Positions 1 to 64,000 of a stretch of DNA of 64,000 nucleotides are shown here, in pieces. The position numbers and the translations under genes are program-made. Origin of the DNA: Paracoccaceae bacterium (GTDB lineage Bacteria > Pseudomonadota > Alphaproteobacteria > Rhodobacterales > Rhodobacteraceae). The stretch lies in contig REBU01000041.1 of assembly GCA_007692585.1 (NCBI GenBank), forward strand, positions 1 to 64,000, given 5' to 3'. Below the pieces are notes generated by a model. It searched no databases. It was not told the DNA's origin and was given only the letters and a program-made list of their open reading frames with translations. Numbering within the stretch: the stretch's first letter is position 1; the number at the start of each line of letters is the position of its first letter.

Positions 1-364
1 CGGTGCCCCGGCAAGTCAGGAGTTATTGACGCGCGCCCCGGTCCCGCTTAGCCCTTGAGCGCCACTCGCAACCGCGTCGTGTCAATCTGGCTCAGCTCCG
101 TTTGCGGGAAAACCCCGCAGTCGCAGATGCCGCAAGCCGCAGCGTTCTCGACAGGGCAAATCAGGATCTGCGCAGCTGCCTTTGGCTGCCAAGGCGCCGG
201 ATGTAGGCCCGCCTCGTGCTCGCATACTGCGCGGCGCTTCGATCCCAAACATGGCTCCCGGCGCGCCCGTGCTACTCTGACACCACGACTGTTCCTTCGG
301 TCTATTCCCGTCTCAGACTGGTCGCGCCACAAACATGAAAGCAGACCCCGGAGGCCCCCTTTTT
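1..364. other. No recognisable gene before the first kinase
   Basis: The stretch is GC-rich, and both track ORFs in it (48..368 minus, 55..528 plus) are arginine/alanine/cysteine-rich translations without a domain I recognise. It lies downstream of the hybrid kinase that ends at 365. A run of T follows a GC-rich segment at about 345-366, but I could not draw a convincing terminator stem. I see no RNA gene here. Confidence 0.5.
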
Positions 365-2626
365 TCATCTCGCAAGCGTTTGATCGGCAGCGTCCAACGC
401 GAGAAGGGCGCGCGCGGCCGTCAGTTCTTCGTGCATGTGATCCAGCATCCTCTCAACCGTCGCCACAGATGCACTGTCCGCGCGCAAGGCTTCCGCCTGC
501 CGACCGGACGCTTCCAGGCCAAGGGTAAGCGCGGCCCCTTTCAGCGTATGCAATTCGATATCGAGCGCAGTGGTGTCAGGAATGGCGATGGCATCCAGAA
601 GTTTGCGCCGGCTCTCGGGCAAGGAGGCCTCAAACCGTTGCAGCAACCCATTCACCTTGACGCGGCCGAGCGTTGCTGCAAGGTCACGGAATTGCTGGCT
701 GATGCTGACCGTGCCGCCATCCGGCACCGGCTGATGACCTGCCATCGCGTCGGGGGCTATGGCCGGGCTTGGCTCATGGGCGATGACGGGCGCCGGATCG
801 CGCGGCCTGATCTCGCGCAACACAGACACGAGACGATCAAGGTCGATGGGCTTTGACAGAAAATCATTCATGCCCGCCTCCGCGCACATCTTCCGATCCT
901 CTGCCGAAGCGTTGGCGGTCACGGCAATGATGGGCAGGCTGTTGCCTTGCGCCCGGATCTGGCGCGCTGCGTCCGTGCCCGACAGGACAGGCATCTGCAT
1001 GTCCATCAGAACGACATCCAGACCGCCTTCGGCAACCCGCGCGACCGCTTCAAGACCGTTGGTGGCAATGCACGCGGTGTGACCCAAGTGTTCCAGCAAA
1101 TCGATCAGGATTTCGCGGTTGATCGGGTTGTCTTCCACCACCAGAACGCGCAGCGGCGCAAGATCCGGGCTGGACGGCCCCGCCGGGCGCGCCTGAGAGC
1201 CGATGGCCGCAGGCTCCGCACTGGCAGGGCCGATGATGCGAACAGGCAGGTCGAACCAGAATGTGCTGCCGACGCCAACAGTGCTTTCGACCCCGATCTC
1301 CCCCCCCAGCGCCTTGACGATCCGGCGTGAAATCGCAAGCCCCAGGCCCGTTCCGCCGAATTGGCGCGCGTAGGAGCCGTCGATCTGGCGAAACTCTTCG
1401 AAGATCACTTTCTGATCTTCCTCAGATATGCCGATGCCGGTATCGGTCACCTCGACCCGCAAAAGATCCGGTCCATGCAAGTGACCAGAAAGCGTCACCT
1501 GCCCGGCGCGTGTGAATTTCAGCGCATTGCCCATCAGATTGACGATGACCTGACGCAGGCGCTTCGGATCTGTTTCGACGTCAAACGGCGGTAGGCCGAC
1601 ATCGAGGACAATGCCTGTCGCCTCAGCGCGGGTCTCAAAAGCCGAGCGGATCAGGTCCGCAATGCCGGGAAGGCTCACAGCCTCGCTGGAAAATTCGAGC
1701 CCAAAGGATTCCAGTTTCGAAAAATCGAGGACATCATTGATCACATCGAGCAGAAGCTGCCCAGAGTTGCGGATGGTCATCAGACGGCGGGCCTGATCGG
1801 GACGCATATCGCTCACGCCAAGCAATTCGGTGGATGCAAGGATGCCGTTCAGGGGCGTGCGGATCTCGTGGCTCATCGTGGCGAGGAAGGTGGATTTCGC
1901 CTGACTGGCCGCCCGCGCCCGCATCGCCTGTCTGTGACTGCGCTCTTGCAGATGCGCCATCCGCCGATGCGCGCGACGCAGATGCGTCACTTGCAACGCA
2001 AGGATCGCACCAATGCCCAGAAAAGCCAGGACAAGCAGTCCACCGCTGGCCCCAAGGCGATCGACAATATATTGCCGCTCGGCACGCTCCTCGACGCGCA
2101 GCAGGTTCATTGCGTGGTTTGTCTTCAGGACCAGGTCCGCGTGGCGCTCGCGGATATGCTCGAAAGTGGGATAAAGGGTGCGAAGCGCGCTGAAGTAATC
2201 CTCTGACCCGGGTGCAAGTGCATCGATCCGATCTGCGAGGCTATGGACCAGCCTCGCGGTGCTGCTGGCGAGCGTCCCAAGCTCGTTGGTTCCGCGCAAA
2301 TCGATCAGAAAGGCCCCGCCTTCAAGCAGCGTCGCCCGGCTGTAGAGAATGTCATAGGCGCGGATCAGGTCATTATGCAGCGCCGTATCTTGCGTGCGGA
2401 TCGCCAGATCCGACAGATGCAGCAATGTATGCGAATGCCGGTCGGCCTGAAACACCGCCCACATGGCATCTTCGCGCACACGCGTGTCCATCGCGCGATC
2501 CGCTTCAAGCAGCTTCGCAAACAGCACCACCCAGGCGGTCATGAAGGCCAACGCGATGCCGCCGAGCAGGACGAGGCCCTGCGTCATCCGTCGTGTGGAA
2601 AACGCAGCACCCCGTCGGCTGATCAC
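365..2626 (-). CDS. Transmembrane hybrid histidine kinase with receiver and HPt domains
   Basis: A 753-residue tripartite phosphorelay kinase. A first membrane helix lies at about 17-40, a periplasmic sensor region at about 41-192 and a second helix at about 193-214. The HisKA motif 'FLATMSHEIRTPLNG' places the phospho-His at about 253. A HATPase domain follows ('DTGIGI', 'GGTGLGLAI'), then a receiver ('LMDMQMP', 'SKPID') and a C-terminal HPt domain ('LHTLKGAALTLG', His about 693). The start codon is GTG and overlaps the TGA of the upstream secreted protein gene (GTGA), so the two should be translationally coupled and probably work together, the secreted protein being a candidate input partner. 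No output regulator is encoded beside it, so the phosphoryl group must go to a response regulator elsewhere. The sensor region matches no family I can name. Confidence 0.93.
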   Translation of the reverse strand: MISRRGAAFSTRRMTQGLVLLGGIALAFMTAWVVLFAKLLEADRAMDTRVREDAMWAVFQADRHSHTLLHLSDLAIRTQDTALHNDLIRAYDILYSRATLLEGGAFLIDLRGTNELGTLASSTARLVHSLADRIDALAPGSEDYFSALRTLYPTFEHIRERHADLVLKTNHAMNLLRVEERAERQYIVDRLGASGGLLVLAFLGIGAILALQVTHLRRAHRRMAHLQERSHRQAMRARAASQAKSTFLATMSHEIRTPLNGILASTELLGVSDMRPDQARRLMTIRNSGQLLLDVINDVLDFSKLESFGLEFSSEAVSLPGIADLIRSAFETRAEATGIVLDVGLPPFDVETDPKRLRQVIVNLMGNALKFTRAGQVTLSGHLHGPDLLRVEVTDTGIGISEEDQKVIFEEFRQIDGSYARQFGGTGLGLAISRRIVKALGGEIGVESTVGVGSTFWFDLPVRIIGPASAEPAAIGSQARPAGPSSPDLAPLRVLVVEDNPINREILIDLLEHLGHTACIATNGLEAVARVAEGGLDVVLMDMQMPVLSGTDAARQIRAQGNSLPIIAVTANASAEDRKMCAEAGMNDFLSKPIDLDRLVSVLREIRPRDPAPVIAHEPSPAIAPDAMAGHQPVPDGGTVSISQQFRDLAATLGRVKVNGLLQRFEASLPESRRKLLDAIAIPDTTALDIELHTLKGAALTLGLEASGRQAEALRADSASVATVERMLDHMHEELTAARALLALDAADQTLAR

Positions 2627-3147
2627 GGATGAACCTCAATCGCCTTCACCTGCCAGACAGACCGCGAGAAATAGAGCTCATTGAACAGATCCGGGTTCTC
2701 GTCGAACGGGTAAATGACAAAGAGCGGGCCCTTGTCGCGCACAGACATGGGCGCATCATTCTGGCGCGATGCCAGAATGACCGGGTTGTCATAGAGATCA
2801 GCGACGGGAATTTCGACCGCGTAATCATTGATCGCGACCACCCGCAGCGTTCCGCCCTCGGCACCGACAAGTTCCAGCAGATCGGCGATCTGCGGCCCGG
2901 TGAATGTCTGGACGCCCTCATGCCACGGGGTCGCCGTGACAGTTTCGCGCTGTGGCAGCGCATCGAGCATATCCATGTCGAAACGGGCAAGCGGGCCATC
3001 ATTGGTGTTCGTGATGGCCCCACCGATTTCAAGAACAGGCGATCCGACAGGCGAGGACAGGGCTTCGGCCGCCGCGAGCGGCGCGGAAAGGGCCGCGGCG
3101 AACAATCCCGCAGTGACACTCAGCGCGACTGATTTCAAAAACTTCAT
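2623..3147 (-). CDS. Secreted SUOX-fold (oxidoreductase molybdopterin-binding domain) protein, cysteine-free
   Basis: A 174-residue protein with a clear Sec signal peptide (basic start, hydrophobic stretch to about residue 27, cleavage near 'LAAAEA'). The rest resembles the small stand-alone members of the sulfite-oxidase-like molybdopterin-binding fold: 'TFTGPQIADLLELVGA' and the ending 'SRSVWQVKAIEV' are typical. There is no cysteine anywhere, so the residue that ligates molybdenum in true enzymes is absent, and a catalytic Mo centre is unlikely. It lies between two hybrid histidine kinases and overlaps the second by 4 bp, which fits a periplasmic sensing accessory rather than a metabolic enzyme (inference). 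A strong Shine-Dalgarno 'AAGGAGA' precedes the ATG. Confidence 0.8.
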   Translation of the reverse strand: MKFLKSVALSVTAGLFAAALSAPLAAAEALSSPVGSPVLEIGGAITNTNDGPLARFDMDMLDALPQRETVTATPWHEGVQTFTGPQIADLLELVGAEGGTLRVVAINDYAVEIPVADLYDNPVILASRQNDAPMSVRDKGPLFVIYPFDENPDLFNELYFSRSVWQVKAIEVHP

Positions 3148-3200
3148 GGTCTGGGTCTCCTTTTTTTGTGTTTTGGGTCAAGTTCAGGGGGAATCCGGTA

Positions 3201-5504
3201 TCAGCTGGCCTGCGGTTCGCGCATCGAGGGCTCTGAGAGGGACGTCGTATCCAGCCATGACAGCATGGCGGCGATGTTGTCGCGCCCGATGGGCTTGGCG
3301 ATGCAGTCGTCGAAGCCCGCATCGAGATAGCCTGCGACCTGCTCGGGCCGGGCATTCGCACTCACAGCGCAGGCAAAGATGCGCGGCAGATCGCCCGCGG
3401 CTTCGCGGTGCCGGATTTCGCGCATGACATCCGTCCCTGCGAGGCGCGGCATGTTGATATCGAGCAAAAGCGCATCGAAGCGATGCGGCTCCCAGATCTC
3501 CAACGCCTCGGCACCGTCCTCGCAAACAGTGACTGCCGCACCGAGCCGCTCCAGGATCATCGACAGGATCTTTCGATTGGCGTGATTGTCATCGGCCACC
3601 AGGATGTGACGGCGCTGCAAGCTGATTTTTTGCGGCCGTTCAGCCGGGAGCACCGCATCGCAAGCCGGCAGTGGCAACGAAAACCGGAAGGTCGCGCCCG
3701 CGCCGATGCGTGAGCTGACGCTGATCTCGCCCTGCATGGCCGTTATCAGGCCGCGCGTGATGCTCAGGCCAAGCCCGCTGCCCTCGCTCCGTCTGGCGAT
3801 GCCGTCATCGAGCTGAACAAACGCCGCAAAAATGCGCTCCGCATCCGCCAGACCAATCCCGGTATCGGCAACTTCGACCTGCAGCGCGTCCGCAGTCGTC
3901 AGGTCCAGACGTATCTCGATGCTGCCCGCTTCGGTGAACTTTATCGCATTGCAGACAAGGTTCTTGAGGATTTGCCGCACGCGCACCGGATCCCCGATGC
4001 GATAGGCGCCGCCTTGCCCAGTCACGGAAAGCGTGAGCGCGAGCGATTTGGCCTCTGCCGCGGTGCTGAACAGCGTGCGCACCTCCTCGCAGAGCGCGAC
4101 CATGGAAAACGGAGATTGCGCAAGCGTCAATTGACCGCTTTCGATCTGCACCTGATCCAGAACATCGCTGAAAACCGAGCTCAAGCGGCCCGCCGCGTCA
4201 CGGATCGTGGCGAGATGCGCCTGCCGCTCCGCAGGGTTTTCAACGCTCTCCAGCAACTCGGCAAGCCCCGAGATTGCGGTTATTGGTGTCTGGAGTTCAT
4301 GGCCCATCATGGCGAGAAAAGACGATTTCGCACGTTCCGCTTGCCGGGCCGCATCGCGCGCGGCGACAATCTCGCTGACATCGCTGCCAAAGCCGCGAAA
4401 GCCCTCGAACGCCCCGGATGTCGTATAAAACGGTATGACGCTGGTCTGGACCCACAACACGCTCTGATCCGGCAGCGTCACCATGACAGGCAGGTTGCTC
4501 AGCGCTTTTCGCGGCAGAAGTCGCTCATGCAGCGACGCCGGGCCCCGGCCCTCGTCAATGACGATCTTGCCGCCTATTTGCTCAAATGTCAGGCCGTAAA
4601 GCTCCTGAGGCGTTGTCGATAAAGCATCGCTGACGGCACGCGAGACATAAACAAGCCGCAGATCACTATCGAGTTCGAAAAACCAGGCAGCGCTCAGTTG
4701 CGCAATATCGGAGAGGCGCGCGTCGATGCGATCGCGCGAATTTCTGGCCTCGACCTCGCGTGAGATGTCAAACTGGGTGGCGACGATATAGCGCGCATCC
4801 GCGCCCGGCCCTGGCACGGGGCGCAAGTCCAGCTGATTCCAGAATTCTTCGCCATGACGCCGACGATTGCGCAGTCGAAACTGACCGGCAAGCCGACCTG
4901 CAACCGTGCGTCGCAGGTCATCGCGGACCTGCGCGCCGGGGGGCTCGGCATTGAGAAAGCGGCAATTCTGGGCGAGCACTTCCTTCCGGCTGTATCCCGA
5001 AAGGCGCTCGAAAGCCGCATTCACATAGATCAGCGGCGTTTCGGGCTGGGTCGCGTCGCCGATCGCAATACTTGCCGTGGACGCCTCGATCACGGCATCA
5101 AGAAGCGCTTCACGCTCTGCCGCGGCGCACTGTGCGCGGCGCATGGCGAGCAGGTTGCCGACACGCAGGCGCAATTCCTCGATATTCACCGGCTTGGTCA
5201 GAAAGTCCGTCGCACCTGCGCGGATCGCGTCAAGCCGCACAGCGATATCATTGTCGCCCGTCAGCATGACCAGGGGCACATGGCGGTAGCGTTCTTTCGC
5301 GCGCAGTTTGCGGATCGCGTCGATCCCGTTGCCATCGGGCAGCCGGTAGTCGAAGATCATCAGATCAAACAGGTGGTCCTCGCATCCGGCAAAGGCACCC
5401 CCGACACTGTCAAACCCGTGTACAACGCAACCGTCAATGACCTCCAGCGTGGACAGAAGCACGCTGAGGATAACTTCATTGTCTTCGACCACGGCGATCA
5501 GCAA
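3201..5504 (-). CDS. LOV-domain blue-light-type hybrid histidine kinase
   Basis: A 767-residue soluble hybrid kinase. Order: N-terminal receiver (Asp about 52, 'DYRLPDGNG'), a LOV-type PAS (about 137-250), a second PAS (about 265-380), HisKA ('GHELQTPIT', His about 402), HATPase ('DTGIGL', 'GSGLGLSI') and a C-terminal receiver (Asp about 682, 'LLLDINMP'). The first PAS carries the LOV signature 'NCRFLN' with the photoactive Cys at about 181, preceded by 'DATQPETPLIYVN' and followed by 'FWN' and 'ATQFDIS', which match FMN-contact positions of LOV domains. The canonical Gln of 'NCRFLQ' is Asn here. The start is TTG with 'AGGA' 8 nt upstream, since an in-frame stop lies just before it. No DNA-binding output domain is present. 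It leads a three-gene operon and may give it light or redox input. Confidence 0.92.
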   Translation of the reverse strand: MLIAVVEDNEVILSVLLSTLEVIDGCVVHGFDSVGGAFAGCEDHLFDLMIFDYRLPDGNGIDAIRKLRAKERYRHVPLVMLTGDNDIAVRLDAIRAGATDFLTKPVNIEELRLRVGNLLAMRRAQCAAAEREALLDAVIEASTASIAIGDATQPETPLIYVNAAFERLSGYSRKEVLAQNCRFLNAEPPGAQVRDDLRRTVAGRLAGQFRLRNRRRHGEEFWNQLDLRPVPGPGADARYIVATQFDISREVEARNSRDRIDARLSDIAQLSAAWFFELDSDLRLVYVSRAVSDALSTTPQELYGLTFEQIGGKIVIDEGRGPASLHERLLPRKALSNLPVMVTLPDQSVLWVQTSVIPFYTTSGAFEGFRGFGSDVSEIVAARDAARQAERAKSSFLAMMGHELQTPITAISGLAELLESVENPAERQAHLATIRDAAGRLSSVFSDVLDQVQIESGQLTLAQSPFSMVALCEEVRTLFSTAAEAKSLALTLSVTGQGGAYRIGDPVRVRQILKNLVCNAIKFTEAGSIEIRLDLTTADALQVEVADTGIGLADAERIFAAFVQLDDGIARRSEGSGLGLSITRGLITAMQGEISVSSRIGAGATFRFSLPLPACDAVLPAERPQKISLQRRHILVADDNHANRKILSMILERLGAAVTVCEDGAEALEIWEPHRFDALLLDINMPRLAGTDVMREIRHREAAGDLPRIFACAVSANARPEQVAGYLDAGFDDCIAKPIGRDNIAAMLSWLDTTSLSEPSMREPQAS

Positions 5505-6574
5505 GTTGGCATCCTACATGCACTGGCGTGACAACAATGCAGTGCGGAGGTTAAGATTTCTTTGCTGCACGCCCGCGATTTCAGTCGTGTCTGCTCCGTT
5601 CCCTGAAGCGCCGCGCGCAGTAAGCCGGAAAACGCCTATCCACCCTCACCAGAGCACCCATTGCGGGCGCTCTGCGTGTTCTGCTGTGCGCGCATGTTGC
5701 GATGGGCTTTGCCAAACGCTGCTCACGCTGCCAGATATGACAAGCCCTTTGCCATCGGCTGCCGGGCTGATGAATCTGTCGCAGATCGCCTTTCCCGCTT
5801 GCCTATGGATGGCGACTGCAGGTTTTTTCGCAACGGCGTCTTGGGGCTGACGCTGCTTTTCATCCTGATCCTCGTGATTAACGGGTTGGCGTGTCAAAAT
5901 CCGGTGACGGGGGCGCGCGGTCCTGCATGCACAAGGGTCTGCCCTTGCTGTGCGTGCGCACCTGACGGCAGGTCATATCGCGTGCCCCCGCCGCGATCTC
6001 TCCGGTAGAGTGTACAGAAGAATGTCTTGCGCTGACATGACGGAATGCAGGAAGCTTTCGCCGCATGTTTGGTTTGCTTGCCAATCTGATCGCGCTCCGA
6101 TGGTCCCACTGCCTCGGGCGACCTGGGCCAAACCTCATCCCGGAATGCTGGTGAAAATGCAGCGTCCTGGACGTCTGGTGTCAAATCTCTAACGCAGCGG
6201 TCGTCGTTTTTGTCCCGATTCTCAACGGACTTTCTCGTTCAAGCCATTGCCCATAAATAAAAAAATGAAACAAAGGCGCAAGGTCAGGCCGGAGGCAGCA
6301 CTCTAACAAACTCCTAACGTCAGATTGGCGATAAATCGGCATCCGGAATATGCCTGGAGGCCCAAGTGTCTGTTCCCGACGACCTCGTTGCATTGCTTAC
6401 AGGCTCGCCCGATCAGCGGACGAAGATGGCTGGACGGGGCCAACGTGTCGCAGCGCATGACCCCGGAGGCAGCATGGCGACTTGGGGGACACCATGACGC
6501 TGCCGGAGCGCATGCGCGTCGTCGCGCAGATGCGCAAGACCCGTTTCTCTCCCCGTTTTCTGAAAGGCGAGACC
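5505..6574. other. Long intergenic stretch without a recognisable gene
   Basis: About 1.07 kb lies between the start of the LOV kinase gene (leftward) and the small membrane protein gene (rightward). The track ORFs here (5646..5897, 5661..6008, 5894..6184, 6325..6588 and others) have shifting composition, many cysteines and no domain I know. The segment is less GC-rich than its surroundings near 6240-6310, with an A-rich patch around 6255-6275 that could hold promoter elements. It may contain a decayed gene or a small RNA, but I can support neither. Confidence 0.5.
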
Positions 6575-6931
6575 ATGTATTCAGATAGCACTTTGCCCGA
6601 AATTGCCGCTGATCCGCATATATTGCGTTGGATCGGCGTGATCGTGATTGCGGCCCTTGGATATACTGTCGCCACTATCGGCATGAAATTTGCGGCTCTC
6701 GGCAGCTATCCGGTCGCAGCCGCGCTTATTGTGGCAGGATTTGTGCTTGCCACGATCACCGAAGTCTTTCTTCTCAGACGGGGTGATCTCTCGGTGGTCT
6801 ATGTCACAATCATTGGCATAGAAACACTGATGATCCTCGCCGCGGCGGCATATCTGGGCGAAATTGTCGACCTGCGCCGCATGCTGGGTGCGGGATGTGT
6901 TGTCGTGGGCATCGCACTCTGCTCCAGCTGA
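6575..6931 (+). CDS. Small four-helix membrane protein, SMR/EamA-like
   Basis: A 118-residue hydrophobic protein with about four membrane segments ('IGVIVIAALGYTVATIGM', 'AAALIVAGFVLATI', 'VVYVTIIGIETLMIL', 'GAGCVVVGIALC'). Size and spacing resemble half-EamA or small-multidrug-resistance-type proteins, but the conserved Glu of the first helix in true SMR pumps is not evident, so transport of a defined substrate is not claimed. The track starts it at 6482; I prefer the ATG at 6575 because it is preceded by 'AAAGGCGAG' and the extra 31 residues are basic and unlike a membrane protein start. It stands alone on the plus strand. Confidence 0.7.
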   Translation: MYSDSTLPEIAADPHILRWIGVIVIAALGYTVATIGMKFAALGSYPVAAALIVAGFVLATITEVFLLRRGDLSVVYVTIIGIETLMILAAAAYLGEIVDLRRMLGAGCVVVGIALCSS

Positions 6932-7157
6932 GACAAGGAGGGCTGGCACGACCTTGCAAATCGATATCTGTCAGCCCAAGGGTGCCCGCCGAAAGCTTTG
7001 ACACGCGATATCGCCACTGGGCGCGCGCGACACGCCCCGGAGGCGTGGAAGCCTCTTCCAAGGGCGGGCCCACAAGCGCGGGGGGGGGGGCGTGACCCGC
7101 GCATATGTGGCAGGGCCGATCAAGGGCGATCATTCAGAACATGCGACCACTGCAAGT

Positions 7158-8600
7158 TTAACGTGCGAGAGCCAGCAGCCCGGTGACATCCAGATGCGTC
7201 TCGACATGGGCAGCGAGCGCGTCGAGCGTCTCCGTCACGCGCGCGCTGTAATTGGTCTGCGCGGCCACGCCGAACCCGGCCAGCCAGGCCGCGCGAAAGG
7301 CGTCATCGCTGAACATGCCATGCAGGTAACTGCCCTGAACCTGCCCTGTGACATCGCAGGCCCCTTCGGGCTGACCCGCCACCTGCGCGAACGGGCGCGC
7401 GCGGTCTGGCCCGTCGGTCTGGCCAAGATGAATCTCGTAGCCGCTGAATATCTGCCCCGAGGCCATATGCCGCGCGCTGACCCGGCTGAGCCGCTTGTCG
7501 GGGCCCATCACGGTCGCGACCTCCAGCAGCCCCAGACCAGGGTCACGCCCGGGCGGTCCTTCCAGACCTTCGGGATCATCGACCCATTGCCCGAGCATCT
7601 GATACCCGCCGCAAATCCCCAGCACATGGCCGCCGCGGCGCACATGCGCGGCGATATCGACGTCCCAGCCCTGCGCGCGCAGAAATGCCAGATCCCCCCG
7701 CGTCGATTTTGTGCCGGGGAGAATGACCAGATCCGCATCCCCGGGCACCGGCTGGCCGGGGGGCAGCATGGTCAGGCGCAGCCCCGGCTCTTGCGCCAGC
7801 GGGTCGAGATCGTCGAAATTCGCGATCCGGCTGAAGTGCAGGCAAACTACATGCAGCCCTTCCGTCCGCCGGGGTGCGTCTATGTCAAGCGCGTCTTCGG
7901 CAGGAAGCCGCCATGCATCCCCAAACCATGGCAGCACACCATATCCACGCCACGCGGTGCGGGTCTCGATCCAGCGATACCCGTCATCGAACAGGCGGGG
8001 ATCCCCGCGAAACTTGTTGATCACGAAGCCTGCGATCAGGGCGGCGTCATCGGGGTCGATCACCGCCTGCGTGCCCACCAACTGCGCGATGACACCGCCG
8101 CGGTCGATATCGCCCACCAGCACGACCGGCACATTGGCGGCACGCGCAAAGCCCATATTGGCAATGTCGCCGGCGCGCAGATTGATCTCTGCGGGACTGC
8201 CTGCGCCTTCGATGATCACCAGATCATGCGCCGCGCATAGTCGCTGAAAGCTGTCGAGAACGGCCTCCATCAGGCGGGGTTTCAGCGCCGGATAGTCGCG
8301 CGCCCGCGTCGAGGTCAACCGTTTGCCCTGCACGATAACCTGCGCGCCCGTCTCCGTTTCGGGCTTCAGCAGAACCGGGTTCATGTCTGTCATCGGCTCT
8401 AGCCCGCAGGCCAGCGCCTGCAGCGCCTGAGCACGCCCGATTTCGCCCCCGTCAGCAGTCACGGCGGCATTGTTTGACATGTTCTGCGGCTTGAACGGGG
8501 CCACGCGCAGTCCACGCGCCCGCGCCGCGCGACACAGACCCGCCACCAGCATGGACTTCCCGACATTGCTGCCAGCGCCCTGAATCATCAAGGCGACCAT
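7158..8600 (-). CDS. cobQ: Cobyric acid synthase CobQ
   Basis: A 480-residue glutamine-dependent amidotransferase that amidates adenosylcobyrinic acid a,c-diamide to cobyric acid in cobalamin synthesis. The N-terminal dethiobiotin-synthetase-like P-loop domain begins '[12 protein letters not shown]', with '[11 protein letters not shown]' and '[12 protein letters not shown]'. The C-terminal class I glutaminase domain has the nucleophile motif '[11 protein letters not shown]' and a terminal 'GSYLHGMF' His region. The track extends it to 8687, but that extension translates a repeat element; the ATG at 8600 follows 'AAGGGGGG' and matches the family start. It lies downstream of cobO in the same direction, with a 270-bp gap holding an inverted repeat pair. 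Confidence 0.95.
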
Positions 8601-8642
8601 GGCATCCCCCCTTGCGGGGTGGCGGAGCGCAGATGTGCGCCT

Positions 8643-8671
8643 CCGGCGGGGATATTTGGGCAAGGATGAAA
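8643..8671 (+). repeat. REP-like element, copy A
   Basis: The sequence reads 'CCGGCGGGGATATTTGGG' then 'CAAGGATGAAA'. A near-identical copy lies in opposite orientation at 8799-8827, both in the cobO-cobQ gap. Elements of the type 'CGGCGGGGATATTTGGnnAAGGATGAA' are, to my recollection, scattered between genes in Rhodobacterales genomes. The CobQ track extension 'ISSLPKYP' is simply its translation. Confidence 0.7.
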
Positions 8672-8683
8672 TGACATGGGGCG

Positions 8684-8724
8684 GCACCGCGCCTCGGGCC
8701 GGTCAACCGGGGGAGGCGCGGTGC
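8684..8724. other. Stem-loop between the two REP-like copies
   Basis: An 11-bp perfect stem ('GCACCGCGCCT' with 'AGGCGCGGTGC') encloses a 19-nt loop that itself holds 'CCGGTcaACCGG'. It lies between the two inverted repeat copies. There is no T-run on the cobO side, so it is not a standard terminator for that gene. It could modulate or process the cobO-cobQ transcript. Confidence 0.6.
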
Positions 8725-8798
8725 TTTCACCCTTGGCGGTCATCGGGATCCCTCCCTGTACCGCGCGATGATCGTCGCAAAAAATGGTAAACAATGTC

Positions 8799-8827
8799 TT
8801 TTCATCCTTGCCCAAATATCCCGGGGG
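8799..8827 (-). repeat. REP-like element, copy B (inverted)
   Basis: The reverse complement reads 'CGGGATATTTGGGCAAGGAT' and continues 'GAAAAGACA'. It shares a 22-base core with copy A at 8643-8671 and faces it. It lies about 45 bp downstream of the cobO stop. Confidence 0.7.
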
Positions 8828-8870
8828 GCGCGACCGCAGGGAGCGGGGGGCAGCGCCCCCCAACCCACGC

Positions 8871-9479
8871 TCAGAACTCGATGCCATGCTGCGCTTTGAT
8901 CCCATCGCGGAAGGGATGCTTGACCATCGTCATTTCAGTGACCAGATCGGCGGCCTCGATCAATTCGGGCTTGGCGTTGCGCCCGGTCAGGCAAACATGC
9001 GTCATTGCCGGTTTGCGTGTCTGCAGGAAATCCACGACTTCGTCGATATCGAGATAATCGTAGCGCAATGCGATGTTAATTTCGTCGAGCAGCACGAAGC
9101 GGATCTCTGGGTCCAGAATCTGCTCCTGTGCCAGACGCCAACCGTTTTGGGCGGCCGCAATGTCGCGCTCGCGGTCCTGGGTTTCCCAGGTGAACCCTTC
9201 GCCCGACACGAAGAACCGGCAGTCTTTGGCGTGGCGCTCGCGCAGGAATGTTTTTTCGCCAGTGGCCCAGTTGCCCTTGATGAATTGCACCACCGCGCAG
9301 GGGATCCCATGCGCGATGCAGCGCATGATCATCCCGAAACCGGAAGAGGATTTGCCCTTCCCAGAGCCCGTATGCACGATGATCAGGCCCTTTTCTTCGG
9401 TCTTCGTCTTCATGATCTCGTCTCGCGCGGCCTTGATGCGCTTCATCTTCTCATTGTGACGGCGGGTCAGTTCATCCAT
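8871..9479 (-). CDS. cobO: Cob(I)yrinic acid a,c-diamide adenosyltransferase CobO
   Basis: A 202-residue CobO/BtuR-family enzyme transferring the 5'-deoxyadenosyl group of ATP to the Co(I) corrinoid. The P-loop-like motif 'HTGSGKGKSSSGFG' (about residues 36-49) is diagnostic, followed by 'VVQFIKGNW', 'FVLLDEINIAL' and 'HVCLTGRNA'. Length is normal. The ATG at 9479 follows 'AAAGGGAAG'. It sits between cobQ and two COG0523 GTPase genes, all on the minus strand. The spacing to the GTPase upstream is about 245 bp, so a separate promoter is possible. No cobalamin riboswitch core was found in that gap. Confidence 0.95.
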   Translation of the reverse strand: MDELTRRHNEKMKRIKAARDEIMKTKTEEKGLIIVHTGSGKGKSSSGFGMIMRCIAHGIPCAVVQFIKGNWATGEKTFLRERHAKDCRFFVSGEGFTWETQDRERDIAAAQNGWRLAQEQILDPEIRFVLLDEINIALRYDYLDIDEVVDFLQTRKPAMTHVCLTGRNAKPELIEAADLVTEMTMVKHPFRDGIKAQHGIEF

Positions 9480-9657
9480 CGGTCTTCCCTTTATAGGTGT
9501 GTCACGGCCTTGGCACTGGTCTGTGTGCGGGGTCGCCTGGCAAGAGGAAAGGAAAGGCGCGAGGTTGCTTTGTCAACCCACGCGCCGCTGCCCCCGTGTC
9601 CGAGTTCGTGTCCGTGCCGACGACATCAGGCAGCGCCACGCCGATGCGTTGGCGCGT

Positions 9658-9682
9658 CCCGCCGGTCAGACCGACCGGCGGG
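9658..9682. other. Perfect hairpin upstream of cobO
   Basis: A 10-bp perfect stem 'CCCGCCGGTC'/'GACCGGCGGG' with loop 'AGACC', followed on the plus strand by a G-run. It lies between the COG0523 GTPase gene and cobO. Neither strand has a T-tract after the stem, so it is at best a weak or Rho-assisted transcription barrier. Confidence 0.55.
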
Positions 9683-9725
9683 GGGGGGATCCGCGCGCCC
9701 TTGGGCTGTCTTTGGGCGAAACCTC

Positions 9726-10928
9726 TTACCTCGCCCCCCAGCGCGGAAACGGGTCGGGGAGTTGCGTCCAGTCACCCGGCGTGAAATCGCCCGCATGCAT
9801 CAGCGCCGCATTGAGCCGCGCGCAGATCGCCTCGCGGTCCATCTCGACCCCGATAAAAACAATCTCCTGCCGCCGGTCGCCCCAAGGCTCAACCCAGTTC
9901 TTCGCGATTTCGGCCTGCGCATCTGGGTGCTGTGGCAGCCGCTCCTCCGGGACCGAGGCCCACCAGCGGCCCAGCGGCGAAACCGAGGACATGGCACCTG
10001 CAAGGCTGAACTCGGCGGCCCAATCGGGCCGCGTAGCGATCCAGAAATGCCCTTTCGCGCGGATCACACCGGGCAAGGGGCCGTTCAGCACCTCATGCAC
10101 GCGGGCGGGGTGGAAGGGCGCGCGGGCATGAAAAACGAAGCTCGTGACGCCGTATTCCTCGGTCTCGGGCGTGTGATTGGCGAAACCGTAAAGCTCTTTC
10201 GCCCACATCGGATGTTCCTGTGCGCGCTCGAAATCAAACCGGCCTGTGTCAAGGATGGCATCCGAGGCGACATCCGAATGCGTGGTCTCGATGATCTTGG
10301 CATCGCCGTTCAGCGCCCGGATGATCTTGCGCGCGGCATCGACCCGCGCGGGGCCAGCATCCGCGCATTTGTTCAGGATGATGACATTGGCAAATTCGAT
10401 CTGCTCGGTCAGCAGCGTGACAAGACTGCGGTCATCCTCATCGCCCAAGGACTCGCCCCGGTCACGCAGGAAATCATGGCTGGAGAAATCCTTGAGCAGG
10501 TTCACCGCATCCACCACCGTCACCATCGTATCCAGCCGCGCCACATCCGACAGGCTGGCGTCATTCTCATCGCGGAAATCGAACGTCGCGGCGACAGGCA
10601 GCGGCTCGGAAATGCCGGTCGACTCGATCAGCAGATAGTCAAACCGCCCCTCGGACGCCAGCCGCCGGACCTCTTGCAGCAGATCATCGCGCAAAGTGCA
10701 GCAGATGCAGCCATTGCTCATCTCGACCAGCTTTTCGTCCGCGCGCGACAGCTCTGCCCCCTCGCGGATCAGATCAGCGTCGATATTGACCTCGGACATG
10801 TCATTGACGATCACCGCCACGCGGCGGCCTTCGCGGTTGTTCAGAACGCGGTTGAGAAGCGTCGTCTTGCCTGCGCCAAGAAAGCCGGACAGAACCGTGA
10901 CAGGCAGGCGTTTATCCTGAATATTCAT
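9726..10928 (-). CDS. COG0523 metal-chaperone-type GTPase (second of the pair)
   Basis: A 400-residue CobW/COG0523 G3E-family GTPase. Walker A is '[12 protein letters not shown]' and the metal-binding 'CICC' motif sits in '[14 protein letters not shown]'. '[11 protein letters not shown]' and the base-specificity 'NKCAD' follow. The C-terminal CobW_C domain includes '[14 protein letters not shown]'. Family members deliver zinc or cobalt to apo-proteins, and the form with this C-terminus resembles the ZigA/ZagA zinc-limitation type. The start ATG at 10928 is preferred over the track's GTG at 10934 because 'GAGGTG' lies just upstream of it. It follows another COG0523 gene by 69 bp, and both sit behind a Zur-box-like palindrome, which favours a zinc role over a cobalamin one despite the neighbouring cob genes. 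Confidence 0.9.
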
Positions 10929-10997
10929 ATGCACCTCGGCGATGGTTGGAATTGCGCAACTGCGTCGTCTGCGCGGAGATTTCAGTCGGGACGGCCA

Positions 10998-12104
10998 TCA
11001 GGCCAGCTGATCCTGAGCCGGGATTGCAAGCCCCAGCGCCTCTGGGCCGTGGCGCAGCAAGGCAAGGCTTTCTTCCAGCTCCGCGCGCGGCATATCCCGC
11101 GCGATGATGACGACGCGACTTGTCGGCTCTGTCCGGGGCAGGTGCGTCAGGGGCACGGGCGGGTCGAACAGGGATTGCACGCCATGAAAGGCGAAAGGGT
11201 GATCGCAACCTTCGATATACGCGATCCCCTTCATGCGCAGGATCTTGTCACCGCGCAGGGCGATCAGCGTATCAAGCCAGAAATCGAAGCGCTCGGCCGG
11301 GATCGGATCGGTCAGCGTGATCGAGGCTGTGGTGATCCTGCCATCGCGGGTGTGGTGCGACGCGGCAGGCTGCGCCGGCGCAGCTGTGCCGGGGCGTGTC
11401 AGACCCGACAATCCTTCCAGCGGCGCGGGGGCAGGCCGGGTTTGCGGGGCCGCCAGCCAGTCCAGCGCCTGCCGCGGCGATGTGGCGCGGCGCAGGCGGC
11501 CTGGCCCCAGAACGGCCTGTGCAGGCACCGTGCCTTTGTCCGCCGTCAGGCGCGGCGCGCCGGGGTTCAGCTGGTCCAGCCGCAATTGCAGCGCCGCGAT
11601 GGTGCGGGCATCCGCCAGATCGGATTTGGTCACGATGATCCGGTCGGCCATGGCGACCTGCGCCTGCGCTTCCAGATGCTGATCCAGCGTCGCGGTGGCG
11701 AGAACCGCATCCACGGCGGTCACGATCCCGTCGAAGACATAATTTGCGGACAGCACCGGATCGATCAGCAGTGTGTGATGGATCGGGCCGGGATCTGCCA
11801 GGCCAGTCGTCTCGATCACCAGCCGGTCGAAGGCCAGTTCCTGGCGCAGGCGCCGGGCGAAAAGCGCGCTCAGCGTCTTGGACAGATCGCCCCGGATCGA
11901 ACAGCAGATGCACCCTGCAGGCATCAGGACAACATCCTCGGCGGCTGTTTCGATCAGATCATGGTCGAGCCCGGCCTCGCCGAATTCATTGACCACAACC
12001 GCAATCCGCCCGGCCGCCGGATCGCGCAGAAGGTGATTGAGGATCGTGGTCTTGCCCGCCCCCAGAAAGCCGGTAAGCAACGTGACAGGGATCGGATCAT
12101 GCAT
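10998..12104 (-). CDS. COG0523 metal-chaperone-type GTPase (first of the pair)
   Basis: A 368-residue G3E GTPase distinct from its neighbour. '[15 protein letters not shown]' is the P-loop, 'PAGCICCSIRGDL' holds the CxCC metal site, 'VIETTGLADPGP' is switch/Walker B and 'VTKSDLADA' gives base recognition. A His/Ala/Pro-rich linker precedes the C-terminal CobW_C region ('ILRMKGIAYIEG'). It is the first gene after the divergent intergenic region with the palindrome 'GTTATATTATAAC', and zinc-dependent repression is the obvious prediction. CobW itself is a member of this family and the gene sits next to cobO/cobQ, so a cobalt role stays possible. Confidence 0.9.
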   Translation of the reverse strand: MHDPIPVTLLTGFLGAGKTTILNHLLRDPAAGRIAVVVNEFGEAGLDHDLIETAAEDVVLMPAGCICCSIRGDLSKTLSALFARRLRQELAFDRLVIETTGLADPGPIHHTLLIDPVLSANYVFDGIVTAVDAVLATATLDQHLEAQAQVAMADRIIVTKSDLADARTIAALQLRLDQLNPGAPRLTADKGTVPAQAVLGPGRLRRATSPRQALDWLAAPQTRPAPAPLEGLSGLTRPGTAAPAQPAASHHTRDGRITTASITLTDPIPAERFDFWLDTLIALRGDKILRMKGIAYIEGCDHPFAFHGVQSLFDPPVPLTHLPRTEPTSRVVIIARDMPRAELEESLALLRHGPEALGLAIPAQDQLA

Positions 12105-12143
12105 GATGGGCCTCCGGGTTGCACAATTGGGCCGGGTGTGATT

Positions 12144-12156
12144 GTTATATTATAAC
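12144..12156. promoter_or_regulatory. Zur-box-like operator
   Basis: The palindrome 'GTTATATTATAAC' (6-bp arms, 1-nt centre) is an AT-rich island in GC-rich DNA, 40 bp upstream of the first COG0523 start and 80 bp upstream of the divergent small gene. It resembles the 'GTTATAnTATAAC'-like boxes bound by the zinc repressor Zur in alphaproteobacteria, and COG0523 genes are classic Zur targets. Confidence 0.65.
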
Positions 12157-12235
12157 GCAACCCAAGACAAGGCCGGGCGATGCTCGATTGCATCCATTTC
12201 CCCGACATCATCGCAGACCTTGCGCGCGGGGCCAG

Positions 12236-12505
12236 ATGAGCCTTGCCCAAGCCCTGCGTCAGCGCAGCGCGGAGCTGTGGCATGTCCAGCGCATCAAGCG
12301 GCTTGTGCGTGACAGGTTCGATCTGGGGCCGCATGCGCTGATCCGCGTCGAGCAGATGCCATGCAAGGACGGGCTGTGTCCGGGGCCGGTCACGCAGATC
12401 ACAGTCCTGTCGGTTGCGCTGACGCGCCGCAGCTTTGCGCTGCATCGCCCCCTCGCCGCGATCACGGCCGCCGAGCTTGCAGAGCTTGATTTCCTCGACA
12501 GTTGA
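12236..12505 (+). CDS. Conserved small protein paired with COG0523 GTPases
   Basis: An 89-residue protein, 'MSLAQALRQRSAELWHVQRI' onward, with a central Cys-containing motif 'EQMPCKDGLCPG'. I recognise this as a small conserved alphaproteobacterial family (motif like 'CxDPGCPxxxT'), seen beside COG0523 GTPases; its function is unknown. The track start at 12119 would read through the operator; the ATG at 12236 fits the family. It is divergent from the GTPase genes and shares their palindrome, so it may be co-regulated and serve as a metal-linked client or partner (inference). Confidence 0.7.
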   Translation: MSLAQALRQRSAELWHVQRIKRLVRDRFDLGPHALIRVEQMPCKDGLCPGPVTQITVLSVALTRRSFALHRPLAAITAAELAELDFLDS

Positions 12506-12644
12506 CAAATCCGATTCTTTTAGTCAAGAAAGGGGCCGCGCCTAGCCACAACCCCGTTGCAGCCCGGCTTTCCTTCATATCTCCAGGGCTGACCGCAATG
12601 ACTGATGTTGAATATCTGACCCCTATCGCGAGGGCCGTGTCGTG

Positions 12645-12809
12645 ATGGCCAAGATCCAGGACCAGACAGAGCGCAGCTGGCCCGACTGCATCCCGCTGCA
12701 TCAGGCGCTTGATCTGACGGCGCGGGGCAATGTCGCTCATATCGACCTCAGCGGGCAGGTCTATACCCTGCGCATCACGCGCGCGGGCAAGCTGATTCTC
12801 ACCAAGTAA
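12645..12809 (+). CDS. hemP: HemP-family hemin uptake protein (too short for the ORF track)
   Basis: A 54-residue protein translated by hand from the ATG at 12645. The C-terminal half, '...IDLSGQVYTLRITRAGKLI' ending 'LTK', matches the HemP family (typically 'hxGxxYxLRxTrxGKLILTK'). HemP is a small protein tied to hemin uptake loci and, in some proteobacteria, acts as an activator of the hemin receptor genes. No hemin receptor or hmu transporter gene lies nearby. It stands before a DUF1289 gene and near a dps gene with an Irr-like box, a plausible iron-related neighbourhood. Confidence 0.85.
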   Translation: MAKIQDQTERSWPDCIPLHQALDLTARGNVAHIDLSGQVYTLRITRAGKLILTK

Positions 12810-12854
12810 CCCAGCCGCGTCCCGCATTGCCGGGCGCTGTCAGGACAAAAAAGC

Positions 12855-13094
12855 ATGAGCAAACTTCCCTCCCCCTGCATCGGTGTCTGCAAGTTCAAGC
12901 GCGAAGGGCACTGCATCGGCTGTTCGATGACCAAAGCGCAGAAATCCCTGTTCAAGACCCTGAAGAAGGAAAAGCACCAGCACGCCTTTATTGGCATGCT
13001 GGTGCATCAGCAGGGCGATCTGGGCAAATACAGCCACTGGCCCAAAGCCTATGAGCGGCGCTGCGACAAGAAAGGCGTGAAAAGCCCGATCTGA
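12855..13094 (+). CDS. DUF1289-family cysteine-rich small protein
   Basis: A 79-residue protein. The N-terminal 'SPCIGVCKFKREGHCIGCSM' pattern (C-x3-C-x7-C-x2-C) is the DUF1289 signature, likely a metal-binding knuckle. The C-terminal half is basic and His-rich. The family's function is unknown. It starts 45 bp after hemP on the same strand and probably shares its transcript. Confidence 0.8.
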   Translation: MSKLPSPCIGVCKFKREGHCIGCSMTKAQKSLFKTLKKEKHQHAFIGMLVHQQGDLGKYSHWPKAYERRCDKKGVKSPI

Positions 13095-13109
13095 CGCAGG
13101 CCCGCCGCC

Positions 13110-13580
13110 TCAGCCCAGATGGGCCCGCAAGAGCCAGACAAATTTCTCGTGGGTCTGCCCGCGCGCGATGCACAGATCCTGTGTCAGCAGATCGCCATGC
13201 TCTTCCGCGACGGACGCCGTCCCGGCGAGGGTCGCGGCCAGTGTCTCCTGCGCCTTGGCCAAGGCGTCGATCATGGCTTCGGCTTTGGCGTGACCATCAT
13301 GCTCGACCACTTTCGAGCGTTTGAGCATCGCGGCCAGCTGCCCTTCCGCATGGCCACCCAAAGCCTTGATGCGCTCGGCAAGATCATCTTGCGCGGCAAA
13401 ATGGTCTTCGTAGATTGTCTGAAACAGCGCGTGCAGCGGGCCAAAGGCCATGCCCGTGACGTTCCAGTGAAAATTTTGTGCCAACATCGTGGTCACGGCC
13501 GTTTCCGCGACGCATTGGTTCAGCGCCTCGCAGACGGCTTCCTTGGCAGAGAGTGTCAGTTGTGCTGCGGTCTGGGTCAT
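13110..13580 (-). CDS. dps: Dps-type ferritin-like DNA-protection protein
   Basis: A 156-residue four-helix ferritin-like protein that oxidises and stores Fe(II) at dimer interfaces using H2O2. The ferroxidase-centre signature is visible: 'NFHWNVTG' (His) and, 26 residues on, 'YEDHFAAQDDLAERI' (Asp/Glu). The ATG at 13580 is preferred over the track's TTG. The gene converges on the DUF1289 gene with a 15-bp gap between their stops. An Irr-box-like palindrome lies about 120 bp upstream, suggesting iron/heme control. Confidence 0.9.
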   Translation of the reverse strand: MTQTAAQLTLSAKEAVCEALNQCVAETAVTTMLAQNFHWNVTGMAFGPLHALFQTIYEDHFAAQDDLAERIKALGGHAEGQLAAMLKRSKVVEHDGHAKAEAMIDALAKAQETLAATLAGTASVAEEHGDLLTQDLCIARGQTHEKFVWLLRAHLG

Positions 13581-13698
13581 CAACCCTTCCCCCTTGAATG
13601 TTGTTTCATGGAATCCCGAACGACGAACCTGGCTGGCGATGGCTGGCTATCCGTCTTGACAACGAAGATAGCGCGGCGCGGTTCCGGGTTCAAGATAA

Positions 13699-13715
13699 AT
13701 TAGAAAGATTCTAAT
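13699..13715. promoter_or_regulatory. Irr-box (iron control element)-like palindrome
   Basis: 'ATTAGAAAGATTCTAAT' is a perfect 7-3-7 inverted repeat. It resembles the iron control element bound by the heme-responsive Fur-family regulator Irr in alphaproteobacteria ('TTAGAAnnnTTCTAA' type). It lies about 120 bp upstream of dps. Irr or its relatives control iron storage genes in this class. Confidence 0.65.
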
Positions 13716-14481
13716 CGTGAGCGTTTCACTTGCCGTATCCTGCCATGCAGCGCACCCGCTCTCAGGTCAGCCAGCCCACCGGGCGGCGCATGCGATGCGG
13801 CAGGCGCGCGCAACAGAAAGGCCGCGCTGGCACGATCATCGCGCGCGATTGCGGCAAAGAGCGACAGAAGCCAGGTTTCATCGAAGGACCGCTCAGGGGC
13901 TGGCAAGTGATGGATCAAAGGCCCGTTTGGCAGCGCCTGCGCGAGAATGCGCGGGCAGAGACATGACCACTCCTTGGCCGATGAGACATAAACTCCAGGG
14001 GGCAAATCCCCAAAAGCGACTCTTTTGCCGACAATTTCAGTCAGAAAACAGATCACTTTTTGCAACATGTTGTCTGTAAATGCCTTTGGCCCGCGCGCGA
14101 CTGGCTCGGGTCGATACGGACAGCCAACGAAAAATGCGCGCAGACGGAGGCGTATTTTGAAAACATTGCCGACCTTGTTGCCGCGCGGGAAGCCGGTGGC
14201 GCTGGTGCAGGCGCGTTTTGCGACCGCTTGCATCAGGAAGGGGCGCTAAGCAACAGCGGTCAATCCACAACTCCCATAGCCCGGTATCAAGCCCATTCAG
14301 GCAGTCACAGGCGGTAGTTTCGGCGGAAATTGACGAAAGCGTTTCCAGCAGCAGATCTTGCAAGCGGTCGGGCATGGGGCGTGTCCAGAGTGAGGATGCG
14401 TATTGCCGGGCCGCCTGAGTGGCATAATTCCCGACATAAACACTCGACTAAAACAAGGAAAAACTGCGCACACTGCGGCTG
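13716..14481. other. Intergenic region without a supported gene
   Basis: About 770 bp between the Irr-like box and the RibD-type gene. The longest ORF (13700..14233, minus, 177 aa) ends inside the palindrome, has mixed Cys/Arg-rich composition in its first half and no recognised domain. The GC content dips around 14020-14060. I see no tRNA or clear hairpin. Confidence 0.45.
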
Positions 14482-15369
14482 TCAGCTCTCTGCCGTCAGA
14501 TTGGCCGCCACCCCGACTTTCGCTGAAAACCCGGATCTGGGGGCAGAGGGCAGGCCCGCGCCCGCATGACCATGAACTGGCGACGCAGCCCCCACAGCAT
14601 CGTCTGACAACGCACAGTCAAACAGAACATCCGTCCCCAGCGAAAACACCCGCGTTTCAGGGCGGATGCAATCGGCAAGCCGCAATTCGGGCCGCTGCGT
14701 CGTCAGCGCGGCCGGGCCTGCGCCGATCAGCAGCGGGGCCACAGCGACATGCAACCGCTTGAGCAAGCGCGCCTCCAGAAACCGGGAAATGGTGATCCCG
14801 CCGCCTTCGATCAGCAGGCTGTGCACCCCTGCCTCGCGCAACACCTGCAGGACGCTGCGCGCCGGGAAAAACCGCTCACCCAGCGGCATGCGGATCACTT
14901 CGACCCCGGCGGGCCGCGCCCGGTTGACCGCCTGAATGACGATCCGGCGCACCCCGTCATCGCGCAGCATCGGCGCATCATCGGGCAGCCTGCCGCGCGG
15001 GTCGATCACGATCCGCGCCGGGTTGGGACCGGGACAGAGCCGGACCGTCAGCCGCGGATCATCGTGCAAGGCCGTGCCGACCCCGATCACCACACCATCG
15101 ACCAGCGCGCGCAACCGGTGCAGATGCGCCAGCCCGCCTTGCCCCGACACATCGCGCGCATCCCCTGCCACCGTCGCGATCCGCCCGTCCAGCGACTGGC
15201 CGATCTGGGCGACGATCGCGGGGCCAAGATCACGGCGCGCAAGCGGGCCGTAAAGGGCCAGGGCTGCCTGTTCCCCCGCGCTCCACACGCCGCAACAGGC
15301 GCAGGCCTGACCCGCCCGCACCGCCAGAAGACGGTCCCAGACGCGCGGTGTGACATCGAGTGACTGCAT
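14482..15369 (-). CDS. RibD C-terminal-type (pyrimidine) reductase
   Basis: A 295-residue protein with the RibD_C/dihydrofolate-reductase-like fold: 'QIGQSLDGRIA', 'VDGVVIGVGTALHDDPRLTVR', 'ARIVIDPRGRLP' and 'LLIEGGGITISRFLEA' are family hallmarks. The N-terminal deaminase domain of full RibD is missing, replaced by about 65 residues with a 'CACCG' motif. Such enzymes use NADPH to reduce the ribosyl or pterin-like part of pathway intermediates. The track start at 15474 is too early; the ATG at 15369 lies 14 bp after the methyltransferase stop. It is last in a four-gene operon with a PTPS-like enzyme, so it is probably a dedicated reductase for a pteridine or deazaflavin-like product, not riboflavin. 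Confidence 0.82.
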   Translation of the reverse strand: MQSLDVTPRVWDRLLAVRAGQACACCGVWSAGEQAALALYGPLARRDLGPAIVAQIGQSLDGRIATVAGDARDVSGQGGLAHLHRLRALVDGVVIGVGTALHDDPRLTVRLCPGPNPARIVIDPRGRLPDDAPMLRDDGVRRIVIQAVNRARPAGVEVIRMPLGERFFPARSVLQVLREAGVHSLLIEGGGITISRFLEARLLKRLHVAVAPLLIGAGPAALTTQRPELRLADCIRPETRVFSLGTDVLFDCALSDDAVGAASPVHGHAGAGLPSAPRSGFSAKVGVAANLTAES

Positions 15370-15383
15370 TCCGGTTCTCCTTT

Positions 15384-16181
15384 TCAGACCACGCCCAAGG
15401 CCTGCGCCGCTTGGCCCGGCGGCACGGCCAGCAGGTCGCTGTGTCCGATCCGGCACGCCGACTGCGCGATGCACGCCCTGCGCCGGGCAAGCCAGTCGCG
15501 CGCCTCTGCCGCCCCGGCCTCAGTGGCGGCATCGCCGACGCCGCCGAGAAACGCGTCCTGCAACGCGGCCTGATCCGGCCCCAGTTGCCAGGGACTGTCC
15601 GCCTCATGCAGCACATAGCCCTGATCCGCGAAAATGCGACCTGCCGCAGCACGCGCTTCCGGCCCCAGCGCAGGGCCAAACCCCTTGTCGCCCCGCTGAT
15701 GCGCATTGAACGCGGCCACAACAGCGCCATCCGCGCGGTCGGCAGGATCCCAGCCCATGACACCATCATAGGACAGGGCCGCGTAGAACGGCAGGCCACG
15801 CGCGGCCAGACGCTGCGCCAGCCCCGCAAGCCATGCCTCGCTGCACAGATCCAGCAGCGCCGAGGCTGTGACCAGCGTCGCGTCCACCAGCGGCAGCGCA
15901 TCCAGATCGGTCAGATCGCAGATATGGGTCTGCATATTCGCCCCGCCTGCACGCTCTGCCGCCTGCGCCAGTAAATTCGCGTCATGGTCGACCAGATGCC
16001 AGCGCGCACCGGGCCCCATATCCGCCCCGAGCGCGCGCAGCGTCGAGCCTGTGCCACTGCCCAGATCGACAATCACCGGCCGCGCCCCGGCCACGCGCAC
16101 GGCCTGCAGTGCAAGCGCGCGGTCGCGTGCGGCGTGATCGGCGGGTTCGCGCAAGCTCAGCCATTCGGCGGAAAACCCCAT
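15384..16181 (-). CDS. Class I SAM-dependent methyltransferase
   Basis: A 265-residue protein with the Rossmann SAM-binding motif 'VIVDLGSGTGSTLRAL' (about residues 36-51) followed by 'WHLVDHDANLL' (acidic loop) and 'ICDLTDLDALPLVDATLVTAS'. The substrate cannot be read from the sequence. It sits three bases after the PTPS-like gene and 14 bp before the RibD-type reductase gene, so it most likely methylates the product of that pathway. Confidence 0.85.
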   Translation of the reverse strand: MGFSAEWLSLREPADHAARDRALALQAVRVAGARPVIVDLGSGTGSTLRALGADMGPGARWHLVDHDANLLAQAAERAGGANMQTHICDLTDLDALPLVDATLVTASALLDLCSEAWLAGLAQRLAARGLPFYAALSYDGVMGWDPADRADGAVVAAFNAHQRGDKGFGPALGPEARAAAGRIFADQGYVLHEADSPWQLGPDQAALQDAFLGGVGDAATEAGAAEARDWLARRRACIAQSACRIGHSDLLAVPPGQAAQALGVV

Positions 16182-16184
16182 GGC

Positions 16185-16580
16185 TCAGATCTCGGCCTCG
16201 AACCAGCCGCGCGCGACATGGCTTTCATGCAAGGTGATGCGCAAGCGCTTGACGCGGCCGTTATCCTTCAGCGCGCCCGCGCGCAGCTTCGCGGCCAGCT
16301 CTCTGAAGATATGCCCCGACAGAAATTCGGTGGTCGTGAAGATGCCCTTGAACTGCGCCTCATCATCGAGGTTCTTGTAGCGCAACGGCTCCAGCACCTG
16401 CGCCAGCGCCTCGATCGCAAGCCCGATATCGACGACCAGACCATGCTCATCAATGTCATCCGTGAAGAATGCCGCATCCACAGTAAAGGTCGCCCCATGC
16501 ACACCCTGCGCGGGGCCGAAGACCGGGGACGGAAAGGAATGTGCGATCATGATATGGTCGCGAACTTCGACAGCGTACAT
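16185..16580 (-). CDS. 6-pyruvoyl-tetrahydropterin synthase / QueD-like enzyme
   Basis: A 131-residue T-fold protein. N-terminal 'VRDHIMIAHSF' gives the first zinc-ligand His, 'VHGATFTVDAAFF' the next region, 'HGLVVDIGLAIEAL' is characteristic of the family, and 'NLDD' and 'TTTEFLSGHIF' follow. Members act on dihydroneopterin triphosphate. No other queuosine gene is nearby and the partners are a dehydrogenase, methyltransferase and RibD-type reductase, so a specialised pterin pathway is more likely than queuosine. The ATG at 16580 is 24 bp after the dehydrogenase stop. Confidence 0.83.
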   Translation of the reverse strand: MYAVEVRDHIMIAHSFPSPVFGPAQGVHGATFTVDAAFFTDDIDEHGLVVDIGLAIEALAQVLEPLRYKNLDDEAQFKGIFTTTEFLSGHIFRELAAKLRAGALKDNGRVKRLRITLHESHVARGWFEAEI

Positions 16581-16604
16581 GGAAAGACCCCTTGATGGTG
16601 GTTG

Positions 16605-17555
16605 TCAGGTGTAACGAATACGGTGGCAGATTGTTTCAGGTGCCGCGAGAATTTCGGGATATTGCGCCGGCAGATCCTCGAAATACGTCTCGCCGGAGAT
16701 CAGCGCGTCCAGCCGGGCATCTGCGCAGAGCAGCGTCAGCGCGGTCGCCATGCGGCGCGCATAGGACCAGCGCGGCGCGCGGTCGCTGGGCAGATGCCCG
16801 ACCTGCGAGCTGATCAGCCGCAAGCGCTGGCTGTGAAACCCCGCGCCCAGCGCCACCGGGACCGAGCGGGTGCCGTACCAGCTGGCCTCGACGACTGTGG
16901 CATTCAGCCCCGCCAGCGTCAGCGCGCAGCCCAGCCCACTCGCGCTGGCGCTGGTATGGATGACCACATCGCAGTCGCGCGGCGCGGCCTCTGGCAGGAC
17001 GCAGCGCAGCCCCAATGTGGCCGCAAGCCCCGCGCGCTGAGGCTGGATATCGACCAGCGTGACCTCCGCCCCCGGCAGCTGCGCGAGCAGCCCTGCGGTC
17101 AGCAGACCGACCACACCGGCCCCGATCACCGCAATCCTGTCCCCCGCCTGCGCACCGCTGTCCCAGACGATATTCAGCGCGGTTTCCATATTCGCGCCCA
17201 GCACCGCGCGGCCTGCAGGCAGGCCTTCGGGCAGGACGGTCAGGCTGGCCTCGGGCAGGCGGTACTGCGTCTGATGCGGGAAGAGCGCAAAGACCAACTT
17301 CCCGGCCAGCGCGCCTTCCATGACGCGGCCCACGCTGCAATAGCCGTATTTCACCGGAAAATCGAACGCCCCCTCCATCCCCGGCCCGCGCATCCGCTGG
17401 GCTTCGGATACGGGCACCTCGCCTGCGAAGACCAGCGCCTCCGTGCCGCGACTGATGCCGGAATAGACGGCCTCGACCAGCACGCCCGCGCCGGTCTGGG
17501 CCGGGCGGATCTCGACCTGTCGCGGTGCCGTGATCCAGAGCGCGCGCGCGGTCAT
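16605..17555 (-). CDS. Zinc-type alcohol dehydrogenase family protein
   Basis: A 316-residue medium-chain dehydrogenase/reductase. 'VLVEAVYSGISRGTEALVF' is the N-terminal GroES-like domain, 'PVKYGYCSVGRV' precedes the cofactor domain, and 'IAVIGAGVVGLLTAGLL' is the NAD(P)-binding Rossmann motif followed by 'VTLVDIQPQRA'. The catalytic-zinc Cys-His pair of classical ADH is not obvious, and 'SGISRGTEALVF' replaces the usual Cys region, as in members linked to modified sugar or secondary metabolism. The ATG at 17555 is chosen; the track's N-terminus at 17636 is low-complexity. It leads the pterin-type operon. Confidence 0.82.
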   Translation of the reverse strand: MTARALWITAPRQVEIRPAQTGAGVLVEAVYSGISRGTEALVFAGEVPVSEAQRMRGPGMEGAFDFPVKYGYCSVGRVMEGALAGKLVFALFPHQTQYRLPEASLTVLPEGLPAGRAVLGANMETALNIVWDSGAQAGDRIAVIGAGVVGLLTAGLLAQLPGAEVTLVDIQPQRAGLAATLGLRCVLPEAAPRDCDVVIHTSASASGLGCALTLAGLNATVVEASWYGTRSVPVALGAGFHSQRLRLISSQVGHLPSDRAPRWSYARRMATALTLLCADARLDALISGETYFEDLPAQYPEILAAPETICHRIRYT

Positions 17556-17962
17556 GTCAGACCATGCCCAAATGGCACCGCCAGGATCGCCAGAGGCCGC
17601 GCAATCCGCTGCCGCACCCGTGTCGCCCGCGCCCACCCGGGCCGCGCCGCATCAACCCGAAAATCACCCCGGGCTGCGTCACGTCGCGCGGAATGATCGC
17701 CCGCCAGACTGTTCGCAGGCGCCAGCCCCGGCCCACAACTGCGCGTCGTGTCGCCGACAGCGCGCCTGCCCTGCACGACGATGTGCAGCCTGGCACAGCT
17801 AAAACCGGCAGACCGCCGCCGCATATCCGCTGTGGGCCATGACACCGGCAGTGCCGCGCTGCCGGTCAGGTCGGGGCGGGAAACGCGAGCGGGATGGGTC
17901 ATCTGGCCTCGGATTGCGATTGGACCGTTGGACTTAGCGTTTTGCAGCGGCAGGCAAGTGTG
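17556..17962. other. Divergent intergenic region with a doubtful minus-strand ORF
   Basis: Between the dehydrogenase start (leftward) and FkbM (rightward). A minus-strand reading frame, 'MTHPARVSRPDL' to 'VPFGHGLT', runs from about 17899 to 17552 and its TGA overlaps the dehydrogenase ATG by 4 bp, the spacing seen in coupled genes. Its composition is Arg/Ala-rich with no domain I know, and another minus frame is also open, so I do not call a gene. Confidence 0.4.
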
Positions 17963-18826
17963 ATGCGCGGAAACTTGATCAGGACTGCGCGAGCTGCAGG
18001 TTTTCAGGGCACAAGGCTTGGTGCGGGGCTTGGCACAGGGACGCTGCGCGCTAAGCTCCCGAACAGAGCGAAAATGGCAATGGGGATGACTGTGGGGCTG
18101 GCTGTCTGGCGCGGATTCTTGCGATCTTTGTTCATCTACAACAACCCTGCCATCACGCACCCGATGCGGCGTTTCTACCGCAGCTTGCTGCGCGAGGGCG
18201 ATCTGGCTTTCGACATCGGTGCGCATGTCGGCACCCGCGCGCGGGCGATGCGGGCTGTTGGCGCGCGTGTCGTCGCATTGGAGCCGCAGGCCCCTTTTTC
18301 GGGATTCCTGCGCCTGACCCTGCCGCGCGATATCCGCTTTCTGGCCGTCGCCGCGGGGCCATCGGAGGCTGTGGCAAAGATGGCGGTGTCCTCGCGACAT
18401 CCGACCGTGTCATCGCTGCGCCACGGCTTTTCCGAGGAAGTCGGCGTCAAGCCGGGTTTCGAGCATGTGCGCTGGGATGCGGTGCAGGATGTGACCGTCA
18501 CGACGCTCGACAAGCTGATCGCCGAGGAAGGTCTGCCGCGCTACATCAAGATCGATGTCGAAGGCTTTGAACTGGACGTGCTGGCCGGGCTCAGCCAGCC
18601 GGTCGAGCTGATCTCGGTCGAATATCTGCCCGGCCTGCCGCATCTGAGCCATGCCGTGATCGACCGCCTGCTGGAACTTGGCCCCTATCGCTTCAATCCG
18701 GTCATGGGCGAAACCGGCGCGTTTCTCTGGCAGGGCTGGCGCGACGCGGCGGCGACGCGGGACTGGTTGCGCAGCCTGCCTACTGATGCGACGTCGGGCG
18801 ATCTTTATGCCCGACTGCCCGGCTGA
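17963..18826 (+). CDS. FkbM-family SAM-dependent methyltransferase
   Basis: About 287 residues. SAM-binding 'DLAFDIGAHVGTRARAMRAVGARVVALEP' is the FkbM-type motif I/II, and 'PRYIKIDVEGFELDVLAGL' is the family signature. Members O-methylate sugars or polyketides, and many act on surface glycans. The start is uncertain: the track gives 17894, but the ATGs at 17963 and 18074 are also possible. I take 17963 because earlier residues look non-coding. Its 3' end overlaps the convergent inositol-phosphatase-like gene by 22 bp. Confidence 0.85.
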   Translation: MRGNLIRTARAAGFQGTRLGAGLGTGTLRAKLPNRAKMAMGMTVGLAVWRGFLRSLFIYNNPAITHPMRRFYRSLLREGDLAFDIGAHVGTRARAMRAVGARVVALEPQAPFSGFLRLTLPRDIRFLAVAAGPSEAVAKMAVSSRHPTVSSLRHGFSEEVGVKPGFEHVRWDAVQDVTVTTLDKLIAEEGLPRYIKIDVEGFELDVLAGLSQPVELISVEYLPGLPHLSHAVIDRLLELGPYRFNPVMGETGAFLWQGWRDAAATRDWLRSLPTDATSGDLYARLPG

Positions 18827-19638
18827 TCGCGCAAGATCGCGGCAAAGGAGTCAAAGACACCCGGACAGGCCGCCAGCACTGTGCCTGACTGCTCCGGCCT
18901 GTCCGCCGGATCAAGCGCCGTGACAGTTGCGCCTGCTTCCGCCAGCAGCACCAGACCAGCGGCGATGTCCCAGGGCTGCAACACACGTTCCCAGAACCCA
19001 TCGAGCCGCCCTGCTGCGACATAGGCCAGATCCAGCGAGGCCGCGCCCATCCGTCGCACACCGGCGCAATGGGGCATCAGGCGCGCGATATCGGCCGCAT
19101 GGGCGTCGATATGATCCATCCCGCCAAAGGGGATCCCGGTGCCAAACAGCGCCCCGGTCAGCGAACTGGTCGCGGCCACTTGCAGCGGGCGACCGTTCAG
19201 ACTGGCCCCGCCCGCGATGCGCGCCGCAAAGGTTTCGCGCTTGAGCGGGTCATGCACCACCCCGATCCGGCGCATGCCGTCAACCTCCAGCGCGACCGAT
19301 ACCGCCCAATGCCCGATGCCGCGCAGGAAATTTGTCGTGCCGTCCAGCGGGTCGACGATCCAGCGCCGCCTGTCCGCGGGTGCCGCGCCGGTTTCCTCGC
19401 CCAGCCAGCCATCGCCGCGCCGGGCCGTCAGCAGGATGTCACGCAGGCAGGCTTCGGCCTCGGTATCGGCGCGCGACACAAAATCGCCCGCCCGTTTGCT
19501 GCGCACCTGCAGCCTGTCGCGGTTTTCCCAATGCTGCATCAGCAGCGCGCCCGCGTCCTGCGCCGCGCGGATCGCCAGCGCCAGATCGGCGTCGTCCTGC
19601 GCGCAGCTCGTGGCGTCGGTCGGGAATGTCGCGGTCAT
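18805..19638 (-). CDS. Inositol monophosphatase family phosphatase
   Basis: About 277 residues of the Li-sensitive, Mg-dependent phosphatase superfamily (IMPase/CysQ/HisN). 'WLGEETG' gives the first metal ligands, 'WIVDPLDGTTNFLRGIGHWAVSVAL' is the canonical motif, and 'QPWDIAAGLVLLAEAGATVT' is the C-terminal WD motif. Substrate (inositol phosphate, histidinol phosphate or PAP) cannot be decided. The start is set at the third Met (19638); the track's 19731 gives an Arg-rich extension. Confidence 0.88.
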   Translation of the reverse strand: MTATFPTDATSCAQDDADLALAIRAAQDAGALLMQHWENRDRLQVRSKRAGDFVSRADTEAEACLRDILLTARRGDGWLGEETGAAPADRRRWIVDPLDGTTNFLRGIGHWAVSVALEVDGMRRIGVVHDPLKRETFAARIAGGASLNGRPLQVAATSSLTGALFGTGIPFGGMDHIDAHAADIARLMPHCAGVRRMGAASLDLAYVAAGRLDGFWERVLQPWDIAAGLVLLAEAGATVTALDPADRPEQSGTVLAACPGVFDSFAAILRDQPGSRA

Positions 19639-19743
19639 CAGCAGCTGTCCCATCTGTTGCATTGGCCGCGCCCTGACAGATCCAGCCCTGTGACGGGGCG
19701 ATCGGTCAAAGCCGCCAGTCCGGCGCGGCATCCTGCGCGCATC

Positions 19744-20157
19744 TCAATTCGTTTTGCGTGTTGGCATGAAGGGCAGGGGCAGGACCGGGACGCCGTCCTC
19801 GATCAGGGCCTTCGCTTCAGCCAGCGGAGCCTCGCCATAGATTGCGCGGTTGGGAATGTCGCCCAGATACATGGAGCGGGCTTCCTGTGCGAAGCGCGGA
19901 CCGACATATTCCGAATGGGCTTCGATCTCGGCACGCAGCGCGGCCAGTTTCGCGGCCGGATCGACCGGAGGGGCCGCGCTTGCGACCGGTTTCGCACTGC
20001 TCACCGCCGGGGCCATCAGGGCCTTCGTGATCTGCGTATCACCACAGACCGGGCAAGCCACCATGCCACGCGCGACCAGCGTGTCGTAGGCCGCGCCGGA
20101 TTGGAACCAGCTGTCGAAATCATGCCCTTCGTCGCATGATAAAGAAAATCTGATCAT
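19744..20157 (-). CDS. DUF1178 family protein
   Basis: A 137-residue protein starting 'MIRFSLSCDEGHDFDSWFQS', with a two-Cys knuckle ('LSCDEGH' and 'ACPVCGD') and the terminal 'GEAPLAEAKALIEDGVPVLPLPF' that defines DUF1178, a widespread alphaproteobacterial family of unknown function. The N-terminal half looks like a small zinc ribbon. The ATG at 20157 follows 'AGGTGGG'; the track uses an upstream GTG. Divergent from the glutathione peroxidase gene. Confidence 0.88.
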   Translation of the reverse strand: MIRFSLSCDEGHDFDSWFQSGAAYDTLVARGMVACPVCGDTQITKALMAPAVSSAKPVASAAPPVDPAAKLAALRAEIEAHSEYVGPRFAQEARSMYLGDIPNRAIYGEAPLAEAKALIEDGVPVLPLPFMPTRKTN

Positions 20158-20265
20158 CTGACCCACCTGACCTTCTGTCTGATCGAATTATATGGCCACG
20201 GGGTTAATTCAAGCTAAATTCGCGGTCGTTGGGGGAAGACCCCCCCGCGACAGGTTGAAAAGGAC

Positions 20266-20781
20266 ATGCTCATGTTGCGTTCATTGGCGACCGCCCTGCT
20301 CATATCTCTCGCCTGGCCCGCTGGGGCCTTCACCTTCACCGCGCTTGACGGCAGCGAGATCGCGCTCGACGAGTTTCGCGGGCGTCCGGTTCTGGTCGTC
20401 AACACGGCCTCGCTCTGCGGATTTACTCGCCAATACGGCGATATGCAGGCGATTTATGAGCGCTACGGGCCAGACGGGCTGGTGGTGCTTGCCGTGCCTT
20501 CCGATGATTTCCGTCAGGAGCTGTCAAGCAATGAAGAGGTCGAGCAGTTTTGCCGCGTCCAGACCGGCCTGACCTTCCCCATCACCCAGATCACCGCCGT
20601 GCGCGGACCGCAGGCGCATCCCTTCTATCGTTGGTTGGCCGAGACGCATGGCCATGTGCCGAACTGGAATTTCAACAAGGCGCTTTTGGGGCCGGACGGG
20701 GCGCTGCTGGGCTTTTGGGGGTCGGGCACCAGACCCACGGCGCGCGCCATTGCCGGGCCGATCCGGTCAGCGCTGCAATGA
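20266..20781 (+). CDS. Exported glutathione peroxidase family protein
   Basis: A 171-residue thioredoxin-fold peroxidase with a signal peptide (about 1-21, 'WPAGA'). The peroxidatic Cys sits in 'VNTASLCGFTRQY' and the Trp-Asn part of the active site is 'NWNFNK'. The usual 'PCNQF' block reads 'PSDDF', so the second motif is altered; related periplasmic members often lack it. Probably reduces hydroperoxides with a thioredoxin-like reductant. Followed by the histone-deacetylase-family gene 58 bp downstream. Confidence 0.88.
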   Translation: MLMLRSLATALLISLAWPAGAFTFTALDGSEIALDEFRGRPVLVVNTASLCGFTRQYGDMQAIYERYGPDGLVVLAVPSDDFRQELSSNEEVEQFCRVQTGLTFPITQITAVRGPQAHPFYRWLAETHGHVPNWNFNKALLGPDGALLGFWGSGTRPTARAIAGPIRSALQ

Positions 20782-20839
20782 AATCGTTTTTCACCCTTCG
20801 AAAAATGATTTGGCGGATCCGGGCGGATTTTTTCGCCTG

Positions 20840-21961
20840 ATGAAACCCTTTTTCATCGGCTCCGAGATCTATCGCGGCTCCAGCTACGGGGCGTGGCACC
20901 CGCTGCATATCCCCCGCGTCTCGACCGTGATGGATCTGTCGCGGGCGCTGGGCTGGCTGCCCGCAGAGCGCTATCGCACCAGCCCCCGCGCCAAGCCCGC
21001 CGCGCTGACGGGCTTTCATACCCCGGACTATATCGCGGCGCTGCAAGATGCGGAGGCCCGCCAGAGCGTCGATGAGACGGCGCGAAATCGCCACGGGCTC
21101 GGCACCACCGCAAACCCGGTTTTCGCAGAGATGTTCCGCCGCCCGGCAACCGGCGCTGGCGGGGTGATGCTGGCTGCGGAACTGGTGCGCGACGGGGGTG
21201 TGGTGCATGTGCCCGGCGGCGGAACGCATCACGCCATGGCCGACCGTGCCAACGGGTTTTGCTACCTCAATGACCCGGTGCTGTGCCTGCTTGCGTTGCG
21301 GCATCTGGGCCTGAGCCGCATCGCCTATGTCGATATCGACGCGCATCACTGCGACGGGGTGCAGGACGCGCTGGGCGCAGCCGAGGACATGCTTCTGATT
21401 TCGGTCCATGAGGAAAAGCGCTGGCCCTTCACGGGCGCGCTGGACGATGACGGGGGTGGCCGGGCGCTCAATCTGCCCGTGCCGCGCGGGCTGAATGACA
21501 CGGAAATGGCGCTGATCCGCGAGCGGCTGATCCTGACCGCGCTCGACCGTTTCGCGCCGCAGGCGATCGTGCTGCAATGCGGGGCCGATGCGCTGGAGGA
21601 AGACCCGCTGTCGCGTCTTGCGCTGTCCAATAACGCGCATGTGGCGATTGTCGGCGCGCTGGCGGCCATGACGCCGCGGCTGATCGTGCTGGGCGGGGGC
21701 GGCTATAATCCGTGGTCCGTGGGGCGGCTCTGGACGCGGATCTGGGGCGCGCTGAACGGTCGGACCGCGCCGGGCCTCTTGCCCGCTCCGGCGCAGCAGG
21801 TGTTGGCGGGGCTGCGCTGGAACCGGCGCGGGCCGGGGCGGACCCCTGCGCAGGCCTGGCAGCAGACCCTGGAAGACCCGCCGCGCGAAGGCCCGCTGCG
21901 CGCGGAGTTGCAGGGCCGGGTGGACGCGCTGCGCGCGCGCTGCGTGTTTGTGAAGTCCTGA
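20840..21961 (+). CDS. Histone deacetylase family (AcuC/HDAC-like) hydrolase
   Basis: A 373-residue arginase/deacetylase-fold metallohydrolase. Diagnostic blocks: 'VPGGGTHHAMADRANGFCYLND' (general-base His pair), 'YVDIDAHHCDGVQDAL' (Asp-His zinc ligands), 'CGADALEEDPLSRL' (second Asp) and 'LGGGGYNPW'. All catalytic positions are present. Bacterial members deacetylate polyamines, acetyl-lysine or small amides. The track start (20648) lies inside the peroxidase gene in another frame; the ATG at 20840 begins 'MKPFFIGSEIYRG', a typical start. Confidence 0.9.
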   Translation: MKPFFIGSEIYRGSSYGAWHPLHIPRVSTVMDLSRALGWLPAERYRTSPRAKPAALTGFHTPDYIAALQDAEARQSVDETARNRHGLGTTANPVFAEMFRRPATGAGGVMLAAELVRDGGVVHVPGGGTHHAMADRANGFCYLNDPVLCLLALRHLGLSRIAYVDIDAHHCDGVQDALGAAEDMLLISVHEEKRWPFTGALDDDGGGRALNLPVPRGLNDTEMALIRERLILTALDRFAPQAIVLQCGADALEEDPLSRLALSNNAHVAIVGALAAMTPRLIVLGGGGYNPWSVGRLWTRIWGALNGRTAPGLLPAPAQQVLAGLRWNRRGPGRTPAQAWQQTLEDPPREGPLRAELQGRVDALRARCVFVKS

Positions 21962-21968
21962 GCAGGGC

Positions 21969-23825
21969 TCAGCTGAATTCCTCGGACTGGATTTTCAGCT
22001 TCTTGATGCGCGAATGCAGCGTTGTGGGTTGCAGCCCCAGAAGCTCTGCCGCGCCCGCATCGCCCGAAACCTTGCCTTGCGTCAGGCGTAGCGCGGCCAC
22101 GAGGTTGTCGCGGGCGAGGCGGGTCAGTTCGGCCTCGGTCAGGATGGTGTCCTTGGCCCCGCTGCGGCGCAGCATGGGCTGCGCCAGATCGACCTGCAGC
22201 TTGCCGCCCTTCGAGATGATCGCGCCCCGGTCGATCACATTCTGCAATTCGCGCACATTGCCTGGCCAGTCATAGCCGATCAGCTTGTCCATCGCCTGCC
22301 GTGTGATGGTCGGCGGGGTCATGTTCAGCCGTTTGCACGACAGCGCGAGAAAATGCGCGGCCAGTGCCGGGATGTCTTCGGGGCGCTGGCGCAGGGCGGC
22401 GCAGACAATCGGGAAGACATTGAGATAGATGTACAAATCCTGCCGGAACGCGCCCTGGCGCACCAGGGTTTCCAGCGATCTGCGGCTGGCGGCAATCAGG
22501 CGCAGATCGATGCGGCGGGCCTGCGTGTCGCCAAGCCGCGTGACCGAGCGTTCCTGCAGCGCGTGCAGCATCCGCCCCTGAATCGCCAGCGGCAATTCAT
22601 CCACATCATCGAGAAACAGCGTCGCGTTATGCGCCAGTTCCAGCATGCCGGGCTTGTCGCGCAGCGCGCCGGGATAGGCGCCGCGCATCTGACCAAAAAG
22701 CTCGGCCTCGATCGCGTCGGATTTCACCGCGCTGCATTTGAAATGGATCAGGGACCGCCTGCGCCGCGCGCTGCCCTTGTGGATGGCCGAGGCGACCAGC
22801 GCCTTGCCGGTGCCCGCTTCGCCTGTGATCAGCACATTGGCGTCCGTGCCGGCCACAAGGTCGATCTTGCTGATCACCTGCAGGATCGCGGGCGAGGTCC
22901 CGATGATTTCGTGATGCGCCCGCGCCGAGGCGATGGTTTCCTGCAGATAGGCGTTTTCCTGTTCCAGCCGGTCGCGCAGATCCTGCACTTCCTGCATCGC
23001 CTCGCGCAGCTTGCGTTCGTTTTCCTTGCGCTCGGTGATGTCGCGGAAGATCACCACGGCGCCGGCCAGAACATTCTGGTCATAGATGGGCGTCGAGACA
23101 TATTCGACGCGGATCGGTTTGCCATCCTTGCGCCAGAACACCTCATCCTCGATGCGGTTGACCTGCTCGAAGCGGAAGGACTGGTAGATCGGGCAGTCAT
23201 GGGAGGGGTAGACCTCGCCATTGAGGTGGTGATGGTGGATCATCGAATGGATGTCGCGGCCCAGCAGATCCTCGGCGCTCCAGCCCAGCATTTCGCGCGC
23301 GGCGCGGTTGACGAAGGTGGTCTTGCCATCGGCATTGACGCCGTAGATGCCTTCGCCTGCGGCATTCAGGATCAGCTGGTTCTGGCGCTCCAGTTCCGTG
23401 AAGAAATCCTGCGCGCGTTGCCATTCCAGCAGGCCAAGGCGCTGCAACTGGTTGGCTTCGGTGATCTGGTCATGGCGCGAGAGCTCATTGAGGTCGATCA
23501 GCGTGAGCAGGATCGCGCCGTCGATCCCGTCAAGGCGCGTGCCGCGCAGCTCGCAGCTGAGCGGGTGGTGGTTCAGATCCTGCAGCGCGATATCGCGTCG
23601 CCAAGCCTGGCCGCGATGGGCCAGTTCGTCGAGAAATACCAGAAAACCGGGCAGGCTGCCCGCAAGATGCGGCGCGAAGGCAAAGCCCGACGGCGCGGCT
23701 TGGCCGAGCAGGCGCATGGCGCGCTCATTGGCCGCGCGCACGCGGTCGCGCGCGGTGTCGAGCACCAGCACCGGATGGGGAAAGGCGTCGAGCAGGGAAT
23801 CGGCGGGCAGGTCATCGCATGTCAT
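21969..23825 (-). CDS. PAS-containing enhancer-binding-protein-like regulator with degenerate AAA+ motifs
   Basis: A 618-residue regulator. An N-terminal PAS-like region (1-120), a second PAS (about 150-265, ending 'VVIFRDITERKENERKL'), a coiled coil, an NtrC-type AAA+ domain (about 310-540) and a C-terminal Fis-type HTH ('SGDAGAAELLGLQPTTLHSRI'). The sigma-54-contact GAFTGA loop reads 'GAYPGA', Walker B is 'LFLDDVDEL' (DD for DE) and the arginine-finger region is 'DLYIYLNV' instead of 'DLYYRLNV'. Walker A 'GEAGTGKALVASAIH' keeps its Lys. It is therefore probably not a sigma-54 activator. It is divergent from the cyanate operon, with two palindromic sites between them, and is likely its regulator. 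Confidence 0.88.
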   Translation of the reverse strand: MTCDDLPADSLLDAFPHPVLVLDTARDRVRAANERAMRLLGQAAPSGFAFAPHLAGSLPGFLVFLDELAHRGQAWRRDIALQDLNHHPLSCELRGTRLDGIDGAILLTLIDLNELSRHDQITEANQLQRLGLLEWQRAQDFFTELERQNQLILNAAGEGIYGVNADGKTTFVNRAAREMLGWSAEDLLGRDIHSMIHHHHLNGEVYPSHDCPIYQSFRFEQVNRIEDEVFWRKDGKPIRVEYVSTPIYDQNVLAGAVVIFRDITERKENERKLREAMQEVQDLRDRLEQENAYLQETIASARAHHEIIGTSPAILQVISKIDLVAGTDANVLITGEAGTGKALVASAIHKGSARRRRSLIHFKCSAVKSDAIEAELFGQMRGAYPGALRDKPGMLELAHNATLFLDDVDELPLAIQGRMLHALQERSVTRLGDTQARRIDLRLIAASRRSLETLVRQGAFRQDLYIYLNVFPIVCAALRQRPEDIPALAAHFLALSCKRLNMTPPTITRQAMDKLIGYDWPGNVRELQNVIDRGAIISKGGKLQVDLAQPMLRRSGAKDTILTEAELTRLARDNLVAALRLTQGKVSGDAGAAELLGLQPTTLHSRIKKLKIQSEEFS

Positions 23826-23860
23826 GGCGCGAGCCTTGCCGTCGCAGCGGGCAGGCGCAA

Positions 23861-23891
23861 TACGAAATTTCGTAAGTTATGAAATATCGTA
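23861..23891. promoter_or_regulatory. Tandem palindromic operators between regulator and cyanate operon
   Basis: Site 1 'TACGAAATTTCGTA' (23861-23874) is a perfect 14-bp palindrome. Site 2 'TATGAAATATCGTA' (23878-23891) is the same site with two changes. Centre-to-centre distance is 17 bp. They lie 36-53 bp upstream of the regulator start and about 145-170 bp upstream of the ABC binding protein start, the arrangement expected for binding of a dimeric Fis-HTH regulator. Confidence 0.75.
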
Positions 23892-24033
23892 ATTAAAATT
23901 TGAAAAAAAGTCACTCAAGAAACTGAAATTAAAACAAAGTCTATTCTTTGAGCAGTTCCTGTTTTCGGGTGGAGTCTGCGCAAGCTGCGGGTCATCCTTG
24001 GACAGGAGCAGCAGATCGCAGACAGGAGTCACT

Positions 24034-25410
24034 ATGTCGAACAAGAGCCTTGGGAATCCGTTTTCGGCCAAATCCGACCTGCGCCACGGAGCCGCCTGTG
24101 GCTGTGCCGAGTGCAAATCCGATGCCCATGCGCGGGTCGCAGCGCCGATGACGCGCGAGGCCATGCTGGAACGCGCGGTCGAGAGTGCGGTCGTGCGCTC
24201 GGTCTTTGGCCATAACGAATTGAACCGCCGGTCGATGCTGGGCATGCTGGGCGGCGGGGCCTTTGCGGCCGCGCTCGCATCCGTCTTTCCGATGGACAAG
24301 GCCAAGGCGCTGATCCTCGATGATCTGGGGCCGATCGAGAAGCCGGATCTGAAGGTCGGCTTTGTCGCGATTACCTGCGCCACGCCCATCATCATGGCCG
24401 AGCCGATGGGATTTTATGACCGCTACGGGCTGAATGTCGAGATCATCAAGACGGCCGGATGGGCGGTCGCGCGCGACATGTCGCTGTCGGGCCAGTATGA
24501 TGCCAGCCATATGCTGACGCCCATGCCACTGGCGATGACGCTGGGGCTGGGCTCTTCGGCGGTGCCCTATATCATGCCCGCGGTCGAGAATATCAACGGG
24601 CAGGCCATCGTGCTGTCCAATGAGCATCTGGACAAGCGCGACCCGGCGCAATGGAAGGGCATGACCTTTGGCGTGCCGTTCGAATATTCGATGCATAATT
24701 TCCTGCTGCGTTACTATGTGGCCGAGCATGGTCTGGACCCGGATCGCGACATCCAGATCCGCGTCGTGCCCCCGCCCGAGATGGTGGCGAATCTGCGCGC
24801 GGGCAATCTGGACGGCTATCTGTCGCCTGACCCGTTCAACCAGCGCGCGGTCTGGGAAGGGATCGGCTATATCCATCTGCTGACCAAGGATCTGTGGGAA
24901 GGTCATCCCTGCTGTGCCTTTGCGACCCCGCGTCGCTTCGCGGTTGAGAACCCCAACACTTACGGCGCGCTGTTGCGGGCGATCATCGACGCCACGCAAT
25001 ATGCGTCCAACCACGACAACCGCCGCGAAATCGCGGAAGCCATTGCGCCTGCGGCCTATCTCAACCAGCCTGTGCCCGTGCTGGAGCAGGTGCTGACCGG
25101 GACGTTTGCCGATGGTCTGGGCAATGTGCAGCGCGAGCCCGACCGGATCGATTTCGATCCCTTCCCCTGGCATTCCATGGGGGTCTGGATCCTGACGCAG
25201 ATGAAGCGCTGGGGCTATATCCAGAACGAGATCGACTACAAGGCCATCGCCGAGCAGGTCTATCTGGCCTCGGATGCGCGCAAGGTCATGGCGGAGCTGG
25301 GCTATGACGCGCCTGAGGTCAGCTACAAATCCCATACGATCATGGGCAAGACGTTCGATCCCGACCAGCCGCAAGCCTATATCGACAGCTTTGACATCAA
25401 GCGGGGCTGA
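24034..25410 (+). CDS. Tat-exported nitrate/cyanate-type ABC substrate-binding protein
   Basis: A 458-residue NrtA/CmpA/CynA-like periplasmic binding protein. A twin-arginine signal 'NRRSMLGMLGGGAFAAALA' follows a Cys-containing N-terminal extension ('GAACGCAECKSDAH'). The mature part has family blocks 'LKVGFVAITCATPIIMAEPMGFY', 'GKTAGWAVARD'-like and 'LSPDPFNQRAVWEGIGYIH'. Starting ATG at 24034 has 'AGGAG' upstream; the track uses 23998. With the permease, ATPase and cyanase that follow, cyanate is the best-supported substrate, and nitrate/bicarbonate binding is an alternative. Confidence 0.9.
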   Translation: MSNKSLGNPFSAKSDLRHGAACGCAECKSDAHARVAAPMTREAMLERAVESAVVRSVFGHNELNRRSMLGMLGGGAFAAALASVFPMDKAKALILDDLGPIEKPDLKVGFVAITCATPIIMAEPMGFYDRYGLNVEIIKTAGWAVARDMSLSGQYDASHMLTPMPLAMTLGLGSSAVPYIMPAVENINGQAIVLSNEHLDKRDPAQWKGMTFGVPFEYSMHNFLLRYYVAEHGLDPDRDIQIRVVPPPEMVANLRAGNLDGYLSPDPFNQRAVWEGIGYIHLLTKDLWEGHPCCAFATPRRFAVENPNTYGALLRAIIDATQYASNHDNRREIAEAIAPAAYLNQPVPVLEQVLTGTFADGLGNVQREPDRIDFDPFPWHSMGVWILTQMKRWGYIQNEIDYKAIAEQVYLASDARKVMAELGYDAPEVSYKSHTIMGKTFDPDQPQAYIDSFDIKRG

Positions 25411-25413
25411 GCC

Positions 25414-26247
25414 ATGCAAACCCTGTCTGTCAACAAACGTGCGGCGATCCTGTCGGTTCTGCTGCTGATCTTCGCGCTGGGGGCCTGGGAAGTCTCGGTC
25501 ACCCGGCAGGAGGTCGGCGTAGCGCTGACCGAATACGAGATCCTGATGGGTCTGGGCCAGCCCCGCGCGGCGGTCCCGCCGCCCAGCGATGTGATGATCC
25601 GCGCCTGGGAACAGCTGAGCGATCCCTTCTACGACAACGGACCCAACGACAAGGGCATCGGCATTCAGCTGGCCTATTCGATCCAGCGCGTGCTCACAGG
25701 GTTCTTGCTGGCCGCCGCCATGGCGATTCCGTTGGGCTTTCTGATCGGCATGTCGCCTGTCGCATACAAGGCACTGAACCCGTTCATACAGGTGCTGCGC
25801 CCGATTTCGCCGCTGGCCTGGATGCCGCTTGCGCTGTTCATCATTCAGGACAGTCAGGCGAGTGCGATTTTCGTGATCTTCATCTGTTCGGTCTGGCCGA
25901 TGCTTCTGAACACGGCCTTTGGTGTGGCAGGGGTGCGGGCCGATTGGGTCAATGTGGCGCGCACGCATGAGCTGGGCAGTCTGCGCACCGCGCTGACCGT
26001 GATCCTGCCTGCCGCCGCGCCCACGATCCTGACGGGGATGCGGATTTCCATCGGGATTGCGTGGCTGGTGATCGTGGCCGCCGAGATGCTCGTGGGCGGC
26101 ACCGGGATTGGCTATTACGTCTGGAACGAGTGGAACAACCTCGATCTGACCTCGGTCATTTTCTCGATCCTGATGATCGGCCTTGTGGGCATGGTGCTGG
26201 ATGCGATCTTCGCCAGCCTGCAGCGCGCCGTCACCTATGCCGAATGA
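25414..26247 (+). CDS. Cyanate/nitrate-type ABC transporter permease
   Basis: A 277-residue NtrB/CynB-like inner-membrane permease with about six helices. The cytoplasmic EAA-type loop ('EAA--G') is 'VARTHELGSLRTALTVILPAAAPTILTGM'. Start is 3 bp after the binding-protein stop, so it is in the same operon and likely translationally coupled. Forms the translocation pore for the binding protein upstream. Confidence 0.92.
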   Translation: MQTLSVNKRAAILSVLLLIFALGAWEVSVTRQEVGVALTEYEILMGLGQPRAAVPPPSDVMIRAWEQLSDPFYDNGPNDKGIGIQLAYSIQRVLTGFLLAAAMAIPLGFLIGMSPVAYKALNPFIQVLRPISPLAWMPLALFIIQDSQASAIFVIFICSVWPMLLNTAFGVAGVRADWVNVARTHELGSLRTALTVILPAAAPTILTGMRISIGIAWLVIVAAEMLVGGTGIGYYVWNEWNNLDLTSVIFSILMIGLVGMVLDAIFASLQRAVTYAE

Positions 26248-26260
26248 AAAGGAAGCTTCC

Positions 26261-27199
26261 ATGTCCAAACCTTTCCTGAGCGTCGAGCGGCTGACCCAGA
26301 GCTTTCCTGACGGGGCGGGCGGCACGCTGACGGTCTTCGAGAATGCCAGTTTCGGGATTGAGAAGGGCGAGTTCGTCTGCATTCTGGGCCATTCGGGCTG
26401 TGGCAAATCCACGATCATGAATGTGCTCGCGGGGCTTGCCGAGCCCACATCCGGTGTCGTCAAGATGGACGGGATGGGGGTTTCCGGTCCCAGTCTGGAC
26501 CGGGGGGTGGTGTTTCAGAACTATTCGCTGCTGCCCTGGCTGAGTGCGCTGAAAAACGTCACTTTCGGCGTCAAGGCGCGCTACCGCGACTGGTCGCGCG
26601 ACAAGGTGGTGGACCATGCCACGCGCTATCTGGCCATGGTCGGGCTGGAAGGCGATGTGATCCATCGTAAGCCCAGCCAGCTGTCGGGCGGCATGCGCCA
26701 GCGTGTCTCCATCGCGCGGGCTTTTGCCAATCAGCCGAAACTTCTGCTGCTCGATGAACCTTTCGGCGCGCTCGATGCGCTGACACGCGGCACGATTCAG
26801 GAGGAGCTTTTGCGCGTCTGGAGCAAGACCGAGCAGACCGTCTTCATGATCACCCATGACATTGACGAAGCGATCTTGCTGGCCGACAGGATTTTGCTGA
26901 TGACCAACGGGCCCTTCGCGCGGATCGCGGAATCGGTCGAGATCACCATCCCGCGCCCGCGTGTGCGCACCGAGATCGTGGAGCACCCCAATTACTACGC
27001 CATCCGCAACCATCTGGTGCAGTTTCTGGGCAAGCGCTCGAAGGAACTGGCCGGGCGCGCCTCGGATGGGGCCAGCCAGAGCCCGGCGCCTGTGCGCATC
27101 GATCTGACCGCCCCGGCGGAAAACCCCGAACCTGGCCCCCAAACCGGCCCCGAATCTGGCCGTGAACCGCGCGCCCATCTCAAGGCCGTGCATGGCTGA
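26261..27199 (+). CDS. Cyanate/nitrate-type ABC transporter ATP-binding protein
   Basis: A 312-residue ATPase. Walker A 'GHSGCGKSTIMN', signature 'LSGGMRQRVSIARAF', Walker B 'LLLLDEPFGALD' and the switch His in 'FMITHDIDEAI' are intact. A C-terminal extension after residue 260 is Pro/Glu-rich and low complexity ('NPEPGPQTGPESG'). The ATG at 26261 follows 'AAGGAAG'; the track's 26183 start overlaps the permease. NrtD/CynD-like. Its stop abuts the leader of the cyanase gene. Confidence 0.92.
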   Translation: MSKPFLSVERLTQSFPDGAGGTLTVFENASFGIEKGEFVCILGHSGCGKSTIMNVLAGLAEPTSGVVKMDGMGVSGPSLDRGVVFQNYSLLPWLSALKNVTFGVKARYRDWSRDKVVDHATRYLAMVGLEGDVIHRKPSQLSGGMRQRVSIARAFANQPKLLLLDEPFGALDALTRGTIQEELLRVWSKTEQTVFMITHDIDEAILLADRILLMTNGPFARIAESVEITIPRPRVRTEIVEHPNYYAIRNHLVQFLGKRSKELAGRASDGASQSPAPVRIDLTAPAENPEPGPQTGPESGREPRAHLKAVHG

Positions 27200-27229
27200 G
27201 TGATGACAATTTCAAGGAAGGAGACCAAG

Positions 27230-27700
27230 ATGAAAGACCTGATGCAAGATGCAGAGATGCTGACCAAGGAGGATGTCACGGCGCTAATTCTCGCCGCAAA
27301 GAAGCGCCGCGGCCTGAAATGGGAGGAGATCGCCGCCGCTATCGAGCTGTCGCCGGTTTTCACGCATTCGGCGGCGATGGGCATGAATTCCATGCCCGCC
27401 GACAAGGCGGCGGCGCTGGTGGCGTTCCTCGATCTGCCCCCGGAAGCTGCGGAAGTGCTGCAGGACTATCCCACCAAGATCTGGGAACAGGCCGTGCCGA
27501 CGGACCCCTGTATCTACCGGCTTTATGAAATCGTAGGCGTTTACGGGCCGACGATGAAGGCGATCATTCAGGAAGAATTCGGCGACGGGATCATGTCGGC
27601 GATTGATTTCGACATGATCATCAGCCGTGTGCCCCATCCCAAGGGCGACCGGGTGAAGGTCGAGATGACGGGCAAATTCCTGAAATACAACGACTGGTAA
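27230..27700 (+). CDS. cynS: Cyanate hydratase (cyanase)
   Basis: A 156-residue cyanase converting cyanate and bicarbonate to ammonia and CO2 via carbamate. The HTH-like N-terminal part 'GLKWEEIAAAIELSPVFTHSA' and the catalytic segment 'YRLYEIVGVYGPTMKAIIQEEFGDGIMSAIDF' carry the Arg, Glu and Ser of the active site. The second half of the DNA-binding-like region differs from E. coli ('SAAMGMNSMP' for 'TAALLGQMTLP'). The start is the ATG at 27230 after 'AAGGAGA'; the track's 27200 lacks one. Last gene of the operon, ended by a strong terminator. Confidence 0.95.
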   Translation: MKDLMQDAEMLTKEDVTALILAAKKRRGLKWEEIAAAIELSPVFTHSAAMGMNSMPADKAAALVAFLDLPPEAAEVLQDYPTKIWEQAVPTDPCIYRLYEIVGVYGPTMKAIIQEEFGDGIMSAIDFDMIISRVPHPKGDRVKVEMTGKFLKYNDW

Positions 27701-27713
27701 GCTGCAACGAAGG

Positions 27714-27750
27714 ACGCCCCCCTGCCACCCGTGGCGGCAGGGGGGCGTTT
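27714..27750 (+). terminator. Rho-independent terminator after cynS
   Basis: A 13-bp perfect stem ('ACGCCCCCCTGCC'/'GGCAGGGGGGCGT') with a 9-nt loop, followed by 'TTTGGTC'. It lies 14 bp after the cynS stop and 3 bp before the end of the convergent hydrolase gene, so it may serve both directions. Confidence 0.85.
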
Positions 27751-27752
27751 GG

Positions 27753-28778
27753 TCACTTCAGGCCCAGATGTCTGCGCGTGGCCGCCAGAACCTGCGCATG
27801 GATTGCTGCGCGCTCTGCGCCTTCGGGGTCCGTGCAGACAGGATCATCATTTTCTTTCTCAAGGATCATCGCGCCCTGGGGTGTGCAGAGCGGCAGGACC
27901 GAGAAATGCGCGGCGTGCGCGATCTCCAGCAGCTCCGCACCCGGCAGAAGCCCGGTCAGATGGCTGCCCGCAGACGAGATGTCGGTGGCGTCCAGTCGAT
28001 CCGCGCCGGTGCCAAGCTGGATCAGCAGCGTGGGACCGCTGAGCGCCGTCACGTCCTTCGGTCCAAGCCCGTAGGTCAGGCCCGGATCGATGGCGACCAC
28101 GCGGCGGATGCGGGGGTCTGCGTGCACCCCGTCCCATAAGGCCGCATCGATCTGGCGCAGATCGGCGCCAGCGCGGGCGAGATCGGCGCAATGCCGGGTC
28201 GGCCTGTCATCGCAATGCGCGATATAGCCCGCCAGATTGCCGCGCAACCCGCCAAGGCTCAGCGCCGTCCAGCCGCCATAGGAAAACCCCAGCGCCGCGA
28301 TGCGCGCCGTGTCGATCGCGGGGCCGATGGCAGGGTCGGCCAGCAGATGATCGAGCGCCAGCGTCAGATCTTGTGCGCGGGTCCAATGCGCAAGCCCCGC
28401 CTGCATGTCGAAATCAAAGACTGTGCTGTTGGGGTGATTGACGGCCAGCACCACGGCCCCGGCCCGGGCCAAACCTGTGGCCAGCCAGCCCAGCGCGCGC
28501 GCATGACCGCCCAGCCCATGCGACATGAGGATCAGCGCAAAGCGCCCTTCGGCCAGCATGGCGTCCGGCGCGACCAGATTGGGCAGGAACACGGCATTGC
28601 CGCCAGAGGGGACCGGGGCGCTGTCTTCGGCCGCCGGATACCAAAGCGCATACTCCATGGTGCGGGCGTGATGGGGGGCGTCGATCCGGCCCTCGCGATA
28701 GCCTGCAATCTGCGCCCAAAGACTGGCGGGAAGCAACGCGGCCGCAAGGGCAAGCGGGATAAGGCGGGCAAATGTCAT
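27753..28778 (-). CDS. Secreted dienelactone-hydrolase/acetylhydrolase-like alpha/beta hydrolase
   Basis: A 341-residue protein with a signal peptide ('LALAAALLPASLWA'). The nucleophile elbow is 'ALGFSYGGWTAL' (Ser), the oxyanion region 'FALILMSHGLGGHARAL' and a C-terminal 'EIAHAAHFSVLP' supplies a His. The N-terminal 'GYREGRIDAPHHARTMEYALWYP' resembles platelet-activating-factor-acetylhydrolase-like or PET-degrading-family proteins. Substrate unknown. The ORF track start (29069) is far upstream; the ATG at 28778 begins the signal peptide. Divergent from the AraC-type regulator, which may control it. Confidence 0.85.
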   Translation of the reverse strand: MTFARLIPLALAAALLPASLWAQIAGYREGRIDAPHHARTMEYALWYPAAEDSAPVPSGGNAVFLPNLVAPDAMLAEGRFALILMSHGLGGHARALGWLATGLARAGAVVLAVNHPNSTVFDFDMQAGLAHWTRAQDLTLALDHLLADPAIGPAIDTARIAALGFSYGGWTALSLGGLRGNLAGYIAHCDDRPTRHCADLARAGADLRQIDAALWDGVHADPRIRRVVAIDPGLTYGLGPKDVTALSGPTLLIQLGTGADRLDATDISSAGSHLTGLLPGAELLEIAHAAHFSVLPLCTPQGAMILEKENDDPVCTDPEGAERAAIHAQVLAATRRHLGLK

Positions 28779-28898
28779 GGTCGATCTCTGCTGATGTCTG
28801 GATGCGCCGGATTTGCGCAGAAATGGCACGGGCTGGCGTCCTCGATCCGGTTCCGGCTTGAGCAAAACCGGTTTCAGCACTATGCACGTTGGCCCGAC

Positions 28899-28912
28899 CT
28901 GATCGGGATCAG
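28899..28912. promoter_or_regulatory. Palindrome upstream of the AraC-type gene
   Basis: 'CTGATCGGGATCAG' is an inverted repeat with 6-bp arms and a 2-nt centre, 21 bp upstream of the regulator start in the divergent gap. It may be a regulator site, but such short palindromes arise by chance in this GC-rich DNA. Confidence 0.35.
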
Positions 28913-28932
28913 CACGATTGTCGCGAGCCCAT

Positions 28933-29925
28933 ATGATCACGCTCCCCCTGCCGCTGGTGTCCAGTCTGATCCTTGTCTTTCTGCTGCTGCGCCTGCTGGT
29001 GCGCGGGGGCGGGGTGGCATGGGTTGCGACCCTGCTCGGGGGGCTGGCGCTGCAGGGGGTGGTGATCACGCTGGCCCAGCATCACGGGATTGCCGCCGCG
29101 CGCTGGGTGCAGCCGGTCAGCGCGCTGGCGCTGCCGGTGCTGGCGTGGCTCGCGTGGAAGGTCGATGGGTTGGGTCTGCGGCTGTCCGCGCGCGACGCGC
29201 TGCATCTGGCAGGGCCCGCGCTGGGGCTGGTGCTGCGCTGGGGCGATGGCTGGCTGCTGGAAGCGCTGGTGCCGCTGAGTTTCGCCGGCTACGCGCTGGC
29301 GCTGGCCGTGTCGTTGCAGCGCACCGGCCCTGACCTGCCGCGCGGGCGGCTGGGGCAGGGGGATGTCCCGCGACTGGTCTGGGCGGGGGTGGCGGTGGCG
29401 CTGGGGCTTTCGGCGCTCAGCGATCTGGGCATTGCTGTGGCGATTGCGCGGGGCCATGCCGCCTATGTGCCGCTGATCGTGGATCTGGCGACTTCGGCCT
29501 TGCTCTTTGGCACGGGGCTTCTGGCGCTGGGGGTCGCGCAGGTGACCGCGCGCGCGGCAGAGCCGGACATCGCCCCGCCTGCGCCCAGCGAGGATGATCA
29601 CGCGCTTTTCGCCCGGCTTGAGGCGCTGATGCAGGCCCGACGCGCATGGCGCGACCCGGATCTGACGCTGGCGCAGCTGGCGCGCAGGCTGTCCGTGCCT
29701 GCCAAACGGCTCTCGGTGGCGGTCAATCTGGTCACTGGCGACAATATCTCGCGCTATGTCAACGCCCGGCGCGTGGCTGCGGCCTGCGCCGCGCTGGGCG
29801 CGGGGATGACGGTGACCGAGGCGATGCTGGAGGCGGGGTTCATCACCAAGTCCAATTTCAACCGCGAGTTTCGTCGTGTCACGGGCCAGACCCCGACCGC
29901 GTGGCAAAAGCAGCGCCGGGGCTGA
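28933..29925 (+). CDS. Membrane-bound AraC-family transcriptional regulator
   Basis: A 330-residue protein with an N-terminal half of about seven hydrophobic helices and a C-terminal AraC HTH domain ('DLTLAQLARRLSVPAKRLSVAVNLV' and 'MTVTEAMLEAGFITKSNFNREFRRVTGQTPTAW'). The second half is a standard AraC pair of HTHs with the usual terminal motif. The membrane part suggests direct sensing of a lipid, envelope or membrane state. The ATG at 28933 is chosen over the TTG at 28918. It faces away from the secreted hydrolase gene. Confidence 0.85.
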   Translation: MITLPLPLVSSLILVFLLLRLLVRGGGVAWVATLLGGLALQGVVITLAQHHGIAAARWVQPVSALALPVLAWLAWKVDGLGLRLSARDALHLAGPALGLVLRWGDGWLLEALVPLSFAGYALALAVSLQRTGPDLPRGRLGQGDVPRLVWAGVAVALGLSALSDLGIAVAIARGHAAYVPLIVDLATSALLFGTGLLALGVAQVTARAAEPDIAPPAPSEDDHALFARLEALMQARRAWRDPDLTLAQLARRLSVPAKRLSVAVNLVTGDNISRYVNARRVAAACAALGAGMTVTEAMLEAGFITKSNFNREFRRVTGQTPTAWQKQRRG

Positions 29926-29936
29926 TCCGCCGCGCC

Positions 29937-31229
29937 TCAGAACTGCGTGCGCAACAGGCTCCAGGCCCCGTCGTGCAGGCGCTGCAAGGCCGGGCGATCT
30001 TGCCATTCCTGCAAGCTGACCTGCCGCGACTGCGCCAGATCCTGCGCGAAGATCGCGATCTTGGCGGCGGCGAATTCCGCGTCGAAGACATTCAGGTTGG
30101 CTTCATCATTCAGCCGGAAAGAACGCTCGTCGAAATTGGTCGAGCCGATGGAGGCGAAGCTTTCGTCCACGATCAGCAGTTTCGCATGCATGAAGGTGGG
30201 CTGATATTCATGGATGCGCACGCCCGCTTCCAGCAGCGGCCCCCAGAGATGGCGCGAGGCGCGGCGCACGATTTCCTTGCTCATATGGGGGCCGGGCACG
30301 ATGATGTCGATCTCGACACCGCGCGCGCGGGCATCGCGCAGCTGTTCGACGGCGACATGGTCGGGCACGAAATACGGTGTGGTGATCCGGATATGGCTCT
30401 GCGCCGAGGCGATGGTGGTCATCAGCATCAGATGGATGTAATTGCGGCTGCCGGTCGCGCTGAGCACCAGTTGTGTCGTCAGATCGCCCGTGGGCGCAAG
30501 CGGCGGGAAGAACGCATCGCCCTGCAGCATTTCGCCGGTATCTTCCACCCAGTTGGAGGCAAAACCGCCCTGCATCGCCGCGACCACTGGTCCGGTCACG
30601 CGGTAATGCGTCTCGCGCCATTCGTCGGGGTTGCGCGCGCGGCCCCGCCATTCATCGCCGATCCCAACACCCCCGATAAAGCCCACGCGTCCATCGATGA
30701 CCAGAAACTTGCGATGGGTGCGGTTGTTGATCCGGTCCAGCGTGTACCAGCGCAAGGGGCGGAAGCGGGTGACATGCACGCCCCCGGCTTCCATCGCGTC
30801 GATCAGGTCGAAATCCATCGCGTTGGAGCCTGCCCAGTCCAAGAGCACGCGCACCTCGACCCCGGCCCGCGCGCGTTCGATCAGCGCTTCGGCAAAGTTC
30901 TGCGCAATGGCGCCGGACCAGTAGATATAGGTCTCGAAATTGATGCTGGTTTCGGCCTGGGCAATGGCGTCGAGCATGGCGGGGAAAATCTCGTCACCGT
31001 TTTGCAGGATCTCGATGGCGTTGCCTGCGCTCAGGTTCGAGCCGAACAGCCCTGCCAGACTGCGCTGGAATTCCGGGCTGGTGGGGGTCATCGCACTTGT
31101 CACAGGGCCGCGCAGCTCGCGCCGGTCGGGCACAAGGTTCAGGCCCGCAATCACGGCGGCGAGTGTCAGCGCCAGCACAGTGACGCCAATCCTGATGCGC
31201 GTGCGATGGGCGTGGAGCCAGTCACGCAT
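29937..31229 (-). CDS. Phospholipase D-family (cardiolipin synthase-like) protein
   Basis: A 430-residue PLD-superfamily membrane protein. One N-terminal helix (about 12-35). Two HKD motifs: 'HRKFLVIDGRVGFIGG' and 'HAKLLIVDESFASIGSTNFDERSF'. Both His-Lys-Asp triads are intact. Spacing and the lone N-terminal helix fit bacterial cardiolipin synthases of the short class, but a phosphodiesterase role is possible. It overlaps the upstream FAD-protein gene by 8 bp and ends a four-gene operon. Confidence 0.87.
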   Translation of the reverse strand: MRDWLHAHRTRIRIGVTVLALTLAAVIAGLNLVPDRRELRGPVTSAMTPTSPEFQRSLAGLFGSNLSAGNAIEILQNGDEIFPAMLDAIAQAETSINFETYIYWSGAIAQNFAEALIERARAGVEVRVLLDWAGSNAMDFDLIDAMEAGGVHVTRFRPLRWYTLDRINNRTHRKFLVIDGRVGFIGGVGIGDEWRGRARNPDEWRETHYRVTGPVVAAMQGGFASNWVEDTGEMLQGDAFFPPLAPTGDLTTQLVLSATGSRNYIHLMLMTTIASAQSHIRITTPYFVPDHVAVEQLRDARARGVEIDIIVPGPHMSKEIVRRASRHLWGPLLEAGVRIHEYQPTFMHAKLLIVDESFASIGSTNFDERSFRLNDEANLNVFDAEFAAAKIAIFAQDLAQSRQVSLQEWQDRPALQRLHDGAWSLLRTQF

Positions 31230-32844
31230 GCTGGTTTTCCGCGGCAGGGCGCGGCTGTGCAGGGGGCAGGGCAAGGCGTTCGGCCCATGCGCGGGTCATG
31301 GCACCATAGCAGTCGAGCAGCGAATCCGCCGCGATGCTGCGCCCTTCGGTCATCCGTCCCAGCACGGTCAGGCCGGGTGCCGCGCATCCTGTGGCATCGA
31401 CGTCAATGCCGCCTGTGGCAGGGGCTTCGCGCAAGCCCCCCTCGCGCAGGAGCGCGGTGATCAGCGGGTCATCGATCCGGTCAAGCCGGGGCGGCGGCAG
31501 CACTGCGTCAATCATCACTGTGGCCTGCGTGTCACGGTCAAGCGCCCAGCCTTGCGCCGTGAGCCTGATCGCCGGGTCATCGGCCAGTGTCAGCTGCACC
31601 AGCCCGTCCTGCACCAGTGCCAACAGCAATCGAGCAGAGCCGAGCGGCGGGCCATAGGTCAGCCGTTTCAGCCCGCGATCAAAGGCCAGAACTGCGGCCC
31701 GCGTGTCCGGGCGGCTGTCGGCGGTCAGAAAACTGCGGCGCAAGGCCGGTTGCAGGCTGCGCCAGATCTGCCCGATGCAATAGCCGACCCCCGCCGGGCG
31801 ACAGCCTGCCGCCATCTCGATCCCCTCGCGCAGGATATCGCGGGGGGTGCGTCCGGCATCCTGCGCACCGGGGCTGTCGCGCTCGATGCGCAGCCAGTCG
31901 GTGGGGGCGGCCCCGCTGATGCGTCGGGCGGGGGCTTCGAGCGCCTGCGCGATGTCATCCATGGCCGCGTCCGGGTCCAGCGTCAGGGCGCGCGCGATGG
32001 CCGCGTGCAGCTGCGCCGTCTCGGCGTCGCGCAGCGCGAAGCGGGGCTGCAGCGTCCGGGCGGGTTTGGGCAGGGGCGGCACCCCATCGAGCGAGAAGGG
32101 CAGGATGCGCGCGGGTTCGCGGCCAGACCGCAGGTAGCGCCCGCCGGCCATTTGCCCGCCCTGACCCAGTGTCAACAGCGCCACCACATCGAGCGCGGCC
32201 AGCCCCAGCCCGCGCAGCGCGACGGTCTTGCCCGCCCAGCCCCGCGCCTTGCGTTGCAGCGCGTGACCGGGATAGGCCGTGGCCATGAGCGCGCCGCATG
32301 CCGCCGCTTGCGCGCGCCAGCTGGCCCATGTCGGATCCGCCCGCGTGACCGGCTGGCCCATGGTCAGAACCAGTTCGTCATAGGGGCCGTATGCACCAGC
32401 ATGTGTCTCGATCCACCAGCCTGCCGCATCGCGCGTGGCATTGGTGGCGATCTGGCGGTGATGGCGGATCGCGCCGGGATGGGCCTGTTGCAGCGCGGTG
32501 AAGCGCGCTTGCAGATACTGGCCCATACGTCTGCGGGGCGGGTAATCCTCGGCTGTCGGGCCGGGCGCGCTGGTCTGTGCGATCCAGTCGCTGAAGCTGA
32601 TGCGTTCGGGGAAGGGCAGCGTTACCTCTTCGGCGCGCAGATTGAGCAGGCAATGCGGACTTTCCTCGGGCGCGTAATTCGGCCCTGCCGCCGGGGTGGC
32701 GGAGGGGTCGAAGATGGTGATCCGGCAGGACGGCATCTGGTCCAGCGCCATTTCGGCGGCGGCCAGCCCGCGCGGGCCGCAGCCGATGAGTGCAATCCGC
32801 AGGGGATGCGCGCGGCGCGCGGGCAGGGGGCGGGCGTGCATCAT
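31222..32844 (-). CDS. FAD/NAD(P)-binding flavoprotein (COG4529)
   Basis: About 540 residues. The N-terminal Rossmann motif 'RIALIGCGPRGLAAAEMAL' is followed by 'TIFDPSATPAAGPNYAPEE' and 'LNLRAEEVTLPFPERISF', typical of COG4529 (HpnW-like, FAD_NAD_binding). A second 'VALRGLGLAALDVVALL' motif binds a dinucleotide. The role is not known; relatives occur near lipid and iron genes. I start it at the ATG at 32844, whose ATGA overlaps the stop of the CDF gene; the track uses 32853. Confidence 0.82.
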   Translation of the reverse strand: MMHARPLPARRAHPLRIALIGCGPRGLAAAEMALDQMPSCRITIFDPSATPAAGPNYAPEESPHCLLNLRAEEVTLPFPERISFSDWIAQTSAPGPTAEDYPPRRRMGQYLQARFTALQQAHPGAIRHHRQIATNATRDAAGWWIETHAGAYGPYDELVLTMGQPVTRADPTWASWRAQAAACGALMATAYPGHALQRKARGWAGKTVALRGLGLAALDVVALLTLGQGGQMAGGRYLRSGREPARILPFSLDGVPPLPKPARTLQPRFALRDAETAQLHAAIARALTLDPDAAMDDIAQALEAPARRISGAAPTDWLRIERDSPGAQDAGRTPRDILREGIEMAAGCRPAGVGYCIGQIWRSLQPALRRSFLTADSRPDTRAAVLAFDRGLKRLTYGPPLGSARLLLALVQDGLVQLTLADDPAIRLTAQGWALDRDTQATVMIDAVLPPPRLDRIDDPLITALLREGGLREAPATGGIDVDATGCAAPGLTVLGRMTEGRSIAADSLLDCYGAMTRAWAERLALPPAQPRPAAENQHA

Positions 32845-33773
32845 GCGCTCCATTTCGGATCAGCGGTGAAGGTCACCGACAGCCAGCGATCAGGCCCGGC
32901 ATTGCCCAGCGCCGCGCTGACCTCGTCGCGGATCGCGTCCCAGTCCGAGAGCGGGCGGGCTGGCGCGTCGGGGGCGGCGATGAAATACATCTCGATCTGC
33001 TCGGCCCGGCCGACCCGCGCGACATAGCTTTGATGCGACTGGAACCCGTGCTTTGCCGTGATCTGGCGGGCCACGGCGTCGACGCGCGCCCGCAGGTCGC
33101 CGGGGGTCACAAGCAGCATGTCGGACAGCGCGCGGCGTGTGATGGCGGCGGGCACAGGGATCAGCACCAGACAGATCAGCGCCAGGATCGCCGGGTCGAT
33201 ATAGGGCAGCAGCCATGCAGAAGGCGTGTCGGCGATCACGGCGGCCAGCGCGAAGGCCACAACCAGCGCGGCGCTGAGCGCGCCTGCAGACAGCCAGCCC
33301 TGCGCGTCAAGCTTGACAAAGGCCGAATTCAGATGCCGGTTGGCGCGGTAGCCCAGCGCGCCCATCGCAAAGCAGATCACCATCGCCGCGCCCGCATAGT
33401 AAAGCGCCAGATCGAAGGCCAGAAGCCGCCCGCCGCCAAGCAGCGATTCAATGGCGTTGATCAGCCCGTAAGCGGCCACGGCCATCAGCAGCACGCCGTT
33501 GAGCGCCAGAACCATGGGCTCCAGATGCCAGAAGCCGAAATTGAACCGCGCCTCCAGCCGCTGGCCGCGCGCAGTTGCGAGCGCGTAGGATTTCATCAGC
33601 CCCAGCACCAGCAGCGACACGGCGCTCATGGCCGCATCGACGAGCGAGAAGGCCCCGTCAAAGACAATCGCCCGCGAGCCTGTCCACAGCCCCATGCTCA
33701 CCCCGAGCGCCGCCACGATCAGCGTGGCCGCAATCGAGAGCTTGAGCAGCGTTTCTTCCCTGAGATCGCTCAT
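32841..33773 (-). CDS. Cation diffusion facilitator family transporter (COG3965-like)
   Basis: A 310-residue CDF-fold membrane protein with six helices and a C-terminal cytoplasmic domain. 'FDGAFSLVDAAMSAVSLL' corresponds to the transmembrane metal-site helix but with Phe for the usual His, and 'LDAQGWLSAGALS' lacks the second His/Asp pair, as in the COG3965 subgroup. Metal export is therefore uncertain. 26 bp downstream of the PQQ dehydrogenase stop, second in the operon. ATG at 33773 chosen; track starts at 33788. Confidence 0.82.
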   Translation of the reverse strand: MSDLREETLLKLSIAATLIVAALGVSMGLWTGSRAIVFDGAFSLVDAAMSAVSLLVLGLMKSYALATARGQRLEARFNFGFWHLEPMVLALNGVLLMAVAAYGLINAIESLLGGGRLLAFDLALYYAGAAMVICFAMGALGYRANRHLNSAFVKLDAQGWLSAGALSAALVVAFALAAVIADTPSAWLLPYIDPAILALICLVLIPVPAAITRRALSDMLLVTPGDLRARVDAVARQITAKHGFQSHQSYVARVGRAEQIEMYFIAAPDAPARPLSDWDAIRDEVSAALGNAGPDRWLSVTFTADPKWSA

Positions 33774-33799
33774 CCGTGCACCTGTCATCCCATCGCGCG

Positions 33800-36247
33800 T
33801 TACTGTGGCAGCGCATAGGCGATGATGTGATCCCCGACAGTGGTTTCGAGCTGCGAATGTCCGGCGGCATGCAGGATGACATATTGGCGGCCATCATGGA
33901 CGAAGCTCATCGGTGACGCCTGCCCGCCAGCAGGCAAGCGCGCTGACCACAGGAGCCGGCCCGTCTCGGTCTCGTAGGCGCGGAAGAAATTGTCCTGCGC
34001 CGCCCCGATGAAGGTGATGCCGCTGGCGGTCACCAGCGGCCCGCCGATATTCACCGTCCCAAGCGGCACGCGCAGGAAGGTCGGCAGGCCCATCGGACCT
34101 GTATCGAAGCCGGTCCCGAAAGGCAGCGACCACAGCAGCGCGCCGCTTTGCAGATCCGTCGCGGCCACATAGCCCCATGGCGGTGCGATGCAGGGCGCAC
34201 CCAGGATCGACAGCCACATCGGGCGGTCCACGCCATACGGGGCCAGCCATTGCGGCGCGACCTCCTGATCGGGGCGCGCGCCGCCCAGACCCACGGGCAT
34301 GTCATTCACCTCGGCCCGCGGGACCATGGTGACGACATTGGGCAGGCGCGAATGGTTGGTGATCACGATGTCACGCGCCAGATCGAGCCCCACACCGCCC
34401 CAGTTGATGCCACCCACCGTGCCGGGATGCAGGAGCATGCCATGCGGGTTCTCGGAAGGCGGGGTATAGATGCCGCGATAGTCCATGCGCAGGAAGTCGC
34501 GCCGACACAGCGCCGCGTCGATCATCGCCACGCCCCATGTCTGGGAATGGTGCAGGGTTTCGGGGTCAGGTCCGATGCGGCCTGCGAAATTGGGGTAGAA
34601 CACGGCTTGCGGCTGGGTCTCGTGCGTCCAGTCCCCCGGCAGCGCACCTTGCGGGGCGGGGCGCGGCTCAACGGGGCGCAGATGTTCGCCCGTGGCCGCG
34701 TCGAGCACATAGAGCGAGCCCTGTTTGGTGCCCTGCACCACGACGCGGCGCATCTCGCCGTCGATCTGCATGTCCATCAGCGCAGGCTGCGCGCCCAGAT
34801 CGTAATCCCACAGATCATGGATCACTGTCGCGAAATCCCAGATCGTCTCGCCTGTCTGCATGTCGATGGCGATCACGGCCGAGGTGAAGCGGTCTTCCTC
34901 CGCGCTGCGCGCGCCGCCCCAATGGTCATTGGCGGAATTGCCCGTGGCGATATAGATGATCCCGGCCTCTGGGTCGCCCGAGATCACGTTCCACACATTC
35001 GGTGTGCCGCGCGGAAAGATCTCGCCTTCGGCCAGCGGCTCTGCGGCGATGCCCTGCCGCAAGGCGTCCCAGGCCCAGATCAGATCGCCCGAAACCGCAT
35101 CATAGGCGCGCACCACGCCCGATGGCGCGTCGCGGCGCTGGTTGTCGCTGACCTGCTGCCCGATCACCACCAGATCACCCACCACCGCCGGGCCGGATGT
35201 CGAAGATGCAAGCCCGGTTTCCTGCAGACCCAGCCCGAGCGCCAGATCGACCACGCCCTGCGTGCCGAAATCGGGGCAGATCGCGCCGCTGGCGGCGTCG
35301 AGCGCATAGAGCCTGCTGTCCACAGTCGTCACGAAAATCCGCGCGGAACAACGCTCATCCCCGGCGGCATTGCGGTGATGAGCGACCGCACGACAGGCCA
35401 CGGAAAAGAGCGATTCCATATCGCTCTCGGAGGTTTCGGGGTCGAAATGCCAGAGCCTGACGCCGGTTGCGGGATCGAGCGCGATCACCTGCTGCGAAGG
35501 GGTGCAGGCAAACAGCGTGCCATCGACGTAAATCGGTGTGTTCTGGGCGCTGTAGCTGATCCGCGTATTGTCGGTCATGTCGCCGGTCTGGATGCGCCAG
35601 ACCTCGGTCAGATCGGCAATATTGGCGCGGGTGATCTGCCCGGCGGGGGTGTAGCGCGCGCCGAGCGGCGAGCCGCCGAAAGCGCTCCAGTCCTCGGCTG
35701 TGTTATGGCCGGGAAAGCTCTGTGTGTCCACGTCCTGCCCGGCGGGTGCGGTGGGGCGTTCCCAGACCAGCGCAAGGGTCAGTCCGGCCCCCGCCACACT
35801 GGCAAGCACGGCGCCCCAGGCCGTGGGGCGCAGCCAGCGCGGCTGCAACTGGCGCGGGCTGCCCCAGATCACCACGGCCAGCAGCAGCGCGAAGATCAGC
35901 CCCGGCACGGCGATCCGTCCCAGAAGGTCGAATTGCCATGACACCAGCCAGTCATTCGCCGCGATCTCGATCAGCCCCCAGAGGAAGGTCAGACCCAGCA
36001 GCAGGCCAGAGGGCAGAAGCGCAAGCGACACCGGCGCGAGCACCAGCGCCGCCAGACCGGCCCAGAACAGCAGCCCTGCGCCGATGAAATAGACCCCGCC
36101 GCCATTGCGGGCGATCTCGAACCCGATCCAGATCAGCGCGGCACCAAGGATGAGTTTCAGCGCCGCACCCCCCATGAGCACAAGCTTCGCAATGATGTGA
36201 TACTGCGCAAACCGCGTTTTGACGAAGGGGGGGATGGGCGACGGCAT
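33800..36247 (-). CDS. Membrane-bound PQQ-dependent dehydrogenase (glucose/quinate type)
   Basis: An 815-residue quinoprotein. An N-terminal block of five membrane helices (to about residue 155) precedes an eight-bladed propeller with the PQQ-enzyme repeats ('TPIYVDGTLFACTPSQQVIALDPATG', 'GYVAATDLQSGALLWSLP'). Such enzymes oxidise glucose, quinate/shikimate or other polyols in the periplasm and pass electrons to ubiquinone. The gene says nothing about the exact substrate. No PQQ biosynthesis gene is in the window. It leads an operon with a CDF transporter, flavoprotein and PLD. Two inverted repeats lie 9-33 bp upstream of the start codon. Confidence 0.88.
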   Translation of the reverse strand: MPSPIPPFVKTRFAQYHIIAKLVLMGGAALKLILGAALIWIGFEIARNGGGVYFIGAGLLFWAGLAALVLAPVSLALLPSGLLLGLTFLWGLIEIAANDWLVSWQFDLLGRIAVPGLIFALLLAVVIWGSPRQLQPRWLRPTAWGAVLASVAGAGLTLALVWERPTAPAGQDVDTQSFPGHNTAEDWSAFGGSPLGARYTPAGQITRANIADLTEVWRIQTGDMTDNTRISYSAQNTPIYVDGTLFACTPSQQVIALDPATGVRLWHFDPETSESDMESLFSVACRAVAHHRNAAGDERCSARIFVTTVDSRLYALDAASGAICPDFGTQGVVDLALGLGLQETGLASSTSGPAVVGDLVVIGQQVSDNQRRDAPSGVVRAYDAVSGDLIWAWDALRQGIAAEPLAEGEIFPRGTPNVWNVISGDPEAGIIYIATGNSANDHWGGARSAEEDRFTSAVIAIDMQTGETIWDFATVIHDLWDYDLGAQPALMDMQIDGEMRRVVVQGTKQGSLYVLDAATGEHLRPVEPRPAPQGALPGDWTHETQPQAVFYPNFAGRIGPDPETLHHSQTWGVAMIDAALCRRDFLRMDYRGIYTPPSENPHGMLLHPGTVGGINWGGVGLDLARDIVITNHSRLPNVVTMVPRAEVNDMPVGLGGARPDQEVAPQWLAPYGVDRPMWLSILGAPCIAPPWGYVAATDLQSGALLWSLPFGTGFDTGPMGLPTFLRVPLGTVNIGGPLVTASGITFIGAAQDNFFRAYETETGRLLWSARLPAGGQASPMSFVHDGRQYVILHAAGHSQLETTVGDHIIAYALPQ

Positions 36248-36638
36248 GGCATGTCCCTGAATGTTGTTTTCAGGAACAACCCGTCAGGCCTGCGGCGGTT
36301 CCCTGCCTTGGGGGGGCGATGGGGGGGGCAAGGCTTTGGGCGGGGAAGGGGGGGGCGGTGTGCGACGCAAGGGGGCATGGGCTTGCCCCCTTGATTTCTG
36401 CGTCCGTCTCGCTGAAGCGTCAGGCGCGTGGGGGCTGGCGTCTGTCCTGCCGAAGGACGCGGACAGGCTGGCAGCGTGGTGCTGCGGACAGGCTACGAAG
36501 GCAGGCGGCGAGGCAGAGCGCTGTCGCGGTGATCAGCGTGGCGACCATGAGTTCCATCGATCGATCCTTCCTGTTTGCGTATTTGGTCAACGCGTGACTG
36601 CGCCGCGCGTTCCATCACCCGGATGGGGCCCTGCGCGC
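36248..36638. other. Intergenic region with inverted repeats and G-runs
   Basis: Near the PQQ dehydrogenase start lie overlapping inverted repeats 'CCTGAA-n7-TTCAGG' (36256-36274) and 'GTTGTT-n6-AACAAC' (36263-36280). Between about 36308 and 36358 there are several G-tracts of four to eight on the plus strand, enough for a possible G-quadruplex. No gene was recognised. Confidence 0.5.
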
Positions 36639-37523
36639 TCAGCCCATCCGTTCCGAAGCATAGGAGCCCGGCGAGGCGGGGAAAACGACGGTCTTGTTGC
36701 CGTTGAGAAAGACCCGGCGGTGGATATGCGCGTGGATCGCGCGGGCGAGAACCTGGCTTTCCACATCGCGCCCGAGGCTGACATAATCGCTGGGCGATTG
36801 CGCATGGGTGACGCGCACCGTGTCCTGTTCGATGATCGGACCTTCATCGAGATCCGCCGTGACATAATGCGAGGTCGCGCCGATCAGCTTCACGCCGCGC
36901 TCATAGGCTTGTTTATAGGGGTTCGCGCCCTTGAAGCTGGGCAGGAAGGAATGGTGGATATTGATGATGCGCCCCGACATCTTCGCGCACATCGCGTCTG
37001 ACAGAACCTGCATGTAGCGCGCCAGAACGATCAGCTCGGCCCCGGTGCTCTCGACCACATCCATGATGCGGGCTTCGGCGTCGGGCTTGTTCTGTTTCGT
37101 GACCGGGATGCAGTGGAAGGGGATGTCATGGTTCACCACGACTTTCTGATAATCCATGTGATTGGAAATCACGGCCACGATGTCGATGGGCAGTGCCCCG
37201 ATGCGCCAGCGATAGAGCAGATCGTTCAGGCAATGGCCAAAGCGCGACACCATCAGGATCACTTTCATGCGCACAGCGTCGTCATGGAATGCGTAATCCA
37301 TCCCCATCTCTTGCCCGATGGGGGCGAAATTCCCGGTCAGCTGGGCCAGATCCGCGCCGGTTTCGCTGGCGAAACTGACCCGCATGAAGAAGCGCCCGGT
37401 TTCCATATCGTCGAATTGCGAGCTGTCGGTAATATTGCAGCCCTGCTGGGCGAGAAAACCGGCGATGGCGGCCACGATGCCACGCGCTGTGGGGCATGTC
37501 ACAGTCAGGGTGTAATGCGTCAT
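36639..37523 (-). CDS. purU: Formyltetrahydrofolate deformylase PurU
   Basis: A 294-residue enzyme hydrolysing 10-formyl-THF to formate and THF. An N-terminal ACT domain ('CPTARGIVAAIAGFLAQQGCNITDSSQF') precedes the formyltransferase-type domain with 'MVSRFGHCLNDLLYRW', the catalytic 'IHHSFLPSFKGANPYKQAYERGVKLIGATSHYVTADLDEGPIIEQD' His/Asp region (Asn-x-His and Asp). Start ATG at 37523; the track's 834-residue version extends antisense through the ABC operon and is not real. A structured leader lies directly upstream and pairs with the start region. Confidence 0.95.
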   Translation of the reverse strand: MTHYTLTVTCPTARGIVAAIAGFLAQQGCNITDSSQFDDMETGRFFMRVSFASETGADLAQLTGNFAPIGQEMGMDYAFHDDAVRMKVILMVSRFGHCLNDLLYRWRIGALPIDIVAVISNHMDYQKVVVNHDIPFHCIPVTKQNKPDAEARIMDVVESTGAELIVLARYMQVLSDAMCAKMSGRIINIHHSFLPSFKGANPYKQAYERGVKLIGATSHYVTADLDEGPIIEQDTVRVTHAQSPSDYVSLGRDVESQVLARAIHAHIHRRVFLNGNKTVVFPASPGSYASERMG

Positions 37524-37576
37524 GTCAGGTCTCTTTATGTGGATCAGGGCGACGTTGCCCTGACACATTCCACAGG
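37524..37576 (-). promoter_or_regulatory. Structured 5' leader of purU, possible cis-acting RNA
   Basis: On the minus strand the leader holds 'TGTGGA-ATGTG-TCAGGGC-AACGTC-GCCCTGA-TCCACA': a 7-bp stem, a 6-nt loop, and an outer 6-bp stem with a 5-nt bulge on one side. The segment 'TGTCAGG' in the bulge/5' arm can alternatively pair with 'CCTGACA' at the purU start codon ('CCTGACATG'). Two competing folds are thus possible, one exposing and one masking the start. Confidence 0.45.
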
Positions 37577-37805
37577 CCGGGGGCGCAAACAAGCGTAAGA
37601 TGGGCGATGTCGTATCTGGCTTTGAGCGCGTGTCGGATGCGTCAACGGGCACTGCGGGGATTAGCGGCGTCCGGCGCAGGGTCACGCTTGACTTGCCTGC
37701 GTTTTCCACGGAACATTTCACCATGGGACCAGCGCAACACAGAGAGGTTGCGCCGGGAAGACCAAGCACAACATGCATGATGCCAATAAAATCAGGGAGA
37801 ATGAT

Positions 37806-39404
37806 ATGAAGATGACCCCAATCCTGCGCCGGGCACGCGCGGGCCTTCTGGCGGGTGTGGCGGCGACAGCGCTCGTCGTCTCGGGCAGCGTGGCCATGGC
37901 CGAAACCATCCGCTGGGCGCGCGTCACCGATGCGCTGACGATGGACCCGCACAGCCAGAATGAAGGGCCGACCCATACGCTGAACCATCACATCTATGAA
38001 ACGCTCGTGGGCCGTGATGATGACGGTACGCTGACCCCGCGTCTGGCGACGCAATGGGGGATCTCGGAGGAAGATGAGACCGTCTGGGTCTTCACCATCC
38101 GCGACGGTGTGAAATTCCATGATGGCAGCGACATGACGGTGGAAGATGTGGTCTTCTCGCTCGACCGCGCGCGCACGCCGCCTTCGGGCATGGCAGCACT
38201 TCATGCCGCCGTTGAGGAAGTGACAGCGGTGGATGAGAGCACGGTGCATGTGCGCATGGCAGGCCCCGCGCCGCTTTATGTGCAGAACCTGACCAACACG
38301 TTCATCATGTCCAAAGCCTGGGCTGAAGCCAATGGCGTCGAGGCCGCACCGAATTTTGCGGCTGGCGAAGAAGCCTATTCGGTGCGCAACACCAACGGCA
38401 CCGGCCCTTACCGTCTGGTCGAGCGGGATCCCGAAGTGCGCACGGTCCTGCAGGTTTTCGAGGATCACTGGGACGATGCGCCTGCGGTGACCGAGATCAT
38501 CTACACCCCGATCTCGGAAGCCGCGACCCGCGTGGCGGCCCTGCTGTCGGGCGAGGTCGATATCGTGCAGGACGTGCCGGTGCAGGATATCGCGCGGCTG
38601 GAACAGACCGACGGCATCCGCGTGGTGCGCGGCCCGGAGAACCGCAACATCTTCTTCAGCTATGACATGAGCTCGGAGACGCTGGCCTCGTCGGATGCGG
38701 CGACCAATCCTTTCGCGGAACCGCTGGTGCGCGAAGCGATGGCGCTGGCGCTGGACCGCAATGCGATCCGGCAAGTGGTCATGCGCGGGGAAAGCCAGCC
38801 TTCGGCTGCGCCCCTGCCGCCCTTCGTGAACGGCTGGACCGAAGAAATGGACGCGTTCGGCGATCCTGATCTCGCGCGGGCGCGCGAGTTGATGGAAGAA
38901 GCCGGGTTTGCCGATGGCTTCTCGGTGCGGCTCGATTGCCCCAATGACCGTTATCTGAACGACGAATCCATCTGTCAGGCGCTGGTGGGGATGATGGCGC
39001 AGATCGGCATCCGGGTGGATCTGAACGCGCAGACCCGGTCGCTGCATTTCCCGCTGATCGAGAATTGGGAAACCGATTTCTACCTGCTGGGCTGGGGGGT
39101 TCCGACCTTCGACAGCCAGTATGTGTTTGATTTCCTTGTTCATACGCGGGAAGGCAGCTACGGCTCATTCAACGGCTCGCGTTACTCCAACCCGGAACTC
39201 GACGCCAAGATCGAAGCGCTGGCCACGATGACCGATCTGGAAGAACGCGACGCGCTGATCGCAGAGATCTGGGCCGAGGTGATGGACGAGCGCATCTTCC
39301 TGAACGTGCATAACCAGGTGCTGGCCTATGCGATGCGCGACAGCATCTCGCTGGATGTGCACCCGGAAAACCAGCCGCGCATGACCACGGTCAGCTTCGA
39401 CTGA
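37806..39404 (+). CDS. Dipeptide/oligopeptide-type ABC transporter substrate-binding protein
   Basis: A 532-residue SBP of the cluster C (SBP_bac_5) class. Signal peptide to about residue 31 ('VVSGSVAMA'). 'LTPRLATQWGISEEDETVWVFTIRDGVKFHDGSDMTVEDVVFSLDRA' is diagnostic of DppA/OppA-type proteins. Together with the two permeases and two ATPases that follow it forms a complete five-gene transporter. A 7-bp hairpin ('GCGCAAC'/'GTTGCGC') sits in the leader about 50 bp upstream of the start. The ATG at 37806 follows 'GGGAG'. Confidence 0.92.
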   Translation: MKMTPILRRARAGLLAGVAATALVVSGSVAMAETIRWARVTDALTMDPHSQNEGPTHTLNHHIYETLVGRDDDGTLTPRLATQWGISEEDETVWVFTIRDGVKFHDGSDMTVEDVVFSLDRARTPPSGMAALHAAVEEVTAVDESTVHVRMAGPAPLYVQNLTNTFIMSKAWAEANGVEAAPNFAAGEEAYSVRNTNGTGPYRLVERDPEVRTVLQVFEDHWDDAPAVTEIIYTPISEAATRVAALLSGEVDIVQDVPVQDIARLEQTDGIRVVRGPENRNIFFSYDMSSETLASSDAATNPFAEPLVREAMALALDRNAIRQVVMRGESQPSAAPLPPFVNGWTEEMDAFGDPDLARARELMEEAGFADGFSVRLDCPNDRYLNDESICQALVGMMAQIGIRVDLNAQTRSLHFPLIENWETDFYLLGWGVPTFDSQYVFDFLVHTREGSYGSFNGSRYSNPELDAKIEALATMTDLEERDALIAEIWAEVMDERIFLNVHNQVLAYAMRDSISLDVHPENQPRMTTVSFD

Positions 39405-39421
39405 GCACGGCTTGACCTGCC

Positions 39422-39459
39422 GACCCGCGCGGGATACTCCGCGCGGGTCTTCTGATTTC
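39422..39459 (+). terminator. Hairpin between binding protein and permease genes
   Basis: An 11-bp perfect stem 'GACCCGCGCGG'/'CCGCGCGGGTC' with loop 'GATACT', followed by 'TTCTGATTTC'. It lies 17 bp after the binding protein stop, 54 bp before the first permease start. It is a partial terminator or 3'-protecting structure that would give more binding protein than permease. Confidence 0.6.
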
Positions 39460-39502
39460 AGGGCAGCATTGCTGACCTTGTTTTCCGCCCGCGAGGTTCG
39501 CC

Positions 39503-40489
39503 ATGATCGCCTTCATCCTGCGCCGCCTGCTGCAATCGGTCATGGTCATGCTGACTGTGGCGCTGGTCGCTTTCGCGCTGTTTCGCTTCGTGGGCGATCC
39601 GGTCGCGTCGATGGTCGGGCAGGAAACCACGCTGGCCGAACGCGCCGAAATCCGCGAGGCGCTGGGCCTGAATGATCCGTTCCCGGTGCAATTCGTCAAG
39701 TTCATCGCCCGCGCAGTGCAGGGGGATTTCGGCATTTCCTACCGGCTGCAACAGCCGGTGATGGAGCTGATCCTGTCACGCTTGCCGGCCACGCTGGAAC
39801 TGGCGCTGGTGTCTGGCGTGCTGGCCTTTGCCTTTGGCGTGGGGTTCGGGGTCTATACTGCGCTCAGGCGGGGAAATTGGCTCTCGGGCACGATCATGAC
39901 CGTCTCGCTGATCGGCGTGTCGTTGCCGACCTTCCTGATCGGGGTGCTTTTGATCTGGGTTTTCGCGGTCGAGCTGCAATGGCTGCCCAGTTTCGGGCGC
40001 GGCGAGGTGGTGCAGGTCGGCAATTGGTGGCGCACGGGGCTACTGACCGAAAGCGGGCGTGCCTCGCTCATTTTGCCTGCGATCACGCTGGGCCTATATC
40101 AGATGACGCTGATCATGCGACTGGTGCGCGCCGAGATGCTGGAAGTGCTGCGTACCGATTACATCAAATTCGCCCGCGCGCGGGGTCTGTCGAACCGCGC
40201 TGTGCATTTCGGCCATGCGCTGAAAAACACGTTGGTTCCGGTCATCACCATCACCGGGCTGCAGATGGGCAGCATCATCGCGTTTTCGATCATCACGGAA
40301 ACCGTGTTCCAATGGCCGGGCGTCGGCGCGCTGTTCATCAATTCCGTGCGTTTTGTCGATGTGCCGGTGATGGCGGCCTATCTGATGCTGATCGCGCTCG
40401 TCTTCGTGGTCATCAATCTGATCGTGGACCTGCTTTATTATGCGGTGGATCCGCGCCTGCGCGTCGACCGCGCCAATGCCCGCAGCTGA
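39503..40489 (+). CDS. Peptide-type ABC transporter permease 1
   Basis: A 328-residue DppB-like permease, six helices. N-terminal 'MIAFILRRLLQSVMVMLTVA' is typical, with 'LGLNDPFPVQFVKFI' and the EAA loop 'KFARARGLSNRAVHFGHALKNTLVPVITITG'. Pairs with the next permease to form the pore. Confidence 0.93.
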   Translation: MIAFILRRLLQSVMVMLTVALVAFALFRFVGDPVASMVGQETTLAERAEIREALGLNDPFPVQFVKFIARAVQGDFGISYRLQQPVMELILSRLPATLELALVSGVLAFAFGVGFGVYTALRRGNWLSGTIMTVSLIGVSLPTFLIGVLLIWVFAVELQWLPSFGRGEVVQVGNWWRTGLLTESGRASLILPAITLGLYQMTLIMRLVRAEMLEVLRTDYIKFARARGLSNRAVHFGHALKNTLVPVITITGLQMGSIIAFSIITETVFQWPGVGALFINSVRFVDVPVMAAYLMLIALVFVVINLIVDLLYYAVDPRLRVDRANARS

Positions 40490-40500
40490 GGGGGGCTGAC

Positions 40501-41442
40501 ATGACCGATTTCACACCCGAAGACCGCCCCAATGCCTTCGCCCGCGCCTGGGACAGCGACATCGCCTGGTCCTTCCGCCATTCGCCGCTGGCGATTGTCG
40601 CGGCCGCTGTGTCGCTGCTGATCATCGCGGCCGCGATCTTCGCGCCCTGGCTTGCGCCGCATGACCCGTTCAACCCGGCCTCGCTGAACCTGATGGACGG
40701 CTTCACGCCACCGATGCAGCCCAACCAGTTTACCGGCAATGTCTATTGGCTGGGCACGGATAATCAGGGCCGCGATGTGTTCTCGACCATCCTTTACGGG
40801 GCGCGGATTTCGCTTTTCGTGGGGTTCATGGCGGTGCTGTTTGCGATGGTGCTGGGGATCACGCTGGGGCTGATCGCAGGCTATCGCGGCGGCTGGATCG
40901 ACAGCTTGCTGATGCGCATCGCGGATGTGCAGCTGACCTTCCCGGCGATCCTGCTGGCGCTTCTGATCTTCGGCGTGGCGCGCGGCTTCATCCCGCCCTC
41001 GATGCGCGACGCGATGGCGATCTGGGTGCTGATCGTGGCCATTGGCCTGTCGGAATGGGTGAATTATGCGCGGGTCGTGCGCGGCGCGGCGATGGTCGAG
41101 AAGAGCAAGGAATATGTGCAGGCCGCCCGCGTCATCGGCGTGCATCCCGCGCGGATCCTGATCCGCCATATCCTGCCCAATGTCATGGGGCCGGTGCTGG
41201 TCATCGCCACGATCGGCCTTGCGCTCGCGATCATCGCCGAGGCGACGCTGTCCTTCCTGGGCGTCGGCGTGCCGTCCACGCAACCCTCGCTTGGCACGCT
41301 GATCCGCATCGGGCAGGGGTTCCTGTTTTCGGGCGAATGGTGGATATTGCTGTTCCCCTCGCTGACGCTGCTGGCGCTTGCGCTGTCGGTCAATCTGCTC
41401 GGCGACTGGCTGCGCGACGCCCTGAACCCGAGGCTCCGCTGA
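40501..41442 (+). CDS. Peptide-type ABC transporter permease 2
   Basis: A 313-residue DppC-like permease. 'WLAPHDPFNPASLNLMDGF', 'GTDNQGRDVFSTILYGARISL' and the EAA loop 'QAARVIGVHPARILIRHILPNVMGPVLV' are typical. The ATG at 40501 is 11 bp after the first permease stop. The stop TGA overlaps the ATG of the next gene (TGATG). The track's 521-residue version reads from inside the first permease. Confidence 0.93.
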   Translation: MTDFTPEDRPNAFARAWDSDIAWSFRHSPLAIVAAAVSLLIIAAAIFAPWLAPHDPFNPASLNLMDGFTPPMQPNQFTGNVYWLGTDNQGRDVFSTILYGARISLFVGFMAVLFAMVLGITLGLIAGYRGGWIDSLLMRIADVQLTFPAILLALLIFGVARGFIPPSMRDAMAIWVLIVAIGLSEWVNYARVVRGAAMVEKSKEYVQAARVIGVHPARILIRHILPNVMGPVLVIATIGLALAIIAEATLSFLGVGVPSTQPSLGTLIRIGQGFLFSGEWWILLFPSLTLLALALSVNLLGDWLRDALNPRLR

Positions 41443-42425
41443 TGACCCCGCTTCTGTCTGTCCGCGATCTGATCGTTGAATTTCCCACCCGGCGCGGCAC
41501 GCTGCGCGCGCTCGACCGGGTGTCGTTTGACATTGCCGAGGGCGAAGTGCTGGGCATGGTCGGCGAATCCGGGGCGGGAAAATCGCTGACCGGGGCCGCG
41601 ATCATCGGGCTGCTGGAGCCGCCGGGTCGTATCGCAGGTGGCGAGATCTGGCTGCGCGGCGCGCGCATCGACAATCTGCCGCGCGAGAAGATGCGCCGTA
41701 TCCGGGGCCGGCGGATCGGGATGGTGTTTCAGGATCCGCTGACCAGCCTCAACCCGCTTTATACGGTTGCGCAACAATTGATTGAGACGATCCGCACGCA
41801 TATGGATGTGTCCGAGCGCGAAGCGCGCGCGCGCGCCGTGGGGCTTCTGGACCGCGTGGGCATCCCGGCGGCGGCGCGGAGGATCGATGATTACCCGCAT
41901 CACTTCTCGGGGGGCATGCGCCAGCGCGTCGTGATCGCGCTCGCCCTCGCCGCCGAGCCGGAACTGGTGATCGCGGATGAGCCGACCACCGCGCTTGATG
42001 TGTCGGTGCAGGCGCAGATCATTGATGTGCTGAAGGAAATCTGCGCCGAGCGCGGCGCGTCGGTGATGCTGATCACGCATGACATGGGCGTGATTGCTGA
42101 AACTGCCGACCGGGTGGCGGTGCTTTATGCCGGGCGGCTGGCCGAAATCGGGCCGGTGCGCGACGTCATTCAGGCCGCCGAGCATCCCTATACGGCGGGG
42201 CTGATGGGCTCTATCCCGACACTGACGCAAGAGGCTGCGCGGCTGACGCAGATCCCCGGTTCCATGCCCCGGCTGAACGCCATCCCGCAAGGCTGCGCCT
42301 TCAACCCGCGCTGCCCGCGCGTGTTCGATCAATGCCGCACCGCGCGCCCGGAACTGGTGGCGCGGGCAGGCGCGCGGCAGGTTGCCTGCTGGCTCTATGA
42401 GAAGGAGGCACAGAATGTCGGGTGA
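41442..42425 (+). CDS. Peptide-type ABC transporter ATP-binding protein 1 (DppD-like)
   Basis: A 327-residue ATPase. Walker A 'GESGAGKSLT', signature 'FSGGMRQRVVIALALA', Walker B 'LVIADEPTTALD'. The C-terminal oligopeptide/dipeptide ABC domain has the four-Cys cluster pattern 'CAFNPRCPRVFDQC', which in relatives binds an iron-sulfur centre. Overlaps the permease stop by one base and the next ATPase gene by 11 bp. Confidence 0.93.
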   Translation: MTPLLSVRDLIVEFPTRRGTLRALDRVSFDIAEGEVLGMVGESGAGKSLTGAAIIGLLEPPGRIAGGEIWLRGARIDNLPREKMRRIRGRRIGMVFQDPLTSLNPLYTVAQQLIETIRTHMDVSEREARARAVGLLDRVGIPAAARRIDDYPHHFSGGMRQRVVIALALAAEPELVIADEPTTALDVSVQAQIIDVLKEICAERGASVMLITHDMGVIAETADRVAVLYAGRLAEIGPVRDVIQAAEHPYTAGLMGSIPTLTQEAARLTQIPGSMPRLNAIPQGCAFNPRCPRVFDQCRTARPELVARAGARQVACWLYEKEAQNVG

Positions 42426-43419
42426 TGTCCTGCTGCGGGTCGAGGGTCTGACGCGGCGTTTCGATATCTCCAAACCCTGGTTGAACCGCGTGGTCGAGCG
42501 GGCGCAGAAGCAATATCTGACCGCCAATGCTGATGTCAGTTTCGAGATCCGGCGTGGCGAGACCTTCGCGCTCGTAGGCGAGTCGGGGTCGGGCAAATCG
42601 ACCATCGCCAAGATGATCGTAGGACTGCTGGAGCCTTCGGCGGGCAGGATCCATTTTGATGGGCATGAGATGGATTTCGCCTCGGGGGCGGAAATGCGCA
42701 AGCTGCGGCGGCGGTTTCAGATGATTTTCCAAGACCCGTTCGCCAGCCTGAACCCGCGCTGGCGCGTGGGCGATATCATCGCCGAGCCGATCCATACCTT
42801 CGGGCTGCTGAAGGGTGCGGAGGTCACACGCGAGGTCGGCCGACTGCTGGACCTTGTGGGCTTGTCGAGCGCGGATGCCGGGAAATTCCCGCATGAGTTT
42901 TCGGGCGGTCAGCGCCAGCGCATCGCGATTGCCCGCGCGCTGTCGTCGAAGCCGGAATTCATCGTCTGCGACGAGCCGACTTCGGCGCTGGATGTGTCGG
43001 TTCAGGCGCAGATCCTGAACCTGATGCGCGATCTGCAGGACGAATTTGGCCTGACCTATCTGCTGATCAGCCATGATCTGAGCGTGGTGCGGCATATGTC
43101 GAACCGGATCGGGGTGCTCTATCTGGGCCGTCTGGTCGAGGTCGCGGAGGCCCGCGCGCTGTTTACTGATCCGCAGCATCCCTACACGCGGATGCTTCTG
43201 GATGCGGTGCCGGATCTGGCGCTGTCAGGGCGACGGCGCAGGCCCGTCACGGGCGAGATCCCGAACCCCATCGACCCCCCGCCGGGCTGCGCCTTTCATC
43301 CGCGCTGCCCGTTGGTCATGGATGTCTGCCGCCAAACGCTGCCGCAACCGCGTGCCACCGCATCAGGCCATGCGTCCTGTCATGCTGTGGCTGCGCAGGA
43401 TGCGCTATCAGTGGATTGA
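42415..43419 (+). CDS. Peptide-type ABC transporter ATP-binding protein 2 (DppF-like)
   Basis: A 334-residue ATPase: 'GESGSGKSTIAKM', 'FSGGQRQRIAIARAL', 'FIVCDEPTSALD', and the C-terminal Cys-cluster 'CAFHPRCPLVMDVC'. The gene starts with 'AAGGAGG' 6 bp before the ATG, inside the 3' end of its partner. This completes the transporter. No terminator with T-tract is clear; GC-rich repeats follow at about 43470-43500. Confidence 0.93.
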   Translation: MSGDVLLRVEGLTRRFDISKPWLNRVVERAQKQYLTANADVSFEIRRGETFALVGESGSGKSTIAKMIVGLLEPSAGRIHFDGHEMDFASGAEMRKLRRRFQMIFQDPFASLNPRWRVGDIIAEPIHTFGLLKGAEVTREVGRLLDLVGLSSADAGKFPHEFSGGQRQRIAIARALSSKPEFIVCDEPTSALDVSVQAQILNLMRDLQDEFGLTYLLISHDLSVVRHMSNRIGVLYLGRLVEVAEARALFTDPQHPYTRMLLDAVPDLALSGRRRRPVTGEIPNPIDPPPGCAFHPRCPLVMDVCRQTLPQPRATASGHASCHAVAAQDALSVD

Positions 43420-43586
43420 CGCCGCCGCTGTCTGTCGGCTTGTCGGCAGGGGGTATCATAACGACACTTGGCGCGCGCTCTTCTATCGGCGCGCGCGCAA
43501 TGTCTGATCACAGTCAGGTATTTGCCCAAATGCGCAGGTAGCGCGACCCTCGCGCTGCGAAGGTCTTGTTGCCTGCGCGCTCGGTG

Positions 43587-43898
43587 TCAGGAGCAGGCGC
43601 GTTCGGCAGCGGCCCCGAATTCGCGGTAGCGCGTCCAGAAAGCGTTGTCGCGGTCGCTGCGCGACATGCGCACGTCCTGCGCCAGTTGTGGATCACGGAA
43701 GAAGCTGGCCGCGCGGCGCTGTTCGGCGCGGGTCAGGGTCTGGCGGGCCACATTGTCAATGCAACGGCACATCGAGCGCGTCGCTTGTGCGCGATCCGAG
43801 CGCAGGCAAGCTGTCTCGATCGGGCCTGCGCTGACCATGCTGGGGAAAATCGGTGCCATCAGGATGGCAAGGCTTGCGGCCAGGAAAACTTGTCTCAT
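43587..43898 (-). CDS. Small secreted conserved protein
   Basis: A 103-residue protein with a signal peptide ('MRQVFLAASLAILMAPIFPSMVSAGP'). The mature part has four Cys ('ACLRSDRAQATRSMCRC', terminal 'ERACS') and ends with a motif 'DRDNAFWTRYREFGAAAE'. I recognise it as a conserved Rhodobacterales small protein, sometimes annotated loosely as arginine transporter, which I cannot support. Function unknown. The ATG at 43898 replaces the track's 44018. Confidence 0.7.
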   Translation of the reverse strand: MRQVFLAASLAILMAPIFPSMVSAGPIETACLRSDRAQATRSMCRCIDNVARQTLTRAEQRRAASFFRDPQLAQDVRMSRSDRDNAFWTRYREFGAAAERACS

Positions 43899-44175
43899 CG
43901 GTCCCTCATCAACTTGTGTCTGTCGCGCCAGTGTCGGTTCTTGTGACCGTTCCATTTGGATAATCGCGCGCACTGCCTCTGGTCTCAGTCCGCAGACTAT
44001 ACCAGACATCCTTTCCAAATCGCTAACAATTTCCCGGGCTTGAGGCGTATTGTCTCAGGCGTTATCGCAGCTGCATCATATGTTGAGGATCTGGGCGCTG
44101 TGGCTACCAGACTTGGGCCGGGCGGCGACGGTGATCGGGCGGCAATCGGCGGATCTCCGCGCAGGAGAGGCGCGC

Positions 44176-44853
44176 TCAGCGCGCCACTTCGACAGTGGCG
44201 ACGAAGGCCGAGGACAGAATCGCAAAGCGTCCCGGCAGTTCGGTCTCTGGCGCGAAGCCGGGCAGGGCGCAGTTGAAACGCGCCGTGAAGCGGCTGGCCT
44301 GCAGGTCGATGTCCAGTCCGACAGCCTGAAAATCCAGCTCTGTCCGGCTGATCTGGAATTGCGCCTTGTAGACTGCATGTTTGGCGCAAAGGATCAGTTG
44401 GGCGAAATTGCCGCGCTGGGTGGGGCCGAGCCGGGCCAGCCAGTTCATTTCAGGCATTGTGCAGACGACGGGCCAGAGGCTGGGTTCCAGCGCAGTGGCG
44501 GGTTCCAGATCAATGCCGAGCGCGGCGATTTCGGGCGCGTCAGTGACCACAGCCAGACATGCGGTGTCCGTGTGGGTGATCGAGCCGGTCAAACCCGCGG
44601 GCCAGACCGGTGCCAGATCGATGCCCTGCAGCACTGGGCGTGGGATGAGGCCGAGCTGGGCCATCGCTTCGCGCGCGGCCTGCCGACCTGCGCCGAATGC
44701 CCGCGCGCGCGCGGTCGAGACCTGCTCGATGGCAAGCACTTCATCGCCCATCAGGCGCGGCATGGGCGCGCGCGGATCACCAGAGCCCATGGCAACAGTT
44801 TCGGGCAACAGATGGCGAAGAAATTCGGGGAAGGCGAATTTTTGCTGGATCAT
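44176..44853 (-). CDS. 4'-phosphopantetheinyl transferase, EntD/Sfp class
   Basis: A 225-residue PPTase, last gene of the NRPS-PKS operon, presumably priming the carrier domains encoded upstream. 'AGLTGSITHTDTACLAVV' and 'ALGIDLEPATAL' (Asp and Glu of the Mg site) are clear, with 'EMNWLARLG' following. The third motif, normally 'xxKExxxK', reads 'LILCAKHAVYKAQF': Lys is kept but the Glu is His. Its ATG overlaps the NRPS TGA by 4 bp (ATGA). The track fuses it to an antisense-derived 494-residue frame; the ATG at 44853 is right. Confidence 0.88.
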   Translation of the reverse strand: MIQQKFAFPEFLRHLLPETVAMGSGDPRAPMPRLMGDEVLAIEQVSTARARAFGAGRQAAREAMAQLGLIPRPVLQGIDLAPVWPAGLTGSITHTDTACLAVVTDAPEIAALGIDLEPATALEPSLWPVVCTMPEMNWLARLGPTQRGNFAQLILCAKHAVYKAQFQISRTELDFQAVGLDIDLQASRFTARFNCALPGFAPETELPGRFAILSSAFVATVEVAR

Positions 44854-47800
44854 GTGCGGGCTGTCCTTTCCTGGCGCATGGCGCGTCGGCGTGCCATGGC
44901 GGTAGTGCGCTCGCTGGCGGTGAGGGCGGGTTGAGTGGGCGGTGGTGCGGTGGTGGTCTGAGCTGATCTTGCGGCGCTGTCCCCTGCGCGGTCGAGATGA
45001 TGCGCCAGATCCCCCAGGACCGGAAAGCGGAACAGATCGGTGATTGAGAGGCCCGGCAGGTTCAGCCGGTCGCGAAACGCGCGATGGGCCTGCACCGCCA
45101 GAAGCGAATGGCCGCCAAGATCGAAGAAATTGTCTGACGGGCTGACCTGCGCCAGCCCAAGCACGTCGCACCATACCTGCGAAAGCACGGCCAGCGTCCC
45201 GTCGCTGCGCGCGCGCATCTGCGGCGCGCTGGCCTGTGCGACGGGCTGGATCGGCGCGGGCAGCGCCGCGCGGTCGATCTTCTTGTTGGGGGTGAGCGGA
45301 AACTCTGCCAGCGGCACCAGCGCTGCGGGCCGCATATGCGCGGGCAAGACCTGTGCCAGCGCTGCGCGCAGATCCGTTCCAGGGGTGCCTGTATAGTAGC
45401 CCACCAGCCGCTGGTCGCCTTCGCGATCTTCGCGCGCGGTGACCACGGCCTGGGTGATCCCCGGTTGCGCGGCAAGCGCGGCCTCGATTTCGCCCAGTTC
45501 GATCCTGTGGCCCCGGATCTTGACCTGATGATCGATCCGGCCCAGGAAGCCGAGGCCCCCGCCCGCGCGTCGCCGCACCAGATCGCCTGTGCGATAGAGT
45601 CGCCCCGGCCCGAACGGGTTGGCGATGAAGCGCCGGGCGGTCAGTGCGGGCTGGCGCCAATAGCCGCGCGTCACCCCGTCGCCGCCGATGAGCAATTCCC
45701 CCGTCCCCCCCGGCGGCACTTCCGCGCCCTGCGCGTCGACGACATGGAGCGTGGTATTGGCAATCGGAAGGCCAAGCTCTGCGACCCCGCTGCCGCCGCG
45801 CGTCAGCCCGGTGGTGGACCAGATCGTCGTTTCGGTCGGCCCGTACATGTTTTGCACCGGCTGGCCTGTCAGGCCCGCGATATCCTGTGCAAGTGCGCCG
45901 GGCAGGGCTTCGCCGCCGATCATCACATGGGGCACCTTGGCGAGAGCTGCACGGGCGGCGTCATTCAGGCACAGCATCCGTGCCATGGACGGCGTGCATT
46001 GCAGATGCGTGACCTTGTGGCGCCGGATTTGCGCGGCAATCGAATAGTCATCGGCCGCCACTTCCGCGCCCGCATTCGTGCGGCGCACCACTTCGGCCAG
46101 CGGATAGAGGGCTTCCAGCACCTGATCGGCTGCGATGCCGTAATCGATCAGGCAGCCCACCTCGCCCACCCCGATGGATTTGAGCTGCTCGACCCGCGCC
46201 AGACAGTCTTCGACCGTGCCAAACAGGCCCGACTCCTCGAAATAGCGGTGGAACGCATGCTCAAGGATGCCGTCCACTTCGTCCTGCGAGAGCGACGCAA
46301 GGTCAATATCCATGGGCTTTGTCGCGCCTGCAGGGCGTTTGAAGGCCGGAAAGGCCCAGGCATATTGCTGGACCAGCCCGGCGGCGGCCAGCAGATAGGA
46401 TTTCATCGGGCCTTGCGCGACCTGCCGGGCATGCTCGCGGTCGCGCGCGGCGAAGGTATGCAGCATCAGCGTGACCGTGAAATCCTGCGGATCATGGCCC
46501 GCCTCGCGCAGGGCAGCGTGGTAAAGGGTGATCTTCTCGGCCACTTCGGGGATCGACTGTCCGAGCAGATGGGTCAGCACATTGGCCCCGATCCGGCCTG
46601 CATCGCGCCATGTCTCGGGATTGCCCGCCACAGTCAGCCAGAGCGGCAAGTCCTTCGAGACTGGGCGCGGCAGGGTCTGGACCGGCACCATACCGTCGCC
46701 CTTGTCGAATTCCACCGGCTCGCCCCGCCACAGGCGGCGCAGCGTATCGATCATGTCGAACATGGCGCGGCGATTATGCGGCGGGCGGTTTTCAGGGCGG
46801 ATCACGAAATCGACCGGGTGCCATCCCGAGGCGATCCCCAGCCCTGTCCGCCCATTGGTCAGATTGTCGATCACCGCCCAGTCTTCGGCGATGCGGATCG
46901 GGTGATGCAGGGGGGCCACGCAGGAGCCTGCGCGCACGGCCAGGTTTTTCGTGACCGCAGCGACGGCCGCGCCGGTCACGGCCGGGTTGGGGAATGGCCC
47001 GCCAAAGGCGTGGAAATGGCGCTCGGGGGTCCAGATGGCGCAGAAGCCGTGGGTGTCGGCGAATTTCGCCCCCTCCAGCAGCAGGCGGTATTTCTGCGGG
47101 CCGGGGCCGTCATCATTGCCCCAATACATCAGGCTGAAGTCCATCTTCCTGTCAGAGACAGGGACCGGGCCGTGCGCGACCATGGCGCGATCTGCGTCGC
47201 CTTGCAGCACGACCTTGAAGCCGCGCGCCAGCGTCCAGAACAGCTCCAGCACCGAGATGTCGAAACTCAGCGAGGTCAGCGCCAGCCACACACCCGGCGT
47301 GTCATGGGCGATGCGCTCGTCCATTCCGGCGAAGAAATTCGCGACATTGCCATGTTCGACCATCACCCCCTTGGGCCGCCCGGTCGAGCCGGAGGTGTAG
47401 ATCAGATAGGCCAGATGGTCGGCGGTCACATCTGTTTGCGGGTTGGTGTCCGGGGCCTGATCCAGCCGCGCATCAGTGTCGAGCAGCACGATGTCGCCCT
47501 GATGGGCCGGCAGGCTGTCGCGCAGGGCGCGTTCACTGACGATCACGCTTGCGCCCGAATCGCTGAGGAAATGCGCCAGCCGGTCGCTTGGATAGTCCGG
47601 GTCCATCGGCACATAGGCCCCGCCCGCCTTCAGGATGCCGAGCGCGCCCACCACCAGTCCGGGGCCGCGCCGCGCACAGAGCGCCACCGGCATGTCCGGC
47701 CCGACGCCCATGCTGATCAGCACATGCGCAAGCTGGTTCGCGCGGGCGTTCAGCGCGGCGTAGCTCAGCTCCTCGGCCTCGAAACTCAGCGCGATGGCGT

Positions 47801-49328
47801 CGGGTGTGCGCGCCACCTGCGCTTCAAAAGCGTGGTGGATGCAGTCGCGCGCATAGGCGCGGGTGGTGTCAAGCGGTGCCGGATCGTCACGTCCCAGCGC
47901 CACGCGCATCAGGGCGGCGAAGTCCTGCGCGTCGGCTGGCGGGAAGCTGTCGGGGTCGTGATGCAGCAGATCCGTGTCGAGATCGAAGACCAACGAGGCG
48001 CGCACCTGCGCCCCATCGGCACAGATCGCCACAGGCGGCGCGTTGATCGGCCCCAGACCCGGGTCGCGCGCTGCCAGATCCAGAGCAAATCCCGGTGCGC
48101 GCGCCGCCCGCGCCAGCTGGCGTTCCAGCGCCTGTGTCGCATTGGGTGCGTCGAGATCGATGCGCAGCGGCACCCAGCCCGACAGGATCGCAGGGGCTGC
48201 AGCCATCGCAGGGGTGACATAGCGCAGATCGAAACGGCGCAGGCCCGTGCGCGTGGCGAGCGCATGGGCAAAGCCCAGGATACGGGCGGCGGGGCTGTCG
48301 CCTGCCGTGTCCAGCGCCAGCGTTGCGCGGGGCTGGCCGAAATGCCAGGGCGCAGGCTCCATCGCGCGCAGCGCGGCGCGCATTGCGGCTTCGGCCGGAA
48401 CGACGCGCGCGAGCGCCGCGCCGAGGGCCGGATCAGGTCGGGGCAGGCGCGCGCCGCGCTCAACCAGCGTATCGGGGGCAATCGGCAGACCCTGCTGGCA
48501 CAAAAGCCCCGTGCAGATCAGCGCGCCTGTGCCACAGGCCAGCGTGATGCTGTCAGCATCGACTGCGAGCACGTCGCCCGGCACGCCCTGCGCGTCGCTG
48601 ACGCTGGCCGTGCTGACACAGACAATGCGCGGGCCAAGCGGCAGTTTGGCCGTCGTCAGCGGGTTCCAGTAGGGGCCATGATCGAGCGCGCGCACCTGCC
48701 GCGCGAGGGTCTCGGCGGGCTGCGTGAAGTCGAGAAACCCCGCATCTGCAGGCCGGTCATCGCGCAGGCACTGGGTCCGCTGGTCCAGATCCTGTGCCTG
48801 CCCGTTCGCGTTGAGCGCCATCGCGGTGATGACCTCGGCGAAGCTCTCGCAGGCGGCGGCGAAGCATTTCGCGTTCAGCGTCAGCGCGGTGTCATCCGGG
48901 GCGATGTCAAACGCGCGGCGCACCAGCACCGGGCCTTCATCAATGCCCTCGGTAATCCGATGCCAGCAGATTCCGTGCTGTGTTTCGCCCGCGATCAAGG
49001 CCCAGACCGGCGCGTTCAGCCCGGCATAGCGCGGCAAGGGGCCGTCGTGGAAATTCACCGCACCGCGCCGGGGCAAGGCCAGAAGCTCCATGTCCAGTCG
49101 GTCGAGCCCGGCGATGTTCAACAGCCAGTCGAGGCTCTGTGCTGACAGGTGTGTTGCCAGATCCGTGCCGGGCTGCAGGATGCGCAGCCCTGCGTTCTGC
49201 GCCCAGCTGGCCACATGCGGGTTGCGGGTCGCCACGGCCCGAATCGTGTGCCCTGCCTGCAAGAGTTGCGCGCCACATTCGGCGAGCAAGGCTTCGTCGC
49301 CGATCAGGACTGTGGACATCGGCTGCAT
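44850..49328 (-). CDS. NRPS: formyltransferase - adenylation domain with embedded luciferase-like monooxygenase - PCP
   Basis: 1492 residues. Formyltransferase domain (about 1-295) with catalytic 'NFHDGPLPRYAG' (Asn92, His94) and 'GIDEGPVL' (Asp130). A 170-residue linker resembles only the tail of a condensation domain; no HHxxxDG motif exists. Adenylation domain (about 490-1360): 'YTSGSTGRPKGV' (A3), 'FDISVLELF' (A4), then a 350-residue insertion, A5 'YGPTETTIW', A7 'YRTGDLV', A10 'NKKIDRAALP' (Lys1350). The insertion (about 725-1080) is the luciferase-like flavin monooxygenase domain of the MupA/Atu3671 type ('DFSLMYWGNDD', 'HHPIRIAEDWAVIDNLTNGRTGLGIASGW'). PCP Ser about 1408 ('FFDLGGHSLLAV'). 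The hand-read pocket code D-I-L-Q-M-G-M-I-W is close to the glycine code. No thioesterase. Reads as a starter module. Confidence 0.93.
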   Translation of the reverse strand: MQPMSTVLIGDEALLAECGAQLLQAGHTIRAVATRNPHVASWAQNAGLRILQPGTDLATHLSAQSLDWLLNIAGLDRLDMELLALPRRGAVNFHDGPLPRYAGLNAPVWALIAGETQHGICWHRITEGIDEGPVLVRRAFDIAPDDTALTLNAKCFAAACESFAEVITAMALNANGQAQDLDQRTQCLRDDRPADAGFLDFTQPAETLARQVRALDHGPYWNPLTTAKLPLGPRIVCVSTASVSDAQGVPGDVLAVDADSITLACGTGALICTGLLCQQGLPIAPDTLVERGARLPRPDPALGAALARVVPAEAAMRAALRAMEPAPWHFGQPRATLALDTAGDSPAARILGFAHALATRTGLRRFDLRYVTPAMAAAPAILSGWVPLRIDLDAPNATQALERQLARAARAPGFALDLAARDPGLGPINAPPVAICADGAQVRASLVFDLDTDLLHHDPDSFPPADAQDFAALMRVALGRDDPAPLDTTRAYARDCIHHAFEAQVARTPDAIALSFEAEELSYAALNARANQLAHVLISMGVGPDMPVALCARRGPGLVVGALGILKAGGAYVPMDPDYPSDRLAHFLSDSGASVIVSERALRDSLPAHQGDIVLLDTDARLDQAPDTNPQTDVTADHLAYLIYTSGSTGRPKGVMVEHGNVANFFAGMDERIAHDTPGVWLALTSLSFDISVLELFWTLARGFKVVLQGDADRAMVAHGPVPVSDRKMDFSLMYWGNDDGPGPQKYRLLLEGAKFADTHGFCAIWTPERHFHAFGGPFPNPAVTGAAVAAVTKNLAVRAGSCVAPLHHPIRIAEDWAVIDNLTNGRTGLGIASGWHPVDFVIRPENRPPHNRRAMFDMIDTLRRLWRGEPVEFDKGDGMVPVQTLPRPVSKDLPLWLTVAGNPETWRDAGRIGANVLTHLLGQSIPEVAEKITLYHAALREAGHDPQDFTVTLMLHTFAARDREHARQVAQGPMKSYLLAAAGLVQQYAWAFPAFKRPAGATKPMDIDLASLSQDEVDGILEHAFHRYFEESGLFGTVEDCLARVEQLKSIGVGEVGCLIDYGIAADQVLEALYPLAEVVRRTNAGAEVAADDYSIAAQIRRHKVTHLQCTPSMARMLCLNDAARAALAKVPHVMIGGEALPGALAQDIAGLTGQPVQNMYGPTETTIWSTTGLTRGGSGVAELGLPIANTTLHVVDAQGAEVPPGGTGELLIGGDGVTRGYWRQPALTARRFIANPFGPGRLYRTGDLVRRRAGGGLGFLGRIDHQVKIRGHRIELGEIEAALAAQPGITQAVVTAREDREGDQRLVGYYTGTPGTDLRAALAQVLPAHMRPAALVPLAEFPLTPNKKIDRAALPAPIQPVAQASAPQMRARSDGTLAVLSQVWCDVLGLAQVSPSDNFFDLGGHSLLAVQAHRAFRDRLNLPGLSITDLFRFPVLGDLAHHLDRAGDSAARSAQTTTAPPPTQPALTASERTTAMARRRAMRQERTART

Positions 49329-49331
49329 GTC

Positions 49332-50324
49332 TTACCTCGCATCAGGCGCCGCCTGCGCCTTGGCCATGCTTTGTGCGCGGTTGTTTTCAGGCCGCAGGTT
49401 TCGAAGACTATGTGCCAGAAGATCGCGGAGAAAATATGGCGCGATGCGGTCGTCTTTGCGTTGCACCCGGCGTCGCAACTCCCAGATCAGCCCGCCCGTC
49501 AGATGGGCCAGTGTCGCAAGCCAGAAATGGATCTGCCCGCCGCGTTTGCGAAAATAGAGTGCGCGACTGTCGAACCAGTACTCCGGTTTGCGCGCCAGCC
49601 CTTTCACCCCGGTCGACGCGGCCGTGATATGCACGGCCCGCGCATGGGGCAGATAGACCCCGTGATAGCCCGCCTGATGGATGCGCAAACACAGGTCGGT
49701 TTCTTCGAAATAGAGGAAAAACCCCTCGTCAAAGAGCCCCACCTCATCCAGCACGCGGCGCGGGAACATCACGCTTGCACCTGCGCACCAGTCGATCCGG
49801 GTGATCTCGGTGGGCACGCCCTGCGGCACGATGTAGCGCGCGAGCGCGCGGCTGATGAAGCGCGTATGCGCGGCCCCCTCGAATTCCGACCAGATCGTGG
49901 GGAAGCGGAACACCGAGACATGATCCGTGCCGTCTTCGGCGCGCAGATGCCCGCCTGCGAAGCCGCAATCGCGATGGGCCAGCAGGTAGTCGCGCAGCGT
50001 TGCAATGGCGTCGGGGTCGGGGAAGGCGTCGGAATTGAGCAGATAGATGAAATCGGGTCGCCCGCCATCTGGCAGCCCCGCGCGGATTCCGGCGTTATTG
50101 CCTGCGCCGAAGCCGCCATTCTGGCCCGCCTGCAGCACCTGCACGCGCGGCCAGTCGGCGGTCTGCGTGCAAAGCCAATCGAAAGAGCCGTCCTGGCTGT
50201 CATTATCGACGATGGTGATGGCGCCCGCGACGCCCTCCATCGCGCGGAACGCGGCCTGCGCGGCGCGCAAGGTCATCTCTGCGGTGCGGTAATTCAGGAT
50301 CACGGTGAGCACGGTTTCAGTCAT
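49332..50324 (-). CDS. Family 2 glycosyltransferase (rhamnosyltransferase-like)
   Basis: A 330-residue GT-A fold enzyme. 'LTVILNYRTAEMTLRAAQAAF' start, nucleotide-binding 'IVDNDSQDGSFDWL' and 'NGGFGAGNNAGI', DxD-like 'LLNSDAFPDPDAI', and 'WCAGASVMFPRRVLDEVGLFDEGFFLYFEETDLCLRIHQAGY', the acceptor-side signature. It is encoded between the PKS (4-bp overlap with its stop) and the NRPS (3-bp gap), so it should act on the same product or on a lipid-linked glycan partner. Confidence 0.9.
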   Translation of the reverse strand: MTETVLTVILNYRTAEMTLRAAQAAFRAMEGVAGAITIVDNDSQDGSFDWLCTQTADWPRVQVLQAGQNGGFGAGNNAGIRAGLPDGGRPDFIYLLNSDAFPDPDAIATLRDYLLAHRDCGFAGGHLRAEDGTDHVSVFRFPTIWSEFEGAAHTRFISRALARYIVPQGVPTEITRIDWCAGASVMFPRRVLDEVGLFDEGFFLYFEETDLCLRIHQAGYHGVYLPHARAVHITAASTGVKGLARKPEYWFDSRALYFRKRGGQIHFWLATLAHLTGGLIWELRRRVQRKDDRIAPYFLRDLLAHSLRNLRPENNRAQSMAKAQAAPDAR

Positions 50325-53300
50325 TCGGCAGCCTTTCCCAGTCCCGAGCGCGCGGCGATCATCTGGCGCAGTTTCGCGGCGAGCACGCGGACGTTTGGTT
50401 CAAGTACCATCGAATCGTGATTGCCCGGAACCTCGAAAACCTGCAGCTGAGGCGCGAAGGGCGACCAGCCGTTATCGGGCAGGACATATTCCTTGGCGCG
50501 GCTGACCCAGGCCCCTTTCGTGACGCGCCAATGCTGATCAAGTGCCGGGCGGAAGAGCACCAGATTTCCCGCCCATGGCTGCACCTGATAGGCCGCAACC
50601 GCGCTGCGAAACGCGGCTTCGATCGCGGCATTGTGGAAGGCATCTGCACTGTCGATGGCAGGGCCTTGCGCGAGCGTGCCCTGCCATGCGCGGCGCGCGC
50701 GCCACCATTCGAGCGCATAGCCTGGCCCCTTGCGGCGAAATTCGGCAAGCTTGATCAGCATCCGGTCGGGCCTGGACAGGCGCGGGGTGACCGGCAGGGG
50801 CGTGTCGAGAAGCACCACGATCTCGACGCTTTCGCCTGCCGCTTCAAGCTGGCGCGCGATTTCATAGGCTGTGATCCCGCCGCCCGAAAAGCCGCCCAGC
50901 AGATAGGGCCCATGTGGCTGGACCTGCCGCATTTCCGCGATGTAATCGGCGGCGGCGTCCTCGATGCGGTCATGGGGGGCGGCGCCCCCGAACAGGCCAC
51001 GGGCCTGCAGCCCGTAGAAGGGCCGGTCGCGGCCCAGGAGCATGGCAAGATGGCGCAGGTTGAGCACATTGCCAAACATGCCCGCGACCAGAAAGAAGGG
51101 GCGGCGCTGACCGCCTTCGCCCTCATGCATCGCCACCAGATGGGTGAAGCGGCGCAGCGGTGTGGGGCTGCGCGGGGCCATATCCGGGCCTGCCTCTGGC
51201 GCGGTGGCGGCGGTGATGATTTTCGCACAGGCCGCAATGGTGGGGGCTTCAAAAAGCACTGACATCGGGAAATCGACCCCGAAGGTTTTGCGGATCTGTG
51301 CAAACAGCCGCACCGCGATCAGGGAATGGCCCCCGAGATCGAAGAAATCATCCTCGACGCCGATCTCTTCGACGCCCAGAAGATCTGACCAGAACCCTGC
51401 GAGCATGCGCTCCACGTCATTGCGCGGCGCGATGAAATCGGTCGCAAGTGTGGGGCGCGCGTAGCGGGTGGTCAGCCGGTCGCGCTGGGCGGCGCGGTCA
51501 AGCTGCGCGCAAAGCGACGCTGGCGCGATGGAGGAGACGATCAGCCGCGATTGCCCCAGTGTCAGGGCGCGCAGGAATGCCTCGGCCCCTTCCTGCGGGG
51601 TGATGCCAAGCGCCAGCATCTCGCGCAGGCGTTCTTCGGCGGGCGAGAATGTGGTGCGGGTGTCGGGCGTGTCGCGCTCGATCTCACTCGCGCGGATCGG
51701 GGCGGCGTCTGCGAAACTGCCTGCGCTCAGCCGCTTGACAGTGAAGCTTTCGATCTCGGCCAGCACGGTGCCGTCAGGGGTCGCGATGGTCACGTCGAAA
51801 CTGGCAAATCCCGGCTCTGCGCCGCTGCGCAGGCGGGCATGGCTGACCAGATCGGCGGGCAGCGCCTGCCAGACCGTGACCCGGCCATAGGAGAGCGGCA
51901 CCCAGAGGTTTGCGCCGCCATAGCCGGGGATCAGTTCCATCGCCCAGCCTGTCGCCAGATCCATCAGCGCCGGGTGCAGGATATGGCCTGCGGTCAGATC
52001 GCTGTGAAACTGTTCCGGCAGGGACAGATGCGCGAGTCCTTCGCGAGCCCCGTAAGCCAGCCGGGTCAGCACGCGCCAGCGCGGCCCGAAGGTCAGATGC
52101 GCCTCTTGCGGGCTGGCCAGTCCCGGCCCCGCGCGCTGATCGGGGCAGGCGGCGCTGATCGCGGCCAGATCCAGCGCTGCGGGTGCGGGCTGCGGCTCCG
52201 GGCGCAGCTGGGCCTGCGCATTGAGCACGAAGCCTGCGCTGCCGCCCTCGGTCACATCGCTGCGCAGGCTGAAGCGGTAGCCGGTCCCGGTCCGTTCCAG
52301 TGTCGCGCGCAGCGCGCGATGATCCGTGACCGTCACGGCGCGGAAGAAATAGAGATCCTCGATCGCGAAAGCGCCGATCTCGCCCTGCGCGCGCAGGGCC
52401 TGTGCCGCGATGTCGAGATAGGCCGTGCCCGGCAGCACCGCCATGCCGTCGCGGGTGCGATGCTCATCGACGACCCAGGCTTGCGCGTCGAGCCGCAGGC
52501 TGAGGCGGCGATTGCCGCGCGGGTCGACATCCATCTGGTCGATCAGCGGCAGGTCGCAAGGCGTCGCAGGCGCTTGCGGCAGCGTGCCGAGGCGCTGGGC
52601 CATGGCATCGGCGGCCATGCCCGCTTCGGCCCAGATCCCCCAGTTCAGCGTCAGGACACGGGTCTTGCCGCCAATGCGGGATTGCGCATAGGCATCGAGA
52701 TAGGCATTCGCCGCGACATAATCGACCTGTCCGGCAGGTGCGGTCAGCGTCGAGGTCGAGGAAAACAGCACCATCACCTGCAGCGCGCCGTCGGGCAGAA
52801 GCGCGTCGATTACATGCAGGCCATGCAGCTTGGGCGCAAACACGCTTTCGATATCGGCTGTGGATTTCGCCAGAAGCGGCGCGTCGTGAAGCGCACCTGC
52901 CGCGTGGATCAGCCCGTATGGCGCGCCAAAATCCGCGGTGGCCCTGTCCAGCGCGGTGCGCATCTCGTCGATATTGGCGACATCGGCCTGCACGGCCTGC
53001 ACCGCCCCGCCCAGCGCTTCCAGACGCTCCAGCGCCATGATCCGGCGGCTGGTCGCATCGGCAGGGCCGTGGCGGTCTTTCCACGCGGCCCAATCGGCGC
53101 GCGGTGGCAGGGGGCTGCGCGCGACAAGCGTGATGCGCGCGGCAAAACGGGTGATCAGCGTTTCGGCCAGCGTCAGGCCGATGCCGCCAAAGCCGCCGGT
53201 GATGATCCAATGCGCGGCTTCGGGCAGATCCGGCATGTCGGGGGGCAGCGGCACCGCGCGCAGCTGCTGCGCATAGCGCTTGGCGTTGCGGATCAGCGCC

Positions 53301-56300
53301 GTGCTGTTGGTCGGGCGGGCGCACAGCTCTTCGAGCAGCATCTCGACCCCGGCGCTGGCATCGATATCGAGCGTGGCACAGCTCAGCCCCGCAAGCTCGC
53401 GCGGGGCGACGCGGGCAGGCCCGGCGATCATGGCCTTTTCGGGGTTGCGCAGAACTTCCCCGTCCCGCGCCTGCGCCCCATTGGTGACCACGGTCAGATG
53501 CACCGGAAGGGCCAGATTTTCGCTTTGCATGGCCTGCGCTAGGAAGGTCAGCGCATAGAAGCCCTGTTCAAGATTGCGATGCAGGAAGTTCGAGCCGGGG
53601 CGGAAGGCCTCGCCCGATGTGACCAGCCAGAAATGCGCGATCCGCGTGGGCGCGATGCCTGCGGCGATCAGCTCGGCCAGAAGCCGCGCATAGGCGGCCT
53701 GTCCATGTTCGGGCGCAAGCGTGTAGAGCTGATCGGATTTGCGCGCGAACCTATCGCCCGCGCGGACTTCGACCACGCGCTGGCCTGCCGCGCGCAATGC
53801 AGCAATGACCGGCGCGGCGCGGCCTGTGTCATCTGCGAAAATCAGCCATGTCTCGGCCAGCTGATCAAGATCGCGCATCACGTCGAGGTCGCAATCGGCA
53901 TAGGCGGGTTTCCAGCGCGTCTGGCTGGCCCAGTCGCGCAGATCGTCCAGCCGTTCCAGACCCGGCGCGGGCGCAGTGGTGGCAGCGGTGCCGGGGTCGA
54001 TGAAATAGCGCGCGCGCTGGAACGGATAGCTGGGCAGGCGCACGCGATTGCGCCGCGCATCGCCCCAGATCTGCGCCCAGTCGAATGTCCCGCCCAGCGC
54101 CCAGATGCGCCCCAGAACGCCCAGATGATAGAGGTCATCGGCGATGTCTTCGTCGCGGTGGCGCAGCGCGCAGAGCACTTGCTGGCTGGCCACCCCGGCG
54201 GGCATCTGCGCCAGTGAGCTGAGCGCGCGGCCCGGTCCCATTTCGATATAGATGCGATTGGGGGCCGCGCTGAGCGTTTCCATGCAGGCGGAAAAGCGCA
54301 CGGTCTGGCGCAGATGCTGCACCCAGTAGTCGGGGTCGGTCGCCTGCGCGGCGGTCAGCGGCTGGCCGGTCGTGTTCGAGATCACCGGCAGCTGCGGCGG
54401 GTGCAGGCTCAGCCCTGCCAGATAGGCGCGGAATTCGGGCAGGATCGGCTCCAGCATCCGGCTATGGGCGGCGATATCGATGGCGATGCGCTGCGGCTCG
54501 ATCCCGTCGGCACGCAAGCGCGCATCGAGCGCGGCCAGCGCCGCTTCCGGCCCGGAAATCACGGTCAGCTCGGGCGCGTTGATCGCGGCCAGATCCAGCT
54601 CTGGGCTTAGATAGCGGGCCAGCGCGTCGGGCGAGAGCGGCACGGAGAGCATGCCGCCCGCAGGCACTGTGTCAAAGAGCTTGCCGCGCAGATGCACAAG
54701 GCCGATGCAGTCTTCAAAGGACATGACGCCCGCCAGACAGGCCGCGACATTCTCGCCCATGGAATGGCCGACGATGAGCGACGGGGTCACGCCCCAGCCG
54801 ATGAACATCTGCGCCAGCGCATATTCGGTGATCATGATCAGCGGCAGTTGCACCGAGGGCCGTGTGAGTGCGGCATTGGCCGCGTCCTCCGCACCCGTAT
54901 CCGGCAGCCACAGCGCGCGCAGGTCGTGGTCATGGCGCGGCTGCAACCAGTCGAGGCCCCGGTCCATCCATTCGGCAAAGACCGGCTCGGTCTGATAGAG
55001 GTCGCGCGCCATGCCCGCATATTGCGCGCCGCCGCCGGGGAACATGAAGACCATCTGCGGCGCGTCGAGCGCGTGATGGGTGAAGACCCGGCGGGGCCGC
55101 TCCTCGTCAAGCAAATCGGCGGCCTCGGCATGGGTTTCGGCGACAAGCACGCGGCGATGCTCGAAGCCCGTGCGGCCCTGCGCCAGTGTGAAGGCCACAT
55201 CGGCCAGCGGCTGGTCGGGATGGGCGCGCAGATGGGCGGCGAGATTGCGCGCGGCGTCCTTAAGCGCGGCTTTTGAGCGCGCCGAGAGCGTCAGGATCTG
55301 GAACGGCCAGTCGCTGGGCGCGGACGGGGGCTGTGCGGGCGCTTCTTCGAGCACCACATGCGCGTTTGTGCCGCCCACGCCCAGCGAATTGACGCCTGCG
55401 CGCAAGGGGCCGCGCGCCTGCCACGGGGTCAGGCGGTCATTGACGACAAAGGGGCTTGCGTCGAAATCAATGGCGGGGTTCGGGGAAGCATAGCCAAGGC
55501 TGGGCGGCAATTCGCGGTGCTGAAGCGCGCAGGCCGCCTTGATCAGCGAGGCGACGCCCGCCGCCGTGTCCAGATGGCCGATATTGGTCTTGACCGAGCC
55601 GATCCGGCAGAAGCCGCGCTTGTCGGTGCCGAAGCCTTCGGTCAGGGCCGCGACCTCGATCGGATCGCCGAGATGGGTGCCGGTGCCGTGACATTCGACG
55701 TAAGAGATGCTCTCGGCATCGACGCCTGCGACCTGATGCGCTTCGGCAATCGCGCGGGCCTGGCCTTCGACGGAGGGGGCCAGATAGCCCGCTTTCTGCG
55801 CGCCGTCATTGTTGATCGCGCTGCCCTTGATCACGGCGATGATCTGATCGCCATCGGCCAGCGCGTCGCTGAGCCTGCGCAGCACCACCGCGCCCGCGCC
55901 CGAGCCGAAGACCGTGCCCTGCGCGCGATGGTCAAAGGCATGGCATTGCCCGTCGGGCGACAGGATTTCATTCTCGCGAAACAGATAGCCGCGTCCCTGG
56001 GGCAGCTCGATGGTCACGCCGCCTGCCAGCGCCATGTCACATTCGCCCGTCAGCAGCGCCTGCACCGCGTAATGCACGGCCACCAGCGAGGTGGAGCAGG
56101 CGGTCTGCACATTGACCGACGGGCCGCGCAGGTCAAAGACATGGCTGACGCGGGTGGCGAGGAAGTCCTTGTCATTGCCGGTATGGCGCAGCAGGAACAG
56201 GCCCACATCCTCGACCAGATCGGGGTTCGAGCAGAGATTGAAATAGAAATAACTGCCCATCCCGCAGCCCGCGAAGACGCCCACGGGGCCGGGGAAGCCG

Positions 56301-56629
56301 CGGGGCGGGTGGCCTGCATGCTCGAAAGCTTCCCAGGCGACCTCAAGGAATTGGCGGTGTTGCGGATCGAGGATCGCGGCATCCTTGGGCGAGAAGCCGA
56401 AGGCGTCGGGATCGAAATCGGCAAAGCCTTCGAGCGGGGCCGCAAAGGGGACGTAATTGACCGCGCGCATCCGCGCGGGGCTCTCGCCTGCGGCCTCCAG
56501 CTCCTCGGGGCTGAGGCGGCGGATGCTGGAGCGCCCGGCGCGCAGATTGTCCCAGAACGCGGCCACTGACGCGGCACCGGGCAGATGCGCGGCCATGCCG
56601 ATGATGGCGATGTCACTGTCGCGTGTCAT
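50321..56629 (-). CDS. Type I polyketide synthase: KS-AT-KR-DH-ACP-TE
   Basis: 2102 residues, one complete reducing module with its own release domain. KS (1-425): 'TACSTS' (Cys178), 'ECHGTGT' (His314), 'KTNIGHLDTAAG' (His352). AT (about 525-830): 'GHSMGE' (Ser623); the specificity block is 'AAHSRMLEPIL', which I cannot assign to malonyl or methylmalonyl. Structural and catalytic KR (about 900-1340): 'ITGGFGGIGLTLAE', 'VDYVAANAYLDAYA'. DH (about 1380-1660): 'EHRTRDGMAVLPG' and 'HPALMD' with catalytic His and Asp. ACP: 'FFDLGGHSLIAV' (Ser about 1765). TE: 'LGGFSGGGI' with a terminal 'GNHD' His. Domain order KR before DH is unusual for a cis-AT module. ATG overlaps the TGA of the upstream gene (ATGA). 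Confidence 0.94.
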   Translation of the reverse strand: MTRDSDIAIIGMAAHLPGAASVAAFWDNLRAGRSSIRRLSPEELEAAGESPARMRAVNYVPFAAPLEGFADFDPDAFGFSPKDAAILDPQHRQFLEVAWEAFEHAGHPPRGFPGPVGVFAGCGMGSYFYFNLCSNPDLVEDVGLFLLRHTGNDKDFLATRVSHVFDLRGPSVNVQTACSTSLVAVHYAVQALLTGECDMALAGGVTIELPQGRGYLFRENEILSPDGQCHAFDHRAQGTVFGSGAGAVVLRRLSDALADGDQIIAVIKGSAINNDGAQKAGYLAPSVEGQARAIAEAHQVAGVDAESISYVECHGTGTHLGDPIEVAALTEGFGTDKRGFCRIGSVKTNIGHLDTAAGVASLIKAACALQHRELPPSLGYASPNPAIDFDASPFVVNDRLTPWQARGPLRAGVNSLGVGGTNAHVVLEEAPAQPPSAPSDWPFQILTLSARSKAALKDAARNLAAHLRAHPDQPLADVAFTLAQGRTGFEHRRVLVAETHAEAADLLDEERPRRVFTHHALDAPQMVFMFPGGGAQYAGMARDLYQTEPVFAEWMDRGLDWLQPRHDHDLRALWLPDTGAEDAANAALTRPSVQLPLIMITEYALAQMFIGWGVTPSLIVGHSMGENVAACLAGVMSFEDCIGLVHLRGKLFDTVPAGGMLSVPLSPDALARYLSPELDLAAINAPELTVISGPEAALAALDARLRADGIEPQRIAIDIAAHSRMLEPILPEFRAYLAGLSLHPPQLPVISNTTGQPLTAAQATDPDYWVQHLRQTVRFSACMETLSAAPNRIYIEMGPGRALSSLAQMPAGVASQQVLCALRHRDEDIADDLYHLGVLGRIWALGGTFDWAQIWGDARRNRVRLPSYPFQRARYFIDPGTAATTAPAPGLERLDDLRDWASQTRWKPAYADCDLDVMRDLDQLAETWLIFADDTGRAAPVIAALRAAGQRVVEVRAGDRFARKSDQLYTLAPEHGQAAYARLLAELIAAGIAPTRIAHFWLVTSGEAFRPGSNFLHRNLEQGFYALTFLAQAMQSENLALPVHLTVVTNGAQARDGEVLRNPEKAMIAGPARVAPRELAGLSCATLDIDASAGVEMLLEELCARPTNSTALIRNAKRYAQQLRAVPLPPDMPDLPEAAHWIITGGFGGIGLTLAETLITRFAARITLVARSPLPPRADWAAWKDRHGPADATSRRIMALERLEALGGAVQAVQADVANIDEMRTALDRATADFGAPYGLIHAAGALHDAPLLAKSTADIESVFAPKLHGLHVIDALLPDGALQVMVLFSSTSTLTAPAGQVDYVAANAYLDAYAQSRIGGKTRVLTLNWGIWAEAGMAADAMAQRLGTLPQAPATPCDLPLIDQMDVDPRGNRRLSLRLDAQAWVVDEHRTRDGMAVLPGTAYLDIAAQALRAQGEIGAFAIEDLYFFRAVTVTDHRALRATLERTGTGYRFSLRSDVTEGGSAGFVLNAQAQLRPEPQPAPAALDLAAISAACPDQRAGPGLASPQEAHLTFGPRWRVLTRLAYGAREGLAHLSLPEQFHSDLTAGHILHPALMDLATGWAMELIPGYGGANLWVPLSYGRVTVWQALPADLVSHARLRSGAEPGFASFDVTIATPDGTVLAEIESFTVKRLSAGSFADAAPIRASEIERDTPDTRTTFSPAEERLREMLALGITPQEGAEAFLRALTLGQSRLIVSSIAPASLCAQLDRAAQRDRLTTRYARPTLATDFIAPRNDVERMLAGFWSDLLGVEEIGVEDDFFDLGGHSLIAVRLFAQIRKTFGVDFPMSVLFEAPTIAACAKIITAATAPEAGPDMAPRSPTPLRRFTHLVAMHEGEGGQRRPFFLVAGMFGNVLNLRHLAMLLGRDRPFYGLQARGLFGGAAPHDRIEDAAADYIAEMRQVQPHGPYLLGGFSGGGITAYEIARQLEAAGESVEIVVLLDTPLPVTPRLSRPDRMLIKLAEFRRKGPGYALEWWRARRAWQGTLAQGPAIDSADAFHNAAIEAAFRSAVAAYQVQPWAGNLVLFRPALDQHWRVTKGAWVSRAKEYVLPDNGWSPFAPQLQVFEVPGNHDSMVLEPNVRVLAAKLRQMIAARSGLGKAAE

Positions 56630-58116
56630 CGGGCAAGCTCCTTGCCGCTGCGCCCGCGCGGATCATTGATCCGCGCGCCTGCCAGCAATCCGCCACGCGG
56701 CAGACCATCGGCCAAATGCGGGGCCTCGGCGCGCTGGCGGGCGCGGATCTGTTCGGCATGGCCCAGAAGCGCGCCCGCCAGCAGCCATGTCAGCGGGATC
56801 AGCGTGGCATTGGGCAAAAGATCGATCAGATTGGCCCCATGCAACAGCGCAACGATGCCCATAACGCGGGGCACCTGGGCTTTTGGCACGCGCCGATAGA
56901 GGCGGTAGAGCGCGAATAGCGGCAGGCATAACAGCCCGAACGTGCCCAGATAGCCGATCCAGCCATATTGGCCGATGACGATCACCCACATCCCGTCAGA
57001 GATGGTCACGATCTCGCCCGAGAGCGGATCGCGGATCAGATTGCGCCCCCAGCCGCCCCAGCCCACCAGCGGCTTTTCCCAGGCATGGGCCAGCAGCAGG
57101 TCTTCATTGTCGAACCGGAATTCCAGCGATTGCGCGCGTTCGGGCCAGCGCGTGTAGAGATACTCGACCACGGCGCGCGTGGGCAGCAGATCCGCACCGC
57201 GCAACAGCGGATAGGTGATCGCCACCAGCGCCATGCCTGCCGCAACGCGCAACTGCGCGCGCACCGACGCAAAGAGCACCAGCGGCGCCAGCGCCAGCAC
57301 GAACAAGCGTGCGCCCATGCTCTTGCACAGCCACAGGATCACCAGCAGGTAGAGCGCGATGGCCAGTTTCTGCAGGCGCTCAGCGGGTTGGGCCTCGCGC
57401 AGGAAATAGAGCGCGCTGAGCCCCGCGGTCGCCGCGAAAAACGCCACCCACAGCCCGTGGGGCATGAAGACGATGGGGCGGAAGCCGCCCTCGCGCATCA
57501 TCTGTGCGAAATCATGCTGGAAGAAGCCGTAGATATTGGTGTGCAGCTGCGGGCTGAAGCGGACTTCATAGAGCATCGGCACCGAATAGATCAGCCCGGC
57601 AATCACCAGCGCGCGCAGGACTTCGCGCAGCGCGGCTTCCGAGGCGAGCAGCTGGCGGGCCATGATGAAGGGCAACAGCAGAATGATCGCGCGCACCAGC
57701 GCTGAGATGGAATCATAGACCCGCATCCCCGGCAGGACGGTCACCTCTTCCAGCGCAAGTTGCATGCGACCAAGCTGGACATGGCCATAGACCAGCGAGT
57801 CGGTATTGGTGAAGACCGAGGCCACTGGCGCGGCGATCAGCAGCGCAAGGAAGACCCGCGCCAAGACGCCGTCAGGCAGGACCGCAAAGCGCAGGCGCGC
57901 GACCATGATCGCCAGGACAAAGGCCGTCAGGTTGGGGATCGACACCTTGTCGAAGGCGGGGATCATCGGCAAGTTGAATTCGGTCAACTCAGGCAGAAGC
58001 ATGTAGCCCCCGAGGATCGCCCAGATGAAGGCGCGTTCGGGCGGCATTTTGCGAAACATCCACCAGATCGCGAGCGGCCAGAGCAACAAAACCGTATAGG
58101 CGATGACATTGGGCAT
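56626..58116 (-). CDS. O-antigen ligase/polymerase-like membrane protein (Wzy/WaaL type)
   Basis: A 496-residue polytopic protein with about eleven membrane segments and one large periplasmic loop around 'HTNIYGFFQHDFAQMMREGGFRPIVFMPHGLW', the place expected for catalysis in this superfamily. 'KPLVGWGGWGRNL' and 'SDGMWVIVIGQYGWIGYLGTFGLL' are typical of the O-antigen ligase family. It may polymerise or transfer a glycan. Its TGA overlaps the PKS ATG; the chain-length protein lies 18 bp upstream. Confidence 0.8.
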   Translation of the reverse strand: MPNVIAYTVLLLWPLAIWWMFRKMPPERAFIWAILGGYMLLPELTEFNLPMIPAFDKVSIPNLTAFVLAIMVARLRFAVLPDGVLARVFLALLIAAPVASVFTNTDSLVYGHVQLGRMQLALEEVTVLPGMRVYDSISALVRAIILLLPFIMARQLLASEAALREVLRALVIAGLIYSVPMLYEVRFSPQLHTNIYGFFQHDFAQMMREGGFRPIVFMPHGLWVAFFAATAGLSALYFLREAQPAERLQKLAIALYLLVILWLCKSMGARLFVLALAPLVLFASVRAQLRVAAGMALVAITYPLLRGADLLPTRAVVEYLYTRWPERAQSLEFRFDNEDLLLAHAWEKPLVGWGGWGRNLIRDPLSGEIVTISDGMWVIVIGQYGWIGYLGTFGLLCLPLFALYRLYRRVPKAQVPRVMGIVALLHGANLIDLLPNATLIPLTWLLAGALLGHAEQIRARQRAEAPHLADGLPRGGLLAGARINDPRGRSGKELAR

Positions 58117-58134
58117 GATCGAACGCGCCCCGCT

Positions 58135-59415
58135 CTATCTCGGGGACAGGGTCAGGATGGCCAGCAGTGTCAGCACCACGGCCCCTGCGATGGCGCCCCA
58201 TTGCAACCGCGTGCGGCGGCGCTCGGCAGGCAGCACCAGTGCTGGCAGCACGAGCACAGGGCGCATCCCCAGTTCGCGCTGCACTTGTGCTGTGCTGCGC
58301 AACGCCGGGCGCAACACTTCGTAGCTGAAGGCGGCCAGAACAGCGAGCAGCCCACCCGCGATCACTGCCAGACGCGCGATCTGCCGCTTGGAGCGCGTGA
58401 TGGCGAATTGCGGGGCAGTGGCTTGTTCAACGATCTCGAAGGTGGCGCTGCGCGAATCCGCTTCGAGCCGCAGCGCGGCTTCGGCTGCGGCAACCTGCCC
58501 GGCCACATCGCTGATGCGGTCCTGCAGACGGGCTTCGCGTTCGCCAAACATGCCCAGCACGCGCTCGGCTTCGGCGACGCTCTGGAAAAACGGCTCGAAT
58601 TCGGTTTGGCGCTGTTCCAGCCGAGCGAGTTCGGAGCGGCGCACGCTGAGGGTTTCACGCAGCTGCACCTGGCGGCGCGGCGAAACATTCTGTGCGCTCA
58701 GCCCTTCCAGCTCGGCCTCGGCGGCGTCGATTTCGCTGCGCGTGGTTTCCATCGCGTCGATCAGGCGAGCCAGCTCGGCGCGGCGCATCTCGGCGCTGAA
58801 GGACATGACATTTGCGTTCTCGGTGCTGAAGGCGCGGGCCTCGGCGCGCAGGGCGTCAAGCTCGGCGGCAAGCCGCGCTTCCTCGGTTCGCAGAAAGTCC
58901 AGCGTCTGCTGCGCCCGGGCCGTGCGCCCCGCACCGGTTTCCTGCACCACGATCTGCGCGAGTTCATTGGCAATCGCGGCGGATGTCTCGCCCGACGGCG
59001 CGCGCACCATGATCACCATCGACGCCAGTGCGCCGTCCGAGCCGAAGCCCACATTCACGGCGGCTTGCGACAGAAGGGTGATCGACTGGCGCATCATCTC
59101 GGCGCGTTGCTGCGCGGGCAGGGCCATGAACAGCCCGTAATCATCGGCAATGCGCAGCATGTTCTCGCGCGAGGTCAGGCGTTGCTCGATCAGCTGCATC
59201 AGCCGCGCGGAGGATCCCGCAGGCGTGCCGCGCACAGCGTCTTCCGAGACCGATTCGACCCGCGTCGACAGGATCGCCACGGCCTGAAACACAGGCGTAT
59301 TGCGCAACGCGATGAACACCCCGATGCACAGCCCCAACCCCAGCCCGAGCAGGATGACGGGCCAGCGCCGCCGCAAGAAGTCGTAAAATTCCTGAAAAGA
59401 TTGGATCGGACCCAT
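58135..59415 (-). CDS. Wzz/GNVR-family chain-length determinant protein
   Basis: A 426-residue polysaccharide co-polymerase-like protein. One N-terminal ('RRWPVILLGLGLGLCIGVFIAL') and a second C-terminal helix ('IARLAVIAGGLLAVLAAFSYEV') flank a periplasmic region with a long coiled coil (about 170-330). A third helix 'GAIAGAVVLTLLAILTL' ends the protein. 'IEQRLTSRENMLRIADDYGL' and 'FEIVEQATAPQFAITRSKRQ' are family hallmarks. No cytoplasmic Tyr-kinase domain is fused; the adjacent upstream gene supplies a CpsD-like partner. Confidence 0.87.
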   Translation of the reverse strand: MGPIQSFQEFYDFLRRRWPVILLGLGLGLCIGVFIALRNTPVFQAVAILSTRVESVSEDAVRGTPAGSSARLMQLIEQRLTSRENMLRIADDYGLFMALPAQQRAEMMRQSITLLSQAAVNVGFGSDGALASMVIMVRAPSGETSAAIANELAQIVVQETGAGRTARAQQTLDFLRTEEARLAAELDALRAEARAFSTENANVMSFSAEMRRAELARLIDAMETTRSEIDAAEAELEGLSAQNVSPRRQVQLRETLSVRRSELARLEQRQTEFEPFFQSVAEAERVLGMFGEREARLQDRISDVAGQVAAAEAALRLEADSRSATFEIVEQATAPQFAITRSKRQIARLAVIAGGLLAVLAAFSYEVLRPALRSTAQVQRELGMRPVLVLPALVLPAERRRTRLQWGAIAGAVVLTLLAILTLSPR

Positions 59416-59448
59416 GGAAGGAGTGCTTTCACGCAGTTCTGGCAGGCA

Positions 59449-60324
59449 TCAGACGAGTTCCCCACCACTGTAGTTGTTCAGGATCACCCCGAGAAATTCC
59501 GCCTGTCCGCTCAGCAGACGTTCACATTCCGCCATTTCCGCGGTCGAGCTGCGCTGACTGTCGGCCACGAGCAGCATGGCGTCGAGATGGCCGCACATCG
59601 CCAGTGCCATATCCCCGCCCAGCATCGGCGGCAGATCGCAGATGATCAGGTCGGGCGCGTAGCTGTCGTGCAGATCCGCGAGGGTCACGGCCAGATCATC
59701 CGCTGAAAACTGTGTGCTCAGCGCCATATCCCCGGCGGGTTGGCCGACGGCCAGCGCAACCGTATCCGTCAGGCGTTGTAGCGCGGCGTCGGGACCGACG
59801 AGGCCCGACAACAGGTCAAGCACCGGGTTTTGCGGGGTTATTTCGAAATATCGGTGCAGACCGGGCGCCCGCAGGTTCAGGTCCAGTCCGATGACGCGCA
59901 GATCGCCGCGCCGCGCCATCGACGCGATCAGCCCCGCTGCGACAAAGGATGTCCCCGCACCACTGCGCGGCGCGCTCACCCCGAGGCTGACCATCTGGCG
60001 GCTGCGGAATGTCTGAACAAGCTGCGTGCGCAAAACGTCGAAACGCCCGATGATGTCTGAGCTGCGCGCCTGCAGATTAAATTCGACCACCCGCGCGTCC
60101 GGCGCCGGGTCGCGGCTATGGTCCCCGAGCGCGGCCCAGTTCTCGTCGATGCAGGAGCGCCGATGCGCGATCGCAGCGCGCTCCTGGGCAGAGCGGCGCA
60201 TGTCGCGATGCCCCGACAGCGCAAGGCTGGGGCGCGGTGGGCTTGTTGCGCCACGCGCTTGGCCCTCGGGGCTTGCTTGCTCCCCAAGGTTCATGAATTT
60301 TTCCAGACGGCGCGTGTCGACCAT
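59449..60324 (-). CDS. CpsD/BY-kinase-like ATPase with degenerate Walker A
   Basis: A 291-residue protein of the MinD/BY-kinase type. 'VSLGVSAPRSGAGTSFVAAGL' occupies the Walker A position, but the nucleotide-gripping Lys of 'GAGKS' is Thr ('GAGTS'). 'VIGLDLNLRAPGLHRYF' is the Walker A' motif and 'DLIICDLPPML' Walker B. There is no C-terminal tyrosine cluster. It is likely a regulatory partner of the chain-length protein rather than an active kinase. The track start at 60462 overlaps the leader; the ATG at 60324 begins 'MVDTRRLEKFMNLGE'. First gene of the NRPS-PKS operon. Confidence 0.8.
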   Translation of the reverse strand: MVDTRRLEKFMNLGEQASPEGQARGATSPPRPSLALSGHRDMRRSAQERAAIAHRRSCIDENWAALGDHSRDPAPDARVVEFNLQARSSDIIGRFDVLRTQLVQTFRSRQMVSLGVSAPRSGAGTSFVAAGLIASMARRGDLRVIGLDLNLRAPGLHRYFEITPQNPVLDLLSGLVGPDAALQRLTDTVALAVGQPAGDMALSTQFSADDLAVTLADLHDSYAPDLIICDLPPMLGGDMALAMCGHLDAMLLVADSQRSSTAEMAECERLLSGQAEFLGVILNNYSGGELV

Positions 60325-60431
60325 TCTCTGACCAGTTTCCAACAGAGGGGCGTAGTTACCGGATTGTTTCCGACCCTTCACATAGTAACCGCTAATCGTG
60401 CAGTTTGACGACCAGATTAGGGCGAAAGCAA

Positions 60432-60448
60432 GGCGACATGACGTCGCC
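60432..60448. terminator. Stem-loop downstream of lolA
   Basis: 'GGCGAC-n5-GTCGCC', followed in the lolA direction by 'TTGCTTTC'. It sits 62 bp after the lolA stop and about 110 bp before the next operon start, so it may end the lolA transcript, though the T-tract is weak. Confidence 0.45.
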
Positions 60449-60509
60449 TGCATGCAAAACATGCCAATGCTCGAAAGGGCGCGCGCGCCGCGTCAGCTCT
60501 GTCGGGGTG

Positions 60510-61115
60510 TCAGCGACGCCGCGAATCGGCTTCCGCCGTAATGTTGAATAAGCGCGCCGAGAGGGTTGTTCCGAACTGCATGTTGCCCAGAATGACCGTC
60601 GTTTCCGCGCCCGTATCGTCGCGGATGATCCATTGCCGCAGCTCGGTCGGATTGGCCGAAAACACCAAGCGGATGGAACCGAATTGCGGGTTTTCAGGGT
60701 CTTGAGCGATCACGGTGGTGGTCGCGCCGTCATCGGTATGGCCCACGACCATGCGGCGGTTCTGGAAATTGACATTCTGTTCCAGAATCAGGTTCAGCGG
60801 GGTCTGGCGCAGCGGATACTGGCTTGGTCCCTGATTGGACCGCCCGTCAAAGATCGCCACCTGACCACCGCCTGCCATGACCAGCGAGCGATCGGGCGGG
60901 TCATATTCGAACCGTACGCGGCCAGGGCGGCGGATGAACACGCGCCCGGTCGAGATCGTTCCATCCGGGTTGATCTGCGTGAAATCCCCCTGCGCGGTAG
61001 AAAAGCTGTTGAAATAGCGCGAGATTTCATCCAGCGGGATGCGCTGCCCGAAGGCAGGGCTGGCCAGCGCGAAGGCAGGCAGGGAGAAAAGGAGGAAGCG
61101 GCGCGATATCGTCAT
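60510..61115 (-). CDS. lolA: Outer-membrane lipoprotein carrier protein LolA
   Basis: A 201-residue periplasmic chaperone that shuttles lipoproteins from LolCDE to LolB. The N-terminus has a signal peptide ('MTISRRFLLFSLPAFALASPAFG'). The open-barrel fold is evident from 'YFNSFSTAQGDFTQINPDGTISTGRVFIRRPGRVRFEY' and 'LVMAGGGQVAIFD'. The usual conserved Arg that lines the cavity is plausibly 'RVRFEY'. It runs in the same direction as the NRPS operon with a 185-bp gap. Confidence 0.92.
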   Translation of the reverse strand: MTISRRFLLFSLPAFALASPAFGQRIPLDEISRYFNSFSTAQGDFTQINPDGTISTGRVFIRRPGRVRFEYDPPDRSLVMAGGGQVAIFDGRSNQGPSQYPLRQTPLNLILEQNVNFQNRRMVVGHTDDGATTTVIAQDPENPQFGSIRLVFSANPTELRQWIIRDDTGAETTVILGNMQFGTTLSARLFNITAEADSRRR

Positions 61116-61465
61116 GCGCCCTTAAATAGCGGTTTTTGCCCTGCGCGGAAGCCTTGATCTGCTCACAGGCGCTACACAAGGCAGAGAGTCGCCGAAAACG
61201 CGGCCCCGGCCCTGTCCCACAGGTCGCCATCCTGCGCTCGGAACCGGGGTGTTTCGCGAGTGATGTGTAGGGAGTGACACACGGCAACGGGATAATGTGT
61301 CGAATTATACCCATCGGTCCGCCCGAGTTCCGATTGGTCGCGCGAATGCCCTTCCCGGCCTTGCTTTTTGTGACCGGCATCGCTTCAGTCCCGCCAGTGC
61401 CCTGCAGACCCCGGAGGGGGGGCTGCTGCGGGCCTGCAACAACGCAAAACAAAGGGGAGGTCCCA
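61116..61465. other. Divergent intergenic region lolA / TRAP transporter
   Basis: About 350 bp with no gene recognised. On the minus strand 'TATAAT' lies near 61301-61306 within 'GGGTATAATTCGACAC', a possible -10 for lolA; no matching -35 is evident. Upstream of the plus-strand gene there is a strong 'AGGGGAGG' ribosome site. Confidence 0.4.
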
Positions 61466-62443
61466 ATGCGTTTCACCAATTTCGCGGCTTTGGCCGCTGC
61501 GTCCTTCATGGCTGTCTCTGTGGCTTCGGCACAGGACCGTGACGGCTGGCCGTCCGATCTGACTGTCGGCACGGCAAGCCAGGGCGGCGTTTACTTCGTT
61601 TACGGCAACGGCCTGGCCGGGTTTCTGGGCGAAGAGCTGGGGCTGAACGCCTCGGGCGAAGTCACTGGCGGCCCGGTGCAGAATGTCACGCTCACGCAGA
61701 TGGGCGATCATGATATCGGTCTGGTCACGATGGGCCCGGCTTTCGAGGCCTGGAATGGCGAGAGCGAGCTGGCCCCCGGCCTGCCGCATAGCGATATCCG
61801 CGCGCTTTTCCCGATGTATGAAACCCCCTTTCAGGGCGTCGCGCTGCGCTCGAGCGGCATCACCTCGGTCAGTGACTTTGAAGGCAAGCGCGTCGGCGTC
61901 GGCCCTGCAGGCGGCACGCCCGGCACTTATTGGCCGCGCTTCCTGAACACGCTCGGGATCAATGCGACGATTTCGAATGCAGGGGCCGCGGATACGGCCG
62001 GCCAGCTGAAGGATGGTCTGGTCGATGCCTTCGTCTTTGCCGCCGGTCTGCCGATTGGCGCGTTTTCGCAGCTGGTTGCGGAATCGGATGTGGTGCTTTT
62101 CGGCTTCACTGAGGGCGAGCTGGCGCAGATCCTCGAAGCGCATCCCGAAGTGTCGGAATTCACCATCCCGGCGGGCACTTACACCACGCAGGAAGACGAC
62201 CAGATGTCGGTTGCGATGTGGAACTATGCGATTGCGCATGCCGACATGCCCGAAAGCCTGGCCTATGAGATCACGCGCCTTGTGATGGAAAACAACGACC
62301 GCATGCTGCAGATCCATGCCGCAGCGGCGGCGACGCTGCCGGAAAATGCCGTGCCCAATAACGGCTTCCTGCCGTTCCATCCCGGCGCCGTGCGGTATTT
62401 CGAGGAAATCGGGATCGAAATCCCAGAAGACCTGCGGGGCTGA
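61466..62443 (+). CDS. TAXI-family TRAP transporter solute-binding protein
   Basis: A 325-residue periplasmic receptor (NMT1/TAXI). Signal peptide 'FAALAAASFMAVSVASA'. 'LTVGTASQGGVYFVYGNGLAGFL', 'FEGKRVGVGPAGGTPGTYWPRFL' and 'MENNDRMLQIHAAAAATLPENAV' are TAXI hallmarks. Substrates include glutamate, alpha-ketoacids and related acids; not predictable here. The ATG at 61466 follows 'AGGGGAGG'. The fused permease gene follows 132 bp later. Confidence 0.92.
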   Translation: MRFTNFAALAAASFMAVSVASAQDRDGWPSDLTVGTASQGGVYFVYGNGLAGFLGEELGLNASGEVTGGPVQNVTLTQMGDHDIGLVTMGPAFEAWNGESELAPGLPHSDIRALFPMYETPFQGVALRSSGITSVSDFEGKRVGVGPAGGTPGTYWPRFLNTLGINATISNAGAADTAGQLKDGLVDAFVFAAGLPIGAFSQLVAESDVVLFGFTEGELAQILEAHPEVSEFTIPAGTYTTQEDDQMSVAMWNYAIAHADMPESLAYEITRLVMENNDRMLQIHAAAAATLPENAVPNNGFLPFHPGAVRYFEEIGIEIPEDLRG

Positions 62444-62575
62444 TCCTGCGGGAGCGCTGAAACAGACCGGTCAGTGCGCCTGCGCGCTCTGACCTTTTTC
62501 GCAAATGGCGATGGTTGCCGCCCTGAAATAGGCAAAGCCCGCGCCTGATGCGTCATCCATGGATCGGGGGGGAAC

Positions 62576-64000
62576 ATGTCACAATCATCCGCGCAAACAG
62601 ACCCGGAGAAGCTCGACAATATCGCTGATGGCGTCGATAATGAGATCGTCATGGCCAACCAGCGGGTCTTCGCGGGTGTGGTCGGGCTGGTCGTGACGAC
62701 GCTCTGCATCCTCTATACCGTGTTCCATGTCGGCGCGATGAATGGATTGCATGACCGGCTGACGGATTTCCTGGGCCTGCCTTCGGTCGATCTGACTGAG
62801 CCATGGCGCTACCGTCTGGTCCATGTGGCCGGCGGGCTGGCGCTGGGGTTCATCCTGTTTTCCGCCCGCGCCCTGCATGATGACAGCCAGGATGCGCCCT
62901 ATTCGCTGATCGAGAAGGCGCTTCTGGCCATCGGTGGCGGACTGATCCTGCTGGCGCTGGGCCAGGTGGTGATGATGTTTGCAACGGGCGACCGGATCAT
63001 GACCGGCGCGCCTGCGGACAAGCATCTGTGGAGCTTCGGCTATCCGCTGATTGGCGGAACGGTGATCACGCTGATTGCGAGTTTCATCCAGCCCCAACGC
63101 AGCCGCACGCGCCTGTCGCTGGCTGATACGTTGCTGGCCGTCGCCGCCATCGTGGTGGGGATCTATATCATCGGCCACGCTGATCTGCTGCGCACCCGTG
63201 CACAGGTCTTCCCGCATCCCAATGACATGTGGGCCTCGGTCGCCGGGATCATCCTGATCCTGGAGCTGACGCGCCGGCTGGCGGGTCTTGCGTTGGTGGT
63301 TATTGTGGGTGTGTTTCTGGCCTATGGATTTGTCGGCCCCTGGCTGCCCGGCATCCTGAACCATCGCGGCTATGCGCCTGCGCGGTTTTTCGGCTTCATC
63401 TACACCGATAACGGGATTCTGGGGCCGACTACTGCGATTTCGTCCACCTATATCATTCTGTTCATCACCTTTGCGGCCTTTCTGCAGGCCAGCCGGGTGG
63501 GCGAGTATTTCGTGAATTTCGCCTTTGCCGCTGCCGGCGGCGCGCGGGGCGGTCCGGCCAAGGTCGCGGTCTTTGCCAGCGGTCTGATGGGCATGATCAA
63601 TGGCACCTCGGCGGGCAATGTCGTCTCGACGGGATCGCTGACCATTCCGCTGATGAAGAAGGTGGGCTACCGGCCCCAGACCGCGGCCTCGGTCGAGGCC
63701 GCCGCCTCGTCCGGTGGGCAGATCCTGCCGCCCATCATGGGCGCAGGCGCCTTCATCATGGCCGAGATCACCGGCATCGCCTATCGCGATATCGTCATTG
63801 CGGCGATCATCCCGGCGATCCTGTATTTCACGTCGGTTTATTTCATGGTCGACAAGGAAGCGCTGAAGAAAGGCATGAAAGGGCTGCCGCGGGACATGCT
63901 GCCGCGGTTTGATGTGCTGGCGCGGCGTGCTTTCCTGTTCATTCCCATCATCATCCTGATCGGGGCGCTGTTCATGGGCTATTCGGTGATCCGTGCGGGC
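62576..64000 (+). CDS. TRAP transporter fused permease (4TM+12TM), partial at window end
   Basis: A 475-codon open frame starting at an ATG after 'GGGGGGGA' and running off the window (absent from the track because it has no stop). The small 4TM part occupies about the first 200 residues and the large-subunit DctM-like part follows: 'IYTDNGILGPTTAISSTYIILFI', 'FASGLMGMINGTSAGNVVSTGSLTIPLM' and 'VEAAASSGGQILPPIMGAGAFIMAEI', the typical TAXI-TRAP permease motifs. Works with the upstream binding protein, driven by a cation gradient. Confidence 0.93.
   Translation, partial: MSQSSAQTDPEKLDNIADGVDNEIVMANQRVFAGVVGLVVTTLCILYTVFHVGAMNGLHDRLTDFLGLPSVDLTEPWRYRLVHVAGGLALGFILFSARALHDDSQDAPYSLIEKALLAIGGGLILLALGQVVMMFATGDRIMTGAPADKHLWSFGYPLIGGTVITLIASFIQPQRSRTRLSLADTLLAVAAIVVGIYIIGHADLLRTRAQVFPHPNDMWASVAGIILILELTRRLAGLALVVIVGVFLAYGFVGPWLPGILNHRGYAPARFFGFIYTDNGILGPTTAISSTYIILFITFAAFLQASRVGEYFVNFAFAAAGGARGGPAKVAVFASGLMGMINGTSAGNVVSTGSLTIPLMKKVGYRPQTAASVEAAASSGGQILPPIMGAGAFIMAEITGIAYRDIVIAAIIPAILYFTSVYFMVDKEALKKGMKGLPRDMLPRFDVLARRAFLFIPIIILIGALFMGYSVIRAG

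Follow-up and report, generated by a model that had tools for sequence, protein, structure and literature searches.

The regulator gene that faces the cyanate genes in the window (the whole stretch of DNA that was analyzed, 64,000 nucleotides) probably encodes an enhancer-binding protein (EBP) of the CynF type that binds ATP, is impaired in ATP hydrolysis, and works from a remote operator, which has been retained, to activate a promoter of the sigma-70 type. The protein has lost its sigma-54 motifs and the cynA promoter its -24/-12 element, the operator is retained, the gene is under purifying selection, and rpoN is absent from the assembly. Considering the protein motifs, the promoter, the distribution of rpoN, and the canonical orthologs of other families, there is strong support at the sequence level for CynF no longer depending on sigma-54, and the use of sigma-70 by CynF would be the natural consequence.

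The cyanate locus and its regulator

The locus comprises the following features, given by their coordinates in the window.

21969..23825, minus strand: CynF-type regulator of 618 aa, with N-terminal region, PAS domain, AAA+ domain (PF00158), AAA lid, and Fis-type HTH (from the ORF, domain search, and orthologs)
23016..23381, minus strand: PAS domain of the regulator, residues 149 to 270
21972..22151, minus strand: C-terminal HTH region of the regulator, residues 559 to 618, GAAxLL...PTTLxSR, kept in and beyond Rhodobacteraceae
24034..25410, plus strand: cynA, CmpA/NrtA-type substrate-binding protein (NMT1_2)
25414..26247, plus strand: cynB, ABC permease (ntrB model)
26258..27199, plus strand: cynD, ABC ATPase (ntrCD model)
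27230..27700, plus strand: cynS, cyanase

The reading frame of the regulator is intact at 618 aa, with the Fis-type HTH as a weak domain match, and cynA-cynB-cynD-cynS are divergent from it; given these cynABDS-type neighbors, the regulator occupies the CynF position of Pseudomonas pseudoalcaligenes. For comparison, 38 orthologous loci were taken from GTDB genomes and more from two genome sets, and the gene order around the regulator was identical in all loci L013 to L050, as far as the contigs reach. Moreover, the window regulator and the cyn-linked orthologs from other families form one clade. Judged by its sequence, the regulator is what Rhodobacteraceae have as their ortholog of CynF, an activator specific to the pathway of cyanate transport and cyanase. 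In P. pseudoalcaligenes CECT5344 (cynFABDS), CynF is needed for the expression and cyanate induction of cynABDS, and a putative sigma-54 site has been reported before cynA (PMC6627978). By analogy with this counterpart, positive control of the cyn genes by CynF would be expected. The window protein is like CECT5344 CynF, going by the published description, in its orientation divergent from cynABDS and in being a Fis-type EBP, whereas the putative sigma-54 promoter before cynA of CECT5344 finds no equivalent in the window, where both the promoter element and the sigma-54 motifs are missing.

NtrC proper was ruled out, because a receiver domain is missing and the regulator reaches 247.6 bits with the ntrC model (TIGR01818), far short of the cut-off of 558.6. 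The term "NtrC-family" used in the initial annotation fits the AAA+ domain only, the protein as a whole being a CynF-type PAS-EBP without a receiver domain. In addition, orthologs adjoin nit1C nitrilase clusters (L145 and L146: an Acinetobacter plasmid, and Loktanella with both cyn and nit1C), suggesting that the CynF family serves cyanide/nitrile clusters too.

Sigma-54 motifs in the window protein and its orthologs

An alignment of 49 Rhodobacteraceae CynF proteins against 18 orthologs of other families, mostly adjoining cynA or cynS, was used to assess the sites on which sigma-54 activation depends. In the window protein, these sites read as follows, with counts referring to the 49 Rhodobacteraceae proteins.

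22800..22823, minus strand: Walker A GEAGTGKA (residues 335 to 342), Lys kept in 49/49, the next Glu lost in 49/49
22665..22682, minus strand: L1 loop GAYPGA (residues 382 to 387) instead of GAFTGA
22605..22610, minus strand: Walker B D406-D407, catalytic Glu replaced by Asp (Asp in 38/49, Glu in 11/49)
22479..22499, minus strand: sensor I LIAASRR (residues 443 to 449), Asn448 replaced by Arg
22416..22448, minus strand: arginine-finger segment FRQDLYIYLNV (residues 460 to 470), R461 kept, second finger position 467 occupied by Tyr, finger absent in 49/49

All 18 outside orthologs are canonical at every site, with GAFTGA or GAFSGA as the loop. The initial annotation had singled out three changes, namely GAYPGA for GAFTGA, DD for DE in Walker B, and YIYLNV in the finger segment. 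The first holds at a place where GAF[T/S]GA is invariant in 18/18 outside orthologs, and the third likewise, the outside form being YFRLNV and the second arginine finger having become Y467; the second is present (TLFLDD) but carries less weight, since E to D is a conservative change and Glu persists in 11 of the 49 relatives. Two further changes were absent from that annotation, i.e., residue 342 is Ala in the window CynF versus Glu in every outside ortholog, and residue 448 is Arg versus Asn. Thus three requirements of a functional sigma-54 EBP (GAFTGA, the second arginine finger, and the Walker B DE) are lacking in the window CynF, and a missing GAFTGA next to an intact Walker A Lys is as expected of a sigma-70 EBP of the Rhodobacter capsulatus NtrC kind. 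The lost second finger (Y467) lies in what we take to be the alignment column of PspF R168. This finger (R299 in NtrC1, R168 in PspF) contacts the gamma-phosphate of the neighboring subunit (PMC7175178).

Across the family, the second arginine finger (Arg467) and the post-Walker-A Glu342 are absent from 49/49 Rhodobacteraceae orthologs, the sensor-I Asn is kept in 1/49, and GAF[T/S]GA is absent from 46/49, with GAFTGA or GAFSGA surviving in L039, L041, and L099. Lys341 (49/49), Asp406 (48/49), Arg461 (49/49), and the sensor-II Arg525 (48/49) are kept. Since the altered sites are invariant in 18/18 outside orthologs and changed across the 49 inside, the motif changes are not a matter of chance. 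The tree resolved the Rhodobacteraceae CynF proteins as a single clade (support 100/100), with the GAFTGA survivor L099 branching near its base. Because the finger is gone in every branch and GAFTGA is still found in L099, L039, and L041, the tree suggests that the finger was lost first and that drift of the loop followed, on more than one occasion. In the plasmid-borne orthologs of Methylobacterium aquaticum, Bosea, and Acinetobacter ursingii, the motifs are canonical or nearly so (the loop of the Methylobacterium copy is GSFTGA), and -24/-12 elements are present; the first two adjoin cyn genes and the Acinetobacter copy adjoins a nit1C cluster. The Loktanella salsilacus copy reads GAFGGA and is without both the second finger and -24/-12.

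Promoter, operator, and distribution of rpoN

Under the strict -24/-12 rule (GG-N10-GC), the element was detected in 19/19 outside promoters, where it is of the type TGGCAC-N5-TTGC, versus 0/50 Rhodobacteraceae promoters (p = 2e-17, the relatives not being independent). Upstream of the window cynA, no -24/-12 was found (the top-scoring site reached 9.5 of 14.5, with p = 0.78 against shuffles), in line with the earlier remark that none precedes the divergent operon. The sigma-70 control proposed with that remark is borne out as far as sigma-54 dependence is lost (motifs, promoter, rpoN, and orthologs), but a consensus scan of window positions 23700 to 24100 gave no sigma-70 box. A conserved block of about CTGCRCCGCRG, particular to the window's genus (L013 to L017 and L028; ∼23970 to 23990 in the window) and located ∼80 bp past the operator, may belong to the promoter of cynA.

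Comparison with relatives marked three elements between cynF and cynA.

23861..23892, no strand assigned: two near-palindromes TACGAAATTTCGTAA and TATGAAATATCGTAA, 17 bp apart, a conserved operator (putative UAS)
23915..23925, plus strand: IHF-like TCAAN4CTG, a putative consensus match with a similar place in relatives
23938..23954, plus strand: degenerate remnant of the dyad TGCNCAAATTTTGNGCA, right half only

The tandem palindromes (ACGAAATTTCGT) are common to the Rhodobacteraceae and outside promoters, the latter usually having three palindromes of the type ACGAAATATCGT and the former two, 17 bp apart; a genome-wide search found the tandem operator once in the window's genome. In nearly all Rhodobacteraceae promoters, the operator lies ∼36 bp from the cynF start, so autoregulation of cynF is likely, and its distance to the cynA start is most often ∼130 to 155 bp (∼143 to 150 bp ahead of the ATG in the window). 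A TCAAN4YTG element, which we take to resemble an IHF site, is conserved ∼25 bp beyond the second palindrome in Rhodobacteraceae, and DNA bending may therefore be kept. Moreover, the dyad TGCNCAAATTTTGNGCA occurs in 22/50 cyn intergenic regions, 56 to 58 bp past the CynF operator and near the former place of -24/-12; L018 and L036 are among the relatives that have it. The same dyad stands upstream of amtB and of glnK-amtB in two relatives (L141:154-170 and L143:1594-1610). As amtB and glnK-amtB are classic NtrC targets, the dyad is probably the NtrC box of Rhodobacteraceae; the window itself has no clear NtrC box (best 8 of 12 matches, p = 0.225).

The closeness of the operator to the cynF start codon in nearly all relatives, with the autoregulation that it makes likely, would also suit a degenerate EBP that has become a repressor or anti-repressor, occluding the divergent promoters from the palindromes until relieved by cyanate. 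Precedents exist in Caulobacter NtrC, which is also without GAFTGA and represses some promoters (PMC10274813), and in TyrR, which works as a repressor (PMC3162934). We regard this alternative as unlikely, because the fixed spacing of ∼143 bp between the operator and the cynA ATG is the geometry of a remote activator, the ATP-binding residues of the AAA+ domain are still conserved, and in Pseudomonas the corresponding protein is indispensable as an activator (PMC6627978).

With respect to the sigma factor, the window's genome (a draft of 116 contigs, 98% complete) gave no match to the DNA-binding or core-binding models of RpoN (PF04552 or PF04963). GAFTGA is missing from all eight of its EBPs, which include NtrX, a response regulator with GAFPGA, and an NtrC-like protein whose loop is deleted. 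In the EBPs other than CynF (L001 and L003 to L008), the L1 loop is deleted in most, and L001 combines GAFPGA with a kept arginine finger. Among 151 Rhodobacteraceae genomes drawn, 45 had a strong rpoN match, and the DNA pattern for F-G-x3-GAFTGA was present in 28/45 of these versus 0/106 of the others (p = 5e-19). This coupling is imperfect, because L039 and L041 keep GAFTGA or GAFSGA in genomes without a convincing rpoN match. Within the window's genus, rpoN was found in some species and not in others, several incomplete drafts being among the latter. Degenerate CynF proteins were present in at least nine rpoN-positive genomes of the ortholog set and, in addition, in L098 and L105, which rules out rpoN loss as the cause of CynF decay; most simply, the change in CynF preceded the loss of rpoN. 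Roseinatronobacter thiooxidans is one such rpoN-positive species with a degenerate CynF. It is also very improbable that the draft has missed an existing sigma-54 and that CynF still works with it, relying on a variant of GAFTGA that is tolerated and on a promoter of non-canonical form. The draft state of the assembly (116 contigs, 98% complete) and the occurrence of rpoN in some congeners would leave room for this, but the same motif losses appear in orthologs of rpoN-positive genomes, strict -24/-12 is absent in 50/50 promoters, the second arginine finger is absent in 49/49 proteins, and the window's genome encodes no GAFTGA protein at all.

Selection, known systems, and the proposed conversion

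The cynF gene is under purifying selection, with pairwise dN/dS of 0.02 to 0.14 and very low dN in the PAS domain, and the dN/dS values ruled out pseudogene status for the window copy. Positions invariant in outside orthologs were kept in Rhodobacteraceae at 33/34 in PAS, 10/14 in the HTH, and 62/108 in AAA+, and residues of this kind were lost at 21/108 in AAA+ versus 1/34 in PAS (p = 0.027). In Paracoccus hibiscisoli, cynF is cut short and frame-broken with cynABDS still adjoining (L048:6001-7238). This copy is what could be cited for a decaying cynF and an end to cyn regulation, an account that is hardly credible against the full-length ORF, the dN/dS of 0.02 to 0.14, and the conservation of operator, PAS, and HTH over dozens of genomes.

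Degenerate EBPs, in genomes without sigma-54 and elsewhere, are already known; HupR, TyrR, DhaR, and VpsR have a defective GAFTGA and use sigma-70, and Thr to Pro in GAFTGA has been tabulated as a recurrent change (PMC3162934). The window CynF shares the defective GAFTGA with these four regulators but differs from them in its sensory domain and targets. The closest worked example is R. capsulatus NtrC, whose L1 loop is deleted and which acts on sigma-70 promoters; it has to bind ATP for this but need not hydrolyze it (PMC10274813, citing Bowman and Kranz 1998). Like that protein, the window CynF is an EBP without a working GAFTGA from the same order; unlike it, CynF has a PAS domain in place of a receiver domain, keeps the length of the loop, and has lost an arginine finger. 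The parallel with R. capsulatus NtrC drawn in the initial annotation may thus stand for the mechanism and fails for membership, since the loop is deleted in NtrC and substituted in CynF, with the finger lost.

We propose that the ancestor was an ordinary sigma-54 enhancer-binding protein with all motifs present, facing a -24/-12 promoter. In the stem of the Rhodobacteraceae clade, -24/-12, the second arginine finger, the post-Walker-A Glu, and (in nearly all members) the sensor-I Asn would have been lost, and GAFTGA would have drifted repeatedly thereafter, with selection holding the sensory PAS domain, the ATP-binding residues, the HTH, and the tandem operator. CynF most likely still binds ATP and oligomerizes on the two palindromes but would do so without productive hydrolysis, contact with sigma-54 and the activation of hydrolysis in trans presumably being gone, and it may activate a sigma-70-class holoenzyme much like R. 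capsulatus NtrC. Nitrogen control by NtrC probably operates alongside CynF in many relatives, and rpoN would have been lost later in several species of the window's genus, the window's own included. More tentatively, the whole clade may have undergone an in-place conversion from sigma-54 to sigma-70, in which the enhancer and sensor were kept, three palindromes became two, and -24/-12 disappeared, an NtrC box taking its place at a similar distance in many members (NtrC itself being off sigma-54). The role of ATP would have changed from that of a fuel to that of an allosteric ligand, and the conversion would have preceded, and maybe permitted, repeated rpoN loss; we consider this wider scenario possible rather than probable.

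Sigma-54 systems are usually seen as all-or-none, with promoter, sigma factor, and activator interdependent. In the open literature, we found no description of a single orthologous locus that was converted in place, its activator and promoter changing together throughout a family and its sensor and operator persisting. Because the two states of this locus can be compared at constant operator and sensor, it becomes possible to order and test the steps from an ATP-driven enhancer protein to a sigma-70 activator. For the Rhodobacteraceae CynF clade, the database label "sigma 54-interacting transcriptional regulator", under which the Loktanella copy is found, for instance, is misleading, and genomes without rpoN keep EBPs as working regulators.
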